Source: Gemmatimonadota bacterium
GTDB lineage: Bacteria > Gemmatimonadota > Gemmatimonadetes > Longimicrobiales > Gaopeijiaceae
Assembly (NCBI GenBank): GCA_007121455.1
Contig: SKKN01000023.1
Span: 124,001-188,000, forward strand
Length of the DNA stretch: 64,000 nucleotides
Direction: 5' to 3'
Shown: piece by piece, positions 1-64,000 of the stretch
How the letters are laid out: each line of letters begins with the position of its first letter
Position numbering within the stretch: position 1 is the stretch's first letter
Made by a program: the position numbers and the translations under genes
Notes under the pieces: generated by a model
What the model saw: the letters and a program-made list of their open reading frames with translations, nothing else
Databases searched by the model: none
What the model was told of the DNA's origin: nothing

Positions 1-114
1 TCGTCTTGCCGGTCCATGCTACAAGTGTTTATCGTTGAAGGGTGGCCCCGGTGCCCGCCAGGCCGGATTTCGTGCCGCCGACCCCGAAGCCTGGCGACCA
101 GAGACGGAGCGAAG

Positions 115-447
115 ATGGCTTTTCATGTGCGGAAGGAAGGGGACGTGACCGTCGTGGATGTGGACGGGCAGCTCATCGTCGGAAATCGTCAGGAGCTGAA
201 GCAGAAGGTCCTGGCGGAGCTGGAGAAGGGAGAGCGACGATTCCTCATCGATTTCTCGAGCACCGGCTATATCGACTCCTCCGGGCTTGGCGTTCTCGTG
301 AGCCTTTCGAAAAAGGTTCGGGAACAGGGAGGCGAGCTTCGCCTCTCGAGCCTGAACGAGGACCTCCGGACCCTGTTCGAGCTTACCAAGCTGGACACGC
401 TCTTTCGCATCGGAACGACCCGCGAGGAGGCTCTCCAGGGTTTTTGA
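115..447 (+). CDS. STAS-domain anti-sigma factor antagonist
   Basis: A 110-residue single STAS domain, the usual size for RsbV/SpoIIAA-like antagonists. It keeps the signature segment IDSSGLGVL (residues 53-61), whose serine is the phosphorylation site in this family. In the known partner-switching scheme the unphosphorylated form binds the RsbW-like kinase and releases a sigma factor or other target. The next two genes encode a kinase-type ATPase and a SpoIIE phosphatase, which completes the module. The ATG at 115 was chosen over the upstream in-frame codon at 16 because the domain begins right after it and GGAGCGA lies just upstream. No sigma factor gene is visible in the window, so the target is unknown. 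Confidence 0.9.
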   Translation: MAFHVRKEGDVTVVDVDGQLIVGNRQELKQKVLAELEKGERRFLIDFSSTGYIDSSGLGVLVSLSKKVREQGGELRLSSLNEDLRTLFELTKLDTLFRIGTTREEALQGF

Positions 448-497
448 GCCCCGGAGGCCTCCGCATCGGAGCATTGGCGCGGAGTGATCACCACCCG

Positions 498-938
498 ATG
501 AACACTGAGCTCGTTCTCGAAATCCCGAACGACGTGCACGCCATCGAGGAAGTGGTGCGGTACGTCGTCGAACAGTGTCCATGTTGTGAAGAGAACGCCC
601 GGAAGCTTCAACTGAACTTCCGAGTCGGTCTCACCGAAGCGCTCTCGAACGCGATCCTCTACGGCAACGGGAGAGACCCTTCGAAGAGAGTGCGCGTCGA
701 AGTGGCCGTCCAGAGCGCGAAGGTGACGGCCCGGGTGACCGACGAGGGCAACGGATTCGATCCCACGGCGATTCCTGACCCCACGCTTCCTCGAAATCGC
801 CAGAGGGTCGGGGGCCGGGGCCTCTTTCTGATGCGCCAACTCATGGACGAGGTCCGCTTCAACGAACGAGGCAACTCCGTGACGTTGATCCTCCGCCTTC
901 CCTCCGGCAATCGGCTGGGAGGCGGAGTGGAGGCATGA
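498..938 (+). CDS. RsbW/SpoIIAB-like anti-sigma serine kinase (HATPase)
   Basis: A 146-residue GHKL ATPase domain protein. The N box (EALSNAILYGN), the G1 box (DEGNGFDP) and a glycine-rich lid (GGRGLFLMRQL) occur in order. This family phosphorylates a STAS antagonist and sequesters a target such as a sigma factor. An unusual cysteine cluster (CPCC, residues 27-30) precedes the catalytic core and could bind metal or respond to redox state; that is inference. The gene lies 50 bp after the STAS gene, and its stop overlaps the ATG of the phosphatase gene in an ATGA junction. A direct role in binding a non-sigma target is equally possible. Confidence 0.88.
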   Translation: MNTELVLEIPNDVHAIEEVVRYVVEQCPCCEENARKLQLNFRVGLTEALSNAILYGNGRDPSKRVRVEVAVQSAKVTARVTDEGNGFDPTAIPDPTLPRNRQRVGGRGLFLMRQLMDEVRFNERGNSVTLILRLPSGNRLGGGVEA

Positions 939-2524
939 CTCCCGGCCGGGTCCCCCGGGACCTGGTTCCGGAGGCGGTTCAGCGCGTCCTCGCCGAGTTC
1001 CAGTCGGAATTCCTCCCCGACCTCGAGGTGTGTCTCGCCGACGAGAATGGAGAGGGCTCGCCGCTCTGGCCGCCCCAGGGTTCGGGAGACCCTCCTCCTG
1101 GCTCGGTTCGCCTCCGTCACGGCCTCGCGGCCCCCGGCGGAGTGGCGATGTCGGTGAGCGCGGGAGCGGTCTCCGGAAGCCCGGCCCACAAGGCCTTTCG
1201 GGTCCTCACTGTGACGCTCGATCAACTCTACGAGCACGCGGAGGAGATCCACTTCTTCACATACGAGGTCTCCGAGCGCTACGAGGAGATCAACCTCCTC
1301 TACTCGATCAGCGAAACGCTCGGGTCGCTCCTCGGGCTCGAAGAAGCGGCTCGCCTCATCCTCGGTGAGGTGTGTGACGTGATGGGAGCCCGACGCGGAT
1401 CGCTCTGGGTGCACCGCGCGGATGACGGAAAGCTCCACCTCACGGCGTCGGTGGGCGAGGAGGGGCTGGAGCGACCGATCAGCCCCGCGGACCCGAAGGC
1501 GATTACGGCCGAGGTCTTCCGGGAGGGACGACCGATCATCCTCTCGGGGGAGGGGAATACCGGCTCGGGAACGGAGGAGGGAGACACCGTTCTCGCCGTC
1601 CCCGTCCGGTATACGCCTCCTGATGGAACGCCAAAGACCGTAGGCGTGGTGAACCTGATCGGCCGCAAGCGAGGCGGACGGTTCACGGCGAGCGACCAGA
1701 AGCTCCTCTCCGCGATCGCAAGTCAGATTGGAGCGGCCCTCGAGAACCACAGGCTCGTGCAGGAGAGCTTGTTTCAGGAGCGGGTGGCCCGCGAGATGGA
1801 GCTCGCTCACGACCTGCAGATGAAGCTCCTCCCCCCTCTCGATGGCTTCGAGCCTGCACAGGTGGCCGCTCGAGTCGAGCCTGCGGACTCCGTGGGAGGG
1901 GATTTCTATCACTTCTTCCGCCTTCCTCGCGGTCAGTTCGGCATCATGATCGGCGACGTGTCGAGTCACGGATTCCCAGCGGCCCTCATCATGGCGCTCG
2001 GCATGAGTGCGGCGACGATCTACGCATCGGAGGTCGAGACACCGGACCGGGTGCTGAGTGCGATCGCTGCAGCCCTGCAGGACGAGCTGGAGACCACGGA
2101 GATGTACCTCACCCTCTTCTACGGAGTCGTCGACCCGGAGAGGGGAAACCTCGTCTATGCGAACGCCGGGCACCCCCATGCGTTCATGATCAGGGCGGAC
2201 GGCTCCCAGGAGCGGTTGCCCGCGATGGACCCTCCGGTGGGCATCGCGGAGCAGGGGGCGTACCATCAGCGAAGGGTCGCATGGGAGAGTGGCTCCGACC
2301 TTCTCCTCCTCTTCACGGACGGGTTGTCCGAGGTGCTCTCCGCCCGGAACCGACGGGAAGGGGAAAACAGGGTCATCGAGACGGCTGTACGCCACAGGGA
2401 CCGCGATCCGGAGGAGATCGTGCGGATCCTCTTCGATCTGGAGCAGGACCGGCCTGTGGGCCTGGAAGAGGAGTTGGGTCGGCCGGATGGAGACGACCGC
2501 ACTGCGATCGTCCTCAGGGTCTAG
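935..2524 (+). CDS. GAF-domain SpoIIE-type PP2C phosphatase
   Basis: A 529-residue soluble protein. Residues 1-110 show no recognised domain. A GAF sensory domain lies at roughly 113-280, followed by a helical linker typical of RsbU/RsbP proteins and a PP2C-SpoIIE phosphatase domain from about 283 to the end. Metal-binding aspartates are visible in VGGDFYHF, IGDVSSHG, LLFTDGLSE and GDDRTAIV. The family dephosphorylates STAS antagonists, so this should be the input arm of the module, with the GAF domain sensing a ligand or light/redox signal. There is no transmembrane segment. The start overlaps the kinase stop by 4 bp. Confidence 0.92.
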   Translation: MTPGRVPRDLVPEAVQRVLAEFQSEFLPDLEVCLADENGEGSPLWPPQGSGDPPPGSVRLRHGLAAPGGVAMSVSAGAVSGSPAHKAFRVLTVTLDQLYEHAEEIHFFTYEVSERYEEINLLYSISETLGSLLGLEEAARLILGEVCDVMGARRGSLWVHRADDGKLHLTASVGEEGLERPISPADPKAITAEVFREGRPIILSGEGNTGSGTEEGDTVLAVPVRYTPPDGTPKTVGVVNLIGRKRGGRFTASDQKLLSAIASQIGAALENHRLVQESLFQERVAREMELAHDLQMKLLPPLDGFEPAQVAARVEPADSVGGDFYHFFRLPRGQFGIMIGDVSSHGFPAALIMALGMSAATIYASEVETPDRVLSAIAAALQDELETTEMYLTLFYGVVDPERGNLVYANAGHPHAFMIRADGSQERLPAMDPPVGIAEQGAYHQRRVAWESGSDLLLLFTDGLSEVLSARNRREGENRVIETAVRHRDRDPEEIVRILFDLEQDRPVGLEEELGRPDGDDRTAIVLRV

Positions 2525-2537
2525 CCAGGGCCCGCCC

Positions 2538-3377
2538 ATGGACTCCACCGGCCGGAGACCGAAGCGATCGCTTGGGCAGAACTTCCTGGTCGATCCGAAT
2601 CTCCAGCGAAAGATCGTGGCGGAGGGGCACTTCGAGCCGGGGGACGAGGTCCTCGAAATTGGCCCGGGGGAAGGGGCCCTCACGGATCACCTCGCCAACC
2701 TGGACGTCCGCCTTATCCTGGTGGAACTCGACGACGCGCTTGCACGGCGGTGGAGCGCTCGCTTCGAGGGTGACCCGCGTGTACGGGTCGTCCATGACGA
2801 CATCCTCCAGATCGCTCCTGAACGGCTGAGCGACCGTCCACGCGAGCTGAGGGTGATCGGTAACATCCCCTACAACATCACCGCGCCGATTCTCTTCACG
2901 CTTCTCTCGAGGCCGAGGCCCCGGGACATCCTCGTCATGGTCCAGCGCGAAGTCGCGGATCGGATCCTGGCGGATCCCGGCACCCGGGCCTACGGGGCGC
3001 TCGCGGTGGGAGTGCGGAGCGTCGCCCGGGTGGAGCGGGTGCTCGAGGTGTCGCGGAACGCCTTTCGACCCAGACCTCGCGTGGATTCCACGGTCGTCCG
3101 GATCACCCCGATCCACCCCGAGCCGCTCACCCTCGAAGAGGAGGAGGAACTCCGGATCCTCGTCCGCTCCACCTTCCAGTGGCGGAGGAAGCAGCTCCAG
3201 AAGATCCTCCGGGACCACCCCGACCTCCAGGTCGCTCGGGAGGCACAGGACACTCTGTTTCGAGAGTTGGGCCTTTCGGGCACTGCCCGTCCCGAGTCCC
3301 TCTCCCCGGATCAGTTCATCGAGATGAGCCGTGTGCTGAGCTCCCTCCGCGGCTCCGGAGCGGACCCCTCGCGTTGA
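2538..3377 (+). CDS. rsmA: 16S rRNA (adenine1518-N6/adenine1519-N6)-dimethyltransferase RsmA
   Basis: A 279-residue Rossmann methyltransferase of the KsgA/RsmA family that dimethylates two adjacent adenines near the 3' end of 16S rRNA during 30S maturation. The family opening KRSLGQNFLVD, the SAM-binding loop EIGPGEGALT and the catalytic NIPYNIT motif are present. The length matches the family norm of about 270-280 residues. The ATG at 2538 is 13 bp after the phosphatase stop, so the gene is probably read from the upstream transcript. It is followed by the rex promoter. Confidence 0.96.
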   Translation: MDSTGRRPKRSLGQNFLVDPNLQRKIVAEGHFEPGDEVLEIGPGEGALTDHLANLDVRLILVELDDALARRWSARFEGDPRVRVVHDDILQIAPERLSDRPRELRVIGNIPYNITAPILFTLLSRPRPRDILVMVQREVADRILADPGTRAYGALAVGVRSVARVERVLEVSRNAFRPRPRVDSTVVRITPIHPEPLTLEEEEELRILVRSTFQWRRKQLQKILRDHPDLQVAREAQDTLFRELGLSGTARPESLSPDQFIEMSRVLSSLRGSGADPSR

Positions 3378-3403
3378 CGGTGTCCCAGGCTCCCACATAG
3401 AAT
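3374..3403 (+). promoter_or_regulatory. Predicted sigma70-type promoter of rex
   Basis: TTGACG at 3374-3379 and TAGAAT at 3398-3403, separated by 18 bp. It starts inside the last codons of rsmA. The predicted transcription start near 3410 falls inside the Rex palindrome, a layout expected for autorepression. Confidence 0.75.
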
Positions 3404-3420
3404 TGTGAACGTTTTCACAA
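3403..3420. promoter_or_regulatory. Rex operator (ROP-type palindrome)
   Basis: A perfect 7-4-7 inverted repeat, TTGTGAA-CGTT-TTCACAA. This matches the established Rex binding consensus TTGTGAANNNNTTCACAA. It overlaps the end of the predicted -10 box and the expected transcription start of rex, so Rex bound here should block its own transcription when NADH/NAD+ is low. Confidence 0.9.
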
Positions 3421-3491
3421 ACTCCCGGAACCTTCGGATCGTGGCGGCCCGAAGGGGCGAATCCGGGCCTCCTCCAACCTGCCGGGCGTCC

Positions 3492-4133
3492 GTGGCCGCA
3501 TCACCGCAGAAGGTTTCCGAATCCACTGTTCGCCGGCTCTCCCTCTACCTCCGCTTCCTGGAGGAATTCGAAGAAAAGGGGGTAACCACCGTCTCCTCCG
3601 AAGAGCTTGCGGGTCGAGGAGGCACGACGGCAGCGCAGGTTCGAAAGGACCTCTCGATCTTCGGGTCCTTCGGGAAGCGGGGACTGGGCTATGCCGTGCC
3701 GCTCCTCGGCCGGGAGATTCGGAGGATCCTCGGCCTCTCCCGCAGCTGGCGTGTGGCGCTCGTCGGAGCCGGCCGGATCGGCGCGGCGCTCTTCGAATAT
3801 CCAAACTTCCGGACACGCGGCTTCCGGATCGTGACCGTGCTCGACCACGACCCGAAGAAGGTGGGGCGGCTGTGGGACGGGACTCGGATTCGGCATGTCG
3901 ACACGCTGGAGGAGACGCTCCGCGAGACGAAGGTCGACATCGCAATCCTCGCAGTGCCGGAAGAGGTCGTACAGGACGTAGTCGACCGGGTCGTTTCCGT
4001 GGAAATCAAGGCAATCCTCAACTTCGCCCCCACACAGCTCCGTGTTCCGAATGACGTCGTCGTGAACGACGTGAACATGGCGATGGAGCTCGAAGCATTG
4101 TCGTTCGCACTCGTGAATCGGGCCTTGAGGTGA
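3492..4133 (+). CDS. rex: Redox-sensing transcriptional repressor Rex
   Basis: A 213-residue Rex protein, the usual length. The N-terminal winged helix begins SESTVRRLSLYLRFLEE and contains the recognition helix segment TTAAQVRKDLSIFGSFGKRG. A Rossmann NADH-binding domain follows (VALVGAGRIGAALFEY). Rex represses fermentation and respiration genes and is released by NADH. The frame is open from a GTG at 3405, but that codon lies inside the Rex operator and upstream of the likely mRNA start region, so the GTG at 3492 next to the conserved domain was chosen. A GTG at 3441 is the alternative. Its own operator lies 70 bp upstream. Confidence 0.93.
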   Translation: MAASPQKVSESTVRRLSLYLRFLEEFEEKGVTTVSSEELAGRGGTTAAQVRKDLSIFGSFGKRGLGYAVPLLGREIRRILGLSRSWRVALVGAGRIGAALFEYPNFRTRGFRIVTVLDHDPKKVGRLWDGTRIRHVDTLEETLRETKVDIAILAVPEEVVQDVVDRVVSVEIKAILNFAPTQLRVPNDVVVNDVNMAMELEALSFALVNRALR

Positions 4134-4137
4134 AGGG

Positions 4138-4962
4138 GTGATGGAGAGCTCGACCTCCCTCGCGCGCCGCGCCGCAGTGCTCCTTCAGGGCGGCCCGCTC
4201 GCGGCAGCGGACCTCGCCCGCCAGATCATGGGTCTCACTGGGCCCCCCGTGGTGGCGGCCTCCCTTGTCCGGACGCTGCTCGAGCGCGACGATCGCTTCG
4301 AGGTCGACGAGGCAGGCCGGTGGAGGCTTTCCGATCCGACGGACCTCCCGGGCCCTGTCCCGACGAGCCTCGACTTCGCAGTGGTGGATGTGGAGACGAC
4401 CGGTTCCCCGTATCATCGAGGGCACCGTGTCACGGAGGTGGCCGTGGTCCTCGTGGAGGGGGGGGTCGTCTCCGACTCGTTCGTGACGCTCGTGAATCCC
4501 GGGCGGCGGATTCCGAAGCGGATCCAGGCGCTTACCGGAATCACCGATCAGATGGTGGCACGGGCACCCCACTTCGACGCGGTGGCGGAGGAAGTTGCCG
4601 CCCGGCTGGCGGGACGGGTATTCGTCGCACACAATGCGCCCTTCGATTGGGGATTCGTCGAGGCGGAGCTGCTTGCCGCGTCGGGGGAGGTGCCGGAGGT
4701 GACGAGGCTTTGTACCGTCCGACTCGCACGTGCGCTCCTCCCACAGCTTCGGCGCCACCATCTCGACTCGGTTGCGGGCCACTTCGACGTTACGATCGAA
4801 GGTCGTCACCGCGCCTATGGGGACGCGCTCGCCACTGCCCGGATCCTGCTCAGGCTCCTGGACGAGGCGGCGCTCCAGGGCGCGACGGATCTGGTCGGGC
4901 TCATCGGGGTGATGGGAAAGGGAGGAGCGCGCAGGCGATCCCATACGAAAGGAAGGCTATGA
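4138..4962 (+). CDS. DEDDh 3'-5' exonuclease (DNA polymerase III epsilon-like)
   Basis: A 274-residue protein. The first 75 residues resemble a small helical or winged-helix extension of unknown role. The exonuclease domain then runs to the end, with ExoI (FAVVDVETTG), ExoII (VAHNAPFDWGFVEAEL) and ExoIII (HRAYGDALAT), so the DEDDh catalytic residues are all present. This family proofreads or trims DNA or RNA. Without a polymerase domain, or a dnaE neighbour to support it, I would not call it dnaQ. The GTG at 4138 lies 4 bp after rex; an ATG at 4141 is equally possible. Its stop overlaps the next ATG. Confidence 0.85.
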   Translation: MMESSTSLARRAAVLLQGGPLAAADLARQIMGLTGPPVVAASLVRTLLERDDRFEVDEAGRWRLSDPTDLPGPVPTSLDFAVVDVETTGSPYHRGHRVTEVAVVLVEGGVVSDSFVTLVNPGRRIPKRIQALTGITDQMVARAPHFDAVAEEVAARLAGRVFVAHNAPFDWGFVEAELLAASGEVPEVTRLCTVRLARALLPQLRRHHLDSVAGHFDVTIEGRHRAYGDALATARILLRLLDEAALQGATDLVGLIGVMGKGGARRRSHTKGRL

Positions 4963-5840
4963 CGAATCCCACGGTGTCCGACCTCCCTCTCGTGAGGACC
5001 CGGTCGGTCGGCGGGGTCCAGATCCACGCGCTCGAAGCGGGCCTCCAGCGACTCGATGGTGGGGCGATGTTCGGCGTGGTCCCGCGACCTCTGTGGGAGA
5101 AGCGGATTCAACCCGACGAGCGCCACCGCATTCCGCTCGCTCTGCGCTGCCTCCTCGTGGAGGCGCCCTCGGCGCTTGTCCTCGTGGACACCGGAATCGG
5201 AAACAAGGAGTCGGACAAGTTCAAGGCGATCTATGGGGTCGAAAACGAAGGCCGGCCGACCCGTCTCGAGGAGGCGATCCGGGAAGCGGGCTTCGAGCCG
5301 GGCGACGTCGATCTGGTCGTCAGCACGCACCTCCACTTCGACCATGCTGGAGGGAACACGATCCGCAGGCCGGACGGCGGGGTGGAGCCGGCCTTCCCGG
5401 CCGCGCGGTATACGGTACAACGCGGAGAGTGGGATTTCGCCCACCGCCGAAACGAGAGAATCCAGGCAAGCTACCTGCCGGACAACTTCGATCCGGTCCA
5501 GGAGGCGGGCCTCTGGGACTTCGTCGAAGGGGAAGTCCTCCTCACCGAAGGCATCCGGCTCCTCCCGACTCCAGGACACACACCGTACCACCAGTCCGTC
5601 CTGATCGAGAGTGAGGGGGAGACGGCGTGCTACCTCGCCGACGTCTGTCCCACCACCGCGCATGTCCCCCTCCCCTGGATCATGGGGTACGACCTGGATC
5701 CGCTCGCGACGCTCGAGTCCAAGCGGGGACTCTGGGATCGGGCCCTCCACGAGGAATGGCTCCTCATCTTCGAGCACGACCCCGAGGTGCCGTGGGGCTA
5801 CCTGTCCGAGGACCTGAAGGGGCTCGAGGCACCGGGCTGA
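4959..5840 (+). CDS. MBL-fold metallo-hydrolase
   Basis: A 293-residue metallo-beta-lactamase fold enzyme. The zinc motif STHLHFDHAGGN fits HXHXDH, and further metal ligands are visible in PTPGHTPYHQS and LADVCPTT. The layout resembles the family of lactonase or quorum-quenching-like hydrolases that end with a histidine in FEHDPEVPWG. The substrate cannot be read from sequence. The start overlaps the exonuclease stop (ATGA), and an AAGGAAGG ribosome-binding site precedes it. Confidence 0.85.
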   Translation: MTNPTVSDLPLVRTRSVGGVQIHALEAGLQRLDGGAMFGVVPRPLWEKRIQPDERHRIPLALRCLLVEAPSALVLVDTGIGNKESDKFKAIYGVENEGRPTRLEEAIREAGFEPGDVDLVVSTHLHFDHAGGNTIRRPDGGVEPAFPAARYTVQRGEWDFAHRRNERIQASYLPDNFDPVQEAGLWDFVEGEVLLTEGIRLLPTPGHTPYHQSVLIESEGETACYLADVCPTTAHVPLPWIMGYDLDPLATLESKRGLWDRALHEEWLLIFEHDPEVPWGYLSEDLKGLEAPG

Positions 5841-5863
5841 CCCCGGAGAGGCTCGGGGGGCGG

Positions 5864-5892
5864 GTGACCTCCCGGGCGGATTTCCCTATACT
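5864..5892 (+). promoter_or_regulatory. Predicted promoter of the acyl-CoA block
   Basis: GTGACC at 5864-5869 and TATACT at 5887-5892 with a 17-bp spacer, about 90 bp before the thiolase ATG. It is the first promoter-like signal before the thiolase gene. Confidence 0.55.
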
Positions 5893-5981
5893 TTTTCGGC
5901 GCCTCGACGTGTACCGGGCCATGACCGGGCGAGGCCTGCCTTCTGCCCAATTCCGAAACGCACACATGAATCGGAGACGAT

Positions 5982-7199
5982 ATGAGCGATGAGGCCAGGA
6001 CCCCGGTCCTGCTGAGCGGTGCCCGTACCCCCGTCGGCCGCTTTCTCGGAGGGCTCAGCCCCCTTTCCGCGCCGGAGCTGGGTGCGCGGACGGTCCGCGC
6101 TGCGCTGGAGCGCTCCGGGCTGGATCCGAGCGAGGTCGAGGAGGTCATCCTCGGGAACGTGGTGTCGGCAGGCGCGGGACAGGCTCCGGCACGGCAAGCG
6201 GCAGTCCGCGGCGGGATTCCGGCGACCGTGCCGGCGGTGACGGTGAACAAGGTCTGCGGGTCGGGGCTGAAGGCGGTGATGCTCGCCGCGCAGGCGATCC
6301 GAGCCGGAGACGCCCGCGTGATCGTGGCCGGCGGCTTCGAGTCGATGTCGAACGTGCCGTACTACCTCCGGGGTCACCGGAGCGGGGTGAAGTTCGGCGA
6401 CCGGTCGATCGAGGACGGGTTGATTCACGACGGGCTCTGGTGCTCCTTCGGGGACTGCCACATGGGCGGCCACGCGGAGTACACCGCGGACAAGGCAGGA
6501 ATCACCCGGGAGGAGGCGGACGCCTTCTCCCTCGAGTCCCACCAGAAGGCAGTGAAGGCGATCGACGAGGGAAGGTTCGAGTCCGAGATCGTTCCGATCG
6601 AGATCGAGGGCCGAAGGGGAACGACGGTCGTGGCCCAGGACGAGGGACCGCGTCGGGATACCTCCCTCGAGGCGCTCGGTCGGCTCCGGCCCGCCTTTCC
6701 GAAGGACGCACCGGAGGGGTTGGAGGAGCTGGTGGTGACGGCGGGGAACGCCCCGGGCCTGAACGACGGCGCCGCGGCGCTCGTGGTTGCCTCCCTCGAG
6801 TATGCACGCGCTCACGGCCTCACCCCGCAGGCCACGATCACCGGCTACGCGTCGGGCGGAACGGAGCCGCGCGACCTCTTCTTCGCCCCGGTCGAGGCGG
6901 TGCGGCGGTTGATGCAGAAGGAGGGGAAGAGGATCGACGACTGGGGGCTCGTGGAGGTGAACGAGGCCTTCGCGGTTCAGGCGATTGCGGACATCAAGGC
7001 ACTCGAGATGGATCCGGAGCGGGTCAATGTCCATGGTGGGGCGGTCGCCCTCGGCCATCCCATCGGCGCATCGGGAGCCCGAGTCCTCGTCACCCTTCTC
7101 TCGGCGATGGAGCACCGCGACGTGGAGACCGGCCTCGCAACGCTATGTCTCGGCGGTGGGAATGCCGTAGCCCTATCGGTAAAGCGTGCGGGCCGGTGA
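5982..7199 (+). CDS. Acetyl-CoA C-acyltransferase (thiolase)
   Basis: A 405-residue thiolase, typical family length. The acyl-accepting cysteine is in [11 protein letters not shown]. The C-terminal active-site segments [16 protein letters not shown] and [10 protein letters not shown] supply the histidine and second cysteine. It cleaves 3-ketoacyl-CoA or condenses two acetyl-CoA units. With the downstream dehydrogenases it would catalyse the last step of beta-oxidation or of branched-chain amino acid or butyrate metabolism. It could equally act biosynthetically as an AtoB-type enzyme. Confidence 0.93.
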
Positions 7200-7213
7200 C
7201 GGTTCAGCGAGCA

Positions 7214-7246
7214 CGGCCCCGGTCGCGGATTTCGCGGCCGGGGCCG
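7214..7246 (+). terminator. Hairpin after the thiolase gene
   Basis: A 14-bp GC-rich stem (one G-T wobble) at 7214-7227 and 7233-7246 closes a 5-nt loop. The downstream run is CTTCACT rather than a true T tract, so it may attenuate rather than fully terminate. Confidence 0.6.
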
Positions 7247-7341
7247 CTTCACTCCCGGTTCCAGGAAGCTGAGGTCGTGAAGCCGGCGGACCTCCCGCCG
7301 CGCCGCTCACGAAGGATGCGAATGTCCGAAGGGGAATTGCA

Positions 7342-8199
7342 ATGACGATCGACAGGATTGCGGTACTCGGTGCGGGAACGATGGGGAATGGGATCGCCCA
7401 TGTCGGAGCCCTCACCGGGTTGGAGGTTCGGCTGATCGACGTCTCCGAGGATCAGCTTCGCAGCGCGATGCGAGCGATCGAGAAGAACATGGACCGCCAG
7501 GTCCGAAAGGAGCTTCTCTCGGAGGAGGAGAAGGTCGCCGCCCTGGGGAGGATCCGGACGACGAGCTCGACCGAGGAGGGCGTGCGCGACGTGGAACTGG
7601 CGGTCGAGGCCGTTCCGGAGAAGGCGGAGCTGAAATACGAGATCTTCAGCGCCCTGGATCGTGCTGCAGCGGAAGGGACGATCCTGGCGAGCAACACCTC
7701 TTCGATCTCGATCACGGAGATCGCGGCGAGGACGGGACGGCCCGACCGTGTCGTCGGCATGCACTTCATGAACCCGGTACCGGTCATGAAGCTCGTGGAG
7801 GTGATCCGTGGCCTCGCGACCTCGGACACGACGACCGAGGCCGTGCTCGAGCTGGCTCGTCGGATGGGAAAGACGCCGGTCGAGGTCAACGACTTCCCGG
7901 GATTCGTTTCGAATCGGGTGCTGATGCCGATGATCAACGAGGCCGTCTTCTGCCTCATGGAGGGGGTGGGCGAGGCCGAGGCGATCGACACGGTGATGAA
8001 GCTGGGAATGAACCATCCGATGGGGCCGCTGGCTCTGGCGGACCTGATCGGCCTCGACACCTGCCTCAGCATCCTCGAGGTTCTCCATCGGGAACTCGGG
8101 GACGACCGCTACCGGCCCTGCCCTCTGCTCCGCAAGCACGTTGCCGCGGGGTGGCTGGGGCGCAAGGCGGGACGCGGATTCTACACCTACGACGGCTGA
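7342..8199 (+). CDS. 3-hydroxyacyl-CoA (3-hydroxybutyryl-CoA) dehydrogenase
   Basis: A 285-residue two-domain dehydrogenase, the size of PaaH/Hbd proteins. The NAD-binding motif is VLGAGTMGNGIAHVGAL. The catalytic region GMHFMNPVPVMKLVEVI and the C-terminal 3HCDH domain (FVSNRVLMPMINEAV) follow. It oxidises L-3-hydroxyacyl-CoA to 3-ketoacyl-CoA, the step just before the thiolase encoded upstream. It sits 142 bp after the thiolase and 16 bp before an acyl-CoA dehydrogenase. Confidence 0.94.
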   Translation: MTIDRIAVLGAGTMGNGIAHVGALTGLEVRLIDVSEDQLRSAMRAIEKNMDRQVRKELLSEEEKVAALGRIRTTSSTEEGVRDVELAVEAVPEKAELKYEIFSALDRAAAEGTILASNTSSISITEIAARTGRPDRVVGMHFMNPVPVMKLVEVIRGLATSDTTTEAVLELARRMGKTPVEVNDFPGFVSNRVLMPMINEAVFCLMEGVGEAEAIDTVMKLGMNHPMGPLALADLIGLDTCLSILEVLHRELGDDRYRPCPLLRKHVAAGWLGRKAGRGFYTYDG

Positions 8200-8215
8200 G
8201 TTCGGGAGAGGCCTC

Positions 8216-9394
8216 ATGACGATGACGGAACAGTCCGAGATCCGAGTCCTCGCCCGGGAGTTTGCGGAGGGGGAGATCCGTCCCGGCTCCGCGGGCTGGG
8301 ACGAGCGCCGGGAGCTCGACAACGAGGTGATCCGGAAGGTGGCCGAGATCGGCTTTCTCGGAATGCTCGTCCCCGAGCGGTACCAGGGGCTCGGGCTCGA
8401 CCTGGTGACCTACATGATGGCCGTGGAAGAGCTTGCGTGGGGCGATGCCTCCATGGCCCTCACCGTGGCGATCCAAAATGGGCCGGTGGCAGGAGCGATT
8501 CTCCGCAGAGGCACGGAGAAGCAACGGGAACGGTGGCTCCCCCGGCTCGCGACGGGCGAGGTCATCGGTGCATTTGCCCTCTCCGAGCCCGAGGCGGGGA
8601 GCGATGCATCGGCGATCCGAACCCGAGCGGTGCGGGAGGCCGAGGGTTGGTCGATTTCCGGAACGAAGCGGTGGGTCACCAACGGGGACCGGGCTGGGCT
8701 CATCCTCGTGCTCGCACGAACGGAGGAGACGGACGGGGCCGACGGAATCGGCGCGTTTCTCGTGGAGAGGGAGAGCAAGGGGTATACGGTAGAGAAGCGG
8801 GAGCGCACCCTCGGTCTCCGTGCGTCGGAGACGGTTCAGGTTCGGCTGGAGGACGTTCGCGTGCCGCCGGACGCGGTGCTCGGGGATCCGGAGCGGGGCT
8901 TTCGCTACGCGATGGAGTCGCTCGTGGTGGGCCGGGTCGGAATCGCCGCCCAGGCCCTCGGCATCGGCCAGGCCGCCTTCGAGCACGCGACCCGCTATGC
9001 GATCGAACGGGAGCAGTTCGGTGCCTCGATCGCCGACTTCGGTGCGATCCGCGAAAAGCTGGCCGGGATGGCGGCCCGCATCTGCGCCGCCCGTGCGCTC
9101 ACCCATGAAGCGGCCCGCGCGGTAGAGTCCGAGCGTGAGTCCGCTGGAAGCGGCGCCTTTCCCTCGGCGAACGCGCTCTCGGCCATGGCAAAGCTCACGG
9201 CGAGCGAGGCTGCGATGTGGGTCTCCGACGAGGCGGTCCAGATCTTCGGAGGGTACGGATACATGAGGGACTATCCGGTGGAGAAGCTCATGCGGGACGC
9301 GAAGGGCCCGGAGATCTACGAAGGGACGAACGAGATCATGCGGCATCTCATCGCCCGGGAGGTGATCCGGGATGTCCGCCGAGCCGTCGACTGA
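8216..9394 (+). CDS. Acyl-CoA dehydrogenase
   Basis: A 392-residue flavoprotein of the acyl-CoA dehydrogenase family. The FAD-binding segments AFALSEPEAGSDASA and WVTNGDRAGL are recognisable. The C-terminal signature FGGYGYMRDYPVEKLMRDAK is followed by the catalytic-glutamate segment IYEGTNEIMRHLIAREV. It performs alpha-beta dehydrogenation of acyl-CoA and passes electrons to ETF, which is not encoded in the window. The chain-length preference (short, branched or medium) cannot be decided. The ATG at 8216 begins just before the conserved N-terminal helix, so the extra in-frame codons back to 8141 were rejected. Confidence 0.93.
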   Translation: MTMTEQSEIRVLAREFAEGEIRPGSAGWDERRELDNEVIRKVAEIGFLGMLVPERYQGLGLDLVTYMMAVEELAWGDASMALTVAIQNGPVAGAILRRGTEKQRERWLPRLATGEVIGAFALSEPEAGSDASAIRTRAVREAEGWSISGTKRWVTNGDRAGLILVLARTEETDGADGIGAFLVERESKGYTVEKRERTLGLRASETVQVRLEDVRVPPDAVLGDPERGFRYAMESLVVGRVGIAAQALGIGQAAFEHATRYAIEREQFGASIADFGAIREKLAGMAARICAARALTHEAARAVESERESAGSGAFPSANALSAMAKLTASEAAMWVSDEAVQIFGGYGYMRDYPVEKLMRDAKGPEIYEGTNEIMRHLIAREVIRDVRRAVD

Positions 9395-9449
9395 GATTCC
9401 GATACCCACAGGCCGGACCTCGGCAACCGAACTCGAGAAGGAGTCTCCG

Positions 9450-10505
9450 ATGGACATCTTCGAGCGGTTGGTTTCCGCCGGGCACGAGCAGGTTTCGTTC
9501 TGGTCCGAACCCGAGATCGGCTACCGCGGGATCATCGCCATCCACGATACCACCCTCGGCCCGGCGCTCGGCGGGACCCGGTTCTGGAATTACGCCACGG
9601 ACGAGGAGGCGCTCATCGACGTGCTCCGCCTGGCGCAGGGAATGACCTACAAGGCGGCGCTCGCCGGAGTGAATCTGGGCGGGGGCAAGTCGGTGATCAT
9701 CGGGGACAACAAGACCGTCCGCCGGGAGATGACGTTTCGGGCGCATGGAAGAGCCGTGGAATCGCTACGGGGGCGGTACATCACCGCGGAGGACGTGGGC
9801 ACGACCGTTGATGACATGGAATACGTCCGCATGGAGACGGACTCCGTGGTGGGGGTCCACGGCGGATCGGGAGACCCGTCGCCGGTGACCGCCTACGGCG
9901 TGTACCAAGGCATCAAGGCGTGCGCGATGATGCGGTACGGGGACGCGGATCTGAGCCATCGCTCGGTGGCGGTGCAGGGGGTCGGAAATGTCGGATACCA
10001 CCTCTGCTCGCTCCTTGCCGAGGAGGGAGCCCGCATCACCGTGACCGACATCGATCCGGACCGGGTCGCCCGGGTCGAGGAGCAGTTCGACGTCGAGTCC
10101 GTTACCGGGGCCGACATCTACGGGATCGATGTCGACATCTTCGCTCCCTGCGCCCTCGGCTCCGTCATCAACGATGACACCCTCGAGGTCCTGCGGGCGG
10201 ACATTGTGGCCGGAGCGGCGAACAATCAGCTTGCCGAGGGTCGACACGGAAGCGCGCTGGAGGAGCGGAAGATCCTCTACGCTCCCGACTACGTGATCAA
10301 TGCCGGTGGTCTGATCAACGTCTACGGGGAGATTCGTGATTGGTCCTCCGAACGGAGCTTGCGGAAGGCGGCGGAGATCTACGCCACGCTTCTCCGGATC
10401 TTCGAGAGGGCCGAGGATGAAGGAGTTTCGACCGCAGACGCGGCGGATCGGGTCGCGCGACACCGGATCGAAGAGGTTCGTCACCTCCACCGTACCTGGG
10501 TTTAG
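9450..10505 (+). CDS. Leucine-type (Glu/Leu/Phe/Val family) dehydrogenase
   Basis: A 351-residue NAD-dependent amino acid dehydrogenase, matching leucine or valine dehydrogenases rather than the longer glutamate enzymes. The glycine-rich substrate loop with the catalytic lysine is [12 protein letters not shown]. The nucleotide-binding segment is [15 protein letters not shown]. It reversibly deaminates branched-chain amino acids to 2-oxo acids. Its position after acyl-CoA enzymes suggests a branched-chain amino acid degradation pathway, which is inference. A GAGAAGGAG ribosome-binding site precedes the ATG at 9450. Confidence 0.88.
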
Positions 10506-10560
10506 ACGAGTCCACGGATATCAGGACCCCACCCGGAACCGAAACAACCAAGAGGATGGA

Positions 10561-11826
10561 ATGAGCGAGTCGTTGATGCATTTGAAGACGCAAGATCCTG
10601 AGATCTGGCAGGCGGTACGGAGCGAGGCTCTCCGGCAGGCGGAGGGCCTCGAGTTGATCGCCAGCGAGAACTTCGTTTCACGGGCCGTCCTGGAGGCGGC
10701 GGGCACCGTGCTTACGAACAAGTACGCGGAGGGGCTCCCGGGGAGGAGATACTACGGCGGCTGCGAGCATGTGGACTCCGTCGAGGAGCTCGCCCGCGCT
10801 CGCGCTACGAAGCTGTTCGGGGCGGAGCACGTCAACGTACAGCCGCACTCCGGCGCGCAGGCGAACATGGCGGCATACATGACGTTCCTGAAGCCCGGTG
10901 ATCGCATTCTCGGGATGAACCTGAACCATGGAGGACACCTCACACACGGCTCTCCGGTCAACTTCAGCGGAATCCTCTACGAGGTGTCGGCTTACGGGGT
11001 CCGCGAGTCCGACGGACGGATCGACTACGATCGGCTCCGGGAGCAGGCCCGCCAGGAGCGGCCGCGCATGATCATCGCAGGGGCGAGCGCATATCCCCGG
11101 ATCATCGACTTCGAGGCCTTCGGGTCGATCGCACGGGAGGTCGATGCCCTTCTCGTCGTCGACATGGCGCACATCGCCGGCCTCATCGCAGGAGGTGCAC
11201 ACCCCTCCCCGGTGCCGCATGCCGACGTGGTCACCACGACGACCCACAAGACGCTCCGGGGACCTCGTGGCGGGCTGATTCTGTGCCGGGAGGATCACGG
11301 TAAGGGGATCGACAAGTCCGTCTTTCCGGGGATCCAGGGCGGCCCGCTTATGCACGTGATCGCGGCGAAGGCGGTCGCGCTGGGTGAAGCCCTTCAACCG
11401 AGCTTCCGCACCTATGCGGACCGAGTGGTCGAGAACGCGAGGGCCCTCGGGGAACGATTGATGGAACATGGGTTCCAGCTCGTGAGCGGCGGTACCGACA
11501 ACCACCTCCTCCTCGTCGACCTGAGGGACCGCGATCTCACGGGGAAGGACGCGGAGGAGTCGCTGGAACGGGCCGGCATCACCGTGAACAAGAATACGGT
11601 GCCGGGGGAACCCCGGTCTCCCTTCGTCACGTCGGGACTCCGGATCGGAACGGCCGCCCTCACGACCCGGGAGATGGGAACCGGTGAGATGCAGCAGATC
11701 GGCGACTGGATCGCGAATGTGCTGGAGGCCCCCGGGGATGCCGAACGGGAAGCCCGGGTCCAGGAAGAGGTCCGGAATCTCTGCCGAAACTTCCCACTTT
11801 ACGAGGAGATCGGTGGCACTGCCTGA
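10561..11826 (+). CDS. glyA: Serine hydroxymethyltransferase
   Basis: A 421-residue PLP enzyme of normal family length. The N-terminal [10 protein letters not shown] motif, the substrate segment [13 protein letters not shown] and the PLP-lysine motif [15 protein letters not shown] are all present. It converts serine and tetrahydrofolate to glycine and 5,10-methylene-THF, feeding one-carbon metabolism; folP elsewhere in the window supplies folate. The ATG at 10561 follows an AGAGGATGG ribosome-binding region. Long upstream in-frame sequence belongs to the previous gene's shadow frame. Confidence 0.97.
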
Positions 11827-11893
11827 GCGGAGCCCGGACCGGCATCCGCGGCCGACCCTGGCGCCTCAGGGCCAAGATCCCGAAATTGCACTC

Positions 11894-12274
11894 ATGACCG
11901 AGCTTCAGTTCGCAGACGAGATCCTCGACCGCCTCCAGGAGAGGAACCCGCGCTTCCACGGGAAGGCGTACCTCTTTCTCCTCTCGGCGCTGCACCATGT
12001 TCTCGACTCCCTCGAGAAGCCCCGGCACATCAGCGGGGCAGAACTCGCAGAGGGGGTTCGGGATCTGGCACTGGAGCGTTTTGGCCCGCTTGCCCGGACG
12101 GTCCTGGAGTACTGGGGAATCCACGCGACCGAGGACCTGGGGGAGATCGTCTTCGCCTTGGTGGAGTGTGGGGTCCTGATCAAGGAGGCGGAGGATCGTC
12201 CGGAGGACTTTCGCGGGGTCTTCGACTTCGAGGAGGCCTTCGAGAGGAACTACCCCTGGGAGGTCGTGGAGTAG
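11894..12274 (+). CDS. Minf_1886-type conserved hypothetical protein
   Basis: A 126-residue acidic protein with segments typical of a conserved uncharacterised bacterial family (Minf_1886): AYLFLLSALHHVLD, HISGAELAEGVRDLALERFG and EDLGEIVFALVECGVL. It has no signal peptide or membrane segment. The family's function is unknown. It lies between glyA and a small zinc-ribbon gene and probably belongs to the same transcript. The ATG at 11894 begins where family similarity begins. Confidence 0.75.
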   Translation: MTELQFADEILDRLQERNPRFHGKAYLFLLSALHHVLDSLEKPRHISGAELAEGVRDLALERFGPLARTVLEYWGIHATEDLGEIVFALVECGVLIKEAEDRPEDFRGVFDFEEAFERNYPWEVVE

Positions 12275-12340
12275 GCTCCCGGCACCCTCCCGGGGAGAGA
12301 CTCGAGCCCGGAAGTTCGACGTCGATGGGAGGGGTTGCTT

Positions 12341-12538
12341 ATGGTGGACGATCGCGTTTTTCCCGGATGCCTGAAGTGCGACACGGGTCTCCTCATTCCC
12401 CTTTCGGATTACGGTCGGGACGGTGCGCCCATCCGGTACAAGGCATGGGTCTGCTCGAATCCGGAATGCGGGTTCAACATCCGGATCGACAACGGCGAGA
12501 TCACCTTCGGCCGGGCGATCGGCCAGAGCTTCAAGTAG
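12341..12538 (+). CDS. Small zinc-ribbon-like hypothetical protein
   Basis: A 65-residue protein with two cysteine pairs, CLKC and CSNPEC, spaced like a small zinc ribbon. No enzyme domain is present and I do not recognise a named family. The ATG at 12341 follows GGGAGGGG at a good ribosome-binding distance and is preferred over the TTG two codons earlier. It lies 66 bp after the Minf_1886-type gene and 43 bp before nnr. Confidence 0.6.
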   Translation: MVDDRVFPGCLKCDTGLLIPLSDYGRDGAPIRYKAWVCSNPECGFNIRIDNGEITFGRAIGQSFK

Positions 12539-12581
12539 GCCGGCGCACCTCGCCGATCCCCGCTCACCCGGTCCGGAAGCG

Positions 12582-14168
12582 ATGATGTCGCCCGATACCC
12601 AGGGGCCACGTCCCTTCGGAGGCCCAGGGGTCTTCCTGCCCACTGGACAGCAGTCCGCCGCGTTCGATGCTCAGGCGATCGAGACGGCGGGAGTACCGCA
12701 GGAAACGCTCATGGAGAACGCCGGGCGTTCGGCGGCCCTCGTGCTCCAGCGACTCCACCCGCGTGGGGAGGTGGTCGTCGTGGCGGGGAGCGGCAACAAC
12801 GGGGGTGACGGCCTCGTCCTCGCCCGAACCCTCGCCTCGTGGGGCCGCCCCGTCCGTATCCTTCGCGGCACGGGACGTCCGCTCGCCCGTCCCCTTCTCC
12901 ATGGATGGCCGGTGGAGATCGATGCGCCGGAGCCGGGCGACCCCGACGGTCTCGACTTCGCTCTCGAGGGCGGCGCCGTGATCGTCGATGCCCTCCTGGG
13001 CACCGGAGCGCGGGGGGCGCCACGAGAGGGGCCTGCTGCATGGATTCGCGCGATGAATCGGAGCGTCGCCCCCGTCGTGAGCCTCGATCTTCCCTCCGGC
13101 GTGGACGCGGAGAGCGGGGAGGTTCCCGGGGACACCGTGGATGCCGTTGCCACCGTGGCGTTCGGATGGCCCAAGCTGGGGACGGTGCTCCATCCCGGCC
13201 GTGCGAGAGCGGGTCGACTGATCGCCGTCGAGATCGGGTTCCCGCCTCCCGGGGAGCATCCATTTCCGACTCGGATACTGACTCCAGGTTGGGCCGATGT
13301 GCACCGACCGCGCCGCGCCCTCGTGACCCACAAAGGTGAGGTTGGTGGACTCCTCCTGCTCGCGGGGAGCCCCGGGCTCATGGGGGCGGCCGTGTTCGCC
13401 GCGCGGGCTGCGCTCCGCTCCGGGGTCGGCTACCTGAGGGTCGCTTCTGCGTCGGAAGGTCGACACGTCCTCCAGGCTTCGGTCTCCGGCGCGGTCTTCG
13501 TCGATGCCTCGGATCGGGCGGCCCTCGAGCAGGCTGTCTCCTCGAGCAGGGCGGTGGCGTTGGGCCCTGGGCTCGGGACGGGGAAGTCCTCCGTCGGTGC
13601 CCTCAGAAGCGTGCTCGAGCTCTCCGATGGTCTCCCCACCGTTCTCGATGCGGATGCCTTGAACCTGGCGGCGAGCGGAGAAATCCCCTCCCTTCAGGAG
13701 GTGTCTGGGGGTCGGCCCCTCCTCGTCACTCCCCATCCGGGGGAGATGATGAGACTTGCCCCCCTGAGCCGCGAGGAGCTGAAGCTGAACCGTCCGCAGG
13801 TCGCGCGTCGAGCCGCCGCGGAGTTCGGGTGTACGGTTCTCCTGAAGGGAGCTCCGTCTCTCGTCGCATCTCCGGATGGAACCCTCCTCATCGATGGAGC
13901 CGGAAGCTCCGATCTCGCCGTGGCCGGCATGGGCGACGTCCTCACGGGCTCGGCGGGGGCCTTCCTCGCCCAGGGATCCGATCCATCCGTCGCCGGAGGG
14001 CTCGCTCTGCACTATACGGGTCGAGCGGCTCGAATCGTGCGCGAGGGCCCAGGGCTCCTTCCCGACGACGTGATCGCCCATCTGAGGGATGCGCTTCGGG
14101 AGTATGGGTCGGGCGAGACGGACCTGGACCTCTCCTTCGTCACCTTCGATCAGGATCCTCCTCGGTGA
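12582..14168 (+). CDS. nnr: Bifunctional NAD(P)H-hydrate epimerase / ADP-dependent dehydratase
   Basis: A 528-residue fusion. The N-terminal half is the epimerase (YjeF_N/NnrE), with VVVVAGSGNNGGDGLVLARTL. The C-terminal half is the dehydratase (NnrD, ribokinase-like), with VTPHPGEMMRL and AGSSDLAVAGMGDVLTGSAGAFL. Together they repair hydrated NADH and NADPH. The start may be the ATG at 12582 or the adjacent ATG at 12585. The stop overlaps the GTG of thiL (GTGA), and this begins a run of five tightly coupled genes. Confidence 0.95.
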   Translation: MMSPDTQGPRPFGGPGVFLPTGQQSAAFDAQAIETAGVPQETLMENAGRSAALVLQRLHPRGEVVVVAGSGNNGGDGLVLARTLASWGRPVRILRGTGRPLARPLLHGWPVEIDAPEPGDPDGLDFALEGGAVIVDALLGTGARGAPREGPAAWIRAMNRSVAPVVSLDLPSGVDAESGEVPGDTVDAVATVAFGWPKLGTVLHPGRARAGRLIAVEIGFPPPGEHPFPTRILTPGWADVHRPRRALVTHKGEVGGLLLLAGSPGLMGAAVFAARAALRSGVGYLRVASASEGRHVLQASVSGAVFVDASDRAALEQAVSSSRAVALGPGLGTGKSSVGALRSVLELSDGLPTVLDADALNLAASGEIPSLQEVSGGRPLLVTPHPGEMMRLAPLSREELKLNRPQVARRAAAEFGCTVLLKGAPSLVASPDGTLLIDGAGSSDLAVAGMGDVLTGSAGAFLAQGSDPSVAGGLALHYTGRAARIVREGPGLLPDDVIAHLRDALREYGSGETDLDLSFVTFDQDPPR

Positions 14169-15174
14169 GGACCGTGCCGCTGGGGCCGGGAGCCGAGTTC
14201 GACCGGATCCGAGCCTTCCTCGAGCCATCGGACGGCACCGCGGATTCCCGGACGGAGCTCGTGGGTCCCGGAGACGATGCGGCCGTGGTGGACGGATTCG
14301 TCGTCAGCGTCGACCTTACGGTAGAAGGCATCCATTTCGAGAAGTCGTGGCTGTCGGCGCGGGATATCGGGTACCGGGCGGTCGCTGCAGCGGGAAGTGA
14401 TCTGGCCGCGATGGCCGCTACGCCGGTGGGTATTCTCGTGGCGCTGGGCCTTCCTCGGGGAGCGGACGATGAGTTCATCGCGCAGTTGCGTGCAGGCTTC
14501 CAGGAGGCGTGCCGGATGCTCGACGCGCCTCTCCTCGGCGGAGATCTCTCCGCTTCACCGGGACTACTCTTTCTCGATGTGACCGTGCTCGGGCGCTCGG
14601 ACCGGCCGGTACTCAGAACCGGCGCCGTCCCCGGGGACGAGCTTTGGGTCACCGGAACGCTGGGCGGAAGCGCGGCGGCGGTGGCGGAGCACCAGGCCGG
14701 TCGCGAGCCCTCCGAGCCCCTCCAGCGCGCGTATGCCCACCCTTTGCCTCGAACCCGCGAGGCCCTGTGGCTTCAGGAACGGGGGCTTCTGCGGGCGCTC
14801 ATCGACCTGTCGGATGGGCTCGCGGGTGACACCGCCCACCTCGCGGCAGCAAGCGGGGTCGCCGTGGTTCTGGACGAGGCGAGGGTGCCCGTGAACCCGG
14901 CCCTGCGCGGCCCGGGTGGATCGGCACCGGCGGCGGCCCGGACCTTGGCCCTCCACGGCGGTGAGGATTATGAGCTTTGCTTCGTGACGTCTCCGGACAC
15001 GGTCCGAGAGCAGACGGTGACGGCCTTCGAGTCCCGCTTCTCCGTTCCTCTCTCCCGCATCGGCTCGATCGAGGCCGGGTCTGGAGTCCACCTTCGTCGC
15101 ATCGAGGGAGGGGAGGCGATTCCCCTCGACCGCGGAGGCTTCGACCACTTCGGAAAGCACGGGAGCGGGCGGCC

Positions 15175-15178
<4 letters not shown>
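14165..15178 (+). CDS. thiL: Thiamine-monophosphate kinase
   Basis: A 337-residue AIR-synthase-fold kinase. Nucleotide and metal-binding segments GPGDDAAVVD, TVEGIHF, DLAAMAATPVGILVALGLP and LIDLSDGLAGDTAHLA match ThiL. It phosphorylates thiamine monophosphate to the pyrophosphate cofactor. The GTG at 14165 overlaps the nnr stop. A thiO gene lies far downstream at 54.8-55.9 kb, but the other thiamine genes are not in the window. Confidence 0.94.
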
Positions 15179-17599
<2,421 letters not shown>

Positions 17600-17613
17600 C
17601 GTTTTGCTTCCTT

Positions 17614-17687
17614 GCCGGAGTAGCTCAGCTGGTTAGAGCAGCGGAATCATAATCCGCGAGTCGGGGGTTCGAGTCCCTCCTCCGGCA
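17614..17687 (+). tRNA. tRNA-Met (CAT)
   Basis: A 74-nt cloverleaf. The 7-bp acceptor GCCGGAG pairs with CTCCGGC. The anticodon stem GCGGA/TCCGC closes a loop ATCATAA with anticodon CAT, and the T arm contains GGTTCGAGTC. CCA is not encoded. The body matches elongator tRNA-Met rather than initiator or the lysidine-modified Ile2 type, though the CAT anticodon alone cannot exclude the latter. Confidence 0.93.
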
Positions 17688-17708
17688 CTTGAAGCGCCAC
17701 AACGACTT

Positions 17709-17744
17709 AGCCCCTCCTGGGAGATTCCCCGGGAGGGGCTTTTT
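17709..17744 (+). terminator. Rho-independent terminator of tRNA-Met
   Basis: AGCCCCTCC at 17709-17717 pairs with GGAGGGGCT at 17732-17740, with a partly paired loop, followed directly by a T run. It also separates this operon from the convergent tetR-like gene. Confidence 0.88.
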
Positions 17745-17808
17745 CATGCCCTCGGGTGACAGCGTCCATCCCGACCACGACGATTCACTGTTCGAAGATC
17801 CTGAACGG

Positions 17809-18399
17809 TCAAACGCCTTCGGTCTGCTTCGATGCGGCGGACACCGCGGACGCGAGCTCCTCTGCGACGGTGTCGAGGGGCTGCGTGTCGCGCTGGCTGC
17901 GGGCGACGATCAGCGCGCCCTCGACCGACGTGAGGACGAGGGTGGCAAGGGAGTCGGCGCGCGCGATCGGGACGCCGCCCGCGGCGATGCCGTCGCGGAG
18001 CAGTCGGTGCCACTCTTCGAGGGCCTCTTCGCAGATATCCCGGATCGACGACGACGCCTCAGGCGAGTCGAGCACCAGGGACGCGACCGGGCAGCCCAGC
18101 AAGAATCCTCCGGTGCGGGTGTGATCACGAGCCCCCTCGACGTAGGCGCGGACCGCTTCTGCAGGAACGGTGCACTCCCGGAATGCGGTGGCGAGATATT
18201 CGCTGATGAACTGCACCTCGCGCTGAGTGGCTTCCCGGACGAGCTCCTCTTTTCCCCCGGGGAAGTGATAGTAGAGGGAGCCGCGCGGGGCGCCGCTTTC
18301 GGTGAGAATTGCGTTCAGGCTCGTGCCACGGTAGCCGCGGGCCTGTAGGAGCTTTGCGGTTGCTGTGAGGAACCGCTCGCGTGTGCCTTCCGTCATCAT
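17809..18399 (-). CDS. TetR/AcrR-family transcriptional regulator
   Basis: A 196-residue regulator. The N-terminal TetR helix-turn-helix spans about residues 5-50 and includes GTSLNAILTESGAPRGSLYYHF. The C-terminal ligand domain resembles the LmrA/YxaF group (RDHTRTGGFLLGCPVASLVLD). It is transcribed divergently from the TPR lipoprotein gene, with 236 bp between their starts, so it may control itself and that gene; no clear palindrome was found. The double ATG at 18399/18396 was chosen because earlier in-frame residues are arginine-rich and unlike the family. Confidence 0.9.
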   Translation of the reverse strand: MMTEGTRERFLTATAKLLQARGYRGTSLNAILTESGAPRGSLYYHFPGGKEELVREATQREVQFISEYLATAFRECTVPAEAVRAYVEGARDHTRTGGFLLGCPVASLVLDSPEASSSIRDICEEALEEWHRLLRDGIAAGGVPIARADSLATLVLTSVEGALIVARSQRDTQPLDTVAEELASAVSAASKQTEGV

Positions 18400-18635
18400 C
18401 CTCGATCGATGGTAGGGTCTGGTGTATGATGATCGGTCCACGCGGGCCGTGCAACCTCGGCATGGGCTCTGTCCCTTCGGCCAGAAGAGTGCGTGGGTTC
18501 GTCGAGCGTCCAATCCGGGCATTCGGAATGCGGCCCTTGACACCCGGCCCCGAACACCTGCATGGTGGATATGAAGGTCGGTCTACATATATCCCGCTGA
18601 GATCGGCCGGCACTCCTGAAAACACGGAGGGCACG

Positions 18636-20261
18636 ATGCGATCGTCTCCACGCCCGGTCCAGATTCCGGCGCTCCTGATATCGGGCCTCGTGCTCGCACT
18701 CTCTGCCTGTGATCTGGAGCCGTTCGACGGGATCCGGGTCGACGATGACCACGATCTCGGTGACGTGGAATTTCCCACGTCGTGCTCCGATGCGGTGCAA
18801 GCGGAGCTCGAACGCGGCGTGGCGCTCCTCCATCACATGACCTACGTGGAGGCTCGGGATGTCTTCCGGGAGGCCGCGGAGCAGGAGCCCGACTGTGCCA
18901 TGGCGCATTGGGGCCTCGCCATGGCCCATTTCCAACCGTTTTGGGGCGAACACGATGTCGAAGGGGGTCGGCCTTCAGCAGAGCGAGCCGTCACCATCGA
19001 GGCCTCCACCGAGCGGGAACGGAAATACGCTGAGGCGGTCCACGCCTACTTTGCAGCGCCCGACGCCTCGCTGTCGGAGCGCGTGCGGAGCTGGGAGACC
19101 GCCATGGAGGAGCTGCATCGAGCCTTTCCCGATGATCGTGAGGCCACGGCGTTCTACGCCCTGGCACACCTTTCCACTGCTCCGGGCGACCCATCGGTTC
19201 AGGACCGGACCAGCACCCTCGTGGAGGCCGTCCTGGAGGAAGCGCCCGAGCATCCCGGCGCGATCCACTACGGAATCCACGCGCACGACGTGGACGCCAG
19301 GGCCGAGGAAGGAGCGACCTATGCCCGCGCCTACGAGGATATCGCTCCGTCGATCCCGCACGCACTCCACATGCCGAGCCACATCTACGTCCGCCTCGCC
19401 GAGTGGGAGGAAGTCATCGAGTGGAACCGCCGTTCCGCCGATGCGGCGCTCGATCTCCCGGCCGACGACGGGCTCTCTCTGCACTACGCCCACGCTCTCG
19501 ATTACCTGATGTATGGGTTCCTGCAGCAGGGACGGGACGACGAGGCCCGCGCCGTACTCGACGAGTTGCGGGAGGGCGAGCGATATCAGCCCGCCTTCGG
19601 GGCCGCTTACGCGTTGGCCGCGGTGCCCGCTCGCTGGCACGTGGAGCGACGGGACTGGGCCGGCGCCGCCGAGTTGGAGCCCCGCGTCCCGGAGGCGTTT
19701 CCGTGGGACCGGTTCCCCGAGTCCGAGGCCATGAGTCATTTCGCTCGGGGCCTGGGTGGCGCGCGCACGGGAGACCTTGACGGGGCCCGCGCCAGCCTGG
19801 GCCGGCTCGAGGAGCTGGAGGCGGCCTCGCGAGAGGCATGGGGGGACGAGTACTGGCCGCAGCAGATCCAGGTAATGCACGGTGCTATTGCCGCGTGGGT
19901 GGCTCTGGCCGAGGGAAGGACGGAGGAGGCCGTCGAGGTGATGTCCGAGTCGGCCGAGCTGCACGACGGGATGGAGAAGCACGGCGTGACGCCGGGCGAT
20001 CTGCAGCCCGCGCAGGAGCTGCTCGGCGATCTCCTGATGGAAGTTGATCGGCCTGCAGAGGCGCTGGAGGCCTATGAGGCGTCTCTCGAGACCTGGCCAG
20101 GGCGATATCATACGCTTCTGGGCGCGGCCCGAGCGGCGGAGGCGTCGGGAGAGGAGGCGCGCGCGTTTCCCTACTGGGAGGAGCTCGCCGAGCTCCCGGA
20201 GGCGGCCGGGGCGCACCGCGATGGGGTTACGGAGGCCCGGGACCGGCTCCCGGGGGGATGA
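18636..20261 (+). CDS. TPR-containing lipoprotein
   Basis: A 541-residue protein. A lipoprotein signal peptide ends in LALSAC at about residue 25. The body contains TPR-like repeats. It carries the motif set AMAHWGLAMAH, HPGAIHYGIHAHD and PHALHMPSHIYVRL, which is typical of a widespread but uncharacterised family of secreted TPR proteins. The histidine-rich HALHMPSHI segment suggests a metal or catalytic site but is unproven. A GGAGG site precedes the ATG at 18636. It is divergent from the TetR-type gene. Confidence 0.8.
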   Translation: MRSSPRPVQIPALLISGLVLALSACDLEPFDGIRVDDDHDLGDVEFPTSCSDAVQAELERGVALLHHMTYVEARDVFREAAEQEPDCAMAHWGLAMAHFQPFWGEHDVEGGRPSAERAVTIEASTERERKYAEAVHAYFAAPDASLSERVRSWETAMEELHRAFPDDREATAFYALAHLSTAPGDPSVQDRTSTLVEAVLEEAPEHPGAIHYGIHAHDVDARAEEGATYARAYEDIAPSIPHALHMPSHIYVRLAEWEEVIEWNRRSADAALDLPADDGLSLHYAHALDYLMYGFLQQGRDDEARAVLDELREGERYQPAFGAAYALAAVPARWHVERRDWAGAAELEPRVPEAFPWDRFPESEAMSHFARGLGGARTGDLDGARASLGRLEELEAASREAWGDEYWPQQIQVMHGAIAAWVALAEGRTEEAVEVMSESAELHDGMEKHGVTPGDLQPAQELLGDLLMEVDRPAEALEAYEASLETWPGRYHTLLGAARAAEASGEEARAFPYWEELAELPEAAGAHRDGVTEARDRLPGG

Positions 20262-20335
20262 ACGGCCTCCGGGATGTCGCCCCGAGCTGAAGGGAATCGA
20301 GGCGGCGGAAATCCGCGCTAGACGAGGAGGGAATC

Positions 20336-21727
20336 ATGCGAAGCGACACACCGGAATCCCTCGGGGCGAGCCTCCGTGGCGAGGTGTTGCAGCCGGGAGA
20401 TGCCGCCTACGAGGAGGCGCGCACACTCTGGAACGGAACGATCGACAAGAAACCCGCCCTCATCGCCCGCTGCACGGGCCCGGCGGACGTGATCGAGGCC
20501 GTGAACTTCGCACGAGATCATGACTTGGCGATGGCTGTTCGCGGTGGTGGACACAGTGTTGCCGGGCTCTCCAGCGTGGATGACGGCATCATGATCGATC
20601 TGTCCGAGATGAGAGCCGTTCACGTCGAGCCGGAAGTTCGTACCGCACGTGTCCAGGGCGGTGCCGTCTGGGGCGACGTCGATCGCGAAACCCAGGTGTT
20701 CGGTCTCGCCACGCCGGGTGGCATCATCTCCACCACCGGCGTCGGTGGCCTGATGCTCGGCGGAGGCTTCGGTTGGCTCAGTCGCAAGTACGGACTCGCC
20801 GCAGATAACCTCCTCTCAGCCGATGTAGTGCTGGCAAGCGGAGAGCTCGTGAGGGCGAGCATGAACGAAAACGCTGATCTCTTCTGGGGGATTCGTGGTG
20901 GCGGCGGCAACTTCGGCATCGTCACGTCGTTCGAGTTTCGGCTCCGTGAAGTTGGCCCGGAGGTGCTCTATGGCCCTACCGTCTATCGGCTCGAAGACGC
21001 AACGCGCGTGCTGCGGCACTACCGGGAGTTCATCCGCAGTGCACCGAACGAATGCAGTGTGTACGTCGACTTCCTGACCGCCCCCCCGCTGCCGTTCCTG
21101 CCTCGAGACGTCCACGGAACGACGGTGCTTTCCCTGATTCAGTTTTTTGCGGGCAGCGTGGAAAACGGCGAGAAAGTACTCAATCCTCTCCGGAAGTTTG
21201 GCAATCCTGTCGGAGATGCGGTCGCGCCAACTCCTTACACGACGGCCCAGAGCATGGTCGATTCCTTGTATGCCAAAGGAGCGGGCAACTACTGGAAGTC
21301 GAATAACCTCACAGCGTTGACCGACGAGATCATCGACACGCTCGCCCGGTGCGCCGAGAACCTGCCGACACCGCAGTCCGACATCCTGATCCACCACCTT
21401 GGCGGGGCCATCAACGATCTCCCCCCCGAAGCAACCGCTTACGCACATCGGGACATCGAGTTCGTCGTGACTCCCGGTGGACGCTGGGAGGAGTCCGCGA
21501 AAAGCGAAGAGTCGATCGCGTGGGTTCGCGCGTGTCATGATGCGTTGGCCGAGCACGTCGCTGCCGGCGTCTACGTGAACTTCCTCAGCCAGGGTGAGGA
21601 AGACCGGCTCCGGATCGCCTACGGTGACAACTACGAGCGCCTACAGAAGGTCAAGACCGAGTACGATCCCGACAATCTCTTCCGCGTCAACCACAATATC
21701 GTGCCCGACTCTGACTGGCCGAGATAG
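20336..21727 (+). CDS. FAD-binding oxidoreductase with berberine-bridge (BBE) C-terminus
   Basis: A 463-residue flavoprotein of the PCMH-type FAD family. Its FAD-attachment segment RGGGHSVAG contains the histidine that is often covalently flavinylated. GGGFGWLSRKYGLAADNLLS follows. The C-terminal BBE domain ends YDPDNLFRVNHNI. Family members oxidise sugars, alcohols or secondary metabolites with oxygen. No signal peptide is present. It stands apart from its neighbours and its base composition is slightly less GC-biased, so it could be an acquired gene; that is only suggestive. Confidence 0.85.
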   Translation: MRSDTPESLGASLRGEVLQPGDAAYEEARTLWNGTIDKKPALIARCTGPADVIEAVNFARDHDLAMAVRGGGHSVAGLSSVDDGIMIDLSEMRAVHVEPEVRTARVQGGAVWGDVDRETQVFGLATPGGIISTTGVGGLMLGGGFGWLSRKYGLAADNLLSADVVLASGELVRASMNENADLFWGIRGGGGNFGIVTSFEFRLREVGPEVLYGPTVYRLEDATRVLRHYREFIRSAPNECSVYVDFLTAPPLPFLPRDVHGTTVLSLIQFFAGSVENGEKVLNPLRKFGNPVGDAVAPTPYTTAQSMVDSLYAKGAGNYWKSNNLTALTDEIIDTLARCAENLPTPQSDILIHHLGGAINDLPPEATAYAHRDIEFVVTPGGRWEESAKSEESIAWVRACHDALAEHVAAGVYVNFLSQGEEDRLRIAYGDNYERLQKVKTEYDPDNLFRVNHNIVPDSDWPR

Positions 21728-22241
21728 ATCTCGACACTGAAGGGCGATGCGGGATCAGGGTCGAGATCCGTCTCGGATATCGGGCCAGATCTCGATCGCG
21801 ACCGTCTGGCCGGGCGACGACTTCGAGATCCAGCCCGCTTTCCGATCGAGATCTCGATTGCATGCCGCGGACGGGGGGCGCCTACGAGATCTGTCTCGGT
21901 TCGGGCTGGGTCCCCGCCCCCTACCGAGCTCCACGAGCCCGAAGATCGCACGGCCACCCCCAACCGGTGCTGGAAGTGAAGCAGCGACTCGACACGCTCC
22001 ACACGGCGATCGCCCGGCTGGGGGGCATCGAGAAGGCGCTGGTCGACAAGGGTGAGGATGGGGACAGATCCAACGGCGTAGCGTTGGACACTCCCGCGGG
22101 CTTGAATCAGGGTGGGATGGCGGTGGGGGCTCCTGCACTCCTGCGGTCGAGGCACGCCCGCGCGATCGCTGTGTACGAAAAGAGAACCCTCATCGGGCCG
22201 CGGCCGCCCGCGGCCCTCCCTCCCCCCGAAGGAGGTTCACC
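21728..22241. other. 514-bp intergenic stretch, possible gene remnant
   Basis: No gene I can support. The left part (21728-21900) is packed with GAGATC/GATCTC words (see the repeat entry). On the plus strand, around 21968-22070, one frame reads KQRLDTLHTAIARLGG followed by EKALVDKGED, an amphipathic helix-like stretch that looks like decayed coding sequence. It has no start, no ribosome-binding site and runs out of frame into the fmdB-like gene. No promoter or terminator was recognised. Confidence 0.5.
21762..21899. repeat. GAGATC-rich short repeats
   Basis: The 15-mer CGAGATCCGTCTCGG (21762-21776) recurs as CGAGATCTGTCTCGG at 21885-21899, one base different. Each copy can form a 5-bp hairpin, CGAGA/TCTCG. 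Between and beside them lie further GATCTC or GAGATC words near 21728, 21788, 21825 and 21848, giving six or more in about 170 bp. Confidence 0.6.
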
Positions 22242-22409
22242 ATGCCGAGATACGATTTCGAGTGCACGACGTGCGACCACCGCTTCGAACTCGTGGAAAA
22301 GATCGCCGACCACGACTCCGATCGGCGTCCCCCGTGCCCTGCCTGTGGGGGCAACGAGACGCGGCGGATCTTCTCGCCTGTCTTCGCCAAGACGTCGCGA
22401 AAGAGCTGA
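22242..22409 (+). CDS. FmdB-family zinc-ribbon protein
   Basis: A 55-residue protein with two cysteine pairs, CTTC near residue 8 and CPAC near residue 33. It opens MPRYDFECTTCDHRFELVEK, the typical FmdB/CxxC_CxxC_SSSS putative regulatory family pattern. It ends with a serine/lysine-rich tail. Its role is unknown; members are usually called putative regulators. A strong GGAGG site lies 6 bp before the ATG. The short length makes it easy to miss. Confidence 0.88.
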   Translation: MPRYDFECTTCDHRFELVEKIADHDSDRRPPCPACGGNETRRIFSPVFAKTSRKS

Positions 22410-22488
22410 CGCCCCGGTTGCGCGCCTCTCCGGGGTCGGCCATGGTTCCCGCCTTCTGGAGCGGATAGAAGATTGAAGGGGAGGCGAC

Positions 22489-23256
22489 ATGGGACGGGTG
22501 GCTCTGGTGACCGGTGCTTCGTCGGGCCTCGGACGGGGGCTGGCGGAGGCGCTGGCCCGCGACGGGTGGGGCGTGGGGCTGGCGGCACGCCGAAGGGAGC
22601 TTCTGGTCGACGTCACGGAGGGGATCCGGAAAAACGGTGGATCTGCCTGGCCTCTTCATTGTGACGTGGGCGATCGGAGTAGCGTGGAAAATGCGGTCCG
22701 CGAGCTCGAGGAGAAGCTGGGGGAGGTCGATTTGCTGGTCGCGAACGCGGGCATCAGCGAAGATACTTCCGTGCGCGCCTTCGACGCCTCTCAGATCGAG
22801 CGGATCTTCCGGGTCAATTTCCTCGGGATGGTCTATGCGATCGAGGCGGTTCTCCCCGGCATGCTCGGCCGCGGAAGCGGCCACCTCGTGGGGATGAGCA
22901 GCGTCGCTGGATTCCGGGGGCTCCCGCTTCGACCCGCCTACTCGGCGAGCAAGGCGGCGATAACCACGTTCCTCGAAGGGCTCCGGATCGACCTCCGCGA
23001 CGAAGGCGTTGGAGTGACGATCGTTTCCCCCGGGTGGGTCCGAACCCCGATGACCGATTCCAACCGACACCCGATGCCCTTCCTGGTCGAGCTCGACGAC
23101 GCCGTCGAGGTCGTGATGCGGGGGGTTCGCTCCCGGAAGCGCCATATCGCCTTTCCGTGGCCGCTCGTCACCGTGCTTCGCGCGGCCCGCCTCCTCCCTT
23201 CCGGCCTCTACGAGTGGCTCGGGAGCCGGATCCCGCGGACTCCGAGAGCCCCCTGA
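22489..23256 (+). CDS. Short-chain dehydrogenase/reductase (SDR)
   Basis: A 255-residue classical SDR. The cofactor loop is TGASSGLGRGLAEAL, the structural motif is VANAGIS and the catalytic YSASK (Tyr-x-x-x-Lys) follows GMSSVAG. It is an NAD(P)-dependent oxidoreductase of unknown substrate. A hydrophobic C-terminal stretch (residues 225-245) could touch the membrane. It lies 79 bp after the fmdB-like gene and has a GGGGAGG ribosome-binding site. Confidence 0.92.
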   Translation: MGRVALVTGASSGLGRGLAEALARDGWGVGLAARRRELLVDVTEGIRKNGGSAWPLHCDVGDRSSVENAVRELEEKLGEVDLLVANAGISEDTSVRAFDASQIERIFRVNFLGMVYAIEAVLPGMLGRGSGHLVGMSSVAGFRGLPLRPAYSASKAAITTFLEGLRIDLRDEGVGVTIVSPGWVRTPMTDSNRHPMPFLVELDDAVEVVMRGVRSRKRHIAFPWPLVTVLRAARLLPSGLYEWLGSRIPRTPRAP

Positions 23257-23347
23257 TCACCCGGGACTGGAGACGGCTGGGGCGCGCCCTTATCTTGCCG
23301 GAAGCCCGAGGCTTTTCCGGCCCCCTCAATACCGACAGTGGAGAATC

Positions 23348-23851
23348 ATGACCGAGTCCCCGACCGGCATCGTAGAAGCCCGCAGAAAACGACTTTCCCA
23401 GGAGCTCGGGCGCGCTCTCACGCATCCGACGGCTCCACCGGACCTGACTCCCCTTACGGAGAAGAGGAAAGTCTACCTGATGGAGGAGGCCCAGGACCTC
23501 TACTGGAACGAGCTCGAGTGGGAGCGCGTCACGGATGAAGAACAGGTCGATGGGGAGCCTCTGGCCGAACTCATCTTTCCCGGTTTCCTCGCGTTCATCC
23601 GGGGCCTTCTTCTGGAGGAGGTGCCGGCCGATAGTTTGGCCGGCCCGCAGCCGCGACCGGAGGTGGTCGAAGACATCATCCTTTTCCTCGCGCACCGCCT
23701 GGTCGATCTCCGGAGTGAGGTGAATGGCGCGAACGGGGACCGGGAGCAGCGTCAGGAAGAAGAGGTGCTCACCAGCCGCCTCCTGGACCTCACCCTGAGA
23801 GAGTATCACGGCGTCTCTTCGGAGGAGGTGGAGGGAGGGGCCGGCCGCTGA
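23348..23851 (+). CDS. Hypothetical acidic protein
   Basis: A 167-residue soluble, acidic, mostly helical protein. I do not recognise a family. It has no cysteines, signal peptide or membrane segment. Coding is supported by codon bias and by tight coupling to the next gene, whose apparent CTG start overlaps this stop. The ATG at 23348 follows AGTGGAGAATC. Confidence 0.65.
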   Translation: MTESPTGIVEARRKRLSQELGRALTHPTAPPDLTPLTEKRKVYLMEEAQDLYWNELEWERVTDEEQVDGEPLAELIFPGFLAFIRGLLLEEVPADSLAGPQPRPEVVEDIILFLAHRLVDLRSEVNGANGDREQRQEEEVLTSRLLDLTLREYHGVSSEEVEGGAGR

Positions 23852-24708
23852 CCCGCTTCCCGCGCGCGCGTCCCGGCCATTCGTTCTTCGCCGGCGCCCC
23901 TCTACTGATCGGCCATCGGGGCGGCGCTCGCCTCCGGCCTGAGAATACCCTCACCGCGCTCATGAGCGCGGTGAGGGACTGGGGGGCGGATATGCTGGAG
24001 TTCGACGTTCGTGCCACGCGGGACGGGGAGATCGTGGTCCTTCACGACCCGACGGTCGATCGCACGACGGACGGCACCGGCCCCGTTCGGGAGATGATGT
24101 GGGATGAGGTTCGACAGCTCGACGCGGGGTACCGGTTCCGAGACCTCGACGGTACCCACTCCTGGCGGGGGCGCGGGGCGGGGGTCCCGCGCTTCGAGGA
24201 GGTCCTCGAAGCCCTCCCCGACATCCGGATGATCGTAGAGGTCAAGTCTCCGGATGCAGCGCCGGGCCTCGTTCGGATCGTAAGGCGCCACGGCGCCGAG
24301 CAGCGGGTTCTGATGGCCACGGCGGAGGAGGGGGCCCGGGCGTCCCGCCACGGCTACAGGGGTCCGTCGAGTGCCACGCGTCGCCAGATTCGGCTCTTCA
24401 TGCTTCTGCAGCGGATGGCGCTTGGCTCTTTCTATACCCCCTCGACCGACGCCTTCCAGATCCCGGACAGCTGGAAGGGGCGGGAAGTGGCGACCCTACG
24501 ATTCGTCGAGGAGGCACATGCGAGGAACATGCCCGTCCATGTCTGGACGGTGAACGAACCCGCCGACATGCGGCGCCTCCTCCGACTCGGAGTCGATGGC
24601 ATCCTCTCGGACCGGCCCGATGTCCTCTCCCGCGTCCTCACGGAGGTCACGGGGCGGCCGCCGGCTCCAGCGGATCGAGGCAGCCCGGAGGAGAGCGTCC
24701 GACCGTGA
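23848..24708 (+). CDS. Glycerophosphodiester phosphodiesterase, apparent CTG start
   Basis: A 286-residue GDPD-family enzyme that hydrolyses glycerophosphodiesters to glycerol-3-phosphate and an alcohol. The family's opening motif GHRGGARLRPENT (23911-23949) and the catalytic segment EFDVRATRDGEIVVLHD are in one frame, followed by EVKSP and VHVWTVN. The first ATG in that frame (23962) lies after the essential HRG..PENT motif, and no upstream ATG, GTG or TTG is in frame. A CTG at 23848 overlaps the previous stop as CTGA, 7 bp after GGAGGGAGGGG, and is the best start. The stop overlaps the tilS start. Confidence 0.82.
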   Translation: MTRFPRARPGHSFFAGAPLLIGHRGGARLRPENTLTALMSAVRDWGADMLEFDVRATRDGEIVVLHDPTVDRTTDGTGPVREMMWDEVRQLDAGYRFRDLDGTHSWRGRGAGVPRFEEVLEALPDIRMIVEVKSPDAAPGLVRIVRRHGAEQRVLMATAEEGARASRHGYRGPSSATRRQIRLFMLLQRMALGSFYTPSTDAFQIPDSWKGREVATLRFVEEAHARNMPVHVWTVNEPADMRRLLRLGVDGILSDRPDVLSRVLTEVTGRPPAPADRGSPEESVRP

Positions 24709-26087
24709 CGGACCTCGCCCGCCGCCTCGTGCGCCGGTCGGAGGGCGAGGGTTGGTTCGCGGAAGGAGATCGGGTGCTCGTCGCGTTCTCCGGCGGCTTG
24801 GATTCATCCGTGCTCCTCCACCTCCTTCGCTTCACTCCCGAGCTCCCGGAAGTGGAGGTCCACGCCGCCCATTTCGATCATCGGATGCGGCCGGGAAGCG
24901 AGGAGGACATGCTCCGATGCCGGGGCACGGCTCGCGCGTGGAGCGTCCCCTTCCACGGAGGAGAGGCCGCCAGCCCGCCTTCCAACGAGAGCGAGGCGCG
25001 GGACCTCCGGTATGACTTTCTCCTCGAGCGGCGCGTCGCTCTGAAGGCACGGTGGCTGGTGACCGCCCATCACGCAGACGACCAGGCCGAGACGGTCCTC
25101 TTCAGAATGTTGAGGGGAACGGGGCCCCGGGGGCTGGCCGGCATCCCTGCAACTCGCGCCCCGAGCGTCCTCCGGCCCCTGCTCCCCTTCTGGCGGAAGG
25201 AGCTGGAAGCCTATGCCTCCCGGGCAAAGCTGCGACCGGTGGAGGATCCCACGAATCACATCCTGCACCCGGCCCGGAACATGCTCCGGCGGGAGATCCT
25301 TCCCCGGGTGGAGGAGAGGGTGGCGCCGGGGGCGCGAAAGGCGCTCGTCCGGCTGGCTTCCCTGCAGGGGGAGAGGGAGGTGGCGGCCGAGTTCCTCGTG
25401 CGTCACTGGCTCGAATCCGTCGGCTTCGAGATGACCGAGGACGGAGCGGGAGAGGTCTCCATCTCGTTGCCTCGGGGTCGCCTTGTCGAGCTTCCCCGAG
25501 AGGTGCTCGCGGAGGTGGTCCGGTACCTCCTTCGCCAACTGGGCAGCGTGCCGAGCCACTCTGGAACCGGGACCATCGTGGAGTTTATCAACAGAGGTTC
25601 GAGCGGGCGGAGCCTCCGCCTTCCTGGAGGGATTACTCTCGCCCGCGAATTCGACTTCATCCTCCTCAAGAGATCGGGCCTTGACCCCACCCCAGCGGAG
25701 GACCGGCACCTCGAAATCGGGGGCGACCAGGGGGAAGGCACTTTCGTGGTGGCTGGGCGCGCGATGCGGGCTCGCTGGAGTCGTAGGCGAGAGCCGGTGG
25801 GTGAGGGGTGGCCGGCGAGCATCCGGGCTTCAGGGCTCGCAGGCCCGCTTCGGCTTCGCGGATGGGCCCCGGGCGATCGGATCCGGCTGTCCCATGGCTC
25901 GAAGAAGCTGAAGAAACTGTTCGTGGAGCGCAGGATCCCGTTGAGCGAGCGGGCCCGGACTCCGGTGCTCGCCGATGGGAGGGGCCGGATCCTGTGGGTT
26001 CCAGGGGTCGCCATCGACCCCGAGGCGGAGGCGGTAGCCGGGGTCGATCCCCTCTTCCTGAAGGTAGGGGAGGATCACGGTGCCTGA
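24705..26087 (+). CDS. tilS: tRNA(Ile)-lysidine synthetase
   Basis: A 460-residue N-type ATP pyrophosphatase. The PP loop is VAFSGGLDSSVLLHLL. TAHHADDQAETVLFRMLRGTG follows, and TilS-type substrate and C-terminal domains run to the end. It converts C34 of tRNA-Ile(CAU) to lysidine, allowing AUA decoding. The GTG start overlaps the GDPD stop (GTGA). The tilS-hpt-ftsH order is conserved in many bacteria. Confidence 0.95.
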   Translation: MTDLARRLVRRSEGEGWFAEGDRVLVAFSGGLDSSVLLHLLRFTPELPEVEVHAAHFDHRMRPGSEEDMLRCRGTARAWSVPFHGGEAASPPSNESEARDLRYDFLLERRVALKARWLVTAHHADDQAETVLFRMLRGTGPRGLAGIPATRAPSVLRPLLPFWRKELEAYASRAKLRPVEDPTNHILHPARNMLRREILPRVEERVAPGARKALVRLASLQGEREVAAEFLVRHWLESVGFEMTEDGAGEVSISLPRGRLVELPREVLAEVVRYLLRQLGSVPSHSGTGTIVEFINRGSSGRSLRLPGGITLAREFDFILLKRSGLDPTPAEDRHLEIGGDQGEGTFVVAGRAMRARWSRRREPVGEGWPASIRASGLAGPLRLRGWAPGDRIRLSHGSKKLKKLFVERRIPLSERARTPVLADGRGRILWVPGVAIDPEAEAVAGVDPLFLKVGEDHGA

Positions 26088-26625
26088 CGCCGTGCTCCCC
26101 TGGCTGAGAGCGAAGGACCTCGGGCGAGTCGTATTCACCGAGGAGGAGCTGGGTCGGAGGGTCGAGGAGATGGGGAGGGACATCACCCGCTCGTACCCAC
26201 CGGAGGAAACCCTCCTTGTGTTGGGGCTCCTCAAGGGATCCTTTATATTTCTGGCCGATCTGGTGCGACGGATTCACCGTCCACTTCAGGTCGACTTTCT
26301 CGTGGCCTCGAGCTACCAGAATGAAAAGGTGAGCAGCGGCGACGTCCGGCTCCTTTACGATCCGGATACCTCTCTGGAGGGTCGGAGCGTGCTTCTTGTG
26401 GAGGATATAGTGGACAGCGGAACCACAATGGATCATCTGGTGCCGATCCTCGAGAGAAGGGGACCGAGCAGCCTCGAAATCTGTGCACTTCTTCACAAGC
26501 GCCGTGTGGCTCTGAGGAAGGAGCCAAAGTGGGTGGGCTTCGATGCCCCGCAGGACTTTCTGGTGGGTTACGGGCTCGATCTTTCGGAAGACTACCGTCA
26601 CCTGCCCTTCATCGCGAGCGTGTGA
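26080..26625 (+). CDS. hpt: Hypoxanthine phosphoribosyltransferase
   Basis: A 181-residue type I PRTase. The PRPP-binding motif LLVEDIVDSGTTMDHLV and the flexible-loop region ASSYQNEKVSSGDV are clear. It salvages hypoxanthine and guanine using PRPP. The GTG start overlaps the tilS end by 8 bp. It sits just before ftsH, as in many genomes. Confidence 0.96.
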   Translation: MPDAVLPWLRAKDLGRVVFTEEELGRRVEEMGRDITRSYPPEETLLVLGLLKGSFIFLADLVRRIHRPLQVDFLVASSYQNEKVSSGDVRLLYDPDTSLEGRSVLLVEDIVDSGTTMDHLVPILERRGPSSLEICALLHKRRVALRKEPKWVGFDAPQDFLVGYGLDLSEDYRHLPFIASV

Positions 26626-26652
26626 CCCCCGGGGCCAGGCCCCGTTTTGACT

Positions 26653-28743
26653 ATGGCTGAGCGCGACCCAAAACGTAAAGAGCCCCAGGCCTCGGGATGG
26701 GCCCGTCTTTCGAGGACGGCGTCCTTCTGGATCCTGATGCTCCTCCTCCCCCTCCTCTTCTTCAACATGATGAGGGAGCAGGAGGAGCCGTCCGCGGAAT
26801 TCACCTACACGGAGTTCCGCGCGGAGCTCGAAGCGGGCAACATCCACGAGGTCACGGTCGTGGAAGGCCGGGAGGTCCGCGGTGAGCTTCGATCTCCGGT
26901 GACGCGAGACGGGCAGGAGCGCGTGCACTTCGAGACCGTGCTGCCCGGGGAGATTTCCGACGCCCTCGTAACGCAGCTCGAGGATCAGGAGGTGGTGATC
27001 CGGGCGGAAGCAGAGGGCACCCCGTGGTGGACCTTTGCGATCTCGGCACTTCCGTGGCTCCTCATCATCGCCTTCTGGATCTGGATCCTTCGTACGATGC
27101 AGGGAGGAGGGAACAAGGCGTTCCAGTTCGGTCGGTCGAAGGCGAAGATGATCACCCCGGACACGCCGAAGGTCACCTTCGATAACGTGGCGGGGGCGGA
27201 TGAGGCCAAACACGAGCTCGAGGAGATCATCGAGTTCCTCAAAGATCCGGAAAAGTTCTCCCGCCTCGGAGGCCGTCTGCCCAAAGGCGTGCTCCTCGTG
27301 GGCCCCCCGGGAACCGGAAAGACGCTGCTCGCGCGAGCCGTGGCCGGAGAGGCGGGGCGACCGTTTTTCCAGATGTCCGGGTCGGACTTCGTGGAGATGT
27401 TCGTGGGGGTCGGAGCGTCTCGGGTGCGTGATCTCTTCGAGCAGGGGAAAACCCATGCGCCGTGCATCATCTTCATCGATGAGATCGACGCGGTAGGCCG
27501 ACATCGGGGGGCCGGTCTCGGCGGCGGTCACGACGAGCGAGAGCAGACCCTGAACCAGCTTCTCGTGGAGATGGACGGCTTCGAGGCGAACGAGGGCGTG
27601 ATCCTTCTCGCCGCGACGAACCGGCCGGATGTGCTGGACCCCGCCCTCCTTCGTCCCGGTCGCTTCGACCGACAGGTCGTGGTCGACGCCCCGGACGTGA
27701 AGGGCCGGGAGATGATCCTCGAGGTCCACGCCAAGAAGCTCCCCCTGGCCGATGACGTGGACCTCTCGGTCATCGCGAAAGGGACTCCGGGGCTTTCGGG
27801 AGCCGATCTGGCGAACATTTGTAACGAGTCGGCCCTCCTTGCAGCGCGCCGGAGCGGGGAGACGGTGACGATGTCCGACTTCGAGCGGGCGAAGGACAAG
27901 ATCATGCTCGGAACCGAGCGGAAGAGCATGGTCCTCACGGAAAAGGAGCGGAAGCTCACGGCATATCATGAGGCCGGCCATGCGGTGATCGGTCTGCGAG
28001 TGCCGGGGCTGGATCCCATCCACAAGGTGACGATCATCCCTCGCGGCCGGGCCCTCGGCATCACCGCGTCTCTTCCGAGCGAGGACCGGCACTCCTATAC
28101 GAAGGACTGGCTCGAGGCTCAGCTCGTGATGCTCTTCGGAGGTCGCGTGGCGGAGGAGATGATCTTCGGGCCAGAGAAGGTGACGACAGGTGCGGGCAAC
28201 GATATCGAGCGCGCCACACAGATGGCGCGGAGGATGGTGACGCGGTTCGGAATGTCCGACGCGGTGGGACTGATGGCCGTAGGAGACTCGGACCACGAGG
28301 TATTCCTCGGCAAGGACATCGGTCAACGCCGGGACGTGTCGGAGCATACCGCGCAGCTCGTCGACCAGGAGGTGAAGCGGATCCTGGACGAGGCCCACGA
28401 GCAGGCCCGTGAAGTGCTTACGCGCGAACAGGAGCTGCTCGAGGGGATCGCCGGGGCCTTGCTCGAAAGGGAAACGCTCGAAGGGAACGAGATCCGGATT
28501 CTCGCTCGCGGGGAGCCTCTCCCCCCCGTCGAAGGTGCGACGGACCCTGACACGGAGGTGGGTGACGAACAAGAGCCCGGAATGGAGGGCCGCCAAGCAG
28601 CCGGCGTCGCTTCCGAGCTCGAAGGATCTGGCGGTTCCGGGTCCGACGATCCAGAGGAGGCGAACGAGGAGGAGAAGGATTCCCTTCCGGCCTCTGCCGC
28701 GCGCTTCCGGAGGGAGGATCCGGAAGCCGACGCATCCCGCTGA
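26653..28743 (+). CDS. ftsH: ATP-dependent zinc metalloprotease FtsH
   Basis: A 696-residue membrane protease. Two transmembrane helices lie at about 16-36 and 126-150, with a periplasmic domain between. The AAA+ module has Walker A GPPGTGKT, Walker [12 protein letters not shown] and [22 protein letters not shown]. The protease has the zinc motif HEAGH. It degrades misfolded membrane proteins and regulators. The C-terminus beyond about residue 615 is a long acidic low-complexity tail. The ATG at 26653 is preferred to a TTG two codons earlier. It lies 27 bp after hpt, and its stop overlaps folP. Confidence 0.97.
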
Positions 28744-29774
28744 TGGACCGGAAGCGGGAACCCGCCGAACCCGCCGAGGGGATCGGGGTCGGAAAGGGCC
28801 CTGGTCCCCTTTTCTCTGCGTCCGCGTCCGAGTGGCGTCTTCGGGACCACACCTTCTCCCTTCAGCGGCCTGCGGTGATGGGGATCCTGAACCTCACCCC
28901 GGATTCGTTTTCAGACGGAGGTGAACTCCCGGATCTCGAAGGAGCGGTCCGGAAAGCGGAAGCGATGGTCGACGCGGGAGCGCGCCTGCTCGACGTGGGA
29001 GGCGAGTCGACGCGTCCCGGTGCCCGGGAGGTCCCGGAGGCGGAGGAGATCCGCCGAATCCTGCCCTTCGTGAAGGAGGCAGTGAAGCGGTTCTCCGTGC
29101 CTGTCTCCGTCGACACCCGAAAGAGCGGCGTGGCTCGGAGGGTGCTCGCTGAGGGAGCCCATGTGATCAACGACGTCTCCGGGCTCTCCCATGACCCCCT
29201 GCTGGGGGAGGTGGTGGCCGAAGCGGAAGCTGGGCTCATCCTCATGCACATGCGGGGCACGCCTGCCGACATGCGGTCCCATGCGCGGTACGACGACCTC
29301 ATGGGGGAGATCCTGTGCGAGTTGGAGGCCGCTCTCGGCCGAGCCCGCGCGGCGGGGGTGAGCCCCGAGCGAATCGCGCTCGATCCCGGAATCGGGTTTG
29401 CCAAGACGGCGGAGCATAGTGTGCGCGTATTGCGGGAGCTGGGCCGCGTCAGGACGATAGGGCGTCCGGTCGTCCTGGGGCCGAGCCGAAAGAGCTTCCT
29501 GGGCAAGGTGACCGGGCGTCCGCCGCGGGAGCGAGTGGACGGAAGCGTAGCGGCGTGCGTTCTCGGATTCCTTCAGGGGGCGCGGATTTTTCGTGTGCAC
29601 GATGTGCGGGAGGTGGTCGACGCTCTCCGGGTTGCGGAGGCTGTGGAGGGAGAGGGAATCGGTGGAGCGGTGGACCGCGCCGGAGGGGCGCCGGGTCTGG
29701 AGCGGCTGGGGGGATGCGCACGCGAGAAGGAGGCCGCGAAGGGGCCCGAAGGGACACGGGAGGCCGCAGGATGA
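28743..29774 (+). CDS. folP: Dihydropteroate synthase
   Basis: A 343-residue enzyme. The TIM-barrel DHPS domain begins at about residue 38 with VMGILNLTPDSFSDGG. It continues with the pterin-binding GGESTRPGA and the phosphate-binding GPSRKSFLG. It condenses p-aminobenzoate with the pterin pyrophosphate for folate synthesis and is the sulfonamide target. The N-terminal ~37 residues and C-terminal ~45 are extra relative to the usual ~280. The start overlaps ftsH (TGATG) and the stop overlaps cdaA (ATGA). Confidence 0.95.
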   Translation: MDRKREPAEPAEGIGVGKGPGPLFSASASEWRLRDHTFSLQRPAVMGILNLTPDSFSDGGELPDLEGAVRKAEAMVDAGARLLDVGGESTRPGAREVPEAEEIRRILPFVKEAVKRFSVPVSVDTRKSGVARRVLAEGAHVINDVSGLSHDPLLGEVVAEAEAGLILMHMRGTPADMRSHARYDDLMGEILCELEAALGRARAAGVSPERIALDPGIGFAKTAEHSVRVLRELGRVRTIGRPVVLGPSRKSFLGKVTGRPPRERVDGSVAACVLGFLQGARIFRVHDVREVVDALRVAEAVEGEGIGGAVDRAGGAPGLERLGGCAREKEAAKGPEGTREAAG

Positions 29775-30574
29775 GCGCGCTCTGGGATCAGTTCCAGATC
29801 ATTCGGCCCGGGTGGGGTGACCTGATCGAGATCCTCATCGTCGCGGCGCTCTTCTACCGCATTCTCATCCTTCTGCAGCGCACCCGCGCCATGCAGATCC
29901 TGGTCGGCGTCGCCCTCCTGGGTGGAGGGTACTTCCTCGCGCGGATCCTCGAGCTGGATCTCATCCGGACCCTGCTCGAGACCCTCTTCCAGTACGGCGC
30001 GATCGCCGCGCTCGTGATCTTCCAGCCCGAACTGCGCTCGGCGCTCGCGCGCCTTGGGCAGAACCGCATGCTTCGGCTCTTCACGAAGCTGGAGGGGAAC
30101 GAGGTCGTGGACGAGCTCGTCGAAGCCGTGGAGCAGCTCGCCCGCTCGAAGACCGGGGCGATCATCGCGATCGAAAACGACGTGGGTCTGGACGAGTACG
30201 CCCGCACCGGAAGCCCGATCGAGGCCCGGGTCTCCTGCGACATGCTCACCACGATCTTCACGCCGAACTCACCCCTTCACGATGGGGCGGTGATCATCGT
30301 CGGAGATACGATCAAGGCGGCGGGGGCGATCCTGCCTCTGGGCCAGAGTCCGCTGCAGGACCGAACGCTCGGAACGCGCCACCGTGCCGCACTGGGCCTG
30401 AGTGAGGAGTCCGACGCGCTGGTGGTCGTGGTGAGTGAGGAGACGGCACGGATCTCCGTGGCGACGGCGGGCCGCCTGCAGGTGGGGATCGATCCCCAGA
30501 GATTGCGTGAGATTTTGGAAGGATCGGTGCCGAAGCAGCAGAAGGGATTGAAGCTGGCGGCCTCGCCCAGTTGA
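29771..30574 (+). CDS. cdaA: Diadenylate cyclase CdaA
   Basis: A 267-residue membrane-bound c-di-AMP synthase. Three N-terminal helices (about residues 17-85) precede a DisA_N catalytic domain with the diagnostic DGA (HDGAVIIV) and RHR (TRHRAALG) motifs. It makes c-di-AMP from two ATP, a messenger controlling potassium, osmotic balance and the cell wall. CdaA beside folP and ftsH is a common arrangement. No GdpP/DhhP phosphodiesterase and no CdaR partner are in the window. Confidence 0.95.
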   Translation: MSALWDQFQIIRPGWGDLIEILIVAALFYRILILLQRTRAMQILVGVALLGGGYFLARILELDLIRTLLETLFQYGAIAALVIFQPELRSALARLGQNRMLRLFTKLEGNEVVDELVEAVEQLARSKTGAIIAIENDVGLDEYARTGSPIEARVSCDMLTTIFTPNSPLHDGAVIIVGDTIKAAGAILPLGQSPLQDRTLGTRHRAALGLSEESDALVVVVSEETARISVATAGRLQVGIDPQRLREILEGSVPKQQKGLKLAASPS

Positions 30575-30673
30575 CCGGGGCACCGCCGTCTTCCGGCCCC
30601 TCGAAAGGGGAGCTGAGAGAGCCGCCCACCCTTCTCGCATCGAGGGGAACCGTGAACGAGCGCAGAGGTTTCG

Positions 30674-30703
30674 TTGACAGCGGTGGGACCCCCCCCGTAC
30701 ATT
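30674..30703 (+). promoter_or_regulatory. Predicted promoter of the exbB-tonB operon
   Basis: TTGACA at 30674-30679, an 18-bp spacer and TACATT at 30698-30703. It gives a leader of about 100 nt before the TTG start of exbB. The 234-bp gap between cdaA and exbB holds no other feature except a small hairpin, CCCCT/AGGGG, near 30597-30610. Confidence 0.75.
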
Positions 30704-30808
30704 GGCGCCGATGGTCCCGGTCCAGGGTGCAGCCGTCGCCAATCGCCCCCTCCGGGTGCTCAGCGTCGTCGAAGAACAAGGGACACCGGACAACGAGAGG
30801 AGCCACGT

Positions 30809-31576
30809 TTGGACACTGAGTATACGATTCTATCGCTGTTCGCCGACGGCGGACCGATGATGTACGCCCTCATGCTCTGTTCCCTCATTGCGACGGGGGT
30901 AATCATAGCCAAGGCGTGGACCCTTTGGGTGGCCCATCGTGAGACGGATTCGGTCCTTGCCCAGGTGGGGGAGCTCACCCAGGCCGGGCAGATCGACGAT
31001 GCGATCCGGGTCGCCGCCAACACACCCGGACCCACGGCGGCGATCCTTCTTGCCGGGCTGAGACGCATCCGTGAGAAGCGGTTGAGGGAAGCGGAGCTCG
31101 AGCAGGCGATCGACACCACGGGGACGATCGAGCTCGGGTTCCTGGAGCGAGGCCTCGTGATTCTGGCGACGGTCGCCAACGTCGCTCCGCTCATGGGCTT
31201 CCTGGGGACGGTAGCCGGGATGATCATGGCCTTCGCCGCGATCGAGGCGGCCGGAGATGTCGACGCGACGCTGGTCGCGGGCGGGATCAAGGTGGCGCTC
31301 CTCACCACCGCGACCGGCCTCACGATCGCCATACCGGTGAATATCGCGTACAATTTCTTCGTGACCCGTATCGACAAGCTCATCGTCGATATGGAGCAGG
31401 GGACCCAGCAGGTTCTGAACCTCGCCTGGGACCTGGAGCGGAGGGGAGAGGTAATGATGGCGGGCTCAGGATCGGCCGCCCGGGGAACGGGACCCAGAGC
31501 CGACCTGGGTCGAACGGCCCCGCCCGCCACACCGCCGGCGCCCGATCTGGACGAGCCCCGGAAGGGTGGCGGCTGA
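30809..31576 (+). CDS. exbB: MotA/TolQ/ExbB proton channel protein
   Basis: A 255-residue inner-membrane protein with three helices (about residues 12-36, 122-145 and 165-190) of the TolQ/ExbB type. The conserved segments LERGLVILATVANVAPLMGFLGTVAGMI and TTATGLTIAIPV are clear. With ExbD it converts proton flow into motion of TonB. The TTG at 30809, after GAGAGGAG, is the only plausible start; ATG codons are internal. The tail after residue 215 is proline- and alanine-rich. ExbD, ExbD and TonB follow. Confidence 0.9.
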   Translation: MDTEYTILSLFADGGPMMYALMLCSLIATGVIIAKAWTLWVAHRETDSVLAQVGELTQAGQIDDAIRVAANTPGPTAAILLAGLRRIREKRLREAELEQAIDTTGTIELGFLERGLVILATVANVAPLMGFLGTVAGMIMAFAAIEAAGDVDATLVAGGIKVALLTTATGLTIAIPVNIAYNFFVTRIDKLIVDMEQGTQQVLNLAWDLERRGEVMMAGSGSAARGTGPRADLGRTAPPATPPAPDLDEPRKGGG

Positions 31577-31652
31577 CCGCACGCGGAACCTCGGTGCGGT
31601 CGTATGGTAAATGAGATGTGGAGTGGTTCCTCGATCAGGAGAGGTGTGAGCG

Positions 31653-32075
31653 GTGGCGCTTCTAAAGAAGAAGTCGAAGGTCAGTGACGAGATGTCGAGC
31701 GCAGGAATGGCTGACATCGCGTTCCTTCTGCTGATCTTCTTCCTCGTGACGACGGTGTTCCCGCGGGATCAGGGGCTGCGAATCGTGCTTCCGGAAGCAC
31801 AGGAAGAGGTGGAGATTCCGCAGAGAAACATCCTGCACATCCACATCCAGCCCACAGGAATCGTGGAACTGCGACGTGGCGAAAGCCCTGACGTCCAGCA
31901 AGTTCGGCCTCAGCAGCTCGAGCAAATCTGGCGGCAGGAGGTGGCGCAGAATCCGCAGTTGATCGCGGGGGTCCAGACCCACCCGGAGGCGGCACATCGC
32001 CACATGGTGGCAGTACTCGACGCGCTCCATCTGGCGCGTGCTCAGAGGATCTCGCTGCAGATGTTGGAGGGTTGA
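31653..32075 (+). CDS. exbD: ExbD/TolR biopolymer transport protein (first copy)
   Basis: A 140-residue bitopic protein. A cytosolic N-terminus rich in lysine precedes one helix, MADIAFLLLIFFLVTTVF, which contains the conserved channel aspartate, and then a periplasmic domain. It partners the ExbB homologue. The GTG start follows GGAGAGGTG. It is followed 3 bp later by a second, divergent exbD. Confidence 0.93.
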   Translation: MALLKKKSKVSDEMSSAGMADIAFLLLIFFLVTTVFPRDQGLRIVLPEAQEEVEIPQRNILHIHIQPTGIVELRRGESPDVQQVRPQQLEQIWRQEVAQNPQLIAGVQTHPEAAHRHMVAVLDALHLARAQRISLQMLEG

Positions 32076-32078
32076 TCG

Positions 32079-32531
32079 ATGGGACTCAAAGGCGGCGGAG
32101 GTTTGGAGCGGAAGTCGAAGACATCGGACAAGATCCCCGAGTCTTCGTTGGCGGACATCGCCCTGCTCCTGCTCATCTTCTTCATGCTGACGACGGTCTT
32201 CAGGACGGAGCAGGATCGGCCGATCGAGTGGCCGACCGCGGAAGCCACGGAGCAGATCGATGAGAAGCGCGACCGCATCATGTACGTGTGGGTCGAGCAG
32301 AACGGGGACGTCTGGATCAACGACCGGCTCACGCCGATGGAGCAGGTGTCGGACGTCGTGCAGCCGGCTTGGCAGGCGTCGGGGAGGCGGCTTGTGATCT
32401 CGCTCCGAGCGGATGCAAACGTACCCTATCGCTTCGTGAACACCGTTCAGGAACAGCTTCAGCAGGCGGGCGCGATCTACCTCGTGTTCGCCACGGACCT
32501 GGAGCGTAGAATGGCGAGGGAGAGACGATGA
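32079..32531 (+). CDS. ExbD/TolR biopolymer transport protein (second copy)
   Basis: A 150-residue second ExbD/TolR homologue. The helix LADIALLLLIFFMLTTVF keeps the aspartate. The two copies share the membrane helix but differ in the periplasmic part, which suggests an ExbD heterodimer as seen in Bacteroidetes-like and Xanthomonas systems. The stop overlaps the tonB ATG (ATGA). Confidence 0.92.
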   Translation: MGLKGGGGLERKSKTSDKIPESSLADIALLLLIFFMLTTVFRTEQDRPIEWPTAEATEQIDEKRDRIMYVWVEQNGDVWINDRLTPMEQVSDVVQPAWQASGRRLVISLRADANVPYRFVNTVQEQLQQAGAIYLVFATDLERRMARERR

Positions 32532-33238
32532 CCGACGAGAGACAGGTCCCGGACGAAGAGTTGCAGCAAGCCCCAGAGAGCGAGTTCAACGAGTTCCAAA
32601 CGGCGAATGACCAGTTCAAGCGTTCGTTTGGGTCGTGGTTCTGGGGTTCAATGGTCGCGGCTACCGCGTTCCACTTCGTTCTGATGTCCTTCTGGCCGTC
32701 GATGACGGCAGAGGACGTCGGGTTCACTCAGGACGAGATGGAGGCGATCGAGCTCCCTCCCGAGATCGAAATCCCACCGCCGCCCGAGCAGATCCAGCGG
32801 CCCGCCACACCGGTCGTGACGGACGCGACGATCGACGAGGACGTGACGATCGAGCCGACGACTTTCGAGGATAACCTCCCGGAGGATCTGCCGCCGCCAC
32901 CGAGTGAGGGTGCCGTCGACCTTTCGGATCAGCCGACGTTCACGCCGTTCACGCAGGCGCCAGAGGTGACGAACCGTCAACAGGTGGGGCGGACTCTGCA
33001 GCGGGAATATCCGTCTCTCCTGCGAGACGCCGGAATCGGTGGCACCGTGATGATGCACTTCTTCATCAACGAGGAAGGCGTGGTGGAGAACTTCATCGTC
33101 GCCGAGACCTCGGGCCACTCCGCGCTTGACGACGCGGCGCTCCGGGTGGCTGAGGCATTCGAGTTCTCGCCGGCGTACAACCGGGACCAGCAGGTGCCGG
33201 TCTGGATTCAGATTCCGATTACGTTCACGACGAACTGA
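32528..33238 (+). CDS. tonB: TonB energy transducer
   Basis: A 236-residue protein. The cytosolic N-terminus has about 40 residues. One transmembrane helix (about 40-57) is followed by a proline/glutamate/threonine-rich periplasmic spacer (70-150) and a C-terminal TonB domain beginning REYPSLLRDAGIGGTVMMHF. It couples the proton motive force to outer-membrane receptors; none is encoded in this window. It is the last gene of the operon and is followed by a 19-bp hairpin. Confidence 0.92.
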   Translation: MTDERQVPDEELQQAPESEFNEFQTANDQFKRSFGSWFWGSMVAATAFHFVLMSFWPSMTAEDVGFTQDEMEAIELPPEIEIPPPPEQIQRPATPVVTDATIDEDVTIEPTTFEDNLPEDLPPPPSEGAVDLSDQPTFTPFTQAPEVTNRQQVGRTLQREYPSLLRDAGIGGTVMMHFFINEEGVVENFIVAETSGHSALDDAALRVAEAFEFSPAYNRDQQVPVWIQIPITFTTN

Positions 33239-33292
33239 GGTTCGAGCTCCGGAGTGACGGCGCGAGGACCGGCCGGCGCTTCCTGCTCCTTC

Positions 33293-33334
33293 AGCCATCG
33301 GGCCCCGCCGGATCTCCGGCGGGGCCCGATGGCT
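33293..33334 (+). terminator. Long perfect hairpin after tonB
   Basis: A 19-bp perfect stem (33293-33311 with 33316-33334) and a 4-nt loop ATCT. The arm reads AGCCATCGGGCCCCGCCGG. There is no T run afterwards (ATCTGTGC), so it may be a 3'-end stabilising or Rho-assisted element. Confidence 0.75.
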
Positions 33335-33395
33335 ATCTGTGCACGAACCATCGAGCGGTTCCGCGGACCCGATCGATGCTGTAAAATTAACGGCT

Positions 33396-34094
33396 ATGCA
33401 AACTGCGAATATCGAAAGCCGCATCGCGCGGGTTCGTGACACGATTTCCGCCGCGGCCGCTCGGGTCGGTCGCGACCCCGGAAAGGTCACCGTGGTCGCG
33501 GTCACGAAGGGGCATCCGGCGGAAGTCGTGCAAGCGGCGTTGGACGCGGGCATCGAGGATATCGGTGAAAACCGGGTCGAGGAGCTGGAAGAAAAGGTCG
33601 AGCGGATCGGACGGCACGCCTGCCGCTGGCACATGGTGGGTCACGTGCAGAGGAGAAAGGCGCCCCAGGTGCTGGAACTCGCGGATATCCTACACTCTCT
33701 CGGGTCCGTGCGGCTGGCCGAGCGGTTCGAGCGGGTCTTCCCCGAAGACGGTAGGGATCCGTTCCCTGTTCTCGTACAGGTCAACACCTCCGGCGAGGAG
33801 AGTAAGGGAGGGTTCGAGCCCGAGGGGATCCTGGGGGAGCTTGAAGCCATCCTCGCCCTTCCCTCGCTCCGGGTGCAGGGGCTGATGACGATGGCTCCTC
33901 TGACGGACGATGAGGTCGTGCTGCGACGCGCGTTTGGACGTCTGCGAGAGGTGCACCGGAGCGCGTTGACGCTACCAGGATACTCAGGGCAGGAGCTTTC
34001 GATGGGAATGTCCAACGATTATGCCATCGCCGTGGAGGAGGGCAGCACGATGGTCCGCCTTGGCACGGCCCTTCTGGGGGAGCGGCCTCGATGA
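33396..34094 (+). CDS. YggS-family PLP homeostasis protein
   Basis: A 232-residue PLP-binding protein. The PLP lysine is in VAVTKGHP, and IGENRVEEL, WHMVGHVQRRK and SMGMSNDYAIAVEEGSTMVRLG are family hallmarks. It buffers pyridoxal phosphate and affects amino acid balance, with no known enzyme reaction. The ATG at 33396 was chosen because the ATG lies just downstream of an AT-rich stretch, TGTAAAATTAA, that may be a -10 region giving a very short leader. The stop overlaps divIVA, its conserved neighbour in many bacteria. Confidence 0.92.
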   Translation: MQTANIESRIARVRDTISAAAARVGRDPGKVTVVAVTKGHPAEVVQAALDAGIEDIGENRVEELEEKVERIGRHACRWHMVGHVQRRKAPQVLELADILHSLGSVRLAERFERVFPEDGRDPFPVLVQVNTSGEESKGGFEPEGILGELEAILALPSLRVQGLMTMAPLTDDEVVLRRAFGRLREVHRSALTLPGYSGQELSMGMSNDYAIAVEEGSTMVRLGTALLGERPR

Positions 34095-34723
34095 TCGACA
34101 TCACGCCCCTCGACATCCGGAAGAAGCGCGGCGACTTTGGACGCGCGTTGCGCGGCTATGATCCGCAGGAGGTCGACACCTTTCTGGAGCTCGCCGCGGA
34201 CCGGCTGGAAGAGACGGTGAAGGAGCTCAAGGAGCTCCGGTCACAGGTTGCGGACCTGCAGGAGCGGGTCAGCCGAGGGGAGGGGAGGGAACAGGCTGTG
34301 CAGGAGGCCCTGGTGATGGCGCAGGAGCTCCGGGAGGAGATCCGGGTCCACGCGTCCCGGGAAGCCAACCTCGTGAGGCGGGAGGCGGAGGAGGAAGTGG
34401 AGCGGATCCGTGCCAGGGCCGCTGCACTGGTCGAAGAGCGAACCAACCACCTCGAGGAGATCGACCGGCATCGAAGCAAGGTCCTTCGCGAGTTGCGGGG
34501 GTTTCTCGCGCGGGAGCTGGATACGGTGGAAGTCGAGGAACGGCGGAGTGTTTCGGTGGACCTGAGCGGGCCGGCGGAGGTCCGTAGCTCTTCGGATGAA
34601 GTGATCGCAGAAGGCGACGAGGTGCCGGGCTCCGGGGGCGCGGTGGAGGATCGCGAAGAGGCCGCGTTCGGTTCGGGGGATGGTGGACCGGAGGAGCCTC
34701 GCGACGAGAAGGTGCAGCAGTGA
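34091..34723 (+). CDS. DivIVA-domain protein
   Basis: A 210-residue protein. The N-terminal DivIVA lipid-binding segment MIDITPLDIRKKRGDFGRAL and RGYDPQEVDTFLELAADRL is followed by a long coiled coil (about 35-150) and an acidic disordered tail. DivIVA proteins mark negatively curved membranes at division sites or poles. Its position next to yggS mirrors Gram-positive ylm clusters. Both ends overlap neighbouring genes by 4 bp. Confidence 0.9.
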   Translation: MIDITPLDIRKKRGDFGRALRGYDPQEVDTFLELAADRLEETVKELKELRSQVADLQERVSRGEGREQAVQEALVMAQELREEIRVHASREANLVRREAEEEVERIRARAAALVEERTNHLEEIDRHRSKVLRELRGFLARELDTVEVEERRSVSVDLSGPAEVRSSSDEVIAEGDEVPGSGGAVEDREEAAFGSGDGGPEEPRDEKVQQ

Positions 34724-35604
34724 CGGGGGCCCCCCGCGGGGAAGCGAGGCTATCGGCCGCGGAGGCGATGCGGCGGATCGCGGAAGCGACCCGCGTCATT
34801 CGAAACCGAAGTGACCGGGAGCCCCGGATCGGGATCATCCTCGGGACGGGGCTCGGGTCACTTGCGGACGCGATCGAGGTCGAGACAGCGATCCCGTACC
34901 CGGAGATTCCGCACTTTCCGGTTCCCACCGTCGAAGGCCATGCCGGAAGGGTCCTGATCGGGCTCCTGGAGGGAATTCCCGTCGTCGCGATGCAGGGGCG
35001 TTTCCACCTCTACGAGGGCTACACGTCCTTCGAGGTGGCCTTTCCGGTTCGGGTTCTGAAAATGCTCGGGATCGACACCCTGGTCGTATCCGGCGCGTGC
35101 GGCGGCATGAACCCGCTGTGGGACGCCGGGGACATCGTGCTCATCGACGACCACCTGAACCTCCTCGGGGACAATCCGCTCGTGGGGGAGAACCTGGATG
35201 AGCTCGGTCCCCGCTTCCCGGACATGTCGGAGCCTTACGACCGCGCGCTCCAGAAGTTGACTCAGGACGTGGCGCTCGAGTTGGGTATCACGCTTCGCCG
35301 GGGAGTCTATGCGGCGTGGCTGGGCCCGGCGCTCGAGACCCGCGCGGAATACCGCATGCTGCGGACACTGGGGGCGGACGTGGTGGGGATGTCCACGGTG
35401 CCCGAGGTCCTCGTCGCGCGGCACATGGGAGTGCGTGTCCTCGGCCTGGTGATCGTCACGGATCTTTGTCTTCCGGACGCGCTCGAGCCGATCGACGTTC
35501 CCGCGATCATCCGCACTGCGAAGGACGCCGAGCCTCGGCTGACTGAGCTCGTTCGTTCCGTGGTGCGCACCCTTTCCCCCTTCGAGGCCCCATCTACCGG
35601 ATGA
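34720..35604 (+). CDS. punA: Purine-nucleoside phosphorylase (trimeric type)
   Basis: A 294-residue PNP of the low-molecular-mass, trimeric class. It has IGIILGTGLGSLADAI, the phosphate-binding HAGRVLIG, and GACGGMNPLWDAGDIVLIDDHLNLLGDNPL. GVYAAWLGPALETRAEYRML follows, a slightly altered form of the usual GPSYETPAE segment. It phosphorolyses inosine and guanosine, and with hpt it forms a purine salvage pair. The GTG start overlaps divIVA (GTGA). Confidence 0.93.
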   Translation: MTGAPRGEARLSAAEAMRRIAEATRVIRNRSDREPRIGIILGTGLGSLADAIEVETAIPYPEIPHFPVPTVEGHAGRVLIGLLEGIPVVAMQGRFHLYEGYTSFEVAFPVRVLKMLGIDTLVVSGACGGMNPLWDAGDIVLIDDHLNLLGDNPLVGENLDELGPRFPDMSEPYDRALQKLTQDVALELGITLRRGVYAAWLGPALETRAEYRMLRTLGADVVGMSTVPEVLVARHMGVRVLGLVIVTDLCLPDALEPIDVPAIIRTAKDAEPRLTELVRSVVRTLSPFEAPSTG

Positions 35605-38600
35605 ACTATCCCGAGCTTCCCCCGTCCGCCCACGCCCTCGAGGAAGAGATCCTCGAGCGGTGGGGTGCGGAGGATCTGTTTCGAAAGACCCTGGACCAGA
35701 CCAGGGACGGGGATTCGTTCGTCTTCTACGAGGGTCCTCCGACCGCGAACGGACGACCCGGGCTCCACCACATCATCTCGCGCACGATGAAGGATCTCGT
35801 CTGCAGGCACCGGACGATGCAGGGGCGGCAGGTCACCCGGATCGCCGGCTGGGACACGCACGGTCTCCCAGTCGAGATCGAGGCCGAAAAAAAGCTTGGG
35901 ATCTCGGGGAAGCCCGAGATCGAGGCGGTCGGCATCGCCCGTTTCAATGAAGTGTGCCGGGAGTCGGTCTTCACCTATAAGGAGGAGTGGGAGCGGCTCT
36001 CCGACCGGATTGGATACTGGCTCGACTATTCCAGCCCCTATGTCACCTTCCATTCGGAGTACATCGAATCCGTCTGGTGGGTTCTCAAGCAGCTCGCCGG
36101 CAAGGGGCTCCTCTATCGCGGTCACAAGAGCGTCCCCTACTGTCCTCGCTGTGGAACCACTCTCTCCTCCCACGAGGTCGCGCAGGGGTATCAGGAGGTG
36201 GAGGATCCTTCGCTCTATTTTCTCTGCCCCCTCCTTTCCGCTTCCGGCGATCTGGATTCCGAGGGGAGGGCCTTTTTGGCCTGGACCACCACGCCCTGGA
36301 CCGTCCCCTCGAACGTCGCCCTCGCCGTGCACGAGGACCTCGAGTATGTCGAGGTCGAATGGAAGGGCCGGCGACTCATCCTTGCCGAGTCCCGCGTGGA
36401 GGCTCTCTTTGGTGAGGGTACACCGGTGGTGGCCCGATACAGTGGTTCCGAACTCACAGGCGCCCGATACGCTCGTTCGCTCGACCTCGTGCCCGCTCCC
36501 GCCGGGGAGGCAACGGCGCGCGCCTGGCAGGTGGTAGGGGAGGAGTTCGTGAGCGCGGACGACGGAACCGGGATCGTCCATCTCGCTCCCGCCTTCGGTG
36601 CAGACGACTATGAGGCCGGCCGGAAGCACGGGCTTCCGCTCCTGAACCCCGTCGACGACGAAGGGCGGTTCCGCTCCGGCGTGCCCGAGGTGGGCGGGAT
36701 GTTCGTGAAGGATGCGGACCCGGTTCTCGTGGAGCGCCTCCGGGAGGTCGGAAACCTCTTCCGTGTCGAGCGGGTCACCCACTCGTACCCACACTGCTGG
36801 CGCTGCTCGTCTCCTCTTCTCTACATGGCGCGGGCTTCCTGGTTCGCCGCGACCTCCGGGCAGAAGGAGAGGATGCTCCAAAACAACGAGCAGGTCGCCT
36901 GGCACCCGCCTGATGTCGGAGTGGGACGGTTCGGGGAGTGGCTCGCGAACAACGTGGACTGGGCGTTGTCCAGGGACCGGTTCTGGGGCACACCGATCCC
37001 CGTATGGATCTGTGATGAGGATCCGGAGACCGTGGAGTGGGTCGGGAGCCTGGCCGAGCTCGAGGAGAAGGCCGGTGGTCTCCCGGAAGGGTTCGATCCT
37101 CACCGGCCTCACATCGACGAGGTGACCTGGCCCTGCGCCACGTGCTCGGGCACGATGCGACGGGCTCCGGAGGTCGTGGATGTATGGTTCGACTCGGGTG
37201 CGATGCCGTATGCCCAGTGGCATTACCCGTTCGAGAACGAGGAGGAATTCGAGCGCCACTTCCCGGCGGACTTCATCTGCGAAGGGCTCGACCAGACCCG
37301 GGGATGGTTCTACTCCCTCATGGCGATCTCGACGCTGCTCGACCGGGGACCGGCATACCGCAACGTGATCGTGAACGGCCTGATCCTGGATGCCGAGGGG
37401 CTGAAGATGTCGAAGTCCCGCGGGAACACCGTGGATCCCTGGGACGCGATCGAAGAGTTCGGTTCCGACGCGCTGCGGTGGTACCTGATCACCTCCTCCA
37501 ATCCGTGGGTGCCGAAGCGCTACGATCCGGAAGGCGTACGGGAGAGCGCTCGGAAGCTCTTCGATACGGTGCAGAACACCTACCGGTTCTTCACACTGTA
37601 TGCGAACGTCGAGGATTGGCGTCCGACCGATGAGGCTCCGAGCCCATCTGAGCGGAGTACGGTCGACCGCTGGATCCTCTCCCGGTTCACGGGGGTCGTC
37701 GAGGAGGTGGGCCGGGAGCTCGAAGCATACCAGATCACCCGCGCGTACCGGCTCGTCGTGGACTTCATGAACGAAGATCTGTCGAACTGGTACATCCGTC
37801 GCTCCCGCCCGAGGTTCTGGGGAAACAGCGACACGGATGATGCCCGCGCCGCGTTCCGTACGCTCTGGGAGATCCTTCGGGACTCGGCGCGGCTGCTCGC
37901 GCCTGTGGCTCCCTTCTTCGCGGACTGGCTCCACAGGGCCCTCTCCGATGAGACGGTCCACCTTGCAGCGTTCCCGCAGCCGGAGGTGACTCTGCGGGAC
38001 CTCGGGTTGGAGGAGGAGATGGAGGCTGCTCGCGCGCTCACCACACTCGGCCGTGCTGCCCGTGAGGAGGTGGGAATTCGGGTGCGCCAGCCCCTTCGGA
38101 CGCTCCACGCCGTGGTGCCGGAGGGCATCGAGCTCCGACCAGCGATCCTCGATGTGGTGCGGGACGAATTGAATGTGAAGGAGGTGCGCTTTCTCGACTC
38201 GGCCGATGCATTGGTCCGCCTGGTGGCGCGCCCGAACTTTCGGACGCTCGGCCCGCGCTTCCAGAAGCGGAGCGAAGAGGCGGCGTCGGCGATCCGCGCT
38301 CTCCCCGAGAAGGAGCTGCGTCGCTTCGAGGAGGAAGGCAGGGTGACGATCCGGATCGGGGAGGAAGAGCACGTCCTGGAGCCGGATGCCCTCGAGGTGA
38401 TGGAGGAAGCCGCGGGAGACCTGGCGGTACGGAGCGATGGAGAGTTCACTGCCGCCGTGGACCCCACGCTCGACCGGGATCTCATCGAGGAGGGTGTAGC
38501 GCGCGAGCTCGTGAATCGGATTCAGCGGTTTCGAAAGGACCGAGGGCTCGCGATCACGGATCGGGTGCGGATCGGGATCTTCGGGCCCGAAGAGGTTTCG

Positions 38601-38768
38601 GAAGCGGTGGAAAGATTCGGTGACTTCATCGCGGCGGAAACGCTCGCGGTGGATGTATCCAGGGGACCAGAGGGGGATAGCGACGGGTACGAAGCCATCC
38701 AACAGGTGGAGATCGACGGCCGTCGAGTTCGGCTGTCCCTGAGTCGAGCGGAGGAATCGGTGACGTGA
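35601..38768 (+). CDS. ileS: Isoleucyl-tRNA synthetase (type 2-like)
   Basis: A 1055-residue class I synthetase. The HIGH motif is the variant NGRPGLHH (about residues 50-57). The KMSKS motif KMSKSRGNT is at about 600. Two cysteine pairs, CPRC and CATC, could bind zinc. The length, the altered HIGH segment and the WDTHGLPVEIEAEKKLGISGK region fit the type 2 IleS subfamily rather than the ~930-residue type 1 enzyme. It charges tRNA-Ile and edits valine. The start overlaps punA and the stop overlaps lspA. Confidence 0.96.
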   Translation: MNYPELPPSAHALEEEILERWGAEDLFRKTLDQTRDGDSFVFYEGPPTANGRPGLHHIISRTMKDLVCRHRTMQGRQVTRIAGWDTHGLPVEIEAEKKLGISGKPEIEAVGIARFNEVCRESVFTYKEEWERLSDRIGYWLDYSSPYVTFHSEYIESVWWVLKQLAGKGLLYRGHKSVPYCPRCGTTLSSHEVAQGYQEVEDPSLYFLCPLLSASGDLDSEGRAFLAWTTTPWTVPSNVALAVHEDLEYVEVEWKGRRLILAESRVEALFGEGTPVVARYSGSELTGARYARSLDLVPAPAGEATARAWQVVGEEFVSADDGTGIVHLAPAFGADDYEAGRKHGLPLLNPVDDEGRFRSGVPEVGGMFVKDADPVLVERLREVGNLFRVERVTHSYPHCWRCSSPLLYMARASWFAATSGQKERMLQNNEQVAWHPPDVGVGRFGEWLANNVDWALSRDRFWGTPIPVWICDEDPETVEWVGSLAELEEKAGGLPEGFDPHRPHIDEVTWPCATCSGTMRRAPEVVDVWFDSGAMPYAQWHYPFENEEEFERHFPADFICEGLDQTRGWFYSLMAISTLLDRGPAYRNVIVNGLILDAEGLKMSKSRGNTVDPWDAIEEFGSDALRWYLITSSNPWVPKRYDPEGVRESARKLFDTVQNTYRFFTLYANVEDWRPTDEAPSPSERSTVDRWILSRFTGVVEEVGRELEAYQITRAYRLVVDFMNEDLSNWYIRRSRPRFWGNSDTDDARAAFRTLWEILRDSARLLAPVAPFFADWLHRALSDETVHLAAFPQPEVTLRDLGLEEEMEAARALTTLGRAAREEVGIRVRQPLRTLHAVVPEGIELRPAILDVVRDELNVKEVRFLDSADALVRLVARPNFRTLGPRFQKRSEEAASAIRALPEKELRRFEEEGRVTIRIGEEEHVLEPDALEVMEEAAGDLAVRSDGEFTAAVDPTLDRDLIEEGVARELVNRIQRFRKDRGLAITDRVRIGIFGPEEVSEAVERFGDFIAAETLAVDVSRGPEGDSDGYEAIQQVEIDGRRVRLSLSRAEESVT

Positions 38769-39355
38769 CGGATCCGGCGGGGAGACACGGGACCGAAAAT
38801 GGGGGGACGGCGGGAGGAGGCGATCTGGGCGGCCGAAAGCTGCCGATCCTCTTGATCTTCGGGGGAGGGGTGTTCCTCCTCGACGTCGTCACGAAGTGGA
38901 TCGTCCAGCAGACACTTCCATTGGGCCGTTCCGTCGAGGTGCTGGGCGACGTGTTTCGCCTCACCCATATCATGAACCCCGGTGCGGCCTTCGGTCTGCA
39001 CATCGGGGAGCATTCGCGGCTGGTTTTCATCCTCCTCACCATTTGCGCTCTCCTCTTCCTCGGGGGGATGTACTGGTATGCTGCCCGGAGGGACTACCTC
39101 CGCCTCGTAGCCGTGAGTCTTCTTGTCGGCGGGGCTCTCGGAAACCTGCTCGACCGGGTCCGCTTTCCCGAGGGGGTGGTGGACTTCCTCGACGTCGGAT
39201 TCGGCACCATGCGCTGGCCCGTGTTCAACGTGGCTGACATGGGGATCACCGTGGGGGCGGTGCTCCTCGCCGTATCGATCTGGCAGGAGGAGCGGGAGGT
39301 ACATCGATCGGAGGATGGGGTCGACGAGAAAGCTGCTCGTTCTCCTTCGTCCTGA
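38765..39355 (+). CDS. lspA: Signal peptidase II (lipoprotein signal peptidase)
   Basis: A 196-residue membrane aspartyl protease with four helices. The catalytic aspartates are in GNLLDRVRFPEGVVDF and FNVADMGITVG. It cleaves prolipoproteins such as the TPR lipoprotein encoded at 18.6 kb. An extra 25-residue glycine-rich N-terminus precedes helix 1, and a charged C-terminal tail extends past the usual end. The GTG overlaps the ileS stop. The ileS-lspA-rluD order is widespread. Confidence 0.94.
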   Translation: MTDPAGRHGTENGGTAGGGDLGGRKLPILLIFGGGVFLLDVVTKWIVQQTLPLGRSVEVLGDVFRLTHIMNPGAAFGLHIGEHSRLVFILLTICALLFLGGMYWYAARRDYLRLVAVSLLVGGALGNLLDRVRFPEGVVDFLDVGFGTMRWPVFNVADMGITVGAVLLAVSIWQEEREVHRSEDGVDEKAARSPSS

Positions 39356-39366
39356 CGGGGGGCGCC

Positions 39367-40398
39367 GTGTCCGGTAGCCGGAAGGAGACCCTGCGAGTGG
39401 GAGAGCTCGAAGCAGGAGTCCGGGTAGATCGGTACCTCGCGGACACGCTGAACCTTTCCCGTACTCGGATCCAGCACCTGCTCGACGAGGGAATGATCCT
39501 CGTCGACGGGAGGCGTCCGCGAAAATCAGAGCAAGTCGAGGCCGGCCAGCGGATCGAGGTGGAGGTCCCACCTCCCGAGCCTTTGAGCGAGGAGCCGGAG
39601 GACATCCCGCTCGACATCGTCTACGAGGACAATGCGCTCCTCGTCGTGGACAAGCCCGCAGGGCTCGTCGTGCACCCCGCGCCCGGGCACCCCGGGGGGA
39701 CGCTCGTGAACGCGCTTCTCCACCATGTGGATGACCTTTCCGGAATCGGGGGGCGGCTCCGGCCCGGGATCGTCCACAGGCTCGACCGCGACACCTCCGG
39801 ACTTCTCGTGGTTGCAAAGGGTGACGAGGCGCACCAACGCCTCTCCGAAGCGCTGAAGGCGAGGAACGTTCGAAGGATCTACAAGGCTCTGGTGTGGGGG
39901 CATCTCCCCGAGGATGAGATGCGAGTGGATGCTCCGATCGGCCGGGACCCCAGGAACCGGAAACGCATGGCGGTGGTCGACGGCGGGCGGCGGGCGGCGA
40001 CCCGATTCCGGGTGCGGGACCGATGGCCCGCCGCGGAGCTCCTCGAGGTCGCGCTCGAGTCCGGAAGGACGCATCAGATCCGGGTGCACCTCCTCCATCT
40101 CGGGCATCCCATCGTCGGAGACCCCGTCTATGGAGTTGGTTGGGAGCGGGGGATGAGTGGACCGGCCAGGGGGTGGGCGATGGAACTCGCCCGGCGCGTA
40201 CCTCGCCAATTTCTGCATGCCGCAGTTCTGGCCTTCGACCACCCTTCGACCGGTGAGCCGATGCGCTTCGAAGTGCCGCTGCCTCCGGACCTCGCCCATG
40301 TGGTCGAATGGGTGGAGGAGGGGTACAGGGACCAGGAGGCGCGCGACGGGGGAGGGTACGCTCAGGAGGACCGAGCCGATGCGGAGGAGGGTGTGTAA
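39367..40398 (+). CDS. rluD: RluD-family ribosomal pseudouridine synthase
   Basis: A 343-residue enzyme. An N-terminal S4 RNA-binding domain (VRVDRYLADTLNLSRTRIQHLLDEG) precedes the catalytic domain with HRLDRDTSGLLVVAK, which contains the catalytic aspartate. SGRTHQIRVHL follows. It modifies uridines in 23S rRNA helix 69 in well-studied members. The final 20 residues are acidic and low complexity. The GTG at 39367 is 11 bp after lspA; the stop shares one base with the start of the DnaA-like gene. Confidence 0.94.
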   Translation: MSGSRKETLRVGELEAGVRVDRYLADTLNLSRTRIQHLLDEGMILVDGRRPRKSEQVEAGQRIEVEVPPPEPLSEEPEDIPLDIVYEDNALLVVDKPAGLVVHPAPGHPGGTLVNALLHHVDDLSGIGGRLRPGIVHRLDRDTSGLLVVAKGDEAHQRLSEALKARNVRRIYKALVWGHLPEDEMRVDAPIGRDPRNRKRMAVVDGGRRAATRFRVRDRWPAAELLEVALESGRTHQIRVHLLHLGHPIVGDPVYGVGWERGMSGPARGWAMELARRVPRQFLHAAVLAFDHPSTGEPMRFEVPLPPDLAHVVEWVEEGYRDQEARDGGGYAQEDRADAEEGV

Positions 40399-42386
40399 TG
40401 GAGCTCGACCGTCGGATGACCTTCGACACGTACGTGGTGGGGCCCGCGAATCGTCTCGCCACCGCCGCGGCCCGTCGAGCCGCGGATTCGCCGGGGACCA
40501 GCTACAACCCCCTCTTCCTCTATTCTGCCTCCGGACTGGGAAAGTCGCACATCCTCACTGCCGTCGCGCAGCACGCGACCCGCACCAAACCGGAGCGGAA
40601 GGTCGTATACCAGTCGCTCGAAGGGTATCTGGATGAGCTGACGCAGTCGCTTGGGAGCGGGGACAAGGACGGAATGCGGGACCGGTACCGCGACCTCGAG
40701 ATTCTCCTCCTGGACGACGTGCAGTTTCTCACCGGCCAGACCCAGGCGCAGGAGCTCCTTCTTCGAACCCTCGATACCCTGGCTGCCCAGGGCAGCCAGG
40801 TCGTCCTTGCGAGCGATCGGCCGCCTGCGGAGATCAACGGATTGGACGCCCGACTTCTCTCCCGCTTCTCCGGAGGGCTCATCGTCGACATCGGCACTCC
40901 TGATTACGAGACGCGAGTCGCGATCATGCGGAGAAAGGTCGAGGAGAGGAGTGCCCGGCTCCTCCCGGGCGTCGCCGAAGCCATGGCCCGCCATCCGTAC
41001 AAGAACGTGCGGGAGCTGCAGGGAGCGCTGAACCGGGTGCTGGCGGTCCAGGACCTCGAGGACCGCCAGGTGGCGCCCGATGAGGTGTACGGCATCCTCG
41101 GTGTGGGGGACGCCGGCCGCGCGGACGAGGGCAAGCCGGAGCCCCAACCGGTCGTCCCTGAGGTCGAGGAGGAGCCGGAACCCGAGCCGGAGACATGGAG
41201 GCAGACCCTCCAGAAGGAGGCTTCAGTCGCAGAGGAGGAAGGGTACTCCGCGGCGCGACTTCACCGACTCCTGGCGGCCGATGTCGAGCCTGAGGACCTG
41301 GAAGGGGTGGTCCGACGGTTTCGTCGTGACGTGGAGCGGCTTCAGGAGATTGGTGCGGCGTTGATCGAGCTGGGGAGTCCGTCGTCGGATGCGGACCAGA
41401 CGGTCCTCGAAGATCCCGAGCGGCTAGAGGAGGCCGAGGCCCTGCTCGCTTCTGCGAGAGAGCGGCGCAGACCCTTCCCCGAAATCGGGAATGGCCCCGT
41501 GCTTTCCGAGCTCACCGGTCGTTACCCACCCCTGGCACTCCGTGCCGCGGAACGGTTCGTGCTACAGGAGAGGCCGGAGTACAACCCGCTTTACGTCGTT
41601 TGCTCGGAGAGGGTTGGTGCGAACGACCTTCTGCGGGCGACCGGCCGAACTCTCCTCGGCATTCGGCCGAACGCCCGGGTGGCGCTCGTATCCGTGCAGG
41701 AGTTCGCCGAGGACTTCATCCGGGCGATCTCCGAGGGCGTGGCGGGAGCGTGGCGGGAGCGATGGTGGAGCGTGGACCTCTTCCTCCTCAGCGGCGCGGA
41801 GGCGCTTTCCGACACGGAACGGGCACAGGACGAGTTCTTTCACCTCTTTGAGGCACTGAAGGGGCAGGATGCGCGCATCCTGATCACCGCAGACTGCCCT
41901 CCTTCGGAGATCGAGAAGATCGACGACCGCCTGCGCTCCCGGTTCGAAGGAGGGCTCGTGGTGGAGGTCGACGGTTTGGAAGTCACCGATACCGGGGGCG
42001 GGGAGGTGGAGCTCGAAGTACGCGGGAGCGCCGCGGGGGAAGGCACGGTAGCCGAGGTCGAGGAGCACGACCGCGGGAAAGACCCCGCTCCGGCGACTGC
42101 CGGGGTGGAAACCGTCGTTCCGGACGTTCCGGTTCCGCCGACCGGTGTGGTGGGCGACGGGACGGGCAAGCCTCGCTCCGGAACGCACTCGGATGACCTC
42201 GCCCTGATCCGTGAAATCTCCGGGGTCGGGGCCCGTGCCACTCGGAAGCCCGATGAAGAGGGAAGCGTTGTGGCGGAAGGGTCTTCGGCCAAGGGGCCGG
42301 ATGGAGAGGAGGTGTGGAGGCCGAACCCGGAGAAGGTGGTCTGGCGCTGGCCGCGACTTGCGGACGTCCTCGAGGAGGACGACTGA
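40398..42386 (+). CDS. Tandem DnaA-like AAA+ protein with degenerate second domain
   Basis: A 662-residue protein. Residues 8-235 form a DnaA-type AAA+ module: YNPLFLYSASGLGKSH (Walker A, 36-51), LLLDDVQFL (Walker B, 103-111), LASDRPPAEI (sensor 1), ARLLSRF (arginine finger, 151-157) and NVRELQGAL (sensor 2, 203-211). A charged linker with coiled-coil character spans 240-360. A second module (395-527) again starts YNPLYV, but Walker A is RVGAND and Walker B is LFLLSGAEAL, while the DRLRSRFEGGL box is intact and the lid is missing. The tail is disordered. The DnaA DNA-binding domain is absent, so this is not the replication initiator. It is coupled to the PATAN-TPR gene. Confidence 0.88.
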   Translation: MELDRRMTFDTYVVGPANRLATAAARRAADSPGTSYNPLFLYSASGLGKSHILTAVAQHATRTKPERKVVYQSLEGYLDELTQSLGSGDKDGMRDRYRDLEILLLDDVQFLTGQTQAQELLLRTLDTLAAQGSQVVLASDRPPAEINGLDARLLSRFSGGLIVDIGTPDYETRVAIMRRKVEERSARLLPGVAEAMARHPYKNVRELQGALNRVLAVQDLEDRQVAPDEVYGILGVGDAGRADEGKPEPQPVVPEVEEEPEPEPETWRQTLQKEASVAEEEGYSAARLHRLLAADVEPEDLEGVVRRFRRDVERLQEIGAALIELGSPSSDADQTVLEDPERLEEAEALLASARERRRPFPEIGNGPVLSELTGRYPPLALRAAERFVLQERPEYNPLYVVCSERVGANDLLRATGRTLLGIRPNARVALVSVQEFAEDFIRAISEGVAGAWRERWWSVDLFLLSGAEALSDTERAQDEFFHLFEALKGQDARILITADCPPSEIEKIDDRLRSRFEGGLVVEVDGLEVTDTGGGEVELEVRGSAAGEGTVAEVEEHDRGKDPAPATAGVETVVPDVPVPPTGVVGDGTGKPRSGTHSDDLALIREISGVGARATRKPDEEGSVVAEGSSAKGPDGEEVWRPNPEKVVWRWPRLADVLEEDD

Positions 42387-44005
42387 TGGCGATCGAGGGA
42401 TCCCTCACCGACGTCGATCTGGCGGATATCTGCCAGCTCCTTGCGATGGGGCGGAAGACGGGGTGCCTGACGGTCACGGACCGTTCGAACTTCGGCTACG
42501 TGTACTTCGAGCAGGGCCGGATCAGCTACGCCTCGATCCTGAACCGACCGGACCGGTTGGGTGAGCTCCTGGTCCGCAACGACGTGATCACGCGAGGGGA
42601 CCTCTCGCAGGCGATGGAGATGCAGGCGCACCATCCAGGGAAGCGACTGGGTCAGATCCTCGTGGAGCGAGGGAGCCTCACCGAGGAGGAGCTGACTCGA
42701 TACATCACCGTCCAGATCGAGGAGGCCGTGTATCATCTCTTCGGATGGGATCGGGGAACCTTCCATTTCGACCCGGAAGAGCGCCCGGACGATGGGGCGT
42801 TGAAGGTGTCCATCCATGCGGAAGGCCTCCTCCTGGAGGGTGCCCGGAGGGTGGACGAGTGGAGCATGATCGAGAAGAAGATTCCGAGCATGGATCTCGT
42901 CTTCTCCCTCGAAAGGGATCCGCTGGGAGAGGAGGATGTGGAGCTCACCGAGGAGCAGAGGAAGGTGCTCCCGCTCCTCGACGGGGCGCGAAGCGTTGAG
43001 GAGATCGGGAAAGAATCGGGCCTGGTGGAGTTCGACGTGGCGAAGGCGGTCTATGGGCTTCTACAGGCCGGCTTCGCGCGGCGGTCCGGCCAGAAGACCG
43101 AAAAGGCCGAAGAGCCGGGTGACGCGCTGCTCCACCAGCATTTGAACCTCGGGCTTGCCTTCTACCGAGCCGGGATGCTGGAGGATGCCGAGCGGGAGTT
43201 GGACCGTGCGCTCGAGATCGACTCCACCCAGGTGGAAGCCCGGCGCACGCTCGCACTGATCGGGCTCAAGTCGGGGCGGACCGAGGAGGCGCTGGAGCAC
43301 CTCGTCCGGCTCGCAGAGAATGCTCGGGTGAGCCCCGGTACGCTTCGAAACCTCGCGTTCGCCCTCGAGTTGCTGGAGCGTTACGACGATGCGCTGGACG
43401 CCCTGGCACGCGCAGAAACAAGCGGTGTCGCGAAAGAAGACCTCGACGTCGCCCGGGCGGTCCTCAACCTGAAGCGGGGAGATCCGAAGCGATCGCGAGA
43501 CATCTTCCGCCAATACCGGAAGGAATCGGGAACGGCCCTCTCGCCGATCTACTACGCCTACGCCCTTCTCGCCGAAGGGGCGGCGGGCAACCCGGAAGCT
43601 GCGCTCGCGCTCGGGCGGGAGGGGCTCACGCGCTTCCCGGAGGACGGGGCGATCATGGTCAACCTCGGAGTGGTCCTCGAGCGAAGGGGTGAAACCGAAG
43701 CTGCCGAGGCGCTCTATCTGCGAGCCGTCTCCGGAGGCGACACGCCTCCCCAGGCGCACAAGAACCTGGGGGACCTGGCGTACCGCCGGGGGGACCCGGC
43801 GAGCGCTCGTGCTCACTACGAGAGAGCGATCCGGATCGACCCGAAGCTCGGAGACGATACCTACTTGAAGCTCGGCAACCTGGCCTACAAGGAGGGGGAG
43901 CGCGAGTGGGCGGTGGGGCTCTGGCAACGAGCCCTCGAGTTGAACCCGCGAAACGAGGTCGTGCGGACGAATCTGGAGCTTCTGGCGGCGACCCCCGAGC
44001 GATGA
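42386..44005 (+). CDS. PATAN (DUF4388) and TPR protein
   Basis: A 539-residue cytosolic protein. Residues 1-150 match the PATAN/DUF4388 type: GSLTDVDLADICQLLAMGRKTGCLTV, then YFEQGRISYASI. Embedded within it are two short repeats, LGELLVRNDVITRGDLSQAM and LGQILVERGSLTEEELTRYI, resembling GspE/MshE N-terminal motifs. Residues 195-235 look like a winged-helix-type extension. From about 250 to the end there are TPR repeats. PATAN proteins act in signalling linked to motility and surface functions in other phyla. The ATG overlaps the DnaA-like stop (TGATG), so the two proteins are probably partners. Confidence 0.88.
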   Translation: MAIEGSLTDVDLADICQLLAMGRKTGCLTVTDRSNFGYVYFEQGRISYASILNRPDRLGELLVRNDVITRGDLSQAMEMQAHHPGKRLGQILVERGSLTEEELTRYITVQIEEAVYHLFGWDRGTFHFDPEERPDDGALKVSIHAEGLLLEGARRVDEWSMIEKKIPSMDLVFSLERDPLGEEDVELTEEQRKVLPLLDGARSVEEIGKESGLVEFDVAKAVYGLLQAGFARRSGQKTEKAEEPGDALLHQHLNLGLAFYRAGMLEDAERELDRALEIDSTQVEARRTLALIGLKSGRTEEALEHLVRLAENARVSPGTLRNLAFALELLERYDDALDALARAETSGVAKEDLDVARAVLNLKRGDPKRSRDIFRQYRKESGTALSPIYYAYALLAEGAAGNPEAALALGREGLTRFPEDGAIMVNLGVVLERRGETEAAEALYLRAVSGGDTPPQAHKNLGDLAYRRGDPASARAHYERAIRIDPKLGDDTYLKLGNLAYKEGEREWAVGLWQRALELNPRNEVVRTNLELLAATPER

Positions 44006-45081
44006 TCGTTTTCCTCCTGGCCCTTGCCCTCCAGGGCGGGTTCCAGGATCCGGCCGACGTCGACTTCCTGCCTCCCGGGGCTGTGGCCGTGGCGCCGGAT
44101 ACACCTCCGTTGGCAGGGCGCGTGCAGGTGATTCACTGGCCGGGAGACGAGCACCGGGTGGAGCGGGTGCTCCGAGTGCTCGAGGTCCACCACCGGCTCC
44201 CCGCGCTTCCGGACGGGCTTCCGACCCATGCCCGGATCTATCTGGCACCCGACCGTGAACGCTTCGATCTGCTCACCGGTGGACGCGTGCCCGAATGGGG
44301 TGCGGGAGTTGCCGTACCCTCGCTCGACCGTATCGTGATCCCGCTCTTTTCCAGTCCCTGGGGCGACCCATGGGGTGAGGACCGAACCCTCCGGCACGAG
44401 TGGGCGCACCTCGGGCTCCACGAGTACATGTCCGGGCTTCGGATCCCGCGATGGTTCGACGAGGGGTACGCCCAGATCGCCGCCGGAAGCTGGTCTGTGG
44501 AAGAGGCATGGCGTCTCCGGATCGCCCTTGCCTCGGGACGGGCCCCTCCCCTCGACTCTCTCTCCCTGAATTGGCCGCGGGACCAGGGTTCCGCCAGGAT
44601 CGCATACCTCCTCTCCGCGACGGCCGTGGAGTTTCTCCGTGGCCGGGCCGGGGATCGGGGGCTGGAGGTCCTTCTCCCTCGCTGGCGCGAAGAGGGGAGC
44701 TTCGAGCGTGGGTTGCGGCTCACCTTCGGGTTCACGACCGCATCGTTCGAATCGGCCTGGCGGAGTCATGTGACAAGGCGCTATGGCTGGCTCTATCTGC
44801 TTTCACAGTCCCTCGTCTTCTGGGCGATCCTTTCCATTCTCGTCCTCTTCCTCTTCCACCGGCGCCGGGTTCGGGACCGGGAACGTCTCGAACGGCTTCG
44901 GGCAGAGGAGCTGCCCGACGATCCGGCATACTGGATCTGGGCTGCCGACCGGGTGAAGGGAGTGGAAGAAGGGGAGGGGGGCGAGCGAGGCCCGACAGGC
45001 GGCGGGAGGAGGCCCACCGGTGCGTCCGACGACAGCCCCGAGGGCGGCGAACCGCTTGACCACTCTGGAGACCCTCGGTAG
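44002..45081 (+). CDS. Membrane-anchored gluzincin (peptidase MA-like) protein
   Basis: A 359-residue protein. A short N-terminal hydrophobic segment (residues 1-12) may be a signal peptide. The zinc site HEWAH (132-136) and the downstream WFDEGYAQ segment with a glutamate ligand fit the gluzincin/MA-like fold. A transmembrane helix lies at about 272-293, followed by a basic and then acidic cytosolic tail. An extracytoplasmic metallopeptidase is the likely role, though activity is unproven. The ATG overlaps the PATAN-TPR stop (ATGA), making it the third gene of the DnaA-like operon. Confidence 0.82.
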   Translation: MIVFLLALALQGGFQDPADVDFLPPGAVAVAPDTPPLAGRVQVIHWPGDEHRVERVLRVLEVHHRLPALPDGLPTHARIYLAPDRERFDLLTGGRVPEWGAGVAVPSLDRIVIPLFSSPWGDPWGEDRTLRHEWAHLGLHEYMSGLRIPRWFDEGYAQIAAGSWSVEEAWRLRIALASGRAPPLDSLSLNWPRDQGSARIAYLLSATAVEFLRGRAGDRGLEVLLPRWREEGSFERGLRLTFGFTTASFESAWRSHVTRRYGWLYLLSQSLVFWAILSILVLFLFHRRRVRDRERLERLRAEELPDDPAYWIWAADRVKGVEEGEGGERGPTGGGRRPTGASDDSPEGGEPLDHSGDPR

Positions 45082-45084
45082 CAT
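45056..45084 (+). promoter_or_regulatory. Predicted promoter before the small membrane gene and tRNA-Val
   Basis: TTGACC at 45056-45061, a 17-bp spacer and TAGCAT at 45079-45084. The predicted start lies at about the ATG at 45094, so the mRNA of that gene would be leaderless. It may also drive tRNA-Val. Confidence 0.75.
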
Positions 45085-45093
45085 TCGGGCATC

Positions 45094-45360
45094 ATGGCGA
45101 AGAGTGCGGAAATAAAGGGTCGGAAGCGCCGAAGCAGGAGGGCGCGCGAGGGCGAGGGCGGGCAACCTCCGAAAGGGGGGCGAACCCGGCAGCGAGACGA
45201 GGGCCTCCGCTTCACTTCGGTGAATGCCCTCTTCGGGGGAGCTGCGCTCGTGACCGTCGTAGCGGGTTACGTTCTCCTCGCCCAGGGTTCGATCACCGCG
45301 GCGCCCCTTCTCCTCGCCCTCGGATACCTGATCCTCTTCCCGGTCGCCCTGGTGAAGTAG
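45094..45360 (+). CDS. Small basic membrane protein
   Basis: An 88-residue protein. The first 37 residues are strongly basic and disordered (KGRKRRSRRAREG), followed by two hydrophobic helices (about 44-60 and 67-86). I do not recognise a family. It resembles small two-helix membrane proteins often found ahead of tRNA genes in related bacteria. The predicted -10 box ends 9 bp before the ATG, and no ribosome-binding site is present, consistent with leaderless translation. Confidence 0.65.
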   Translation: MAKSAEIKGRKRRSRRAREGEGGQPPKGGRTRQRDEGLRFTSVNALFGGAALVTVVAGYVLLAQGSITAAPLLLALGYLILFPVALVK

Positions 45361-45371
45361 CCAGAAATCCG

Positions 45372-45446
45372 GGGCGCTTAGCTCAGCCTGGTTAGAGCGC
45401 CTGCCTTACAAGCAGGAGGTCGCTGGTTCGAGTCCAGCAGCGCCCA
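45372..45446 (+). tRNA. tRNA-Val (TAC)
   Basis: A 75-nt cloverleaf. The acceptor GGGCGCT pairs with AGCGCCC. The anticodon stem CCTGC/GCAGG closes a CTTACAA loop with anticodon TAC, and the T arm contains GGTTCGAGTCC. CCA is not encoded. The stretch 3' of it is gene debris. Confidence 0.95.
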
Positions 45447-45502
45447 TCGTCACGACTTTGAAGCCCCCGACCCCGATCCCGCCGCGACGCGTGAGGGTTT
45501 CC

Positions 45503-45780
45503 ATGCCAGCGACCTTCGGCGGCCACAGCATGGTGGACACCCTGCGCCGGGTGATCGTAAAGCGACCGGACGTGGCTACGAGCTCATCGAGGTGCCAACC
45601 GAGGAGTTCGACTCGCTGGGACCGAACGTTCCGGCCCTCTCCCCAGGCCGGTTCTTCGAGGCTGACTTCGAGTGCCTTCCGCACTCGTCGGGGCAGCAGA
45701 TGCGGAGTGAAGGGTTTCTGCAGGAGCTGATCGCCCGGCTGCCCCCAGCCCCATCCGAAGTACGGCGCTTTCCGTGAACC
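45503..45780 (+). pseudogene. Remnant of a dimethylarginine dimethylaminohydrolase-like gene
   Basis: Two pieces of one family lie next to each other in different frames. The first, from an ATG at 45503, reads MPATFGGHSMVDTLRRVIVKRPD, which resembles the N-terminus of the arginine deiminase/DDAH amidinotransferase family. At about 45571 the frame changes and reads GYELIEVPTEEFDSLGPNVP and then ALSPGR, which resembles the C-terminal segment of the same family. The expected central ~200 residues with the catalytic residues are missing, so the gene carries an internal deletion and a frame change. The last ~40 codons before the stop near 45778 were not recognised. Confidence 0.65.
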
Positions 45781-45803
45781 CCGACATGTACATCCCCCTA
45801 TTT

Positions 45804-45969
45804 CCGCTGCGCCGTCTGCCAGGGTGAGAAGGTCACGCTCTCGCTCCTCGGCTCCGAGTCGTTGAAGCTCGTTGCGGGTGTGGAGGAAAAAGCCCAGGAG
45901 GGGGAGGAGCGTGAGGATGGCGACGAGGAGGAACCGTCCCCGAAGGGTATGCGGGAGGCGAGCGAACAT
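45804..45969 (-). pseudogene. N-terminal fragment of a membrane sensor protein
   Basis: A minus-strand reading of about 55 residues starts at 45969 (MFARLPHTLRGRFLLVAILT). It has one membrane helix followed by a charged helix (NELQRLGAEERERDLLTLAD). This resembles the start of a sensor histidine kinase or GGDEF receptor. The sequence then loses similarity and runs into the amidinotransferase debris and the antisense strand of tRNA-Val. No sensor or kinase domain remains. It lies 43 bp after the DASS transporter gene in the same direction. Confidence 0.5.
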
Positions 45970-46012
45970 GCGGGAACCTCGAGTCTCGAGTACGATGACG
46001 CAAAGATCGCGC

Positions 46013-47494
46013 TCATGCGGTTCCAAAGGCCGGCCAGAACATCGCCAGCAGGTATCCCACTCCGGCCACGAGCCCGAGGACGAGTAATGAGGCCCAAAGC
46101 CCCTTGACGAACATCGTCTTGAGGTTGACCCCGTAGCCTGCGGCGACGGCGGTTCCCCCGGACGAGGTCGGGAGCACGAAGCCGCAGTTCCCGATGGCCG
46201 TCACGATGTAGATGAAGGGGATGGGATTCATGCCCAGGCTCTGAAAGGTGGAGATCGTGATCGGCACCGTCACGGCGACCGCAGCGGTATTGCTCGTTGT
46301 CTGAGTCATCACCGTTGTGAGCACCCCGAAGATGAGCACCGCGGCAAGCCCTCCTCCGCGTGCGTATGGCACGAGAGCGTCGGCCATGAAGAGGGCCGTG
46401 CCCGACTCCGTGAGGATTCTCCCGAGCGCCGTTCCTCCCGCGAAGAGGTAGAAGAGGCCCCACATCATCTTCGACTGCGCGTACTCCCAGGTAATGATCG
46501 GCTCGCCCCGGTGGCGGATGACGAAGCAGGCGATCGCCAGGGTGAGGAAGACGAACGGGGGTGTGAGCGACGGGAACAGGGTGGAATAGAGCGGTCGGGT
46601 GAAGGCCAGGAGGGTTGCGGCCGAGAAGACGGCGAGGCCCCACTTCTCCGGCGTGCTCATCCTCCCGAGCATCCCGAGCTCCTTTCGGAAATAGGTGCGG
46701 GAGCCCGGAACCTCGGAAATCTCCGGCCGGAAGACGAATCGGACGAAGAGGAGCATGGCGAGCATCACCGTAAGTGCCAACGGAAGGAACCGGGTCAGCC
46801 AGGTGATGAACAGGAACTCCTCTCCGGTATAATCCTCGACGAACTGTACGGTGAGGAGGTTCGGCGCCCCGCCGAGCGGTGTGGTCACGCCGCCGGCGCT
46901 GGTGCCCCATGCCACCGCCAACACGAGCGCTGTTCCGACCCGACTCTCCCACAAGTCCTCGATTCCGATGAAGCGGAGCATCGCGACGACGATCGGGATC
47001 ATGGTGGCGGCGACGATCGTGTTGGGCAGGATGGCGCTGAGGAGCATGGCCATGATGAACCAGACCATGATCTGGCGTGTCGTATTCGTCCCGACGCCGA
47101 TGAGGGATACGAGCGCGACGCGCCGGTCCAGCCCCCACCGCTCCCATAGCGTCGTCATGATGTTCGCCGAAAGCAGGAGAATGATGAGGGGCGCCGAGTA
47201 GGATGGAAGGATCTCTCCCACCGGCACGAAGTCGAAGACGGCGGCGACGACGAGGGGAAGGAACCCCGTGACGGCGAGGTGGACTGGGCGGGTGATCCAC
47301 CACCAGGTCATCCAGAGGAGAAGCCCGATCCCACAGCGGACGGCGAAGGGGATGTCCCCGGGAAGGAGAAGAACGAGGACAAAGAGGAGGGGGCCCAGGA
47401 CGGTGTGGATCGCCTTCGGGCCCTTCTGTCGTCGGACGGCCGGCTCGTCCTTCTCCTCCTTCGCCGGCCGGTCACCCACTGGCGGTGCTTTCAT
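46013..47494 (-). CDS. DASS-family (SLC13) sodium-coupled anion symporter
   Basis: A 493-residue transporter with about 11-12 membrane helices. The family motifs LPNTIVAATMIPIVVAML (SNT-type) and TQTTSNTAAVAVTVPI (the second SNT motif) are present, as is TPLGGAPNLL. Members carry dicarboxylates, citrate or sulfate with Na+. The N-terminal 30 residues are charged and cytosolic. It is transcribed away from the NAD-epimerase gene, with a 191-bp gap between them that shows no clear promoter. Confidence 0.92.
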   Translation of the reverse strand: MKAPPVGDRPAKEEKDEPAVRRQKGPKAIHTVLGPLLFVLVLLLPGDIPFAVRCGIGLLLWMTWWWITRPVHLAVTGFLPLVVAAVFDFVPVGEILPSYSAPLIILLLSANIMTTLWERWGLDRRVALVSLIGVGTNTTRQIMVWFIMAMLLSAILPNTIVAATMIPIVVAMLRFIGIEDLWESRVGTALVLAVAWGTSAGGVTTPLGGAPNLLTVQFVEDYTGEEFLFITWLTRFLPLALTVMLAMLLFVRFVFRPEISEVPGSRTYFRKELGMLGRMSTPEKWGLAVFSAATLLAFTRPLYSTLFPSLTPPFVFLTLAIACFVIRHRGEPIITWEYAQSKMMWGLFYLFAGGTALGRILTESGTALFMADALVPYARGGGLAAVLIFGVLTTVMTQTTSNTAAVAVTVPITISTFQSLGMNPIPFIYIVTAIGNCGFVLPTSSGGTAVAAGYGVNLKTMFVKGLWASLLVLGLVAGVGYLLAMFWPAFGTA

Positions 47495-47685
47495 GACAGG
47501 TGCCCCCGGCTCTGGTTCTCCTCATGTCCACAGGGGTAGAGCGATCCCTCGACCCACGCCCGATGCGACGCCGGGCGGCATCCCATCTTGAGGGATCGGA
47601 CTCGATGAGGAAAGTTTCCGGAGCGGCGGAACCCGGTTTCCGCCGCGTTCCACGAAGCGAGCAGGCGGTCAGAAGGGGAAGCCGA

Positions 47686-48534
47686 ATGGCAGAGGAAGGG
47701 AAAGAGAGGATTCTGGTGGCGGGCTGCGGCTACGTGGGCTCACAACTTGCCGGACGACTGGTTCGAAAAGGGATGGAGGTCTGGGGCCTTCGGCGGCGTT
47801 CCACATTGCTCCCTCGGGGAGTGCAGCCCCTCGCAGGTGACGTGGTCGAGGCGGAGAAGCTGAGCTCCTTCCCTCGGGGAGTAACGCAGGTCGTGTACGC
47901 CGTCTCTCCGGACGCACGGGAGGAAGCCTCGTACCGGAAAGCCTACGTCGAGGGACTCTACCGGCTCCTCGACCGTCTGCACACGGAAGCGTCAGCTCCC
48001 CTCCGCCGGTTCATTCTGGTGACGAGCACGGCTGTGTACGGCGAGAACCGCGGGGGATGGGTCGATGAGGACACCGCGGCGGATCCGGTCGATTTCCGCG
48101 GCAGGGTGCTCCTCGAAGCGGAGGCGGTTCTCGAGGAATCCGGGGTGCCCGGAGTCGCGCTCCGGCTCGGAGGCATCTACGGACCGGGGCGGACTCGACT
48201 TGTGGATCGGGTTCGTGCGGGGAAGGCGCAGTGCCCCCCCGGCGTGGTCTACGGGAATCGAATCCACCGGGACGATTCGGCCGGTGCCCTGGAGCACCTG
48301 CTCTTCCATCCGAAACCGGAGCGGGTCTATCTGGGGGTCGATGACGAGCCGGCCGACCGGTGTGCGGTGCTCCGTTGGCTTGCCCGGGAGGTTGGCGTGA
48401 CACCACCGGATCCTGAGGAAAGCGCCGGCGCGGTGCTTCCGGCCGGCAAGCGCTGCTCGAACCGTCGGCTCCGGGCGAGCGGCTACGATTTTCACTATCC
48501 CTCCTACCGGGAAGGGTACCGTGCGGTCGTCTGA
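47686..48534 (+). CDS. NAD(P)-binding epimerase-like SDR (YeeZ-type)
   Basis: A 282-residue extended SDR. The nucleotide motif is ILVAGCGYVGSQLAGRLVRKG. TSTAVYGENRGGWVDE and GIYGPGR follow, as in nucleoside-diphosphate-sugar epimerase relatives. The usual catalytic YXXXK is not evident, so it may be a YeeZ-like atypical SDR of unknown substrate. The ATG at 47686, after GAAGGGGAAG, was preferred over in-frame starts back to 47500 because the Rossmann motif begins 8 residues later. Confidence 0.85.
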   Translation: MAEEGKERILVAGCGYVGSQLAGRLVRKGMEVWGLRRRSTLLPRGVQPLAGDVVEAEKLSSFPRGVTQVVYAVSPDAREEASYRKAYVEGLYRLLDRLHTEASAPLRRFILVTSTAVYGENRGGWVDEDTAADPVDFRGRVLLEAEAVLEESGVPGVALRLGGIYGPGRTRLVDRVRAGKAQCPPGVVYGNRIHRDDSAGALEHLLFHPKPERVYLGVDDEPADRCAVLRWLAREVGVTPPDPEESAGAVLPAGKRCSNRRLRASGYDFHYPSYREGYRAVV

Positions 48535-48564
48535 GGCAGGCAAGCGCTCCGGGCGAATGATCCG

Positions 48565-50292
48565 GTGATCCCCATGCTGGCTGGGCTGCTCGGTGGCGTG
48601 GGGCTGTTCCTCCTGGGGATGATCCTCCTCACCGAAGGGCTCAGGGCCGCGGCGGGCGACGCGCTCCGTGGGATCCTTTCCCGTTTCACTGGAACGCCCC
48701 TCGCGAGTGTCGCTTCGGGAGCGGGGGTGTCGGCGGTGGTTCAGTCCTCCAGCGCGACGACGTTGACGACGATCGGGTTCGTGAGCGCCGGGCTTCTCAC
48801 GTTCCCCCAGGCGGTCGGAGTGATCTTCGGTTCGAACCTGGGAACGACGAGCACGGGATGGATCGTCTCCCTTCTCGGACTCAAGCTCCAGGTCGGGCAG
48901 ATCGCATTCCCCCTCATCGGCGTGGGAGCCTTCCTCCGCCTCCTGTCCCATGGACGCCGGGCTCAACTCGGACTGGCACTGGCCGGGTTCGGACTCATTT
49001 TCGTGGGGATCGACGCCCTCCAGGTGGGAATGACTTCCCTCGCCGAGCGGGTCGACCCCTCCTCGTTCCCGGACCCGACGTTCCTCGGCGCGGCGGGACT
49101 CGTCGCGGTCGGGGCCGTCATGACGGTCCTCATGCAGTCCTCGAGCGCCGCGGTGGCGACCACGCTCACGGCGTTGCACGCGGGCACCGTCGGGATGGAG
49201 CAGGCGGCGTTTCTCGTCATCGGGCAGAATATGGGAACGACCGTGAAGGCGGGGCTCGCTGCCTTGGGTGCATCGGTCCCTGCTCGGCGCACGGCGCTCG
49301 CCCACATCCTCTTCAACGTGGTGACCGGAGGGATTGCCCTCCTCCTGCTGCCCGTGCTCCTCCCACTCCTGGGCCGCCTTCTGGGAGCCGGTGATCCAGC
49401 GGTGATCGTCGCTGCTTTCCACAGCACCTTCAACCTTCTCGGGGTCCTCGTCCTCTTTCCCTTCCTCACGCCCTTCTGCCGCATCGTGGAGCGGGCCGTC
49501 CCGGAGCGGGGGCCGGTCCTCACCAGGCACCTCGATCGATCGGTGGCAGAGATCCCAGCGGTGGCGGTGGAGGCTGCTCGCCGATCCGTGATGGAGACGG
49601 GGGAGGTGGTGCTGGAGGTCGCACGGGAGCGGATGGGGAGTGCCCGAGCGGCGTCGGCCCCGGTCGACCCGCGCCTCGAGGCTGCTCGCACGGCGCTCGA
49701 GGAGGTGCGGAAATTCCTGAGTTCGATCAGGACACCTCCCGAACTCGCGAGCGAGTACCAAAGGCACCTCGGAGTGCTTCACGCATCCGACCATCTGGAC
49801 CGGCTCCTCGACGCGTTGGAGACGGCGGCTGACCCCCTCCTCGAGAGAGATGAAGGGGAAGATGCCCTCGTGGGGGCGCCGGTGATGGAGGCGCTGGGGA
49901 TCGGATTGGCAGCGTTGCGCGAGGGGAACGTGGACCCCGGACCGATCGAGCGGGTCAATCGGATCGCCCAGGAGGTGGCCGACCTACGAAGAACTCGTCG
50001 CGCACGCCTTCTGGAGGCCATCGCAGCCGGGGAGCGGTCGCCTCAAGAGGCATTCGGTGGGGTGGAGTGGATGCGGTGGGTCGACCGGGTGGGCTACCAC
50101 ACATGGAGAGCGCTTCACCACCTGCTCGCTTCCTCGGGAAGGCCGACGGCCGTGACCGACTCCGGGTTCGACAGCGGGGATCCGGAGGACTTCGGGGGGC
50201 GCCCTGGAAGAATCGTGGAGAACGATCAGCCCGCTGCTGCCGTCTCCTCTGAGGGGGCCGAGGCGGAGAGCGGGGAGAACCCGAGCGTCTGA
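48565..50292 (+). CDS. Na+/phosphate cotransporter family protein with PhoU-like domain
   Basis: A 575-residue membrane protein. Two repeated Na/Pi modules carry the QSSSATT and QSSSAA motifs (about residues 53-60 and 191-198). The PhoU-like helical domain spans about 330-530. It probably imports phosphate using sodium. The start may be the GTG at 48565 or the ATG at 48574. Its 3' end overlaps the convergent ABC ATPase gene by 67 bp. Confidence 0.92.
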   Translation: MIPMLAGLLGGVGLFLLGMILLTEGLRAAAGDALRGILSRFTGTPLASVASGAGVSAVVQSSSATTLTTIGFVSAGLLTFPQAVGVIFGSNLGTTSTGWIVSLLGLKLQVGQIAFPLIGVGAFLRLLSHGRRAQLGLALAGFGLIFVGIDALQVGMTSLAERVDPSSFPDPTFLGAAGLVAVGAVMTVLMQSSSAAVATTLTALHAGTVGMEQAAFLVIGQNMGTTVKAGLAALGASVPARRTALAHILFNVVTGGIALLLLPVLLPLLGRLLGAGDPAVIVAAFHSTFNLLGVLVLFPFLTPFCRIVERAVPERGPVLTRHLDRSVAEIPAVAVEAARRSVMETGEVVLEVARERMGSARAASAPVDPRLEAARTALEEVRKFLSSIRTPPELASEYQRHLGVLHASDHLDRLLDALETAADPLLERDEGEDALVGAPVMEALGIGLAALREGNVDPGPIERVNRIAQEVADLRRTRRARLLEAIAAGERSPQEAFGGVEWMRWVDRVGYHTWRALHHLLASSGRPTAVTDSGFDSGDPEDFGGRPGRIVENDQPAAAVSSEGAEAESGENPSV

Positions 50293-51362
50293 CAGGCGTT
50301 ACGAACCACGGAGGCGAATTCGGAGACGATCCGGAACGTCAGATCCTCGCCCGGCACGTAGGCTCGCGTCGGAGGAAGGTGAACGACGAGGCGCCGACAC
50401 CCTTCTCCGGAGTCCGTCCGGACCTCGATCTCGGCTTCCACATGCGCCCCGGTGTACTTCGTCGAGAGGATGCGACCGTGGAGCACTCCCTCCTCCGAGG
50501 CTTCGAAGGCGTCGGGTCGGACGGAGACCATTACCGGCGTGCCTTCGGGAAGTCCGCTCCCCTCGACTCGACAAAAGGCACCGCAGTCGGTCTGTACGCA
50601 GCCGTGGTCGTTCTTGACGAATCCCTGGAGGAGGTTCGTTCGCCCGACGAAGGTGGCGACGAAGACGGACTCGGGGTGCTTGTAGATCTCCCGCGGGGTG
50701 CCCAGCTGCTCGATCCGGCCCTGGTTCATCACGGCTACCCGGTCGGAGATCGCGAGCGCGTCCCGCTGGTCGTGGCTCACGAACACACAGGTCACGCCGG
50801 CTCGTCGAATGGTCGCCACCACCTCGTCCCGGACGCTTTCCCTGAGGTGGGCGTCCAGATTGCTGAAGGGCTCGTCCATGAGGACGACGACCGGCTCGGG
50901 TGCGATCGCGCGGGCAAGCGCCACCCTCTGCTGCTGTCCTCCCGACAGTTCGTGGGGGTAGCGATCGAGGAGCGGGGCGAGGTCGAGCGTTTCGAGGACG
51001 AGGCGAGCGCGTTCCTTGCGGGCTTTCCGAGGAATTCCGTCCAGGCCGAACATCACGTTCTCTCCCACGGTGAGGTGGGGGAAGAGAGCGTAGTCCTGGA
51101 ATACCATCCCGACCCCCCGCTTCTCCGGAGGAACCCAGGACCCGCCTCCGGCCACCGTGCGTCCACGCACGCGGATCGTTCCCGTGTCCGGAGCCTCGAA
51201 GCCCGCGATCAGGCGGAGCGTCGTCGTCTTCCCGCACCCGCTCGGCCCCAGAAGCGTGAGGATTTCTCCTTCTCGAACCTCCAGGGAAACGTCGGATACT
51301 GCTTCCACCGGCCCAGGCCAGAAGCTCTTCTTCACACCATCGAGGGAGATTACGGGGGACAT
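50226..51362 (-). CDS. ABC transporter ATP-binding protein (PotA/FbpC-like)
   Basis: A 378-residue ATPase. Walker A is GPSGCGKTTT, the signature is LSGGQQQRVALARA, Walker B is VVVLMDEPFSNLD and the H loop is VFVSHDQRDA. A C-terminal TOBE-type domain (about 240-340) is typical of iron, spermidine or thiamine importers. No permease or binding protein gene is near, so the substrate is unknown. The start MSPVISL at 51362 was preferred over a GTG at 51401 because the 13 extra residues are not conserved and the predicted transcript starts near 51400. Confidence 0.9.
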   Translation of the reverse strand: MSPVISLDGVKKSFWPGPVEAVSDVSLEVREGEILTLLGPSGCGKTTTLRLIAGFEAPDTGTIRVRGRTVAGGGSWVPPEKRGVGMVFQDYALFPHLTVGENVMFGLDGIPRKARKERARLVLETLDLAPLLDRYPHELSGGQQQRVALARAIAPEPVVVLMDEPFSNLDAHLRESVRDEVVATIRRAGVTCVFVSHDQRDALAISDRVAVMNQGRIEQLGTPREIYKHPESVFVATFVGRTNLLQGFVKNDHGCVQTDCGAFCRVEGSGLPEGTPVMVSVRPDAFEASEEGVLHGRILSTKYTGAHVEAEIEVRTDSGEGCRRLVVHLPPTRAYVPGEDLTFRIVSEFASVVRNACQTLGFSPLSASAPSEETAAAG

Positions 51363-51406
51363 CGGTGACCCCGGAAGTTCTTGAGAACGGTTATCATCCA
51401 CAGCTT

Positions 51407-51436
51407 ATCCTAGCCTCGATGACCCCGCCGTGTCAA
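51407..51436 (-). promoter_or_regulatory. Predicted promoter of the ABC ATPase gene
   Basis: On the minus strand TTGACA (51436-51431), an 18-bp spacer and TAGGAT (51412-51407). It lies in the 89-bp gap after glpD, so the ATPase gene has its own promoter. Confidence 0.78.
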
Positions 51437-51451
51437 CGTAAACACAGGTAT

Positions 51452-53128
51452 TCAGGCCGTATCCGCAGCCTTGGTCCGGTCCTCCGGCAGGCCGTGCTCC
51501 TCGACGAGCCTCCCGTATTCCGCGAGTTCGGAGCTCCGGCGTTCCTCACTCCACTCGAGCATCGTCGCCATGATCCGGGACGCTTCGTTCGCACCCTTCA
51601 GGCCATGCTCCGGTGCGAAGAGCAGGAGCGCGCTTCGCCGGTCCATGAAGTCGGAAAGCGTCGTGGCCATCTCGGATCCCACTGCGAGCCGGACCTCTGC
51701 CCGGAGAGCCGGCACCCCGTCGCCGAGCGGCCGGAGCCATGCCGAGTCCTCATCACCCATCCTTCGGATCAGCGTGAGCTGACTTCCGAAGAGGCGGCGG
51801 AGACGCTCCAGTGTGGCCGCCCGGACACCCCGGTCCGCCAGAGCTTCGATTTCCTGCTCTGGCGCGGCATGCTCGGCCCCTTCTCGCGGAATCGCCCCGG
51901 GGAGGGCGATGCGGGCGGTTGCGCCACCCCCCGGGATCGGCCCCTCGACCGTCCGTGCCACCGCACGCAGGACCCGCTCGCCCATCTTCCGGTAGGTGGT
52001 GAGCTTCCCTCCTGCGACCGTCACGAGCCCCGGAGGGCCGATCCAGATTTCGTCCTCCCGTGACATGTCCCTCGTGGACTTCCCCTTCTGCAGGATGAGG
52101 GGACGGATGCCCGCCCATGTGGCTTTTACGTCGTGCGGCTCCAGTCCGGCTTCCGGAAAGCAATCGCGGGTCATCTCGAGGAGCTCGTTCACCTCGGAAC
52201 GGTTGGCCCGCGGCCGGTTCAGATCTCCTCGGTATTCGTCATCGGAGGTACCGACGTAGACCCATTCGCCTCTTCGCATTGCGAGACCGCGCCGCCCGGC
52301 CCGGGAGCGGAGGAAGGTGGCCCCCAGGATGGGGAGTCGATCGGCGGGGAGGAGGATGTGGATACCCTTACTCGGCACGAGGGACTTCGGGATCCTGCAG
52401 CCCACCTCTTCGAGAAACTCCTCCGCCCACGGTCCGGTCGCATTCACGACTGCTTTTGCCCGCACTTCATGGGATTTGCCTGTGAGGCGGTCCTCAACGG
52501 AAATGCCGGCGACCCGCTTTCCCTTCCGCAGAAGCCCGGTGACCCGCGCGTGGTTGGCCGCGAGGGCGCCGTGCTCGATTGCAGAGAGGATGTTTTCGAG
52601 GGTGAATCGGGCATCATCGGTGATGAACTCGGGATAGCGTACGGAGCCGGCGAGAGGGCCTCGCAGCCCCGGAAGGGCCCGCCGGGTCTCCGCGGCGTCC
52701 AATCCCGTTGATCGTTCCCGGCCCCGGCTGCCCGCAAGAATGTCGAAGACGGCGAGGCCGGCCCGAACCTTCCAATAGCTGTCGCGGTCAAACACCGGGT
52801 AGTGGAACGGGATCTCATGGACGAGGTGGGGGGCGATGCGCTGGAGGATCTTCCGCTCCGTCGCCGATTCTCGCACGAGCAGGAGCTGGAACTGCTCCAG
52901 GTACCTGACTCCGCCGTGGATGATCTTCGAGGATCGGCTCGACGTTCCGAAGCCGAAGTCTTCCTGCTCGACGAGGGCGACCTTGAGGCCGCGGAGGGCT
53001 GCGTCCCTCGCGACCCCGCAGCCCGTGATCCCACCGCCCACCACGGCGATGTCGACGGGTTCCGCAGCCATTGCCTCGAGTGCCTCCTCGCGCACGAGGA
53101 ATCGAGGGGCGCTCCCGTCGCCCGTCAC
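51452..53128 (-). CDS. glpD: Aerobic glycerol-3-phosphate dehydrogenase
   Basis: A 558-residue FAD enzyme. The dinucleotide motif is DIAVVGGGITGCGVARDAALRG. The family segments FGFGTSSRSSKIIHGGVRYLE, VNATGPWAEEF and VTVAGGKLTTYRKMGE are present, followed by the C-terminal helical domain. It oxidises glycerol-3-phosphate to dihydroxyacetone phosphate at the membrane and feeds quinones. The GTG at 53128 overlaps the upstream GDPD stop (GTGA). An ATG at 53071, just before the FAD motif, is an alternative. Confidence 0.94.
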   Translation of the reverse strand: MTGDGSAPRFLVREEALEAMAAEPVDIAVVGGGITGCGVARDAALRGLKVALVEQEDFGFGTSSRSSKIIHGGVRYLEQFQLLLVRESATERKILQRIAPHLVHEIPFHYPVFDRDSYWKVRAGLAVFDILAGSRGRERSTGLDAAETRRALPGLRGPLAGSVRYPEFITDDARFTLENILSAIEHGALAANHARVTGLLRKGKRVAGISVEDRLTGKSHEVRAKAVVNATGPWAEEFLEEVGCRIPKSLVPSKGIHILLPADRLPILGATFLRSRAGRRGLAMRRGEWVYVGTSDDEYRGDLNRPRANRSEVNELLEMTRDCFPEAGLEPHDVKATWAGIRPLILQKGKSTRDMSREDEIWIGPPGLVTVAGGKLTTYRKMGERVLRAVARTVEGPIPGGGATARIALPGAIPREGAEHAAPEQEIEALADRGVRAATLERLRRLFGSQLTLIRRMGDEDSAWLRPLGDGVPALRAEVRLAVGSEMATTLSDFMDRRSALLLFAPEHGLKGANEASRIMATMLEWSEERRSSELAEYGRLVEEHGLPEDRTKAADTA

Positions 53129-53925
53129 CCCTCCTCTCCTCGAGCGGGAGGTCGCTCCTCCGTCGGCCCGTGCGCGGAGGCGTGTTCGCTCGCCCATTCA
53201 AGGAGCGTTTTCACCCGATTCGTGGTGATCCGGCGGACACCGAGCGCCTCGAGCCGGGTGGCGTCCTCCGTACGGTCGACGGTCCAGGTAGACAGGGCGA
53301 TCCCGGCTCGCAGGGTCCGTTCGGTCCAATCGGGATGCCGCAGCAGGATCCGGAAGTCGGGCACCAGTAGGGCACGGGGATCCCCTGTCACGTCCTCAAG
53401 CGCGTGGTCGAGTCGTGCCTCCCCCTCGACCACGTAGCCGAGGCCGATCGTGGGATCCATGGCCCGCAGGCGCCTCAGGAGCCGGTGTTCGAGGGAGAGG
53501 AAGGTGCAGCGCTCGTGGAGCCCGGCTTCGCGAACCAGGTAGAGCATGGCCTCGAGCGCTTCCGGGTTCGGAGCGGCTTTGATCTCGGGATAGACCCGAT
53601 CCGCCTCCCGCACCGCATGGAGAGCCTCCTGGAGGGACGGGAGAGGCTCCCCCCGGAAGCGAGAGGAGAACCAGGCGCCGGCATCGAGAGATCGAAGGTC
53701 CTGGAACGTCCGCTTCTCGACGGAACCTGAGCCATCCGTGGTTCGATCGAGCGTCGAATCGTGGAGGAGAATCGGGGTGCCGCAGGCGGTGACCCGAACA
53801 TCCCACTCGAACGATCGAGCCCCGGCGTCGACGGCGGCCCGGAGAGCGGCGAGCGTATTCTCCGGAGCGACTTCGCTGAAGCCCCGGTGAGCGATGATCT
53901 CGATGGATCCTTCACAGCTCGTCAC
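53125..53925 (-). CDS. Glycerophosphodiester phosphodiesterase
   Basis: A 266-residue GDPD enzyme. The catalytic HRGFSEVAPENT and EWDVRVTACGTPILLHDSTLDRTTDG segments, YPEIKA and STWTVD are present. It releases glycerol-3-phosphate, the substrate of the coupled glpD gene, so the pair forms a phospholipid-headgroup catabolic unit. A GTG at 53925, 12 codons before HRG, was chosen; the longer frame would overlap the upstream DUF2911 gene. Confidence 0.9.
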   Translation of the reverse strand: MTSCEGSIEIIAHRGFSEVAPENTLAALRAAVDAGARSFEWDVRVTACGTPILLHDSTLDRTTDGSGSVEKRTFQDLRSLDAGAWFSSRFRGEPLPSLQEALHAVREADRVYPEIKAAPNPEALEAMLYLVREAGLHERCTFLSLEHRLLRRLRAMDPTIGLGYVVEGEARLDHALEDVTGDPRALLVPDFRILLRHPDWTERTLRAGIALSTWTVDRTEDATRLEALGVRRITTNRVKTLLEWASEHASAHGPTEERPPARGEEG

Positions 53926-53984
53926 GGGGACGTGAGGGTTCTGGTGTCGACGACACGCCTCACGCCCCCGCGGCGGCCGCTCGG

Positions 53985-54644
53985 CTACCCGACCAACTCG
54001 ATCGGCACACGGATCCGGTAGTCCTCCCATTCCAGGATCATCGTCGCGGAGTCGCCCATCTCCTCCTCGAAGCGCACCGTTAGGGTCTCCACGTGCTGCG
54101 GAGGGTGCTCACGGGGGACCACCGCCTCCCCGACCTCCTGCGCCCGGACCTCCTCGTCGATGGCCAGGCCCCAGTGCTCCGTAGAGCGGCTGATGAAAAG
54201 CTGCCACTCCTCCTCACCGGGGATCGTGTAGAGGGAGTAGGCGCCGGGCTCGAGGCCAATTCCAGCCACGAGCGCATGCGTGGTGAGGTGGATCATCGTG
54301 GGCTCGTTCGCCCCCGTCCTCCAGAGTTCCCCGTGCGGCACCGCTTCGCCCCCGATCATCGTCCGGCCGCGAGCCGACGGCGCTCCGTAGCAGACCTTGA
54401 CCGTCTCTCCCGCGATCTCGACCGACGCGGAATCGAGCGGGCTTGCACGCCCCTCGACGTCCATCCGGGGGCTCACCTCGCATTCCGGCTGGTGGATCTG
54501 TGGGAGAGGCGCAGTGGCGCTTTGACCGCCGTCGCCGGAGAGGCTTCCCGCACCGAGCGTAACCACCGCGAAAGGAAGGGCGAGGAGCAGCCAGGCAGTC
54601 GTCTTCCGCCCCGGCCGCCCGTTCAAACCATCACATCCGTTCAT
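53985..54644 (-). CDS. DUF2911-domain secreted protein
   Basis: A 219-residue protein. A membrane or signal segment lies at about residues 16-36. The DUF2911 region includes VKVCYGAPSARGRTMIGG, HGELWRTGANEPTMIHL, GAYSLYTIPGEEEWQLFIS and a C-terminal beta-rich half. The family is exported and of unknown function. The ATG at 54644 follows an AGGAGG site and begins the hydrophobic segment. It lies 59 bp upstream of the GDPD-glpD pair and in the same direction. Confidence 0.85.
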   Translation of the reverse strand: MNGCDGLNGRPGRKTTAWLLLALPFAVVTLGAGSLSGDGGQSATAPLPQIHQPECEVSPRMDVEGRASPLDSASVEIAGETVKVCYGAPSARGRTMIGGEAVPHGELWRTGANEPTMIHLTTHALVAGIGLEPGAYSLYTIPGEEEWQLFISRSTEHWGLAIDEEVRAQEVGEAVVPREHPPQHVETLTVRFEEEMGDSATMILEWEDYRIRVPIELVG

Positions 54645-54832
54645 CGTGCCTCCTGTCAGGTCTATGAACCCGGATTTCGGTGGACCGCATGCAGGGTCGG
54701 CAGGATACCGAAGATCCCAGTACACCGAAACCAAGCTATCACCCGAGTCCCAGCGTACGCCATGGAATGTTGGGTCGTGCCCCCCGGTCGGGACAAGGGG
54801 GCGCTTACTCACAGGTTCGCGCTCGGGTGGGG

Positions 54833-55945
54833 CTATGTGCGTTCCCGGAACCGGTCGGGGAGGAAGGGGCGTGCAGGCGTGGACGGCGTCCGGCCGAGGA
54901 TCAGGTCGCGGAGGAGGTTTCCCGTCACTGGAGCGAGAAGGATGCCGTTTCGAAAATGCCCGGTGGCGTAGAAGAGGTCGTTCACCTCGGGGTCGGGACC
55001 CAGAACGGGCAGGCCGTCCGGCGTGGCCGGGCGTAGTCCCGCCCAGACCTCTTCGATCGCTGCGGTCCCGAGGGAGGGGAGGAGCTCGAGCGCGCCTTGC
55101 AGCATTCCCAGCACCCCTTCCGCCGTGACACGCTCATCGAAGCCCACTTCCTCCATCGTCGCCCCGACGAGAAGACGGCCGTCTTCTCGGGGAACGAGGT
55201 ACACCTTCGAGCTCGCGGCCATGAGCGGAGTGGCGCATGCATCGGGCCGGAGTGCCACGATCTGGCCTCGGACCGGGCGGACGGGAACGCTTACGGGAAC
55301 TCCGGGAACCCTCCCGCTCCAGGCCCCGGCGGCGACCACGACTCGCTCCGCGTGTCGGAGGATCCCGTCGTCGAGCCGTACCCCCACGACCCGGCCACTC
55401 TCGCACACGAGTTCCGATACCGTGCGCTCCATCTCCATGGTCGCCCCCGCGCGCTCCGCTGCGGACCAGAGCGCGGGGCCGAGGGTTCGGTTCTCGACCT
55501 GGTGATCCTCCGGAATCAACAGGCCTCCTCTGACCTTTTCGGAGATCCCGGGAATCCGGGTTCGGAGTTCCCCCGCCGAGATCCACTCCGTGCCAAACCC
55601 GTGGCGACGTCCCCATGCTGCCCGTGTTCGAAGCGCGGATTCCTCCCCCTCATCGAACCCCACGAGCACCTTTCCGGAAGCCCGGTACCCGAGGCGGAGT
55701 CCGGTCTCCTCTTCCAGGGCCTGAACGAACTGCGGATACATCCGGAGACTTCGAAGCGCGAGGTCCAGAAGAGGCCCTTCGTCCAGCGCTTCTCCGAGTG
55801 GTGACAGCATCCCGGCACCGGCCCACGTCGCCTTCCGGCCGGGCCGGCCCTCCTCGAAGAGGTGGACCACGACGCCTTCGAGCGCGAGGGCGCGGGCGAC
55901 CGCGCACCCAACCGCTCCTCCTCCGACCACCACCGTCTCGCTCAT
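54833..55945 (-). CDS. thiO: Glycine oxidase ThiO-like FAD-dependent oxidoreductase
   Basis: A 370-residue DAO-family flavoprotein. The FAD motif is VVVGGGAVGCAVARALALEG. The ThiO-type AGAGMLSPLGE, VRPVRGQIVAL, GLRPATPDGLPVLG and GHFRNGILLAP segments are clear. ThiO oxidises glycine to the dehydroglycine used for the thiazole of thiamine. The other thiazole genes are absent nearby, so another amino acid oxidase role is possible. The start MSETVVV at 55945 begins right at the FAD motif. Confidence 0.88.
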   Translation of the reverse strand: MSETVVVGGGAVGCAVARALALEGVVVHLFEEGRPGRKATWAGAGMLSPLGEALDEGPLLDLALRSLRMYPQFVQALEEETGLRLGYRASGKVLVGFDEGEESALRTRAAWGRRHGFGTEWISAGELRTRIPGISEKVRGGLLIPEDHQVENRTLGPALWSAAERAGATMEMERTVSELVCESGRVVGVRLDDGILRHAERVVVAAGAWSGRVPGVPVSVPVRPVRGQIVALRPDACATPLMAASSKVYLVPREDGRLLVGATMEEVGFDERVTAEGVLGMLQGALELLPSLGTAAIEEVWAGLRPATPDGLPVLGPDPEVNDLFYATGHFRNGILLAPVTGNLLRDLILGRTPSTPARPFLPDRFRERT

Positions 55946-56070
55946 CACCCGTTGCCGGCCTAAGTTCGTGTCCTGGTGTCGAGGGGTGTGCCCTTTCTGG
56001 ATCCCTTCGAAGGTCCCGACGCACGGCCGTGATCTCGTGACCGCGCGCAAGAAGAGCCCCCGGAGGTCCA

Positions 56071-56550
56071 TTGAGTTCCCGATCCGACGAATCCAACCAC
56101 GAGCCCCCGGCCGGGGCATTCCGCTTCACCCATCCTGTCGACGTCAGGTTTCGGGACCTCGACCTGGGAGGGCACGTCCATCATACTCAGGCATTCGTCT
56201 ACTTCGAAGAAGCTCGGGGCGCATATTGGCGGGATGTGACCGGAAGGAGCGACCCGGGGGAGATCGACTTCATCCTCGCGGAAGCTTCCGTTCGATACCA
56301 TCGGCGAATCCTCTACCCACAATGTCTGCAGGTCGGGGTCCGGATCGCGGTCCTCGCGAAGAAGTACTTCGTCATGGAGTACGCGGTTCGATCCGAGGAA
56401 GGAGAGCGCCTCGTCACGGGAAGCACGACGCTCTTCATGTACGATTATTCGGAGGGCCGTACGGTGGCCGTGCCGGAGGAGGTCCGGAGCCGGATCGAGG
56501 CCCGGGAGGGAGGTCCCCTCCCGAGCCGGCGAGACGGAGGGGTCAGGTGA
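56071..56550 (+). CDS. Hotdog-fold acyl-CoA thioesterase
   Basis: A 159-residue protein of the 4-hydroxybenzoyl-CoA thioesterase/YbgC type. VRFRDLDLGGHVHHTQAFVYFEEAR contains the catalytic aspartate and the helix that follows. It hydrolyses acyl-CoA of unknown chain type. The TTG start at 56071, after CCGGAGGTCCA, is the only one that fits; it lies divergent from thiO. The 3' end overlaps the convergent msrP gene by 8 bp. Confidence 0.86.
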   Translation: MSSRSDESNHEPPAGAFRFTHPVDVRFRDLDLGGHVHHTQAFVYFEEARGAYWRDVTGRSDPGEIDFILAEASVRYHRRILYPQCLQVGVRIAVLAKKYFVMEYAVRSEEGERLVTGSTTLFMYDYSEGRTVAVPEEVRSRIEAREGGPLPSRRDGGVR

Positions 56551-57574
56551 TACCCCGCATCACCTCGGCGTCGTAGAGGTCGGCGACCCACTCCCCATAT
56601 CCGTTGTGGACCAGCGTCTCCCTCTCGAGGTCCTCTCCGATCATCTCCTCCGTGCTCTGAGACCATCGGGGGTGCGGCACGTCCGGATTCACGTTTGAAT
56701 AGAAGCCGTACTCGTCCGGCCGGAGGTCGCTCCAGAAGGTACGGGGTCGCTCCTGAAGGAACTCGATCCGGACCACGGATTTGGGGCTCTTGAAGCCGTA
56801 CTTCCACGGCAGCACGAGTCGGATCGGAGCGCCGTGCTGCTTCGGGAGCGGCTCCCCGTAGATCCCCGTCGCCACGAAGGCGAGCTCGTTCATCGCCTCG
56901 TCCATCCGGAGCCCTTCATAGTAGGGCCACTCGTACCAGTCCTGCTCCCGCTGGCCTACCGCCTCGTCCGGACGGTCGAAGGTGATGAAGCGGACGTAGC
57001 GAGCCGTCGATCGCGGTTCCACCCTACGGACGAGCTCGTGAAAGGCGAATCCCGTCCATGGCACCGCCATGGCCCATGCCTCCACGCACCGGAACCGGTA
57101 GAGGCGCTCCTCCAGACCGATTTGCCTTTCGAGGTCCGCCACGTCGAACACTCCTCCGCGGTCCACCTCGCCCGTGATCTCCACGGTCCAGGGGCGGGCC
57201 TGGAAGGGACCCGTGTGCTCCCACACCGCGTCCTTGTCCGTGGTGAACTCATAGAAGTTGTTATGGGTCGCGGCGACGATCCGGTCCGTGAGGGGCCGGT
57301 CGAGGGTGAATCGGTCGGAGGCGTCCGCCGGGTAGAGGTCCCGGGTGGGGGTGTCCGGGATCGTGGCGAGCGGGTGGTCGGGGCGCTCCACCGCAACACC
57401 CTCCTCCCCCTCGCTCGAGGCTCCCTCCGAGCTCTGGCTACACGCTCCGAGTCCGACGGCGGCCACGCCCAATCCAATGCCTTTGATGAAGCGGCGCCGA
57501 TTCCAATACACGCTCTCGGGTGTCGCCAGAGATTCCGGGAGCCTCCATCCTGGCGGCACGATGATGTTTGCCAT
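56543..57574 (-). CDS. msrP: Protein-methionine-sulfoxide reductase MsrP-like molybdoenzyme
   Basis: A 343-residue periplasmic molybdopterin enzyme of the YedY/MsrP type. A twin-arginine signal NRRRFIKGIG (residues 25-34) precedes a hydrophobic helix ending at GLGACS. The molybdenum ligand cysteine is in FRCVEAWAMAVPW (C163), and the GAPIRLVLPWKYGFKSPKSV segment is conserved. It repairs oxidised periplasmic proteins. Its haem partner gene msrQ is not adjacent. A minus-strand promoter lies upstream. Confidence 0.92.
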   Translation of the reverse strand: MANIIVPPGWRLPESLATPESVYWNRRRFIKGIGLGVAAVGLGACSQSSEGASSEGEEGVAVERPDHPLATIPDTPTRDLYPADASDRFTLDRPLTDRIVAATHNNFYEFTTDKDAVWEHTGPFQARPWTVEITGEVDRGGVFDVADLERQIGLEERLYRFRCVEAWAMAVPWTGFAFHELVRRVEPRSTARYVRFITFDRPDEAVGQREQDWYEWPYYEGLRMDEAMNELAFVATGIYGEPLPKQHGAPIRLVLPWKYGFKSPKSVVRIEFLQERPRTFWSDLRPDEYGFYSNVNPDVPHPRWSQSTEEMIGEDLERETLVHNGYGEWVADLYDAEVMRGIT

Positions 57575-57610
57575 AAGGATTCCTTCGAGTGTCGGAGACA
57601 GTTGACCCGT

Positions 57611-57640
57611 AGTCTAAGATGCCGGGCGTGCCGGGTCCAA
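57611..57640 (-). promoter_or_regulatory. Predicted promoter of msrP
   Basis: On the minus strand TTGGAC (57640-57635), an 18-bp spacer and TAGACT (57616-57611). The predicted start near 57604 gives a leader of about 30 nt before the ATG at 57574. Confidence 0.65.
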
Positions 57641-57909
57641 TCTCAACCCCCTCGAGGGGAAGCGGATCTTTTCCGACCCTGCGAATGTACTCGTAATTGT
57701 AGCCATTGTAGCCATTGTAGCCGGGCCCTCCGGGGTGGCCCTCCCGGCTCCGAAAGACGTAACATATATTATAAGCTTGACGAACCGGTCGTGAACGGTT
57801 TTTTTCGGGACCAAATAGGGCTCAGGGGGTCTTCCCATCATGTTGAACGGGTCTGTCGCCGTCGTGGTCCGGACGGAGGCATGGCCGCCGCAGTTTCAGG
57901 AGCAACGCC
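57641..57909. other. Intergenic region between msrP and the TPR gene
   Basis: This divergent gap holds a 9-bp tandem repeat (57696-57722), an AT-rich block TAACATATATTATAA (57760-57774) unusual for this GC-rich DNA, and TTGACG at 57777-57782 followed by an AACCG/CGGTT inverted repeat with a T run (57784-57807). The AT block is probably the promoter zone of the downstream TPR gene, but no -35/-10 pair fits well. No gene was seen. Confidence 0.5.
57696..57722. repeat. Three tandem copies of ATTGTAGCC
   Basis: Three perfect 9-bp units. The length is a multiple of three, but no supported gene covers it. It is the clearest simple tandem repeat in the window and could vary in copy number. Confidence 0.9.
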
Positions 57910-59670
57910 ATGTCTGGACGCTTGAGCACCGGTATCACACTCTTCACGGTTCTGGCCTTCCTCGCCATCCCGCTCCTGCCGGGCCAGGCCGCAGTAGAAG
58001 CCCAGGCCAACCAGCAGTTCAGGGTGCTCGTGCCCGACCTTCAGCCCGAAGAGGGCACCAACAGCCGGTTCGGGGAACGCGTGGCCGAGCAGATGCGCGA
58101 TCATATCGACGGGCTCGGGACCCACTCGGTGGTGCCGGAAGATGAGGTTCGCGACCAGCTTCGCGAGTTCGGCCTCAGCCGAGACGATCTCGATTGCATC
58201 ACCGCCCGTCAGCTCGCCACACAGATCGACGCGCAGCTCGTGATGTGCGGCACGTTCGCCCGGGACGGCGACGATTACCGGTTCAGCGCCGAGTTCATCG
58301 CCGTGGAGTCCGGTGACGAGTTGGCGGTTGAGCCGAGCCAGGTGCAGCGGCAGCGTGGAGATGTGGCCGAAGCCGCGGACCACATCTTCTCCGAGTTCCA
58401 GGGGATCATCGACCGCACGCGCTACGCGGCGTTCTGCGCCCAGGACTACCAGAGCCGGAACTGGGACAGCGCGCTCGAGAGCTGCAACCGCGCCTATGAG
58501 CTGAATCCCGAGACTGTCTCCGTCCTCTTCGCACGGGCCCGCACCTTCATGGAGCTCGAGCGCTTCGAGGACGCGCTCGCCGATTTCGAAGCCGTCCTCG
58601 AGCAGGATGAGTACCACGAGGCGAGCCTCGAGAACGCGGGCTGGGTCGCGACCCAGCTCGAGCGCACCGAGACCGCCCTCGGATTCTACGAGCGGTACCT
58701 CGACCTGAACCCGGAGGCGACGAGCGTGCGTCTCCGCGTCGGGTACGACCTGGCTCAGGCTGGGGGTCACGAGGAAGCGCTCCAGCTCGTCCAGGAAGGC
58801 CTCGAGCACGAGCCCGACAACGTCGACCTCTGGGAGGCCGTGGGCGGATACGCCTTCCGTGCGGCGCAGAGCCGGATGGAGGAGGCGACGGCGGCCGATG
58901 GGGGGAATGCTACGGTATCCACGACGGTGGAGGATCTGTACGAGACCGCGATCGACGCGTACAACCGGGTGCTCGAGGAGAAGGGCGCCGATACGCCGAC
59001 GAGCTACCTCGCGAACACGATCCGTGCCTACCTGCAGCTTGGCGAGACGGACCGTGCGATCGAGCAGGCGGAGCGGTCGCTCGCGGCGCGGGAGGACAGC
59101 CCGCAGCTTCACGCCCTTCATGCCCAGGCGCTTCACGACCTCGATGAGCATGACGCTGCAATCGAGGCGATGTTGCGGGTCCGGGATCTCGATGAGGATT
59201 ACTCGAACCTGTACACGCGGCTCGGCCAGTGGAATCTGGAGAGCGGCAACGCGGATGAGGCGCTCGAGTATTTCCGTGAGTCCGTCGAGCGTGGAGAGCG
59301 CGACGAGAACCAGGTCGCGCGACAGATCTTCAGCGTGGCATATAACGGGTACATCCAGCAGGACCGTTACGAGGAGGGGATTGCCCTCCTGGAGACGGCA
59401 AAGGAGTTCCAGCCGGGCAGTGAGGTGAGGGGCGAGCTCGACTTCTGGCACGGATTCGCGCTCTTCCGGAGAGGTGAGCAGATCCAGGAGCCGCAGACGG
59501 TCGAGTCGGCCGAGCGGGCGTTGCCGATGTTCAATCAGGCCCGCCAGATGTTCGAGGCGGGTTCGGAGTACGCCGACCAGATGCCCCAGGTGAATCTGGA
59601 CCAGTTCCTGGGCGCGGTCGACCAGTACGTCGAGATTCAGGAGCTCATCCTTCGGAGGGGTCGTCGCTGA
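57910..59670 (+). CDS. Secreted TPR protein
   Basis: A 586-residue protein. A signal peptide ends near AVEAQA (residue 33). Residues 35-155 form a domain resembling the nucleotide-free FlgO/CsgG-like N-terminal region found in periplasmic TPR proteins (VLVPDLQPEEGTNSRFGERVAEQM, then QLVMCGTFARDGD). TPR repeats run from about 170 to the end. Likely a periplasmic scaffold. The ATG at 57910 follows AGGAGCAACGCC. Confidence 0.8.
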   Translation: MSGRLSTGITLFTVLAFLAIPLLPGQAAVEAQANQQFRVLVPDLQPEEGTNSRFGERVAEQMRDHIDGLGTHSVVPEDEVRDQLREFGLSRDDLDCITARQLATQIDAQLVMCGTFARDGDDYRFSAEFIAVESGDELAVEPSQVQRQRGDVAEAADHIFSEFQGIIDRTRYAAFCAQDYQSRNWDSALESCNRAYELNPETVSVLFARARTFMELERFEDALADFEAVLEQDEYHEASLENAGWVATQLERTETALGFYERYLDLNPEATSVRLRVGYDLAQAGGHEEALQLVQEGLEHEPDNVDLWEAVGGYAFRAAQSRMEEATAADGGNATVSTTVEDLYETAIDAYNRVLEEKGADTPTSYLANTIRAYLQLGETDRAIEQAERSLAAREDSPQLHALHAQALHDLDEHDAAIEAMLRVRDLDEDYSNLYTRLGQWNLESGNADEALEYFRESVERGERDENQVARQIFSVAYNGYIQQDRYEEGIALLETAKEFQPGSEVRGELDFWHGFALFRRGEQIQEPQTVESAERALPMFNQARQMFEAGSEYADQMPQVNLDQFLGAVDQYVEIQELILRRGRR

Positions 59671-59715
59671 TCCCCTTCTGAAGGACATTCGCGGGCCCGT
59701 TCACGCCCGCTGATC

Positions 59716-59758
59716 CGCGGCGCCGGAGAAGTCATCCTCCGGCGCCGCGGTCGTTTTG
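59716..59758 (+). terminator. Terminator between the TPR gene and mraZ
   Basis: A 14-bp perfect stem CCGCGGCGCCGGAG (59716-59729) pairs with 59738-59751 around an 8-nt loop, followed by TCGTTTTG. It separates the TPR gene from the cell wall cluster. Confidence 0.85.
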
Positions 59759-59828
59759 TAGGGGTGGCGCGTCCCACCTCCGCTCGGTCTTCCCCTCGAG
59801 CGGGCCACTTTCCCAGCGAACGGAACTC

Positions 59829-59858
59829 TTGACGGGTTTCCCACCCGACCCCTAAGTT
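59829..59858 (+). promoter_or_regulatory. Predicted promoter of the mraZ cluster
   Basis: TTGACG at 59829-59834, an 18-bp spacer and TAAGTT at 59853-59858. It is followed directly by 10-bp-periodic MraZ-type boxes. Confidence 0.75.
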
Positions 59859-59860
59859 CG

Positions 59861-59905
59861 TCCCAATCGATACCACTCTTTCCCACTTCTACCCACTCGG
59901 TGCCA
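59861..59905. promoter_or_regulatory. MraZ-type boxes, 10-bp period, inverted orientation
   Basis: On the plus strand the words TCCCA, TACCA, TCCCA, ACCCA and TGCCA start at 59861, 59871, 59881, 59891 and 59901. Read on the minus strand this is TGGGN-N5 repeated, the known MraZ box, with two degenerate units. They cover the predicted transcription start and early leader of mraZ, so autorepression is likely. Confidence 0.75.
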
Positions 59906-59908
59906 CCG

Positions 59909-60340
59909 GTGAGCGGATTCCTGGGGCGGTACGAATACCAGATGGACCCGAAGGGACGGGTCAGTCTCCCTGCCGCGTTCCGCCGCGATGCGGAGGACGG
60001 CAGCTTCGTCCTGCTCCAATGGGAACGTCCCTATCTCACGCTCTTCCCACAGCGCGCATGGGAAACCGTGCGAGAGCGGTTGCTCGAGCACCGGAGGAGC
60101 CGTTCGGATGCAGGGCGCTTCCTCCGTCGGATCACATCGAATGCCGTCGAAGTATCCCCCGATAAGCAGGGGCGGATCCTGATCCCGTCCTGGCTGCAGG
60201 AGGCTGCGGAGCTGGACGGCACACTCCTGATGGTCGGGGCGATCGACCGGATCGAGATCTGGGATCCTGAAGCGTTCCGTCGGGCTTCGCCGGAAGAGTC
60301 GGCGGAGCTCGAGGATCTCGCAGCGCAGATCTTCGGATGA
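59909..60340 (+). CDS. mraZ: Transcriptional regulator MraZ
   Basis: A 143-residue double AbrB-like protein. Each half carries the DXXXR signature: MDPKGRVSLPAAFR and PDKQGRILIPSWLQ. MraZ represses its own division and cell wall operon. The GTG at 59909 places the first residues as MSGFLGRYEYQMD, matching the family opening. An in-frame GTG at 59900 lies inside the box array and is less likely. rsmH follows 19 bp later. Confidence 0.95.
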   Translation: MSGFLGRYEYQMDPKGRVSLPAAFRRDAEDGSFVLLQWERPYLTLFPQRAWETVRERLLEHRRSRSDAGRFLRRITSNAVEVSPDKQGRILIPSWLQEAAELDGTLLMVGAIDRIEIWDPEAFRRASPEESAELEDLAAQIFG

Positions 60341-60359
60341 TCGGACGGACGGAGAACGC

Positions 60360-61313
60360 ATGGACAGGGAAGGAAGTTACCTCGAGGGCCGGGGCTACCA
60401 CGCACCCGTTCTGGTGCGTGAAGTGCTCGACTACCTCGACCCGAAAGGGGAGGAATGGATCGTGGACGGGACGGTAGGGGGGGGCGGCCACGCCCGCGCC
60501 GTGCTGGAGCGGTGCCCGGGGTGCCGGGTGCTCGGAGTGGACCGGGACCCCGATGCCCTGGAGGCCGCCAAGAAGTCCCTGGGGGACTTTGGTGGCCGCG
60601 TGCGCCTCGTCGCGGGGCGATTCGATGAGGTCCTCGATCGTCCCGAAGCCCCCGATTCAGTGAGCGGCGTGCTCCTCGACCTTGGCGTGAGCTCCCACCA
60701 GATCGACTCCACTGCGCGGGGCTTCACGTTTCGCGAGGGAGCTCCTCTGGACATGCGGATGGAGGGGGCGGCGGGGAAGGGGCCCTCCGCGGCCGACCTT
60801 CTGAATCACGAGGACGAGGCGACGCTGACCCGGATCTTCCGCGACTACGGCGAGGAGCGCAGGGGCCGGGCCCTGGCTCGTCGAGTGGTGCGGCGCCGCA
60901 CGGATCGGCCCTTCATGACGAGCGATGACCTGGTTGCGGTCTTCGCGGACGTGCTCAGACGGGACCCTCAACCCAAGGAGAAGGCCCGGATCTTCCAGGC
61001 GCTCCGGATCGCAGTCAACGAGGAGCTTCGGGCGCTGGAGGAGAGCCTCCCGCGCTTCCGGGAGCGTCTCGGCCCGGCCGGTCGGATCGTCGTGATCAGC
61101 TATCACTCGCTCGAGGACCGGATCGTGAAGAACGCCTTCCGGGAGTGGAGCCGCGAGTGCGTCTGTCCCCCCGCCCTCCCCGTGTGCCGGTGTCGAGGGC
61201 ATGCCCTGGGCGAAGTGTTGACGCGGAAGCCCGTCATGGCTGACGAGGAAGAAGTGATGCGGAATCCGAGGTCCCGGAGCGCTCGACTTCGGGCGTGGAG
61301 GAAGGCGGCGTGA
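60360..61313 (+). CDS. rsmH: 16S rRNA (cytosine1402-N4)-methyltransferase RsmH
   Basis: A 317-residue methyltransferase. It has the family's HAPVLVREVLDYL, GGGGHARAVLE, VLLDLGVSSHQID, FREGAPLDMRM and VVISYHSLEDRIVKNAF segments. It methylates C1402 in the ribosomal P site. Its position after mraZ and before ftsL is the classical dcw order. The stop overlaps the GTG of ftsL (GTGA). Confidence 0.97.
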   Translation: MDREGSYLEGRGYHAPVLVREVLDYLDPKGEEWIVDGTVGGGGHARAVLERCPGCRVLGVDRDPDALEAAKKSLGDFGGRVRLVAGRFDEVLDRPEAPDSVSGVLLDLGVSSHQIDSTARGFTFREGAPLDMRMEGAAGKGPSAADLLNHEDEATLTRIFRDYGEERRGRALARRVVRRRTDRPFMTSDDLVAVFADVLRRDPQPKEKARIFQALRIAVNEELRALEESLPRFRERLGPAGRIVVISYHSLEDRIVKNAFREWSRECVCPPALPVCRCRGHALGEVLTRKPVMADEEEVMRNPRSRSARLRAWRKAA

Positions 61314-61591
61314 AGATCTCAGGCCTCACTGTCATCGCGCTTTCGACGGCCGCGCTGCTCGCGGCGCTCAGCTTCGTGACCTGGCGCCAGTCGAGGGCAC
61401 TGGAAGCGCTGGCTGAGTGGGACGGGCTCAGGCGGGAGCTCTCCCTCGTACGCGCCGAACAGGGCGAATTCGCGCGGCGGATTCAGGTTCTGGAGAGCAG
61501 GGGGCGGATCGTCCCTGAAGCGCGGGAGCGGCTGGGCATGAAGACGCCGACTGCCTCGGAGATCGTCATCCTTCCGGGGGGGGCGCCATGA
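61310..61591 (+). CDS. ftsL: FtsL-like cell division protein
   Basis: A 93-residue bitopic protein with one helix (about residues 4-22) and a coiled coil (about 30-65), followed by the short segment EARERLGMKTPTASEIVIL. FtsL is poorly conserved, so the call rests on position between rsmH and ftsI, size and topology. It should pair with the FtsB/DivIC-like protein encoded at 17.3 kb. The GTG start overlaps rsmH and the stop overlaps ftsI. Confidence 0.85.
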   Translation: MKISGLTVIALSTAALLAALSFVTWRQSRALEALAEWDGLRRELSLVRAEQGEFARRIQVLESRGRIVPEARERLGMKTPTASEIVILPGGAP

Positions 61592-63642
61592 GCCGGCCCC
61601 CCCTCGCAGGGGGATCCCAGAAGCACGACACCCGGGTTGCCTTCCGCCGTCGACTCCTGCTCGTGGCCTGGCTCGCTGCGGCAGTCGTCATCGTCTGGCG
61701 CGCGGCTGAGCTCCAGGTGACCGAGGTCGCGGCATGGAGGGCCGAGGCCGATCGCCAGCACCGCACTCAGGCGGAGGTTCCCGCTCCTCGGGGCACGATC
61801 CGAGACCGGACGGGACTCCCCCTCGCACTGAGCCATGAGACCTTTCGGGTGTCGGTGGCTCCGCACGAGATCGCCGCTGGAGCGAACGGGGGGGACGAGA
61901 TCGCCGGCCGCCTCGAGGGCGCCCTGAACATGTCTCCGGAGGAGGCCCGCAGGGTGGTGAATTCGACCCGGCGCTGGGTGGTCCTGCCCGGTCGGTATCC
62001 GCCGATCGTGCGGGAAGAGCTCGCAGGCGTGACGGGAGTGTACGTGGAGCGGGAACTCCGGCGGTTCCGGCCCCACGGAGAGCTCGCGCGTGCGGTTCTC
62101 GGCGTCGAGGTGGATGGTATGGGGAGGGGCGGGGTAGAGCAGGCGTTCGAGGAGATCCTCCACGGTGATCCCGGTCTCGAGGTCATGGCCCGGGACAGCG
62201 AAGGGCGACCGATTCCCGGCGATGCGTGGACCGTGCGGCCGCCCCGCTCCGGAGGGGAGGTCGTCCTCACGCTCGATCTGGACTTGCAGGAGATTGCCCA
62301 CGAGGCGATCGCGGAGGCCGTGGAGAAGACCGGGGCACGGAGTGGGGATCTCCTCGTTACCGATCCACGCTCGGGCGAGGTCCTCGCCATGGTGTCTCTC
62401 AAGGCGGACGGATCGACCGACCTGTCCGCCCTCCACTCCCCGTACGAACCGGGCTCGACGCTGAAGCCCTTCACCGTGGCCGGACTCCTCGCGGGCGACT
62501 ACGCCACGTTGGGGGACTCCGTGGATACCGGTGATGGCCGCTGGACGTCCCATGGGCGCACGATCACGGATGTGCAGGCGGTGGGGAAGGTGACGCTGGA
62601 GCACGCGCTGCGGGTTTCATCGAACGTCGGAATCGCCAAGCTCGCAGAGCGGTTGACCCAAGACGAGCAGTACGAGGTCCTCAGGGACTTCGGGTTCGGT
62701 GTAGCCACCGGGATGGGGCTTCCTGGGGAGGCCTCGGGGCTCCTGCGGCGACCGGCCGGATGGTCTCGCCAATCGTCCGCAAGCCTCGCGATCGGATACG
62801 AGATCGGGGTCACCCCCCTCCAGATGGCGATGGCCTACGGGGCGCTCGCGAACGGCGGCCAACTCGTGCAGCCCCGGATCGTTCGGGAGGTCCGGAACCC
62901 GGACGGAACCGTCGCGGAGGAATTCGAGTCGCGGACGATCCGACGCGTGATCCCCGAAGCAGTGGCGCGGGACATCAACGCCTCTCTCGTGGGCGCGGTC
63001 GAGGACGGCACCGGCTCCAGGGCACAGCTCACGACGTTTGCAGTCGCCGGCAAGAGCGGTACGAGCCGGGCGTATGGAAGCCATGGAGGTTACGAGCGCG
63101 GCGGGTACTATGCTTCGTTCATCGGGTTCTTTCCCGCGGACGACCCACAGTTGCTCGTCTTCGTGAAGCTCGAACGGCCTCAGGGGGAGTATTACGGTGG
63201 CGCGACCGCGGCGCCCGTGACTCGCGCCACGATGGAAGCGGTTCTCGCGGCACGCCATCCTCCGATCGACCGAAGCGCATTGGCGAGGGTGAGCCGGCCT
63301 TTGCAGCGTACCCTCAGCCCCGCTCCCACGTCGGGCGTGACCCTTGCCTCGACTGGAGCCCGGCCCGCTGATCCGGGACCGGTTTCCCCAGCGCCGGCCG
63401 AAGCGAGGGGCGGCGATGCGAGGCCGGTTCCGGAGGTCCGGGGGCTTTCGCCGCGGGTAGCGGCGCGGCGTCTCCACTCCCAGGGCTTTCGAGTGATTTG
63501 GAACGGCGGCGGGTCGATCCAGGGCACCGCACCGGCTTCCGGGGAGTTTCTCCTTCCCGGAGACACGATTCGTCTTCTCTCGGCTGCGTCCACCGGCCCT
63601 CCCGGACGAAGCCCGGCGGGGAGCGGCATTCGAAATGAGTGA
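61588..63642 (+). CDS. ftsI: Septal peptidoglycan transpeptidase (PBP3/FtsI) with PASTA domain
   Basis: A 684-residue class B penicillin-binding protein. A membrane helix lies at about 22-42. The dimerisation domain precedes a transpeptidase domain with STLKPF (active serine, about 290), SSN (about 344) and KSGT (about 489). The C-terminus (about 612-665) is a single PASTA domain, VPEVRGLSPRVAARRLHSQG, which resembles SpoVD/PBP2x types rather than E. coli FtsI. The ATG overlaps ftsL, and the stop overlaps murE. Confidence 0.95.
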   Translation: MSRPPLAGGSQKHDTRVAFRRRLLLVAWLAAAVVIVWRAAELQVTEVAAWRAEADRQHRTQAEVPAPRGTIRDRTGLPLALSHETFRVSVAPHEIAAGANGGDEIAGRLEGALNMSPEEARRVVNSTRRWVVLPGRYPPIVREELAGVTGVYVERELRRFRPHGELARAVLGVEVDGMGRGGVEQAFEEILHGDPGLEVMARDSEGRPIPGDAWTVRPPRSGGEVVLTLDLDLQEIAHEAIAEAVEKTGARSGDLLVTDPRSGEVLAMVSLKADGSTDLSALHSPYEPGSTLKPFTVAGLLAGDYATLGDSVDTGDGRWTSHGRTITDVQAVGKVTLEHALRVSSNVGIAKLAERLTQDEQYEVLRDFGFGVATGMGLPGEASGLLRRPAGWSRQSSASLAIGYEIGVTPLQMAMAYGALANGGQLVQPRIVREVRNPDGTVAEEFESRTIRRVIPEAVARDINASLVGAVEDGTGSRAQLTTFAVAGKSGTSRAYGSHGGYERGGYYASFIGFFPADDPQLLVFVKLERPQGEYYGGATAAPVTRATMEAVLAARHPPIDRSALARVSRPLQRTLSPAPTSGVTLASTGARPADPGPVSPAPAEARGGDARPVPEVRGLSPRVAARRLHSQGFRVIWNGGGSIQGTAPASGEFLLPGDTIRLLSAASTGPPGRSPAGSGIRNE

Positions 63643-64000
63643 GAGCGGTCTTTCCCTCGGGCGGGTCCTCGACGTCCTCCGCGCCGCCGACCTTCTCCTG
63701 GAAGCGTCGGTGCCGGAGGATACTCGCGTTCAGGGGGTGAGTCAGGACTCTCGGACGACCGGCTCGGGCGACCTCTTCCTCTGCTGGGAGGGGACCGAGC
63801 ACGACGCGCACGAGCACCTTCCCGAAGCAGCGGAGAAGGGCGCCCTCGCCGCGGTCGTCGAGCGGGTGGTTCCCGATGTGGACATCCCGCAGATCCGGGT
63901 ACGTGGCGGCCGGCGTGCCGCCGCTCTCGTGGCCGACGCCTTCTTTCGGTCTCCATGGCGGGATCTCTTCATGGTTGGAGTGACGGGAACGAATGGGAAG
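63635..64000 (+). CDS. murE: UDP-MurNAc-tripeptide ligase MurE (partial, 3' end cut off)
   Basis: The first 122 codons are present and the window ends inside the gene. VSQDSRTTGSGDLFLCWEG and the ATP-binding VGVTGTNGK fit the Mur ligase family. MurE is favoured over MurF by its position directly after ftsI and by the DSR segment. The amino acid it adds (meso-diaminopimelate or lysine) cannot be told. The start overlaps the ftsI stop. Confidence 0.9.
   Translation, partial: MSESGLSLGRVLDVLRAADLLLEASVPEDTRVQGVSQDSRTTGSGDLFLCWEGTEHDAHEHLPEAAEKGALAAVVERVVPDVDIPQIRVRGGRRAAALVADAFFRSPWRDLFMVGVTGTNGK

Follow-up and report, generated by a model that had tools for sequence, protein, structure and literature searches.

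The gene encoding a glycerophosphodiester phosphodiesterase (GDPD) in the window, by which we mean the whole 64,000-nucleotide stretch of Gemmatimonadota DNA that was analysed, very probably begins at a CTG codon overlapping the stop codon of the preceding gene as CTGA. Comparison of orthologous sequences points to this start position, finds the CTG conserved in three genera behind a strong Shine-Dalgarno sequence, and locates beside it the point at which constraint on the GDPD reading frame sets in.

Results

By family match, the product of this gene is a GDPD. The match to PF03009 extends over profile positions 1-243 of 244 and protein residues 23-258, counted from the CTG, and H23, R24, G25, P31, E32, N33, T34, E51, D53, H66 and D67 are invariant in the six aligned sequences. 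HRG, PENT, E-x-D and HD are motifs which we take to be those of the GDPD family. The sequence also matches the GDPD proteins of PDB entries 8ghh and 2pz0, including the HRG region (alignment inspected for 8ghh only), and the best NCBIfam equivalog model scored below its cutoff (141 against 450 bits), so that the family assignment does not extend to an exact substrate. In an AlphaFold model (six sequences, mean pLDDT 73.5) strand 1 comprises residues 19-23 and helix 1 residues 34-45, and a start at residue 39 would, according to this model, remove the first strand. A second, distant GDPD paralog with 34% identity is found on the minus strand of the window at 53185-53910.

The features of the locus are given in Table 1. 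GDPD is the second gene of a tightly packed row which opens with the gene for a 167-aa protein and continues, after GDPD, with TilS and a phosphoribosyltransferase-like gene (the latter named by reading only), and which probably forms one operon; homologs of the 167-aa protein are located upstream of GDPD in 73 of the 105 family loci. The GDPD coding sequence also harbors a perfect 30-bp palindrome (window 23948-23977) centred on ATG 23962. This palindrome is the sole copy in the genome, even when up to three mismatches are allowed, and forms a 13-bp hairpin when folded (z -2.8 for a 90-nt region). Its centre encodes L-M, where four of five aligned relatives have F-R and one has F-Q, and a template-switch mutation might leave such a state.

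Table 1. Features of the GDPD locus, in window coordinates
Feature	Position	Strand	Basis or remark
Upstream ORF, 167 aa	23348..23851	+	without Pfam or NCBIfam match; conserved
TGA bounding the GDPD frame on the upstream side	23716..23718	+	sequence
GGAGGGAGGGG, Shine-Dalgarno sequence in the last codons of the 167-aa ORF	23830..23840	+	predicted duplex -11.2 kcal/mol
CTG, inferred GDPD start codon	23848..23850	+	unique candidate, orthologs, frame constraint
TGA stop of the 167-aa ORF, overlapping CTG as CTGA	23849..23851	+	sequence
GDPD coding sequence, 286 codons counted from CTG	23848..24708	+	Pfam PF03009, E 6.9e-44
HRG codons, residues 23-25	23914..23922	+	counted from CTG
PENT codons, residues 31-34	23938..23949	+	counted from CTG
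First in-frame ATG, residue 39, inside model helix 1, palindrome centre	23962..23964	+	not ATG in L002 or L003
GTGA junction of GDPD and tilS	24705..24708	+	tilS = 24705-26087

The initial annotation, made from the letters of the window, had claimed that GDPD can only start at CTG and that HRG and PENT are encoded upstream of the first in-frame ATG, and both claims are supported. Upstream, the GDPD frame extends without interruption to TGA 23716, and among ATG, GTG, TTG, CTG, ATT, ATC and ATA codons it contains, before the ATG at codon 39, only CTG 23848, CTG 23905 and ATC 23908; from TGA 23716 to 23905, CTG 23848 is the sole ATG, GTG, TTG, CTG or ATH codon in frame. The gene resembles a CUG-start gene in having no ATG, GTG or TTG at or before its conserved N-terminus. 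Judging from the codons that such programs allow, an annotation limited to the usual start codons would shorten GDPD and lose the active site. The overlap with the previous stop as CTGA and the Shine-Dalgarno sequence ending 7 nt before the CTG, both described in the initial annotation, were found as described, and a 4-nt overlap with an upstream Shine-Dalgarno sequence is the arrangement of a termination-reinitiation pair. Likewise, the window has in-frame NTGA junctions with ATG (6), GTG (7) and TTG (2), in agreement with what had been noted for neighboring operons.

A comparison with orthologs, which had been proposed as a check, places the start at the same codon, as the nearest orthologs, from two other genera, carry CTG rather than ATG or GTG at the equivalent site. 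The search covered 121 genomes of the family, 108 of which matched at E <= 1e-60, and 105 loci were read after the matches of G081, G124 and G136 had been left out (contig edge or partial). In 100 of these loci an ATG, GTG or TTG is found 36-140 nt before the HRG motif and, when the canonical codon nearest to -56 nt is taken as the start, 90 of the 100 start at -48 to -63. Each of 12 loci from other families of the order (L018-L024 and L026-L030) also has an ATG, GTG or TTG in the 36-140 nt range. The five family loci lacking such a codon, namely the window (L001), L002, L003, L007 and L103, all display an in-frame CTG, at -60 nt from HRG except in L007 (-63), whereas only six of the 100 normal-start loci have an in-frame CTG at -57 to -63; this placement is beyond chance. 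In L001, L002, L003 and L007 the CTG forms a CTGA with the stop of the homologous gene upstream; in L103, whose sister L079 has a GTG at -60, that gene ends 25 nt short of the CTG. In a tree of 104 loci built with a quick method (L117, too short, was left out), L001, L002 and L003 form one clade of three genera (SH-aLRT 99), with the CTG common to the clade down to 67% protein identity, and L007 and L103 stand apart; the CTG label calls for three changes in all among the 104 loci, counted without direction.

Reading-frame constraint switches on near the CTG. Codon differences were counted in the GDPD frame over the three pairwise comparisons of L001-L003, and codons -13 to -1, after the CTG, displayed 19 synonymous and 6 nonsynonymous differences. 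Directly after the CTG, codons -19 to -14 form a six-codon stretch without conservation (4 synonymous, 12 nonsynonymous), and before it, in codons -30 to -21, a single synonymous difference was found alongside 22 nonsynonymous ones, with changes peaking at what is the third codon position in the frame of the upstream gene. The three loci share 18 leucine columns, and the start column is the only one with CTG in all three; the CTG has thus been kept as CTG where leucine codons drift.

The Shine-Dalgarno sequences tell the CTG loci apart as well. Predicted anti-Shine-Dalgarno duplex energies, calculated with a fixed short anti-Shine-Dalgarno sequence that was assumed and not read from the organism's own genome, are -11.2, -11.2, -11.5, -9.3 and -5.9 kcal/mol at the five CTGs (L001, L002 and L003 at about -11), and the median at the 100 normal starts is -4.55, with three of the 100 at or below -11. 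The difference between CTG and normal starts gave a Mann-Whitney p of 6.5e-4, and of 7.0e-4 when each normal locus takes its best candidate, kinship being uncorrected in both. The Shine-Dalgarno sequence of L007 is spaced just 3 nt from the CTG, and that of L103 is moderate. Stronger Shine-Dalgarno sequences are reported to be a tendency of GUG and UUG starts (PMC5622118), and extended Shine-Dalgarno motifs are described at conserved AUU and AUA starts of Staphylococcus aureus (PMC13009471).

A later start, at CTG 23905, ATC 23908 or ATG 23962, would make use of the next possible start codons in frame, and several relatives do have an ATG at -6 nt. We nevertheless regard it as highly improbable, since the RPGH..AGAPLL stretch upstream is conserved, with changes that are mostly synonymous, and a start at ATG 23962 would drop HRG, PENT and strand 1 of the model. 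Moreover, ATG 23962 has no Shine-Dalgarno sequence before it (1.9 kcal/mol) and is absent in L002 and L003, whose first ATG, GTG or TTG downstream of HRG is a GTG lying three codons beyond that position. Just as improbable is a fusion protein made by ribosomes that undergo a -1 slip on reaching the upstream stop and continue into GDPD: the two frames do meet at CTGA, and a gene pair of Mycobacterium tuberculosis is described as showing stop codon suppression at an AUGA overlap (PMC11260477), but in many relatives gaps part the two genes and GDPD starts at ATG or GTG, reading of the junction revealed no slippery heptamer, and the strong Shine-Dalgarno sequence suits initiation. A sequencing or assembly error hiding a normal start, which the initial annotation had named as a possible refutation and which might be suspected in an 80-contig assembly, has next to no probability, because the identical CTG is found in the separate assemblies of two other genera, the three being about 67% identical in protein.

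The CTGA junction is by itself a common feature. It occurs in frame at the upstream stop in 9 of the 68 normal-start loci with an identified upstream gene, and in 17/209 and 25/396 adjacent same-strand pairs in two samples of the own genome, GDPD and lnt included; since a normal start is found near most in-frame CTGA junctions of this genome, such a junction is no proof of a CTG start on its own. In the 775-kb sample that contains the 396 pairs, CTGA was found 25 times (median Shine-Dalgarno energy -4.2), ATGA 48 times (-7.2), GTGA 46 times (-6.7) and TTGA 11 times (-3.8). No normal start lies within 10 codons in eight of the 25 CTGA cases, and four of these eight are below -6 in Shine-Dalgarno energy, among them GDPD and lnt, both backed by orthologs, and one that was rejected. 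In the control genome G011, CTGA occurs in 19 of 246 pairs; six of these lack a normal start within 10 codons, ftsB being the only one of the six with an energy below -6. Upon reading, the CTGA at a glycosyltransferase-like gene (L200:2827) and at an ABC-transporter-like gene (L211:10657), both named by reading, were rejected as CTG starts, as were four more of the eight cases read, in which a canonical alternative is present; lnt, also among the eight, was retained. By the same kind of reading, an ORF with CTGA at window 50289 seems to be a spurious frame, and a frameshift, not a CTG start, seems to lie behind a GAF-like ORF on L218.

A strict coding-potential screen flagged 2 of 536 genes in 775 kb of the own genome (G000), namely GDPD and a probable frameshift; in the control genome G011, of which 400 kb were sampled, it flagged 4 of 303 genes. 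CTG starts are therefore rare and no commoner in the own genome than in the control, and these counts lend no support to CTG as a genome-wide habit or to a relaxed start choice in the lineage. The exact pattern of the initiator-tRNA anticodon arm was found in 7 of 10 genomes, the own genome included (matches being pattern hits only), and was not found in G001, G015 and G086, which are 88, 92 and 76% complete; matches with a single mismatch were at the level of a control pattern. In the own genome this anticodon-arm scan found nothing pointing to an altered initiator tRNA.

Unusual starts were also found at lnt. A first search matched lnt in 33 of 58 sampled family genomes and supplied 30 loci, 29 of which were assessed (L249 was set aside). 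Eight of these have no ATG, GTG or TTG in the interval that begins 30 codons upstream, or at the limit of the frame where this is nearer, and runs to codon +11. In the own genome (L225), G001 (L226) and G015 (L228), which stand for the three genera of the GDPD CTG clade, lnt appears to start at a CTGA over the previous stop, with Shine-Dalgarno energies of -6.6, -11.9 and -11.0, respectively; each of these loci has another CTG 7 codons further upstream, with a weaker Shine-Dalgarno sequence. When a different lnt was used as the query, 45 of 121 genomes matched, and the 30 loci obtained were examined together with 11 earlier ones. A Gfo/Idh-like homolog (named by reading) lies upstream of lnt in 22 distinct genomes; in 17 of them there is an in-frame 4-nt overlap between its stop and lnt, which the other five lack, two of these not having the genes adjacent. 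Thirteen of the 17 junctions have ATA as the overlapping codon (10 ATAG and 3 ATAA; L342-L344, L347-L349, L351, L357, L359, L362, L364, L368 and L252), distributed over eight genera, and the remaining four are GTAA, CTAG, GTAG and GTGA; in L351, one of the 17, the upstream match covers only part of the query. Elsewhere in those Gfo/Idh-like ORFs A occupies 8.2% of third positions (409/4976), and the excess of ATA has a binomial p of 1.4e-11, with rows treated as independent although they are related. The next normal lnt start lies 25-86 codons on in four of the 13 ATA loci (L348, L359, L364 and L357), and 2-16 codons on in the others, which could therefore start later. On this comparison, ATA is a probable conserved AUA start codon of lnt in the eight genera. 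Alternatively, a promoter -10 box (TATAG or TATAA) may be the reason for the A-rich junction, but it would not explain the missing normal starts.

Among 30 ftsB loci, only that of G011 (L295) is without a normal start within -10 to +12 codons, and its codon at the start is CTG (Shine-Dalgarno -11.0), as against TTG (-10.3) in the genus-mate G039 (L296); in the own genome the ftsB junction at window 17255 is TTGA. Two adjacent genes of an apparent capsule/EPS locus in the own genome, one Wzi-like and one MarR-like (L200:17000 and L200:18548), have seeming CTG starts with strong Shine-Dalgarno sequences. Among five MarR-like orthologs, the corresponding codon is GTG in two, another two carry an ATG 3-4 codons earlier, and the fifth has CTG at this codon but also TTG 7 and 11 codons earlier. 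In the Wzi-like gene the CTG precedes an apparent signal peptide (by reading) and a TTG follows 10 codons on, its homologs being uninformative.

Discussion

In order to account for initiation at the GDPD CTG, we hypothesize that either a ribosome that has just completed the upstream ORF or a newly recruited 30S subunit would be held by the very strong Shine-Dalgarno sequence in the E-G-G codons, 7 nt before the CTG, and would initiate there with fMet despite the mismatch at the first position. Structures of the 70S ribosome with CUG in the P site are described as having weak first-position pairing (PMC11497404). So weak a codon would lead to low output, partly offset by the Shine-Dalgarno sequence, and low expression may be the reason for keeping CTG. 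Initiation probably takes place after the upstream gene has been finished, although we can only infer this coupling to the stop, given that in L103 the upstream stop lies 25 nt before the CTG.

It is quite possible, if somewhat short of probable, that in this family 4-nt overlaps together with strong Shine-Dalgarno sequences let the start drift from ATG, GTG or TTG and that the new codon is then kept, as CUG in GDPD and lnt of the three-genus clade and as AUA in lnt of eight other genera. If so, reinitiating ribosomes would depend more on the Shine-Dalgarno sequence and on position than on codon identity, and whether a stop/start overlap relaxes the need for a proper start codon is a question that can now be tested. 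Starts other than ATG, GTG and TTG are deemed exceptional in bacteria, in contrast to the three changes to or from CTG among the 104 loci of a single family. CTG is reportedly annotated as start in only 20 of nearly 85,000 genes of model genomes (PMC11983097, citing Hecht et al.), and 2 switches from AUG to CUG are reported in 61,358 reconstructed AUG starts (PMC5622118). Programs for gene finding that accept only three start codons would truncate genes of this kind, with loss of catalytic residues. Two published observations count against the GDPD CTG: a CUG of Caulobacter dnaA with a Shine-Dalgarno sequence gives a toeprint and yet is described as unused in vivo (PMC8443254), and in mycobacteria CTG is reported not to be enriched at leadered positions (PMC4633059).

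The open-access literature searched on CTG, CUG and AUA starts, on termination-reinitiation and on start codons of Gemmatimonadetes does not name GDPD or lnt. It does include one paper, a metagenomic salt-resistance screen (PMC4602150), in which Gemmatimonadetes, start codon and CTG come up together. A CTG start is nonetheless of a known kind and, as far as the literature was searched, novelty lies in the gene concerned, its lineage, the stop/start overlap and the persistence of the CTG in several genera. The closest parallel is Rep of the RepFIB replicon of F-like plasmids, which starts at CTG (PMC11983097). Like GDPD, rep combines a CTG start with a good ribosome-binding site; it is usually annotated at a later start, and a change of CTG to CTC abolishes its function (PMC11983097). 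Unlike GDPD, whose start is placed by sequence comparison, rep is a plasmid gene and its start was proven by N-terminal analysis and mutation, and the passages seen of that paper mention no stop/start overlap comparable to the CTGA of GDPD (PMC11983097). In S. aureus, cvfC1 (AUU) and ccpN and infC (AUA) share with GDPD a non-canonical start, an unusually strong Shine-Dalgarno sequence and evolutionary conservation, and are described on the strength of retapamulin profiling and, for some, reporters; they differ in the codon, CUG being absent from that text, and in belonging to the Firmicutes (PMC13009471). Finally, the ATGA and GTGA junctions described for termination-reinitiation have the same 4-nt overlap and a Shine-Dalgarno sequence inside the upstream gene (PMC6728339, PMC10666635), and GDPD differs from these systems, as there described, in presenting CTGA and in a coupling that is here presumed.

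Follow-up and report, generated by a model that had tools for sequence, protein, structure and literature searches.

A DnaA-derived protein of the Gemmatimonadota that carries two AAA+ modules in a single chain is probably an ATP-switched part of the MglA/type IV pilus system that controls polarity, its second module acting as arginine-finger donor in the family of the organism from which our sequence comes (denoted f1 in what follows). Membership in the MglA/type IV pilus system, judged by genetic association and context, is likely, and the particular mechanism that we suggest for the second module in f1, finger donation with capping or stimulation, is drawn by analogy and is put forward tentatively. 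In what follows the window is the whole stretch of 64,000 nucleotides that was analyzed (contig C28, positions 124001-188000, of a 3.53 Mb genome in 80 contigs), the tandem protein that it encodes is called P0001, and the first and second AAA+ modules are denoted D1 and D2. Coordinates of all features are collected in Table 1.

Table 1. Features of P0001 and of its partner gene, with positions in the window.
Feature	Position	Strand	Basis
P0001, DnaA-derived tandem AAA+ protein, 662 aa	40398..42386	+	ORF and Pfam
D1, predicted complete DnaA domain III (AAA+ base and lid), residues 3-236	40404..41105	+	Pfam Bac_DnaA; structure match
D1 Walker A, GLGKS, residues 46-50 (K49)	40533..40547	+	K in 41/41 homologues
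D1 Walker B, LLLDD, residues 103-107	40704..40718	+	D106 and D107 invariant across 41 homologues
D1 arginine-finger box, RLLSRF, residues 152-157 (R156 = E. coli DnaA R285)	40851..40868	+	R in 40/41 homologues
D1 sensor-2 box, NVREL, residues 203-207 (R205 = E. coli R334)	41004..41018	+	R in 36/41 homologues
Linker domain, helical bundle, residues 265-357, ~93 aa	41190..41468	+	pLDDT >90; present in short and long forms
D2, degenerate DnaA-type AAA+ base domain, residues 366-530, Walker A/B lost, lid missing	41493..41987	+	Pfam, structure, alignment
D2 arginine-finger box, RLRSRF, residues 511-516 (R515), retained	41928..41945	+	Motif comparison
Low-confidence tail, probably disordered, variable among relatives	41988..42323	+	pLDDT <50 at 533-601 and 608-634
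Conserved C-terminal peptide around EKVVWRWP, residues 643-662	42324..42383	+	Alignment of homologues
Partner gene, DUF4388 (PATAN) with MshEN match inside, then TPR repeats	42386..44005	+	Profile matches

Two DnaA-type modules in one chain had been proposed in a preliminary description of this DNA, and both are recovered here by independent routes. The Pfam model Bac_DnaA matches P0001 twice in a search of the genome (E 8.5e-52 and 9.3e-29), and the whole protein scores E 2.8e-81 over two stretches. An AlphaFold2 model places D1 at residues ~1-236, a helical linker at 265-357 and D2 at ~366-530, followed by a low-confidence tail; D1 and D2 both adopt the AAA+ fold with pLDDT values above 90, and their mutual placement is of low confidence (pTM 0.50). 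When the linker and D2 were refolded alone a pLDDT of 96 and a pTM of 0.87 were obtained, and the resulting model superimposes on DnaA domain III with a Z score of 25.3 (168 residues, rmsd 1.6 Å), so that an AAA+ fold is indeed predicted for residues 395-527, where the preliminary description had located it. The absence of DnaA domain IV also stands, the signature GGRDHST being absent and Bac_DnaA_C not among the Pfam matches, and domain I is missing as well. A canonical dnaA with domain IV and GGRDHST sits on a separate contig of the same genome (L001). Against the DnaA model TIGR00362 P0001 scores 370.1 bits, above the cut-off of 343.9, in two stretches of which the best covers model positions 103-329 of 437; apparently the scores of the two modules sum, and automatic pipelines may label its gene a second dnaA in error. 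PADLOC returned one weak P-loop match and nothing else.

The model of D1 matches domain III of B. subtilis DnaA with a Z score of 31.9 over 237 residues (rmsd 1.8 Å, 41% identity), and all four catalytic boxes, Walker A, Walker B, arginine finger and sensor 2, are in place, as had been noted previously. By its motifs and modeled fold D1 is thus a complete DnaA-type ATP switch, with ATP site, arginine finger and lid. The positions of E. coli DnaA V211 and R245, which we take to be contacts to single-stranded DNA, are not kept in D1 and are mostly H/T and E/Q in the P0001 family.

D2 reads ERVGAND where Walker A, and LFLLSGA where Walker B, would be expected. It is without the lid (sensor-2) subdomain in P0001, and the chain is predicted to be disordered after residue ~532. 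All 21 f1 proteins have lost both Walker motifs of D2, and 18 of the 21 match the finger box, in agreement with the earlier reading of a module that has given up its nucleotide motifs and kept its finger box and DnaA base fold. Three f1 members (L022, L024 and L026) have a D2 that does not match the simple finger-box pattern. The linker and D2 together retain 52-56% identity across f1 genera. Loss of the ATP motifs with retention of the finger box is the pattern expected of an arginine-finger donor.

To the earlier domain picture, correct in its modules, must be added the loss of the D2 lid, the conserved linker at 265-357 and the tail motif at 643-662. The linker is conserved across the phylum; it has no Pfam match, no confident sequence relative in the PDB (best E 0.04) and, searched folded together with D2, no structural match among the matches listed. 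In the tail W651 is the same in all 39 aligned homologues, a few tails having diverged when the wider set is considered, and the peptide E-K-V-V-W-x-W-P is found in all three architectures described below and not in the other neighboring ORFs. Nearly all forms of the family have in common D1, the novel helical linker and a tail around an almost invariant tryptophan.

Gemmatimonadota form a large bacterial group of soils and waters, and homologues of P0001, scored by presence of the linker domain, occur in 176 of 298 genomes of the phylum, leaving ~40% without the protein; 91 homologous loci were examined. Three architectures are found: D1, linker and tail (~395 aa) in f3 (Longimicrobiaceae) and f9; D1, linker and an intact D2 in f4, f5, f6 and partly f2; and D1, linker and a dead D2 in f1. 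Because both modules are intact in 59 of the 65 two-module proteins outside f1, the pairing of one active with one degenerate module is, on comparison of the homologues, a derived, lineage-specific end state of f1. The preliminary description had suggested a closed, self-activating pair; this cannot be the original mechanism of the family, since most two-domain relatives are intact and f3 and f9 have D1 only. In a domain tree D1 (support 100/99), D2 (79/98) and canonical DnaA separate, the f1 branch of D2 is long (0.88), and two origins of D2 are left standing, from D1 or separately from DnaA. The reach of the search beyond Gemmatimonadota is defined by a scan of named genomes with a single 9-residue pattern, which gave matches in Gemmatimonadota only, one locus corresponding to the Gemmatimonadota genome G038. 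On plasmids all matches were of the ordinary dnaA-like kind and covered less than 80% of the P0001 query, and in the open-access PMC literature we found no description of tandem DnaA, of DnaA-like motility proteins, of DUF4388 with MglA or of Gemmatimonadota DnaA paralogues.

The gene order in the window is ileS, lspA, rluD, P0001, a DUF4388/TPR gene and a Peptidase_MA gene. The start of P0001 overlaps the stop of rluD by one base (TAATG, 40396-40400) and its stop overlaps the start of the partner gene to the same extent (TGATG, 42384-42388), suggesting translational coupling at both junctions. The partner, the sole DUF4388 gene of this genome, scores 133.2 bits for DUF4388 (cut-off 25) and 51.0 bits for the MshEN c-di-GMP-binding model NF053729 (cut-off 38), and the predicted MshEN-type c-di-GMP motif at 42554-42712, inside the DUF4388 domain, may be the known helical insertion of PATAN. 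Conservation of this neighborhood is extensive: where enough sequence is available a PATAN(DUF4388)/TPR gene lies directly downstream in 85 of 86 loci and mglA directly upstream in 74 of 83, the latter linkage being a feature of loci outside f1. Loci linked to mglA often lie within a CheA-roadblock-mglA-CheR-CheD-CheB cluster. In f9 the order is CheA - CheC/X - TPR - DUF4388/TPR - TPR/roadblock - roadblock - roadblock - MglA - DnaA-like - DUF4388/TPR - CheR - CheD - CheB, with Pfam matches to CheA, CheC/X, DUF4388-TPR, three Robl_LC7 proteins, CheR, CheD and CheB and a GTPase identified as MglA (E 1.4e-77 against the M. xanthus protein). PATAN genes have been noted near some mglA genes (PMC4316618), and of ten proteins that STRING shows co-occurring with SgmX two are PATAN proteins (PMC11580455).

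In f1 itself mglA is adjacent in none of seven loci. The genome of the window has a single bona fide mglA (2.8e-86), away from P0001 at L137:8637-9215 (G000:C19), two genes after recR and before pgsA, cinA, grpE and dnaJ, these neighbors having been named by eye from ORFs. No Robl_LC7/MglB homologue was detectable in this genome or in eight further f1 genomes (0/9), whereas Robl_LC7 proteins were found in 8/8 genomes from outside f1.

Co-occurrence across genomes points the same way as gene order. MglA is present in 176 of 176 carriers of the protein versus 57 of 122 non-carriers (Fisher p 7e-32, a value that ignores kinship and overstates the independent evidence), and within f1 in 24 of 24 carriers versus 13 of 49 non-carriers. 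At least three PilT-family ATPases are encoded in all 24 f1 carriers, the counts ranging from 3 to at least 6, and in 3 of 49 f1 non-carriers (p 2e-16, kinship ignored). A better guide than such kinship-blind p-values is provided by changes within genera, which are concordant in g8, g13, g14 and g23 and discordant in g22. In that last genus genome G226, unlike its relative G287, has five PilT-family genes and neither MglA nor a P0001-like protein could be found, reflecting either an incomplete assembly or a real exception. Since 57 genomes have MglA alone, the P0001-like protein is not obligatory for MglA.

CheA was considered as a key partner in f1 and ruled out, being present in only 5 of the 24 carriers. 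Counting against the assignment of P0001 to the MglA/type IV pilus system in f1 are the broken mglA linkage, the roadblock genes that were not found and the 19 of 24 carriers that lack CheA, and because of these same three features the system is altered in exactly f1, the lineage of the window.

How does P0001 compare with proteins of known function? It resembles DnaA in domain III, as quantified above for D1, and in the base fold of D2, and is unlike DnaA in having two AAA+ modules, no domain I, no domain IV to bind DnaA boxes, neither V211 nor R245, a separate canonical dnaA in the same genome and a distribution linked to MglA and pili. Hda/HdaA is likewise a DnaA-derived AAA+ protein without domain IV and with an arginine finger; Hda, however, has one module and an N-terminal clamp-binding motif, whereas P0001 has two modules, no consensus match to that motif and a score below the Hda cut-off. 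The neighbors of the P0001 family, MglA, roadblock, chemosensory and PATAN/TPR proteins, are those of the Myxococcus MglA/MglB module and its effectors (SgmX, FrzS, SopA and PATAN proteins), and the dependence of its presence on MglA and pilus ATPases is a further likeness to that polarity system. In M. xanthus SgmX is recruited to the leading pole by MglA-GTP and in turn brings in PilB, the extension ATPase (PMC11580455). SgmX, FrzS and SopA have domain architectures other than that of P0001 (PMC11580455), and in the literature on the Myxococcus MglA/MglB system we found no DnaA-type AAA+ protein.

The preliminary description had offered regulation of DnaA, control of replication timing or something unrelated as possible roles. 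A replication role is not likely for P0001, and a specific version of it, in which the protein controls replication timing as an Hda-like or DnaA-titrating regulator, its fingers stimulating ATP hydrolysis on canonical DnaA or its D1 co-polymerizing with that DnaA, is very improbable. Among characterized proteins it is admittedly closest to DnaA domain III, with Hda at a greater distance, the D2 finger box is retained, and the sensor 2 and Walker boxes of D1 are intact. However, the clamp-binding motif of QL[SP]LPL type has no consensus match, only one loose partial match inside D1, the score against TIGR03420 is 109.2 for a cut-off of 194.8, some 40% of Gemmatimonadota genomes do without the protein, whose presence is instead tied to MglA, and the neighbors are motility and signaling genes rather than replication genes. 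With mglA and PATAN/TPR genes alongside, MglA in every carrier and PilT numbers that track the protein, it is the last of the earlier options, a function unrelated to replication, that gene neighbors and co-occurrence favor. Still less credible is a decaying, functionless duplication with a drifting D2. The lost Walker motifs and long f1 branch of D2 would fit; against this, the ORF is full-length in all eight f1 loci examined, D1 is fully conserved, the linker and D2 keep the identity across f1 genera given above together with the finger box, and stop and start overlap by one base with a conserved partner gene.

Two other readings stay within motility, and both are unlikely. The f1 protein could have taken over the job of a GAP or GEF for MglA, as roadblock was lost, MglA kept and D2 changed simultaneously; in f1 Robl_LC7 is found in none of the nine genomes and the ATP motifs of D2 are gone from every protein, and elsewhere they are intact in nearly all two-domain relatives. 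Yet roadblock genes co-exist with the protein in most relatives, so that standing in for them is not its basic role, an MglB that has diverged may score under the Pfam threshold, and we know of no AAA+ protein that acts by this route as GAP for a Ras-like GTPase. Alternatively, P0001 might load or remodel the hexameric pilus ATPases PilB and PilT, by analogy with AAA+ proteins of the DnaA/DnaC type, whose target is the hexameric helicase DnaB. The DnaC/DnaI/IstB clade is the next fold match after DnaA for both D1 and D2, and presence in f1 tracks the number of PilT-family ATPases, but DnaA domain I, which makes the DnaB contact, is absent and no direct pilB or pilT linkage is seen in the fetched loci.

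We therefore return to P0001 as an ATP-switched component of polarity control and outline how it might operate. Upon binding ATP, D1 would assemble as DnaA does, inserting its arginine finger into the ATP site of a neighbor. Clamp-loader delta' and some ORC subunits are inactive AAA+ modules that retain the arginine finger and sit beside an active module. Because the f1 D2 can presumably offer a finger to a neighbor and has no site to take one in, it would limit or cap the assembly and stimulate the D1 ATPase, much as inactive clamp-loader subunits do; the analogy is to be read with the difference that the delta' and ORC examples are separate subunits, whereas in P0001 a single chain holds both modules and only f1 shows the inactive state. 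Linker and tail would provide the output, the conserved tail peptide docking a partner, either the PATAN/TPR protein or MglA-GTP, c-di-GMP input would enter via the MshEN segment of the PATAN/TPR partner, and the complex would help to decide where or when pili assemble. A more far-reaching version, which we regard as speculative and rather doubtful as a whole, is that an initiator AAA+ module was duplicated and recruited to polarity signaling, forming an ATP-dependent, DnaA-like assembly by which both the Ras-like GTPase MglA and, through the PATAN/MshEN/TPR partner, c-di-GMP are coupled to placement of type IV pili, and that in f1, with no detectable MglB, the one-active/one-inactive pair may regulate MglA itself.

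Domain III of DnaA is known for the initiation of replication, for its regulation and for control of transcription. If our assignment is correct the P0001 family would provide, as far as the searched open-access literature shows, the first case of a DnaA-type motor with a place in motility and polarity. The natural series of D1 only, D1 with an active D2 and D1 with a dead D2 offers a test of how arginine-finger sharing evolves. The family forms a branch without the DNA-binding and helicase-binding domains that is widespread and genetically tied to MglA and pilus ATPases, suggesting that a piece of the replication machinery has been reused for the control of surface movement.

Follow-up and report, generated by a model that had tools for sequence, protein, structure and literature searches.

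The locus lies within the window, the whole stretch of 64,000 nucleotides that was analysed, which derives from a draft genome of the Gemmatimonadota (3.5 Mb, 95.6% complete). All genes of the locus are read from the + strand. The housekeeping pseudouridine synthase gene rluD (39367..40398; TIGR00005, 298 bits) is followed by gene A (40398..42386), which encodes a DnaA-derived tandem AAA+ protein of 662 residues with two stretches matching PF00308 (E=2.8e-81), and by gene B (42386..44005), whose 539-residue product combines a PATAN (DUF4388) domain, which carries an MshEN insertion, with a winged helix and a TPR array. Gene C (44002..45081) encodes a membrane-anchored, gluzincin-type peptidase of 359 residues, and gene D (45094..45360) a small membrane protein that matched no Pfam or NCBIfam family. 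A tRNA-Val gene (TAC) is located at 45372..45446. Genes A and B are treated below as a unit, with C as a neighbour outside it and rluD, D and the tRNA gene as context.

An earlier note on this DNA had described A, B and C as three genes translationally coupled by stop-to-start overlaps. Both overlaps are present in the sequence, TGATG at 42384-42388 between A and B and ATGA at 44002-44005 between B and C. The boundary of the set did not stand, as the TAA of rluD also overlaps the ATG of A (TAATG), an overlap that the note had missed. The coupled run therefore begins further upstream, and translational coupling is no marker of exactly three genes. Scans of the locus for promoters and terminators gave no more than would be expected by chance.

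Domain structure of proteins A and B

The assignment of A to the DnaA-derived ATPases in the earlier note was confirmed by two Bac_DnaA stretches (PF00308), the second of which lacks a Walker A motif. AAA+ core 1 (residues 3-230; 40404..41087) retains, in the window's family, the Walker A (GLGKSH) and Walker B (LLLDDVQF) motifs, the arginine finger region (LLSRF) and sensor II (NVRELQGALNR). In the AlphaFold2 model of A (pLDDT 82.6) this core matched domain III of Bacillus subtilis DnaA (8bv3) in Foldseek with a TM-target of 0.94 and 42% identity, and by sequence and predicted fold core 1 is DnaA domain III. The protein differs from DnaA in that no Pfam match was found in A for the N-terminal domain I or the C-terminal, DNA-binding domain IV, and in having a second core, a conserved C-terminal peptide and a motility gene context. 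A full DnaA is encoded elsewhere in the window genome, to which A aligns over residues 2-223 only, and A was accordingly rejected as the DnaA of the cell. A role in anti-phage defence was also rejected: B and C gave no match in the searches, and the single match of A, to mads_8, was marginal (20 bits).

Core 1 is joined by a helical bundle to core 2 (residues ~378-525; 41529..41972), which has no lid. The window's family has lost the Walker A motif of core 2, which some other families retain as GxGK[ST] (L049, L145). In further families core 2 is absent or degenerate, and one family has a single-core form in which sensor II is missing. On the evidence of the model and the alignments, the only role of the lid-less core may be to donate an arginine finger. 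The two cores may have arisen by internal duplication; a tree of cores 1 and 2 was weakly supported, with one mis-cut core 1 row grouping with core 2. Protein A ends in a conserved peptide (EKVVWRWP..., 42324..42383) that follows a stretch predicted to be disordered. Across the phylum this tail reads EKVVWxWP followed by an acidic end and is nearly invariant at several positions; in 37 sequences Trp651 is invariant and Glu645 and Glu660 are conserved in at least 90%.

Protein B matched PF14332 (DUF4388/PATAN) with 133.4 bits against a gathering score of 25 and carries a TPR array (43121..43990), in agreement with its earlier description as a PATAN/TPR protein. In the AlphaFold2 model (mean pLDDT 86.9) the PATAN fold has a helical insertion and is accompanied by a winged helix and a superhelix of TPRs; a Foldseek search with this model returned generic TPR superhelices only. 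The helical insertion contains a pair of 24-residue MshEN motifs (42554..42715), which the earlier note had also overlooked. The MshEN model NF053729 scored 51.1 bits against B (cut-off 38), and the segments R57LG...Q80 and R87LG...Q110 fit in the main the published pattern of two 24-residue motifs, RLGxx(L/V/I)(L/V/I)xxG(L/V/I)(L/V/I)xxxxLxxxLxxQ (PMC5013675). The glycine of motif 1 is an aspartate in the window and a glycine in several relatives. The same motif is present in PilB of the window genome. B resembles the receptors MshE and PilB (PMC5013675) in having two RLG...Q motifs separated by a short spacer; it differs in that the motifs are embedded in a PATAN domain rather than heading a pilus ATPase, and in that the spacer in the window's B is 6 residues compared to 5. 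The motif pair is thus a predicted c-di-GMP site through which B would bind the nucleotide.

Genes A and B as one unit, and the position of peptidase C

Gene neighbourhoods were mapped in 58 relatives, the window genome being counted among them, and in 80 named loci, which are the best 80 matches of one genome scan and come nearly all from Gemmatimonadota. Among these best 80 loci A adjoins B in all 74 that have room for both, and in 66 of the 74 the two genes overlap or are at most 20 bp apart. In one genome (G022) the two are fused in a single frame of 1026 residues (L067:2735-5812), with the C-terminal peptide of A running directly into the PATAN domain of B. The pair is also lost together. 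In two genomes (G013 and G032) a deletion scar runs from the opening codons of A directly into the closing codons of B; a third (G005) retains just a broken end of B and a fourth (G027) just the start of A, while rluD and C are still present in all four. The adjacency, the fusion and the joint deletions show that A and B behave as a single unit, which gives strong support to the ATPase-adaptor half of the earlier proposal. The two proteins presumably form a physical complex, and the fused G022 frame is a ready single-chain construct for biochemistry.

The product of gene C matched Peptidase_MA_2 (PF13485) with 44 bits (cut-off 32.4) and has one C-terminal membrane span, so the earlier reading of C as a membrane metallopeptidase was correct. 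Its motifs are HEWAH (residues 132-136) and, further on, Glu154. The HExxH motif is present in 25/25 relatives and the subsequent WFxEG in 23 of these by pattern and in the other two by eye.

The other half of the earlier proposal was that the ATPase-adaptor complex controls C across the membrane, the three genes being one system. It is favoured by the ATGA overlap of B and C in the window and by the finding that C lies 3' of A-B in most loci, including those where it stands at the far end of a che/mgl cluster. A-B and C are also positively associated across genomes (p=0.002), although little weight is given to this weak association because C is nearly universal and the genomes without it mostly lack much else. 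Against the proposal, C is kept in 11 of the 17 relatives that lack A-B, and in the readable neighbourhoods of these genomes the order is mostly rluD, C, small membrane protein; the deletions described above take A-B and spare C. In one genome without A and B (G038), C follows mglA. The gene 3' of B is cheR in 50 of 79 loci and C in 27, and in families other than the window's cheR follows B and C lies beyond the che genes. These observations largely match an outcome that the earlier note itself had named as counting against its proposal. Peptidase C is best regarded as belonging to a stable chromosomal frame, rluD-C-D, that surrounds A-B, and not as a member of the unit.

Three further observations concern this frame. 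The small membrane protein D follows C in most relatives and precedes tRNA-Val where the latter is found. In many relatives of the window's family an NtrC-like regulator with receiver, AAA and FIS-like domains (L092:12585-13997), absent from the window, lies between C and D. A B-C-D locus labelled as Gammaproteobacteria (L103, Ww582) is probably a mis-binned Gemmatimonadota contig.

The chemosensory cluster and MglA

Elsewhere in the phylum, both in other families and in other orders, the pair lies inside a large cluster. Upstream are cheA, cheC, genes for a 900-residue TPR protein, a second PATAN protein, a TPR/roadblock protein and two roadblock proteins, and mglA; these are followed by A, B, cheR, cheD, cheB, cheW, a further TPR protein gene, C and the small membrane protein gene. 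The second PATAN protein, itself a PATAN-TPR protein (L049:2896-4047 and equivalents), and the 900-residue TPR protein are features of this full cluster; the latter is like SgmX in size and TPR content only. The gene 5' of A is mglA in 46 of 67 loci and rluD in 20. The earlier statement that PATAN proteins connect signalling to motility was right, the partners by gene context being MglA, roadblock and Che proteins.

In the window's family the locus consists of rluD, A, B and C only, and the che and mgl genes, among them the cheA, cheB, cheR and cheW that are linked to A-B in other families, are gone from it. The two closest genera (71% identity in A), and several others, still carry a roadblock gene between rluD and A, so that the arrangement in the window is best interpreted as what is left of a collapsed Mgl cluster. 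The MglA of the window genome (57% identity; G000:C19:13636-14208, L168) is encoded away from A-B, among genes named by eye from their translations as dnaX, ybaB, recR, pgsA, grpE and dnaJ, with no adjacent roadblock gene. No match to the roadblock domain PF03259 was found in this 95.6% complete draft, and the window genome apparently has MglA without MglB.

The co-occurrence of B and MglA was measured in 150 genomes of the phylum that are at least 90% complete. MglA was found in 101 of 101 genomes with B compared to 12 of 49 without it, MglA being absent from the remaining 37 (Fisher p=5e-25), a figure that is partly trivial outside the window's family, where the genes share a cluster. Within the family the corresponding values were 20/20 and 3/14 (p=1.3e-6), which is more telling because MglA is there encoded at another locus. 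Both p-values are inflated by relatedness, the genomes being phylogenetically non-independent, and the repeated losses of A-B with scars are stronger evidence than either.

Possible role of the A-B pair

The genes pilB, pilT and pilC sit together in the window genome. PilT scored above its cut-off in 40 of 41 genomes with A-B, the exception (G037) having just a weak match, and in 10 of the 17 relatives without the pair; the distribution of PilT is broader than that of A-B, which counts against a pilus role. PATAN genes near mglA of Groups 1 and 5 have been reported across phyla (PMC4316618), an association that is the same as the one found here, in a paper whose main text leaves DnaA unmentioned. 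PATAN proteins also co-occur with the MglA effector SgmX (PMC11580455), a TPR protein that binds MglA-GTP and recruits PilB to the pole (PMC7519303), and cyanobacterial PATAN regulators bind the pilus motor PilB1 according to work cited in PMC9090330.

The explanation we favour, and consider fairly probable, is that A-B is a two-protein regulator, gated by ATP and c-di-GMP, that takes part in MglA-dependent type IV pilus control, and that C is separate. The pair would once have stood inside the phylum-wide chemosensory/Mgl cluster and now stands alone in the window's family. Protein A would be a DnaA-type ATP switch without a DNA-binding domain, in which the binding of ATP causes oligomerisation or a change of shape, and its conserved C-terminal peptide, carried on a flexible linker, would dock on B. 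B would sense c-di-GMP by means of the MshEN motifs that its PATAN domain contains, and would present its TPR array to either MglA or the pilus machine (PilB/PilT). Acting downstream of MglA or alongside it, A-B would in this way determine the site or the level of type IV pilus activity. The pair probably helps to control surface motility, with type IV pili as the presumed target.

A more specific version, which we put forward tentatively, is that a DnaA-derived AAA+ protein was recruited as an ATP-dependent polarity switch and, with a PATAN-TPR partner that is a predicted c-di-GMP sensor, acts as an effector or regulator of MglA, replacing MglB where MglA is present and no roadblock protein is detectable, as in the window genome.

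It is unlikely, though conceivable, that A-B serves a non-motility output of the chemosensory cluster, such as exopolysaccharide, development or c-di-GMP turnover, for which MglA would be the upstream switch. It is known in general that chemosensory clusters can have other outputs, and CheB is patchy in the window's family, where its absence from several genomes with A-B means that the output need not be taxis. On the other side are the presence of PilT above the cut-off in all A-B genomes but one and the literature on PATAN and MglA, which points to type IV pili (PMC11580455, PMC4316618, PMC9090330).

Still less probable is that A regulates the initiation of replication in the manner of Hda or SirA, joining DnaA oligomers by way of its DnaA-type AAA+ interface and coupling the state of motility or c-di-GMP to initiation via B. 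The Walker A and B motifs, arginine finger region and sensor II retained in core 1 in the window's family, its predicted fold, which differs little from DnaA domain III, and the bona fide DnaA elsewhere in the genome would fit such a role. The score of A against the Hda model (NCBIfam TIGR03420) is however 109 bits, below the cut-off of 194.8, and sensor II is lost in the single-core forms of one family. Core 1 has an altered form of the TQEEFFHTF motif, tied in DnaA to the handling of single-stranded DNA, and this speaks against A acting on single-stranded DNA as DnaA does. Because the gene context is one of motility and chemosensory genes rather than of replication, control of replication through mixed DnaA oligomers is possible and less likely than a role in pilus control. 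Control of peptidase C by A-B within a three-gene system is very improbable, being largely refuted by gene loss and synteny.

Among the known systems closest to the regulator that we favour is the MglA/MglB-SgmX-FrzS-SopA pilus polarity network of Myxococcus (PMC7519303, PMC11580455), where an MglA GTPase, roadblock and TPR proteins and a chemosensory system are likewise genetically linked and PATAN proteins co-occur with SgmX. No DnaA-derived ATPase was found described in that network, whereas here A-B is a fixed pair and the window genome has no detected roadblock protein. The likeness of A-B to an SgmX-type effector of MglA consists of TPR content and linkage only. The cyanobacterial PATAN-CheY regulators (for example PixE on PilB1; cited in PMC9090330) share the PATAN domain, and regulation of the pilus motor is shown there and presumed here; they have a receiver domain, whereas B has MshEN motifs, a predicted winged helix, TPRs and an AAA+ partner.

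Control of surface motility by MglA, PATAN proteins and chemosensory systems is already known, and the DnaA-derived partner appears to be undescribed in the searchable literature. In a literature from which most subscription journals and preprints are excluded, no relevant work was found that connects DUF4388 to DnaA, or MglA and pili to DnaA-like ATPases. The present analysis gives a likely role to a whole uncharacterised family of ATPases in the Gemmatimonadota, a phylum with little motility genetics, in which the DnaA fold has apparently been reused outside replication, in the company of a chemosensory array, a polarity switch of the small GTPase type and a receptor motif for c-di-GMP.
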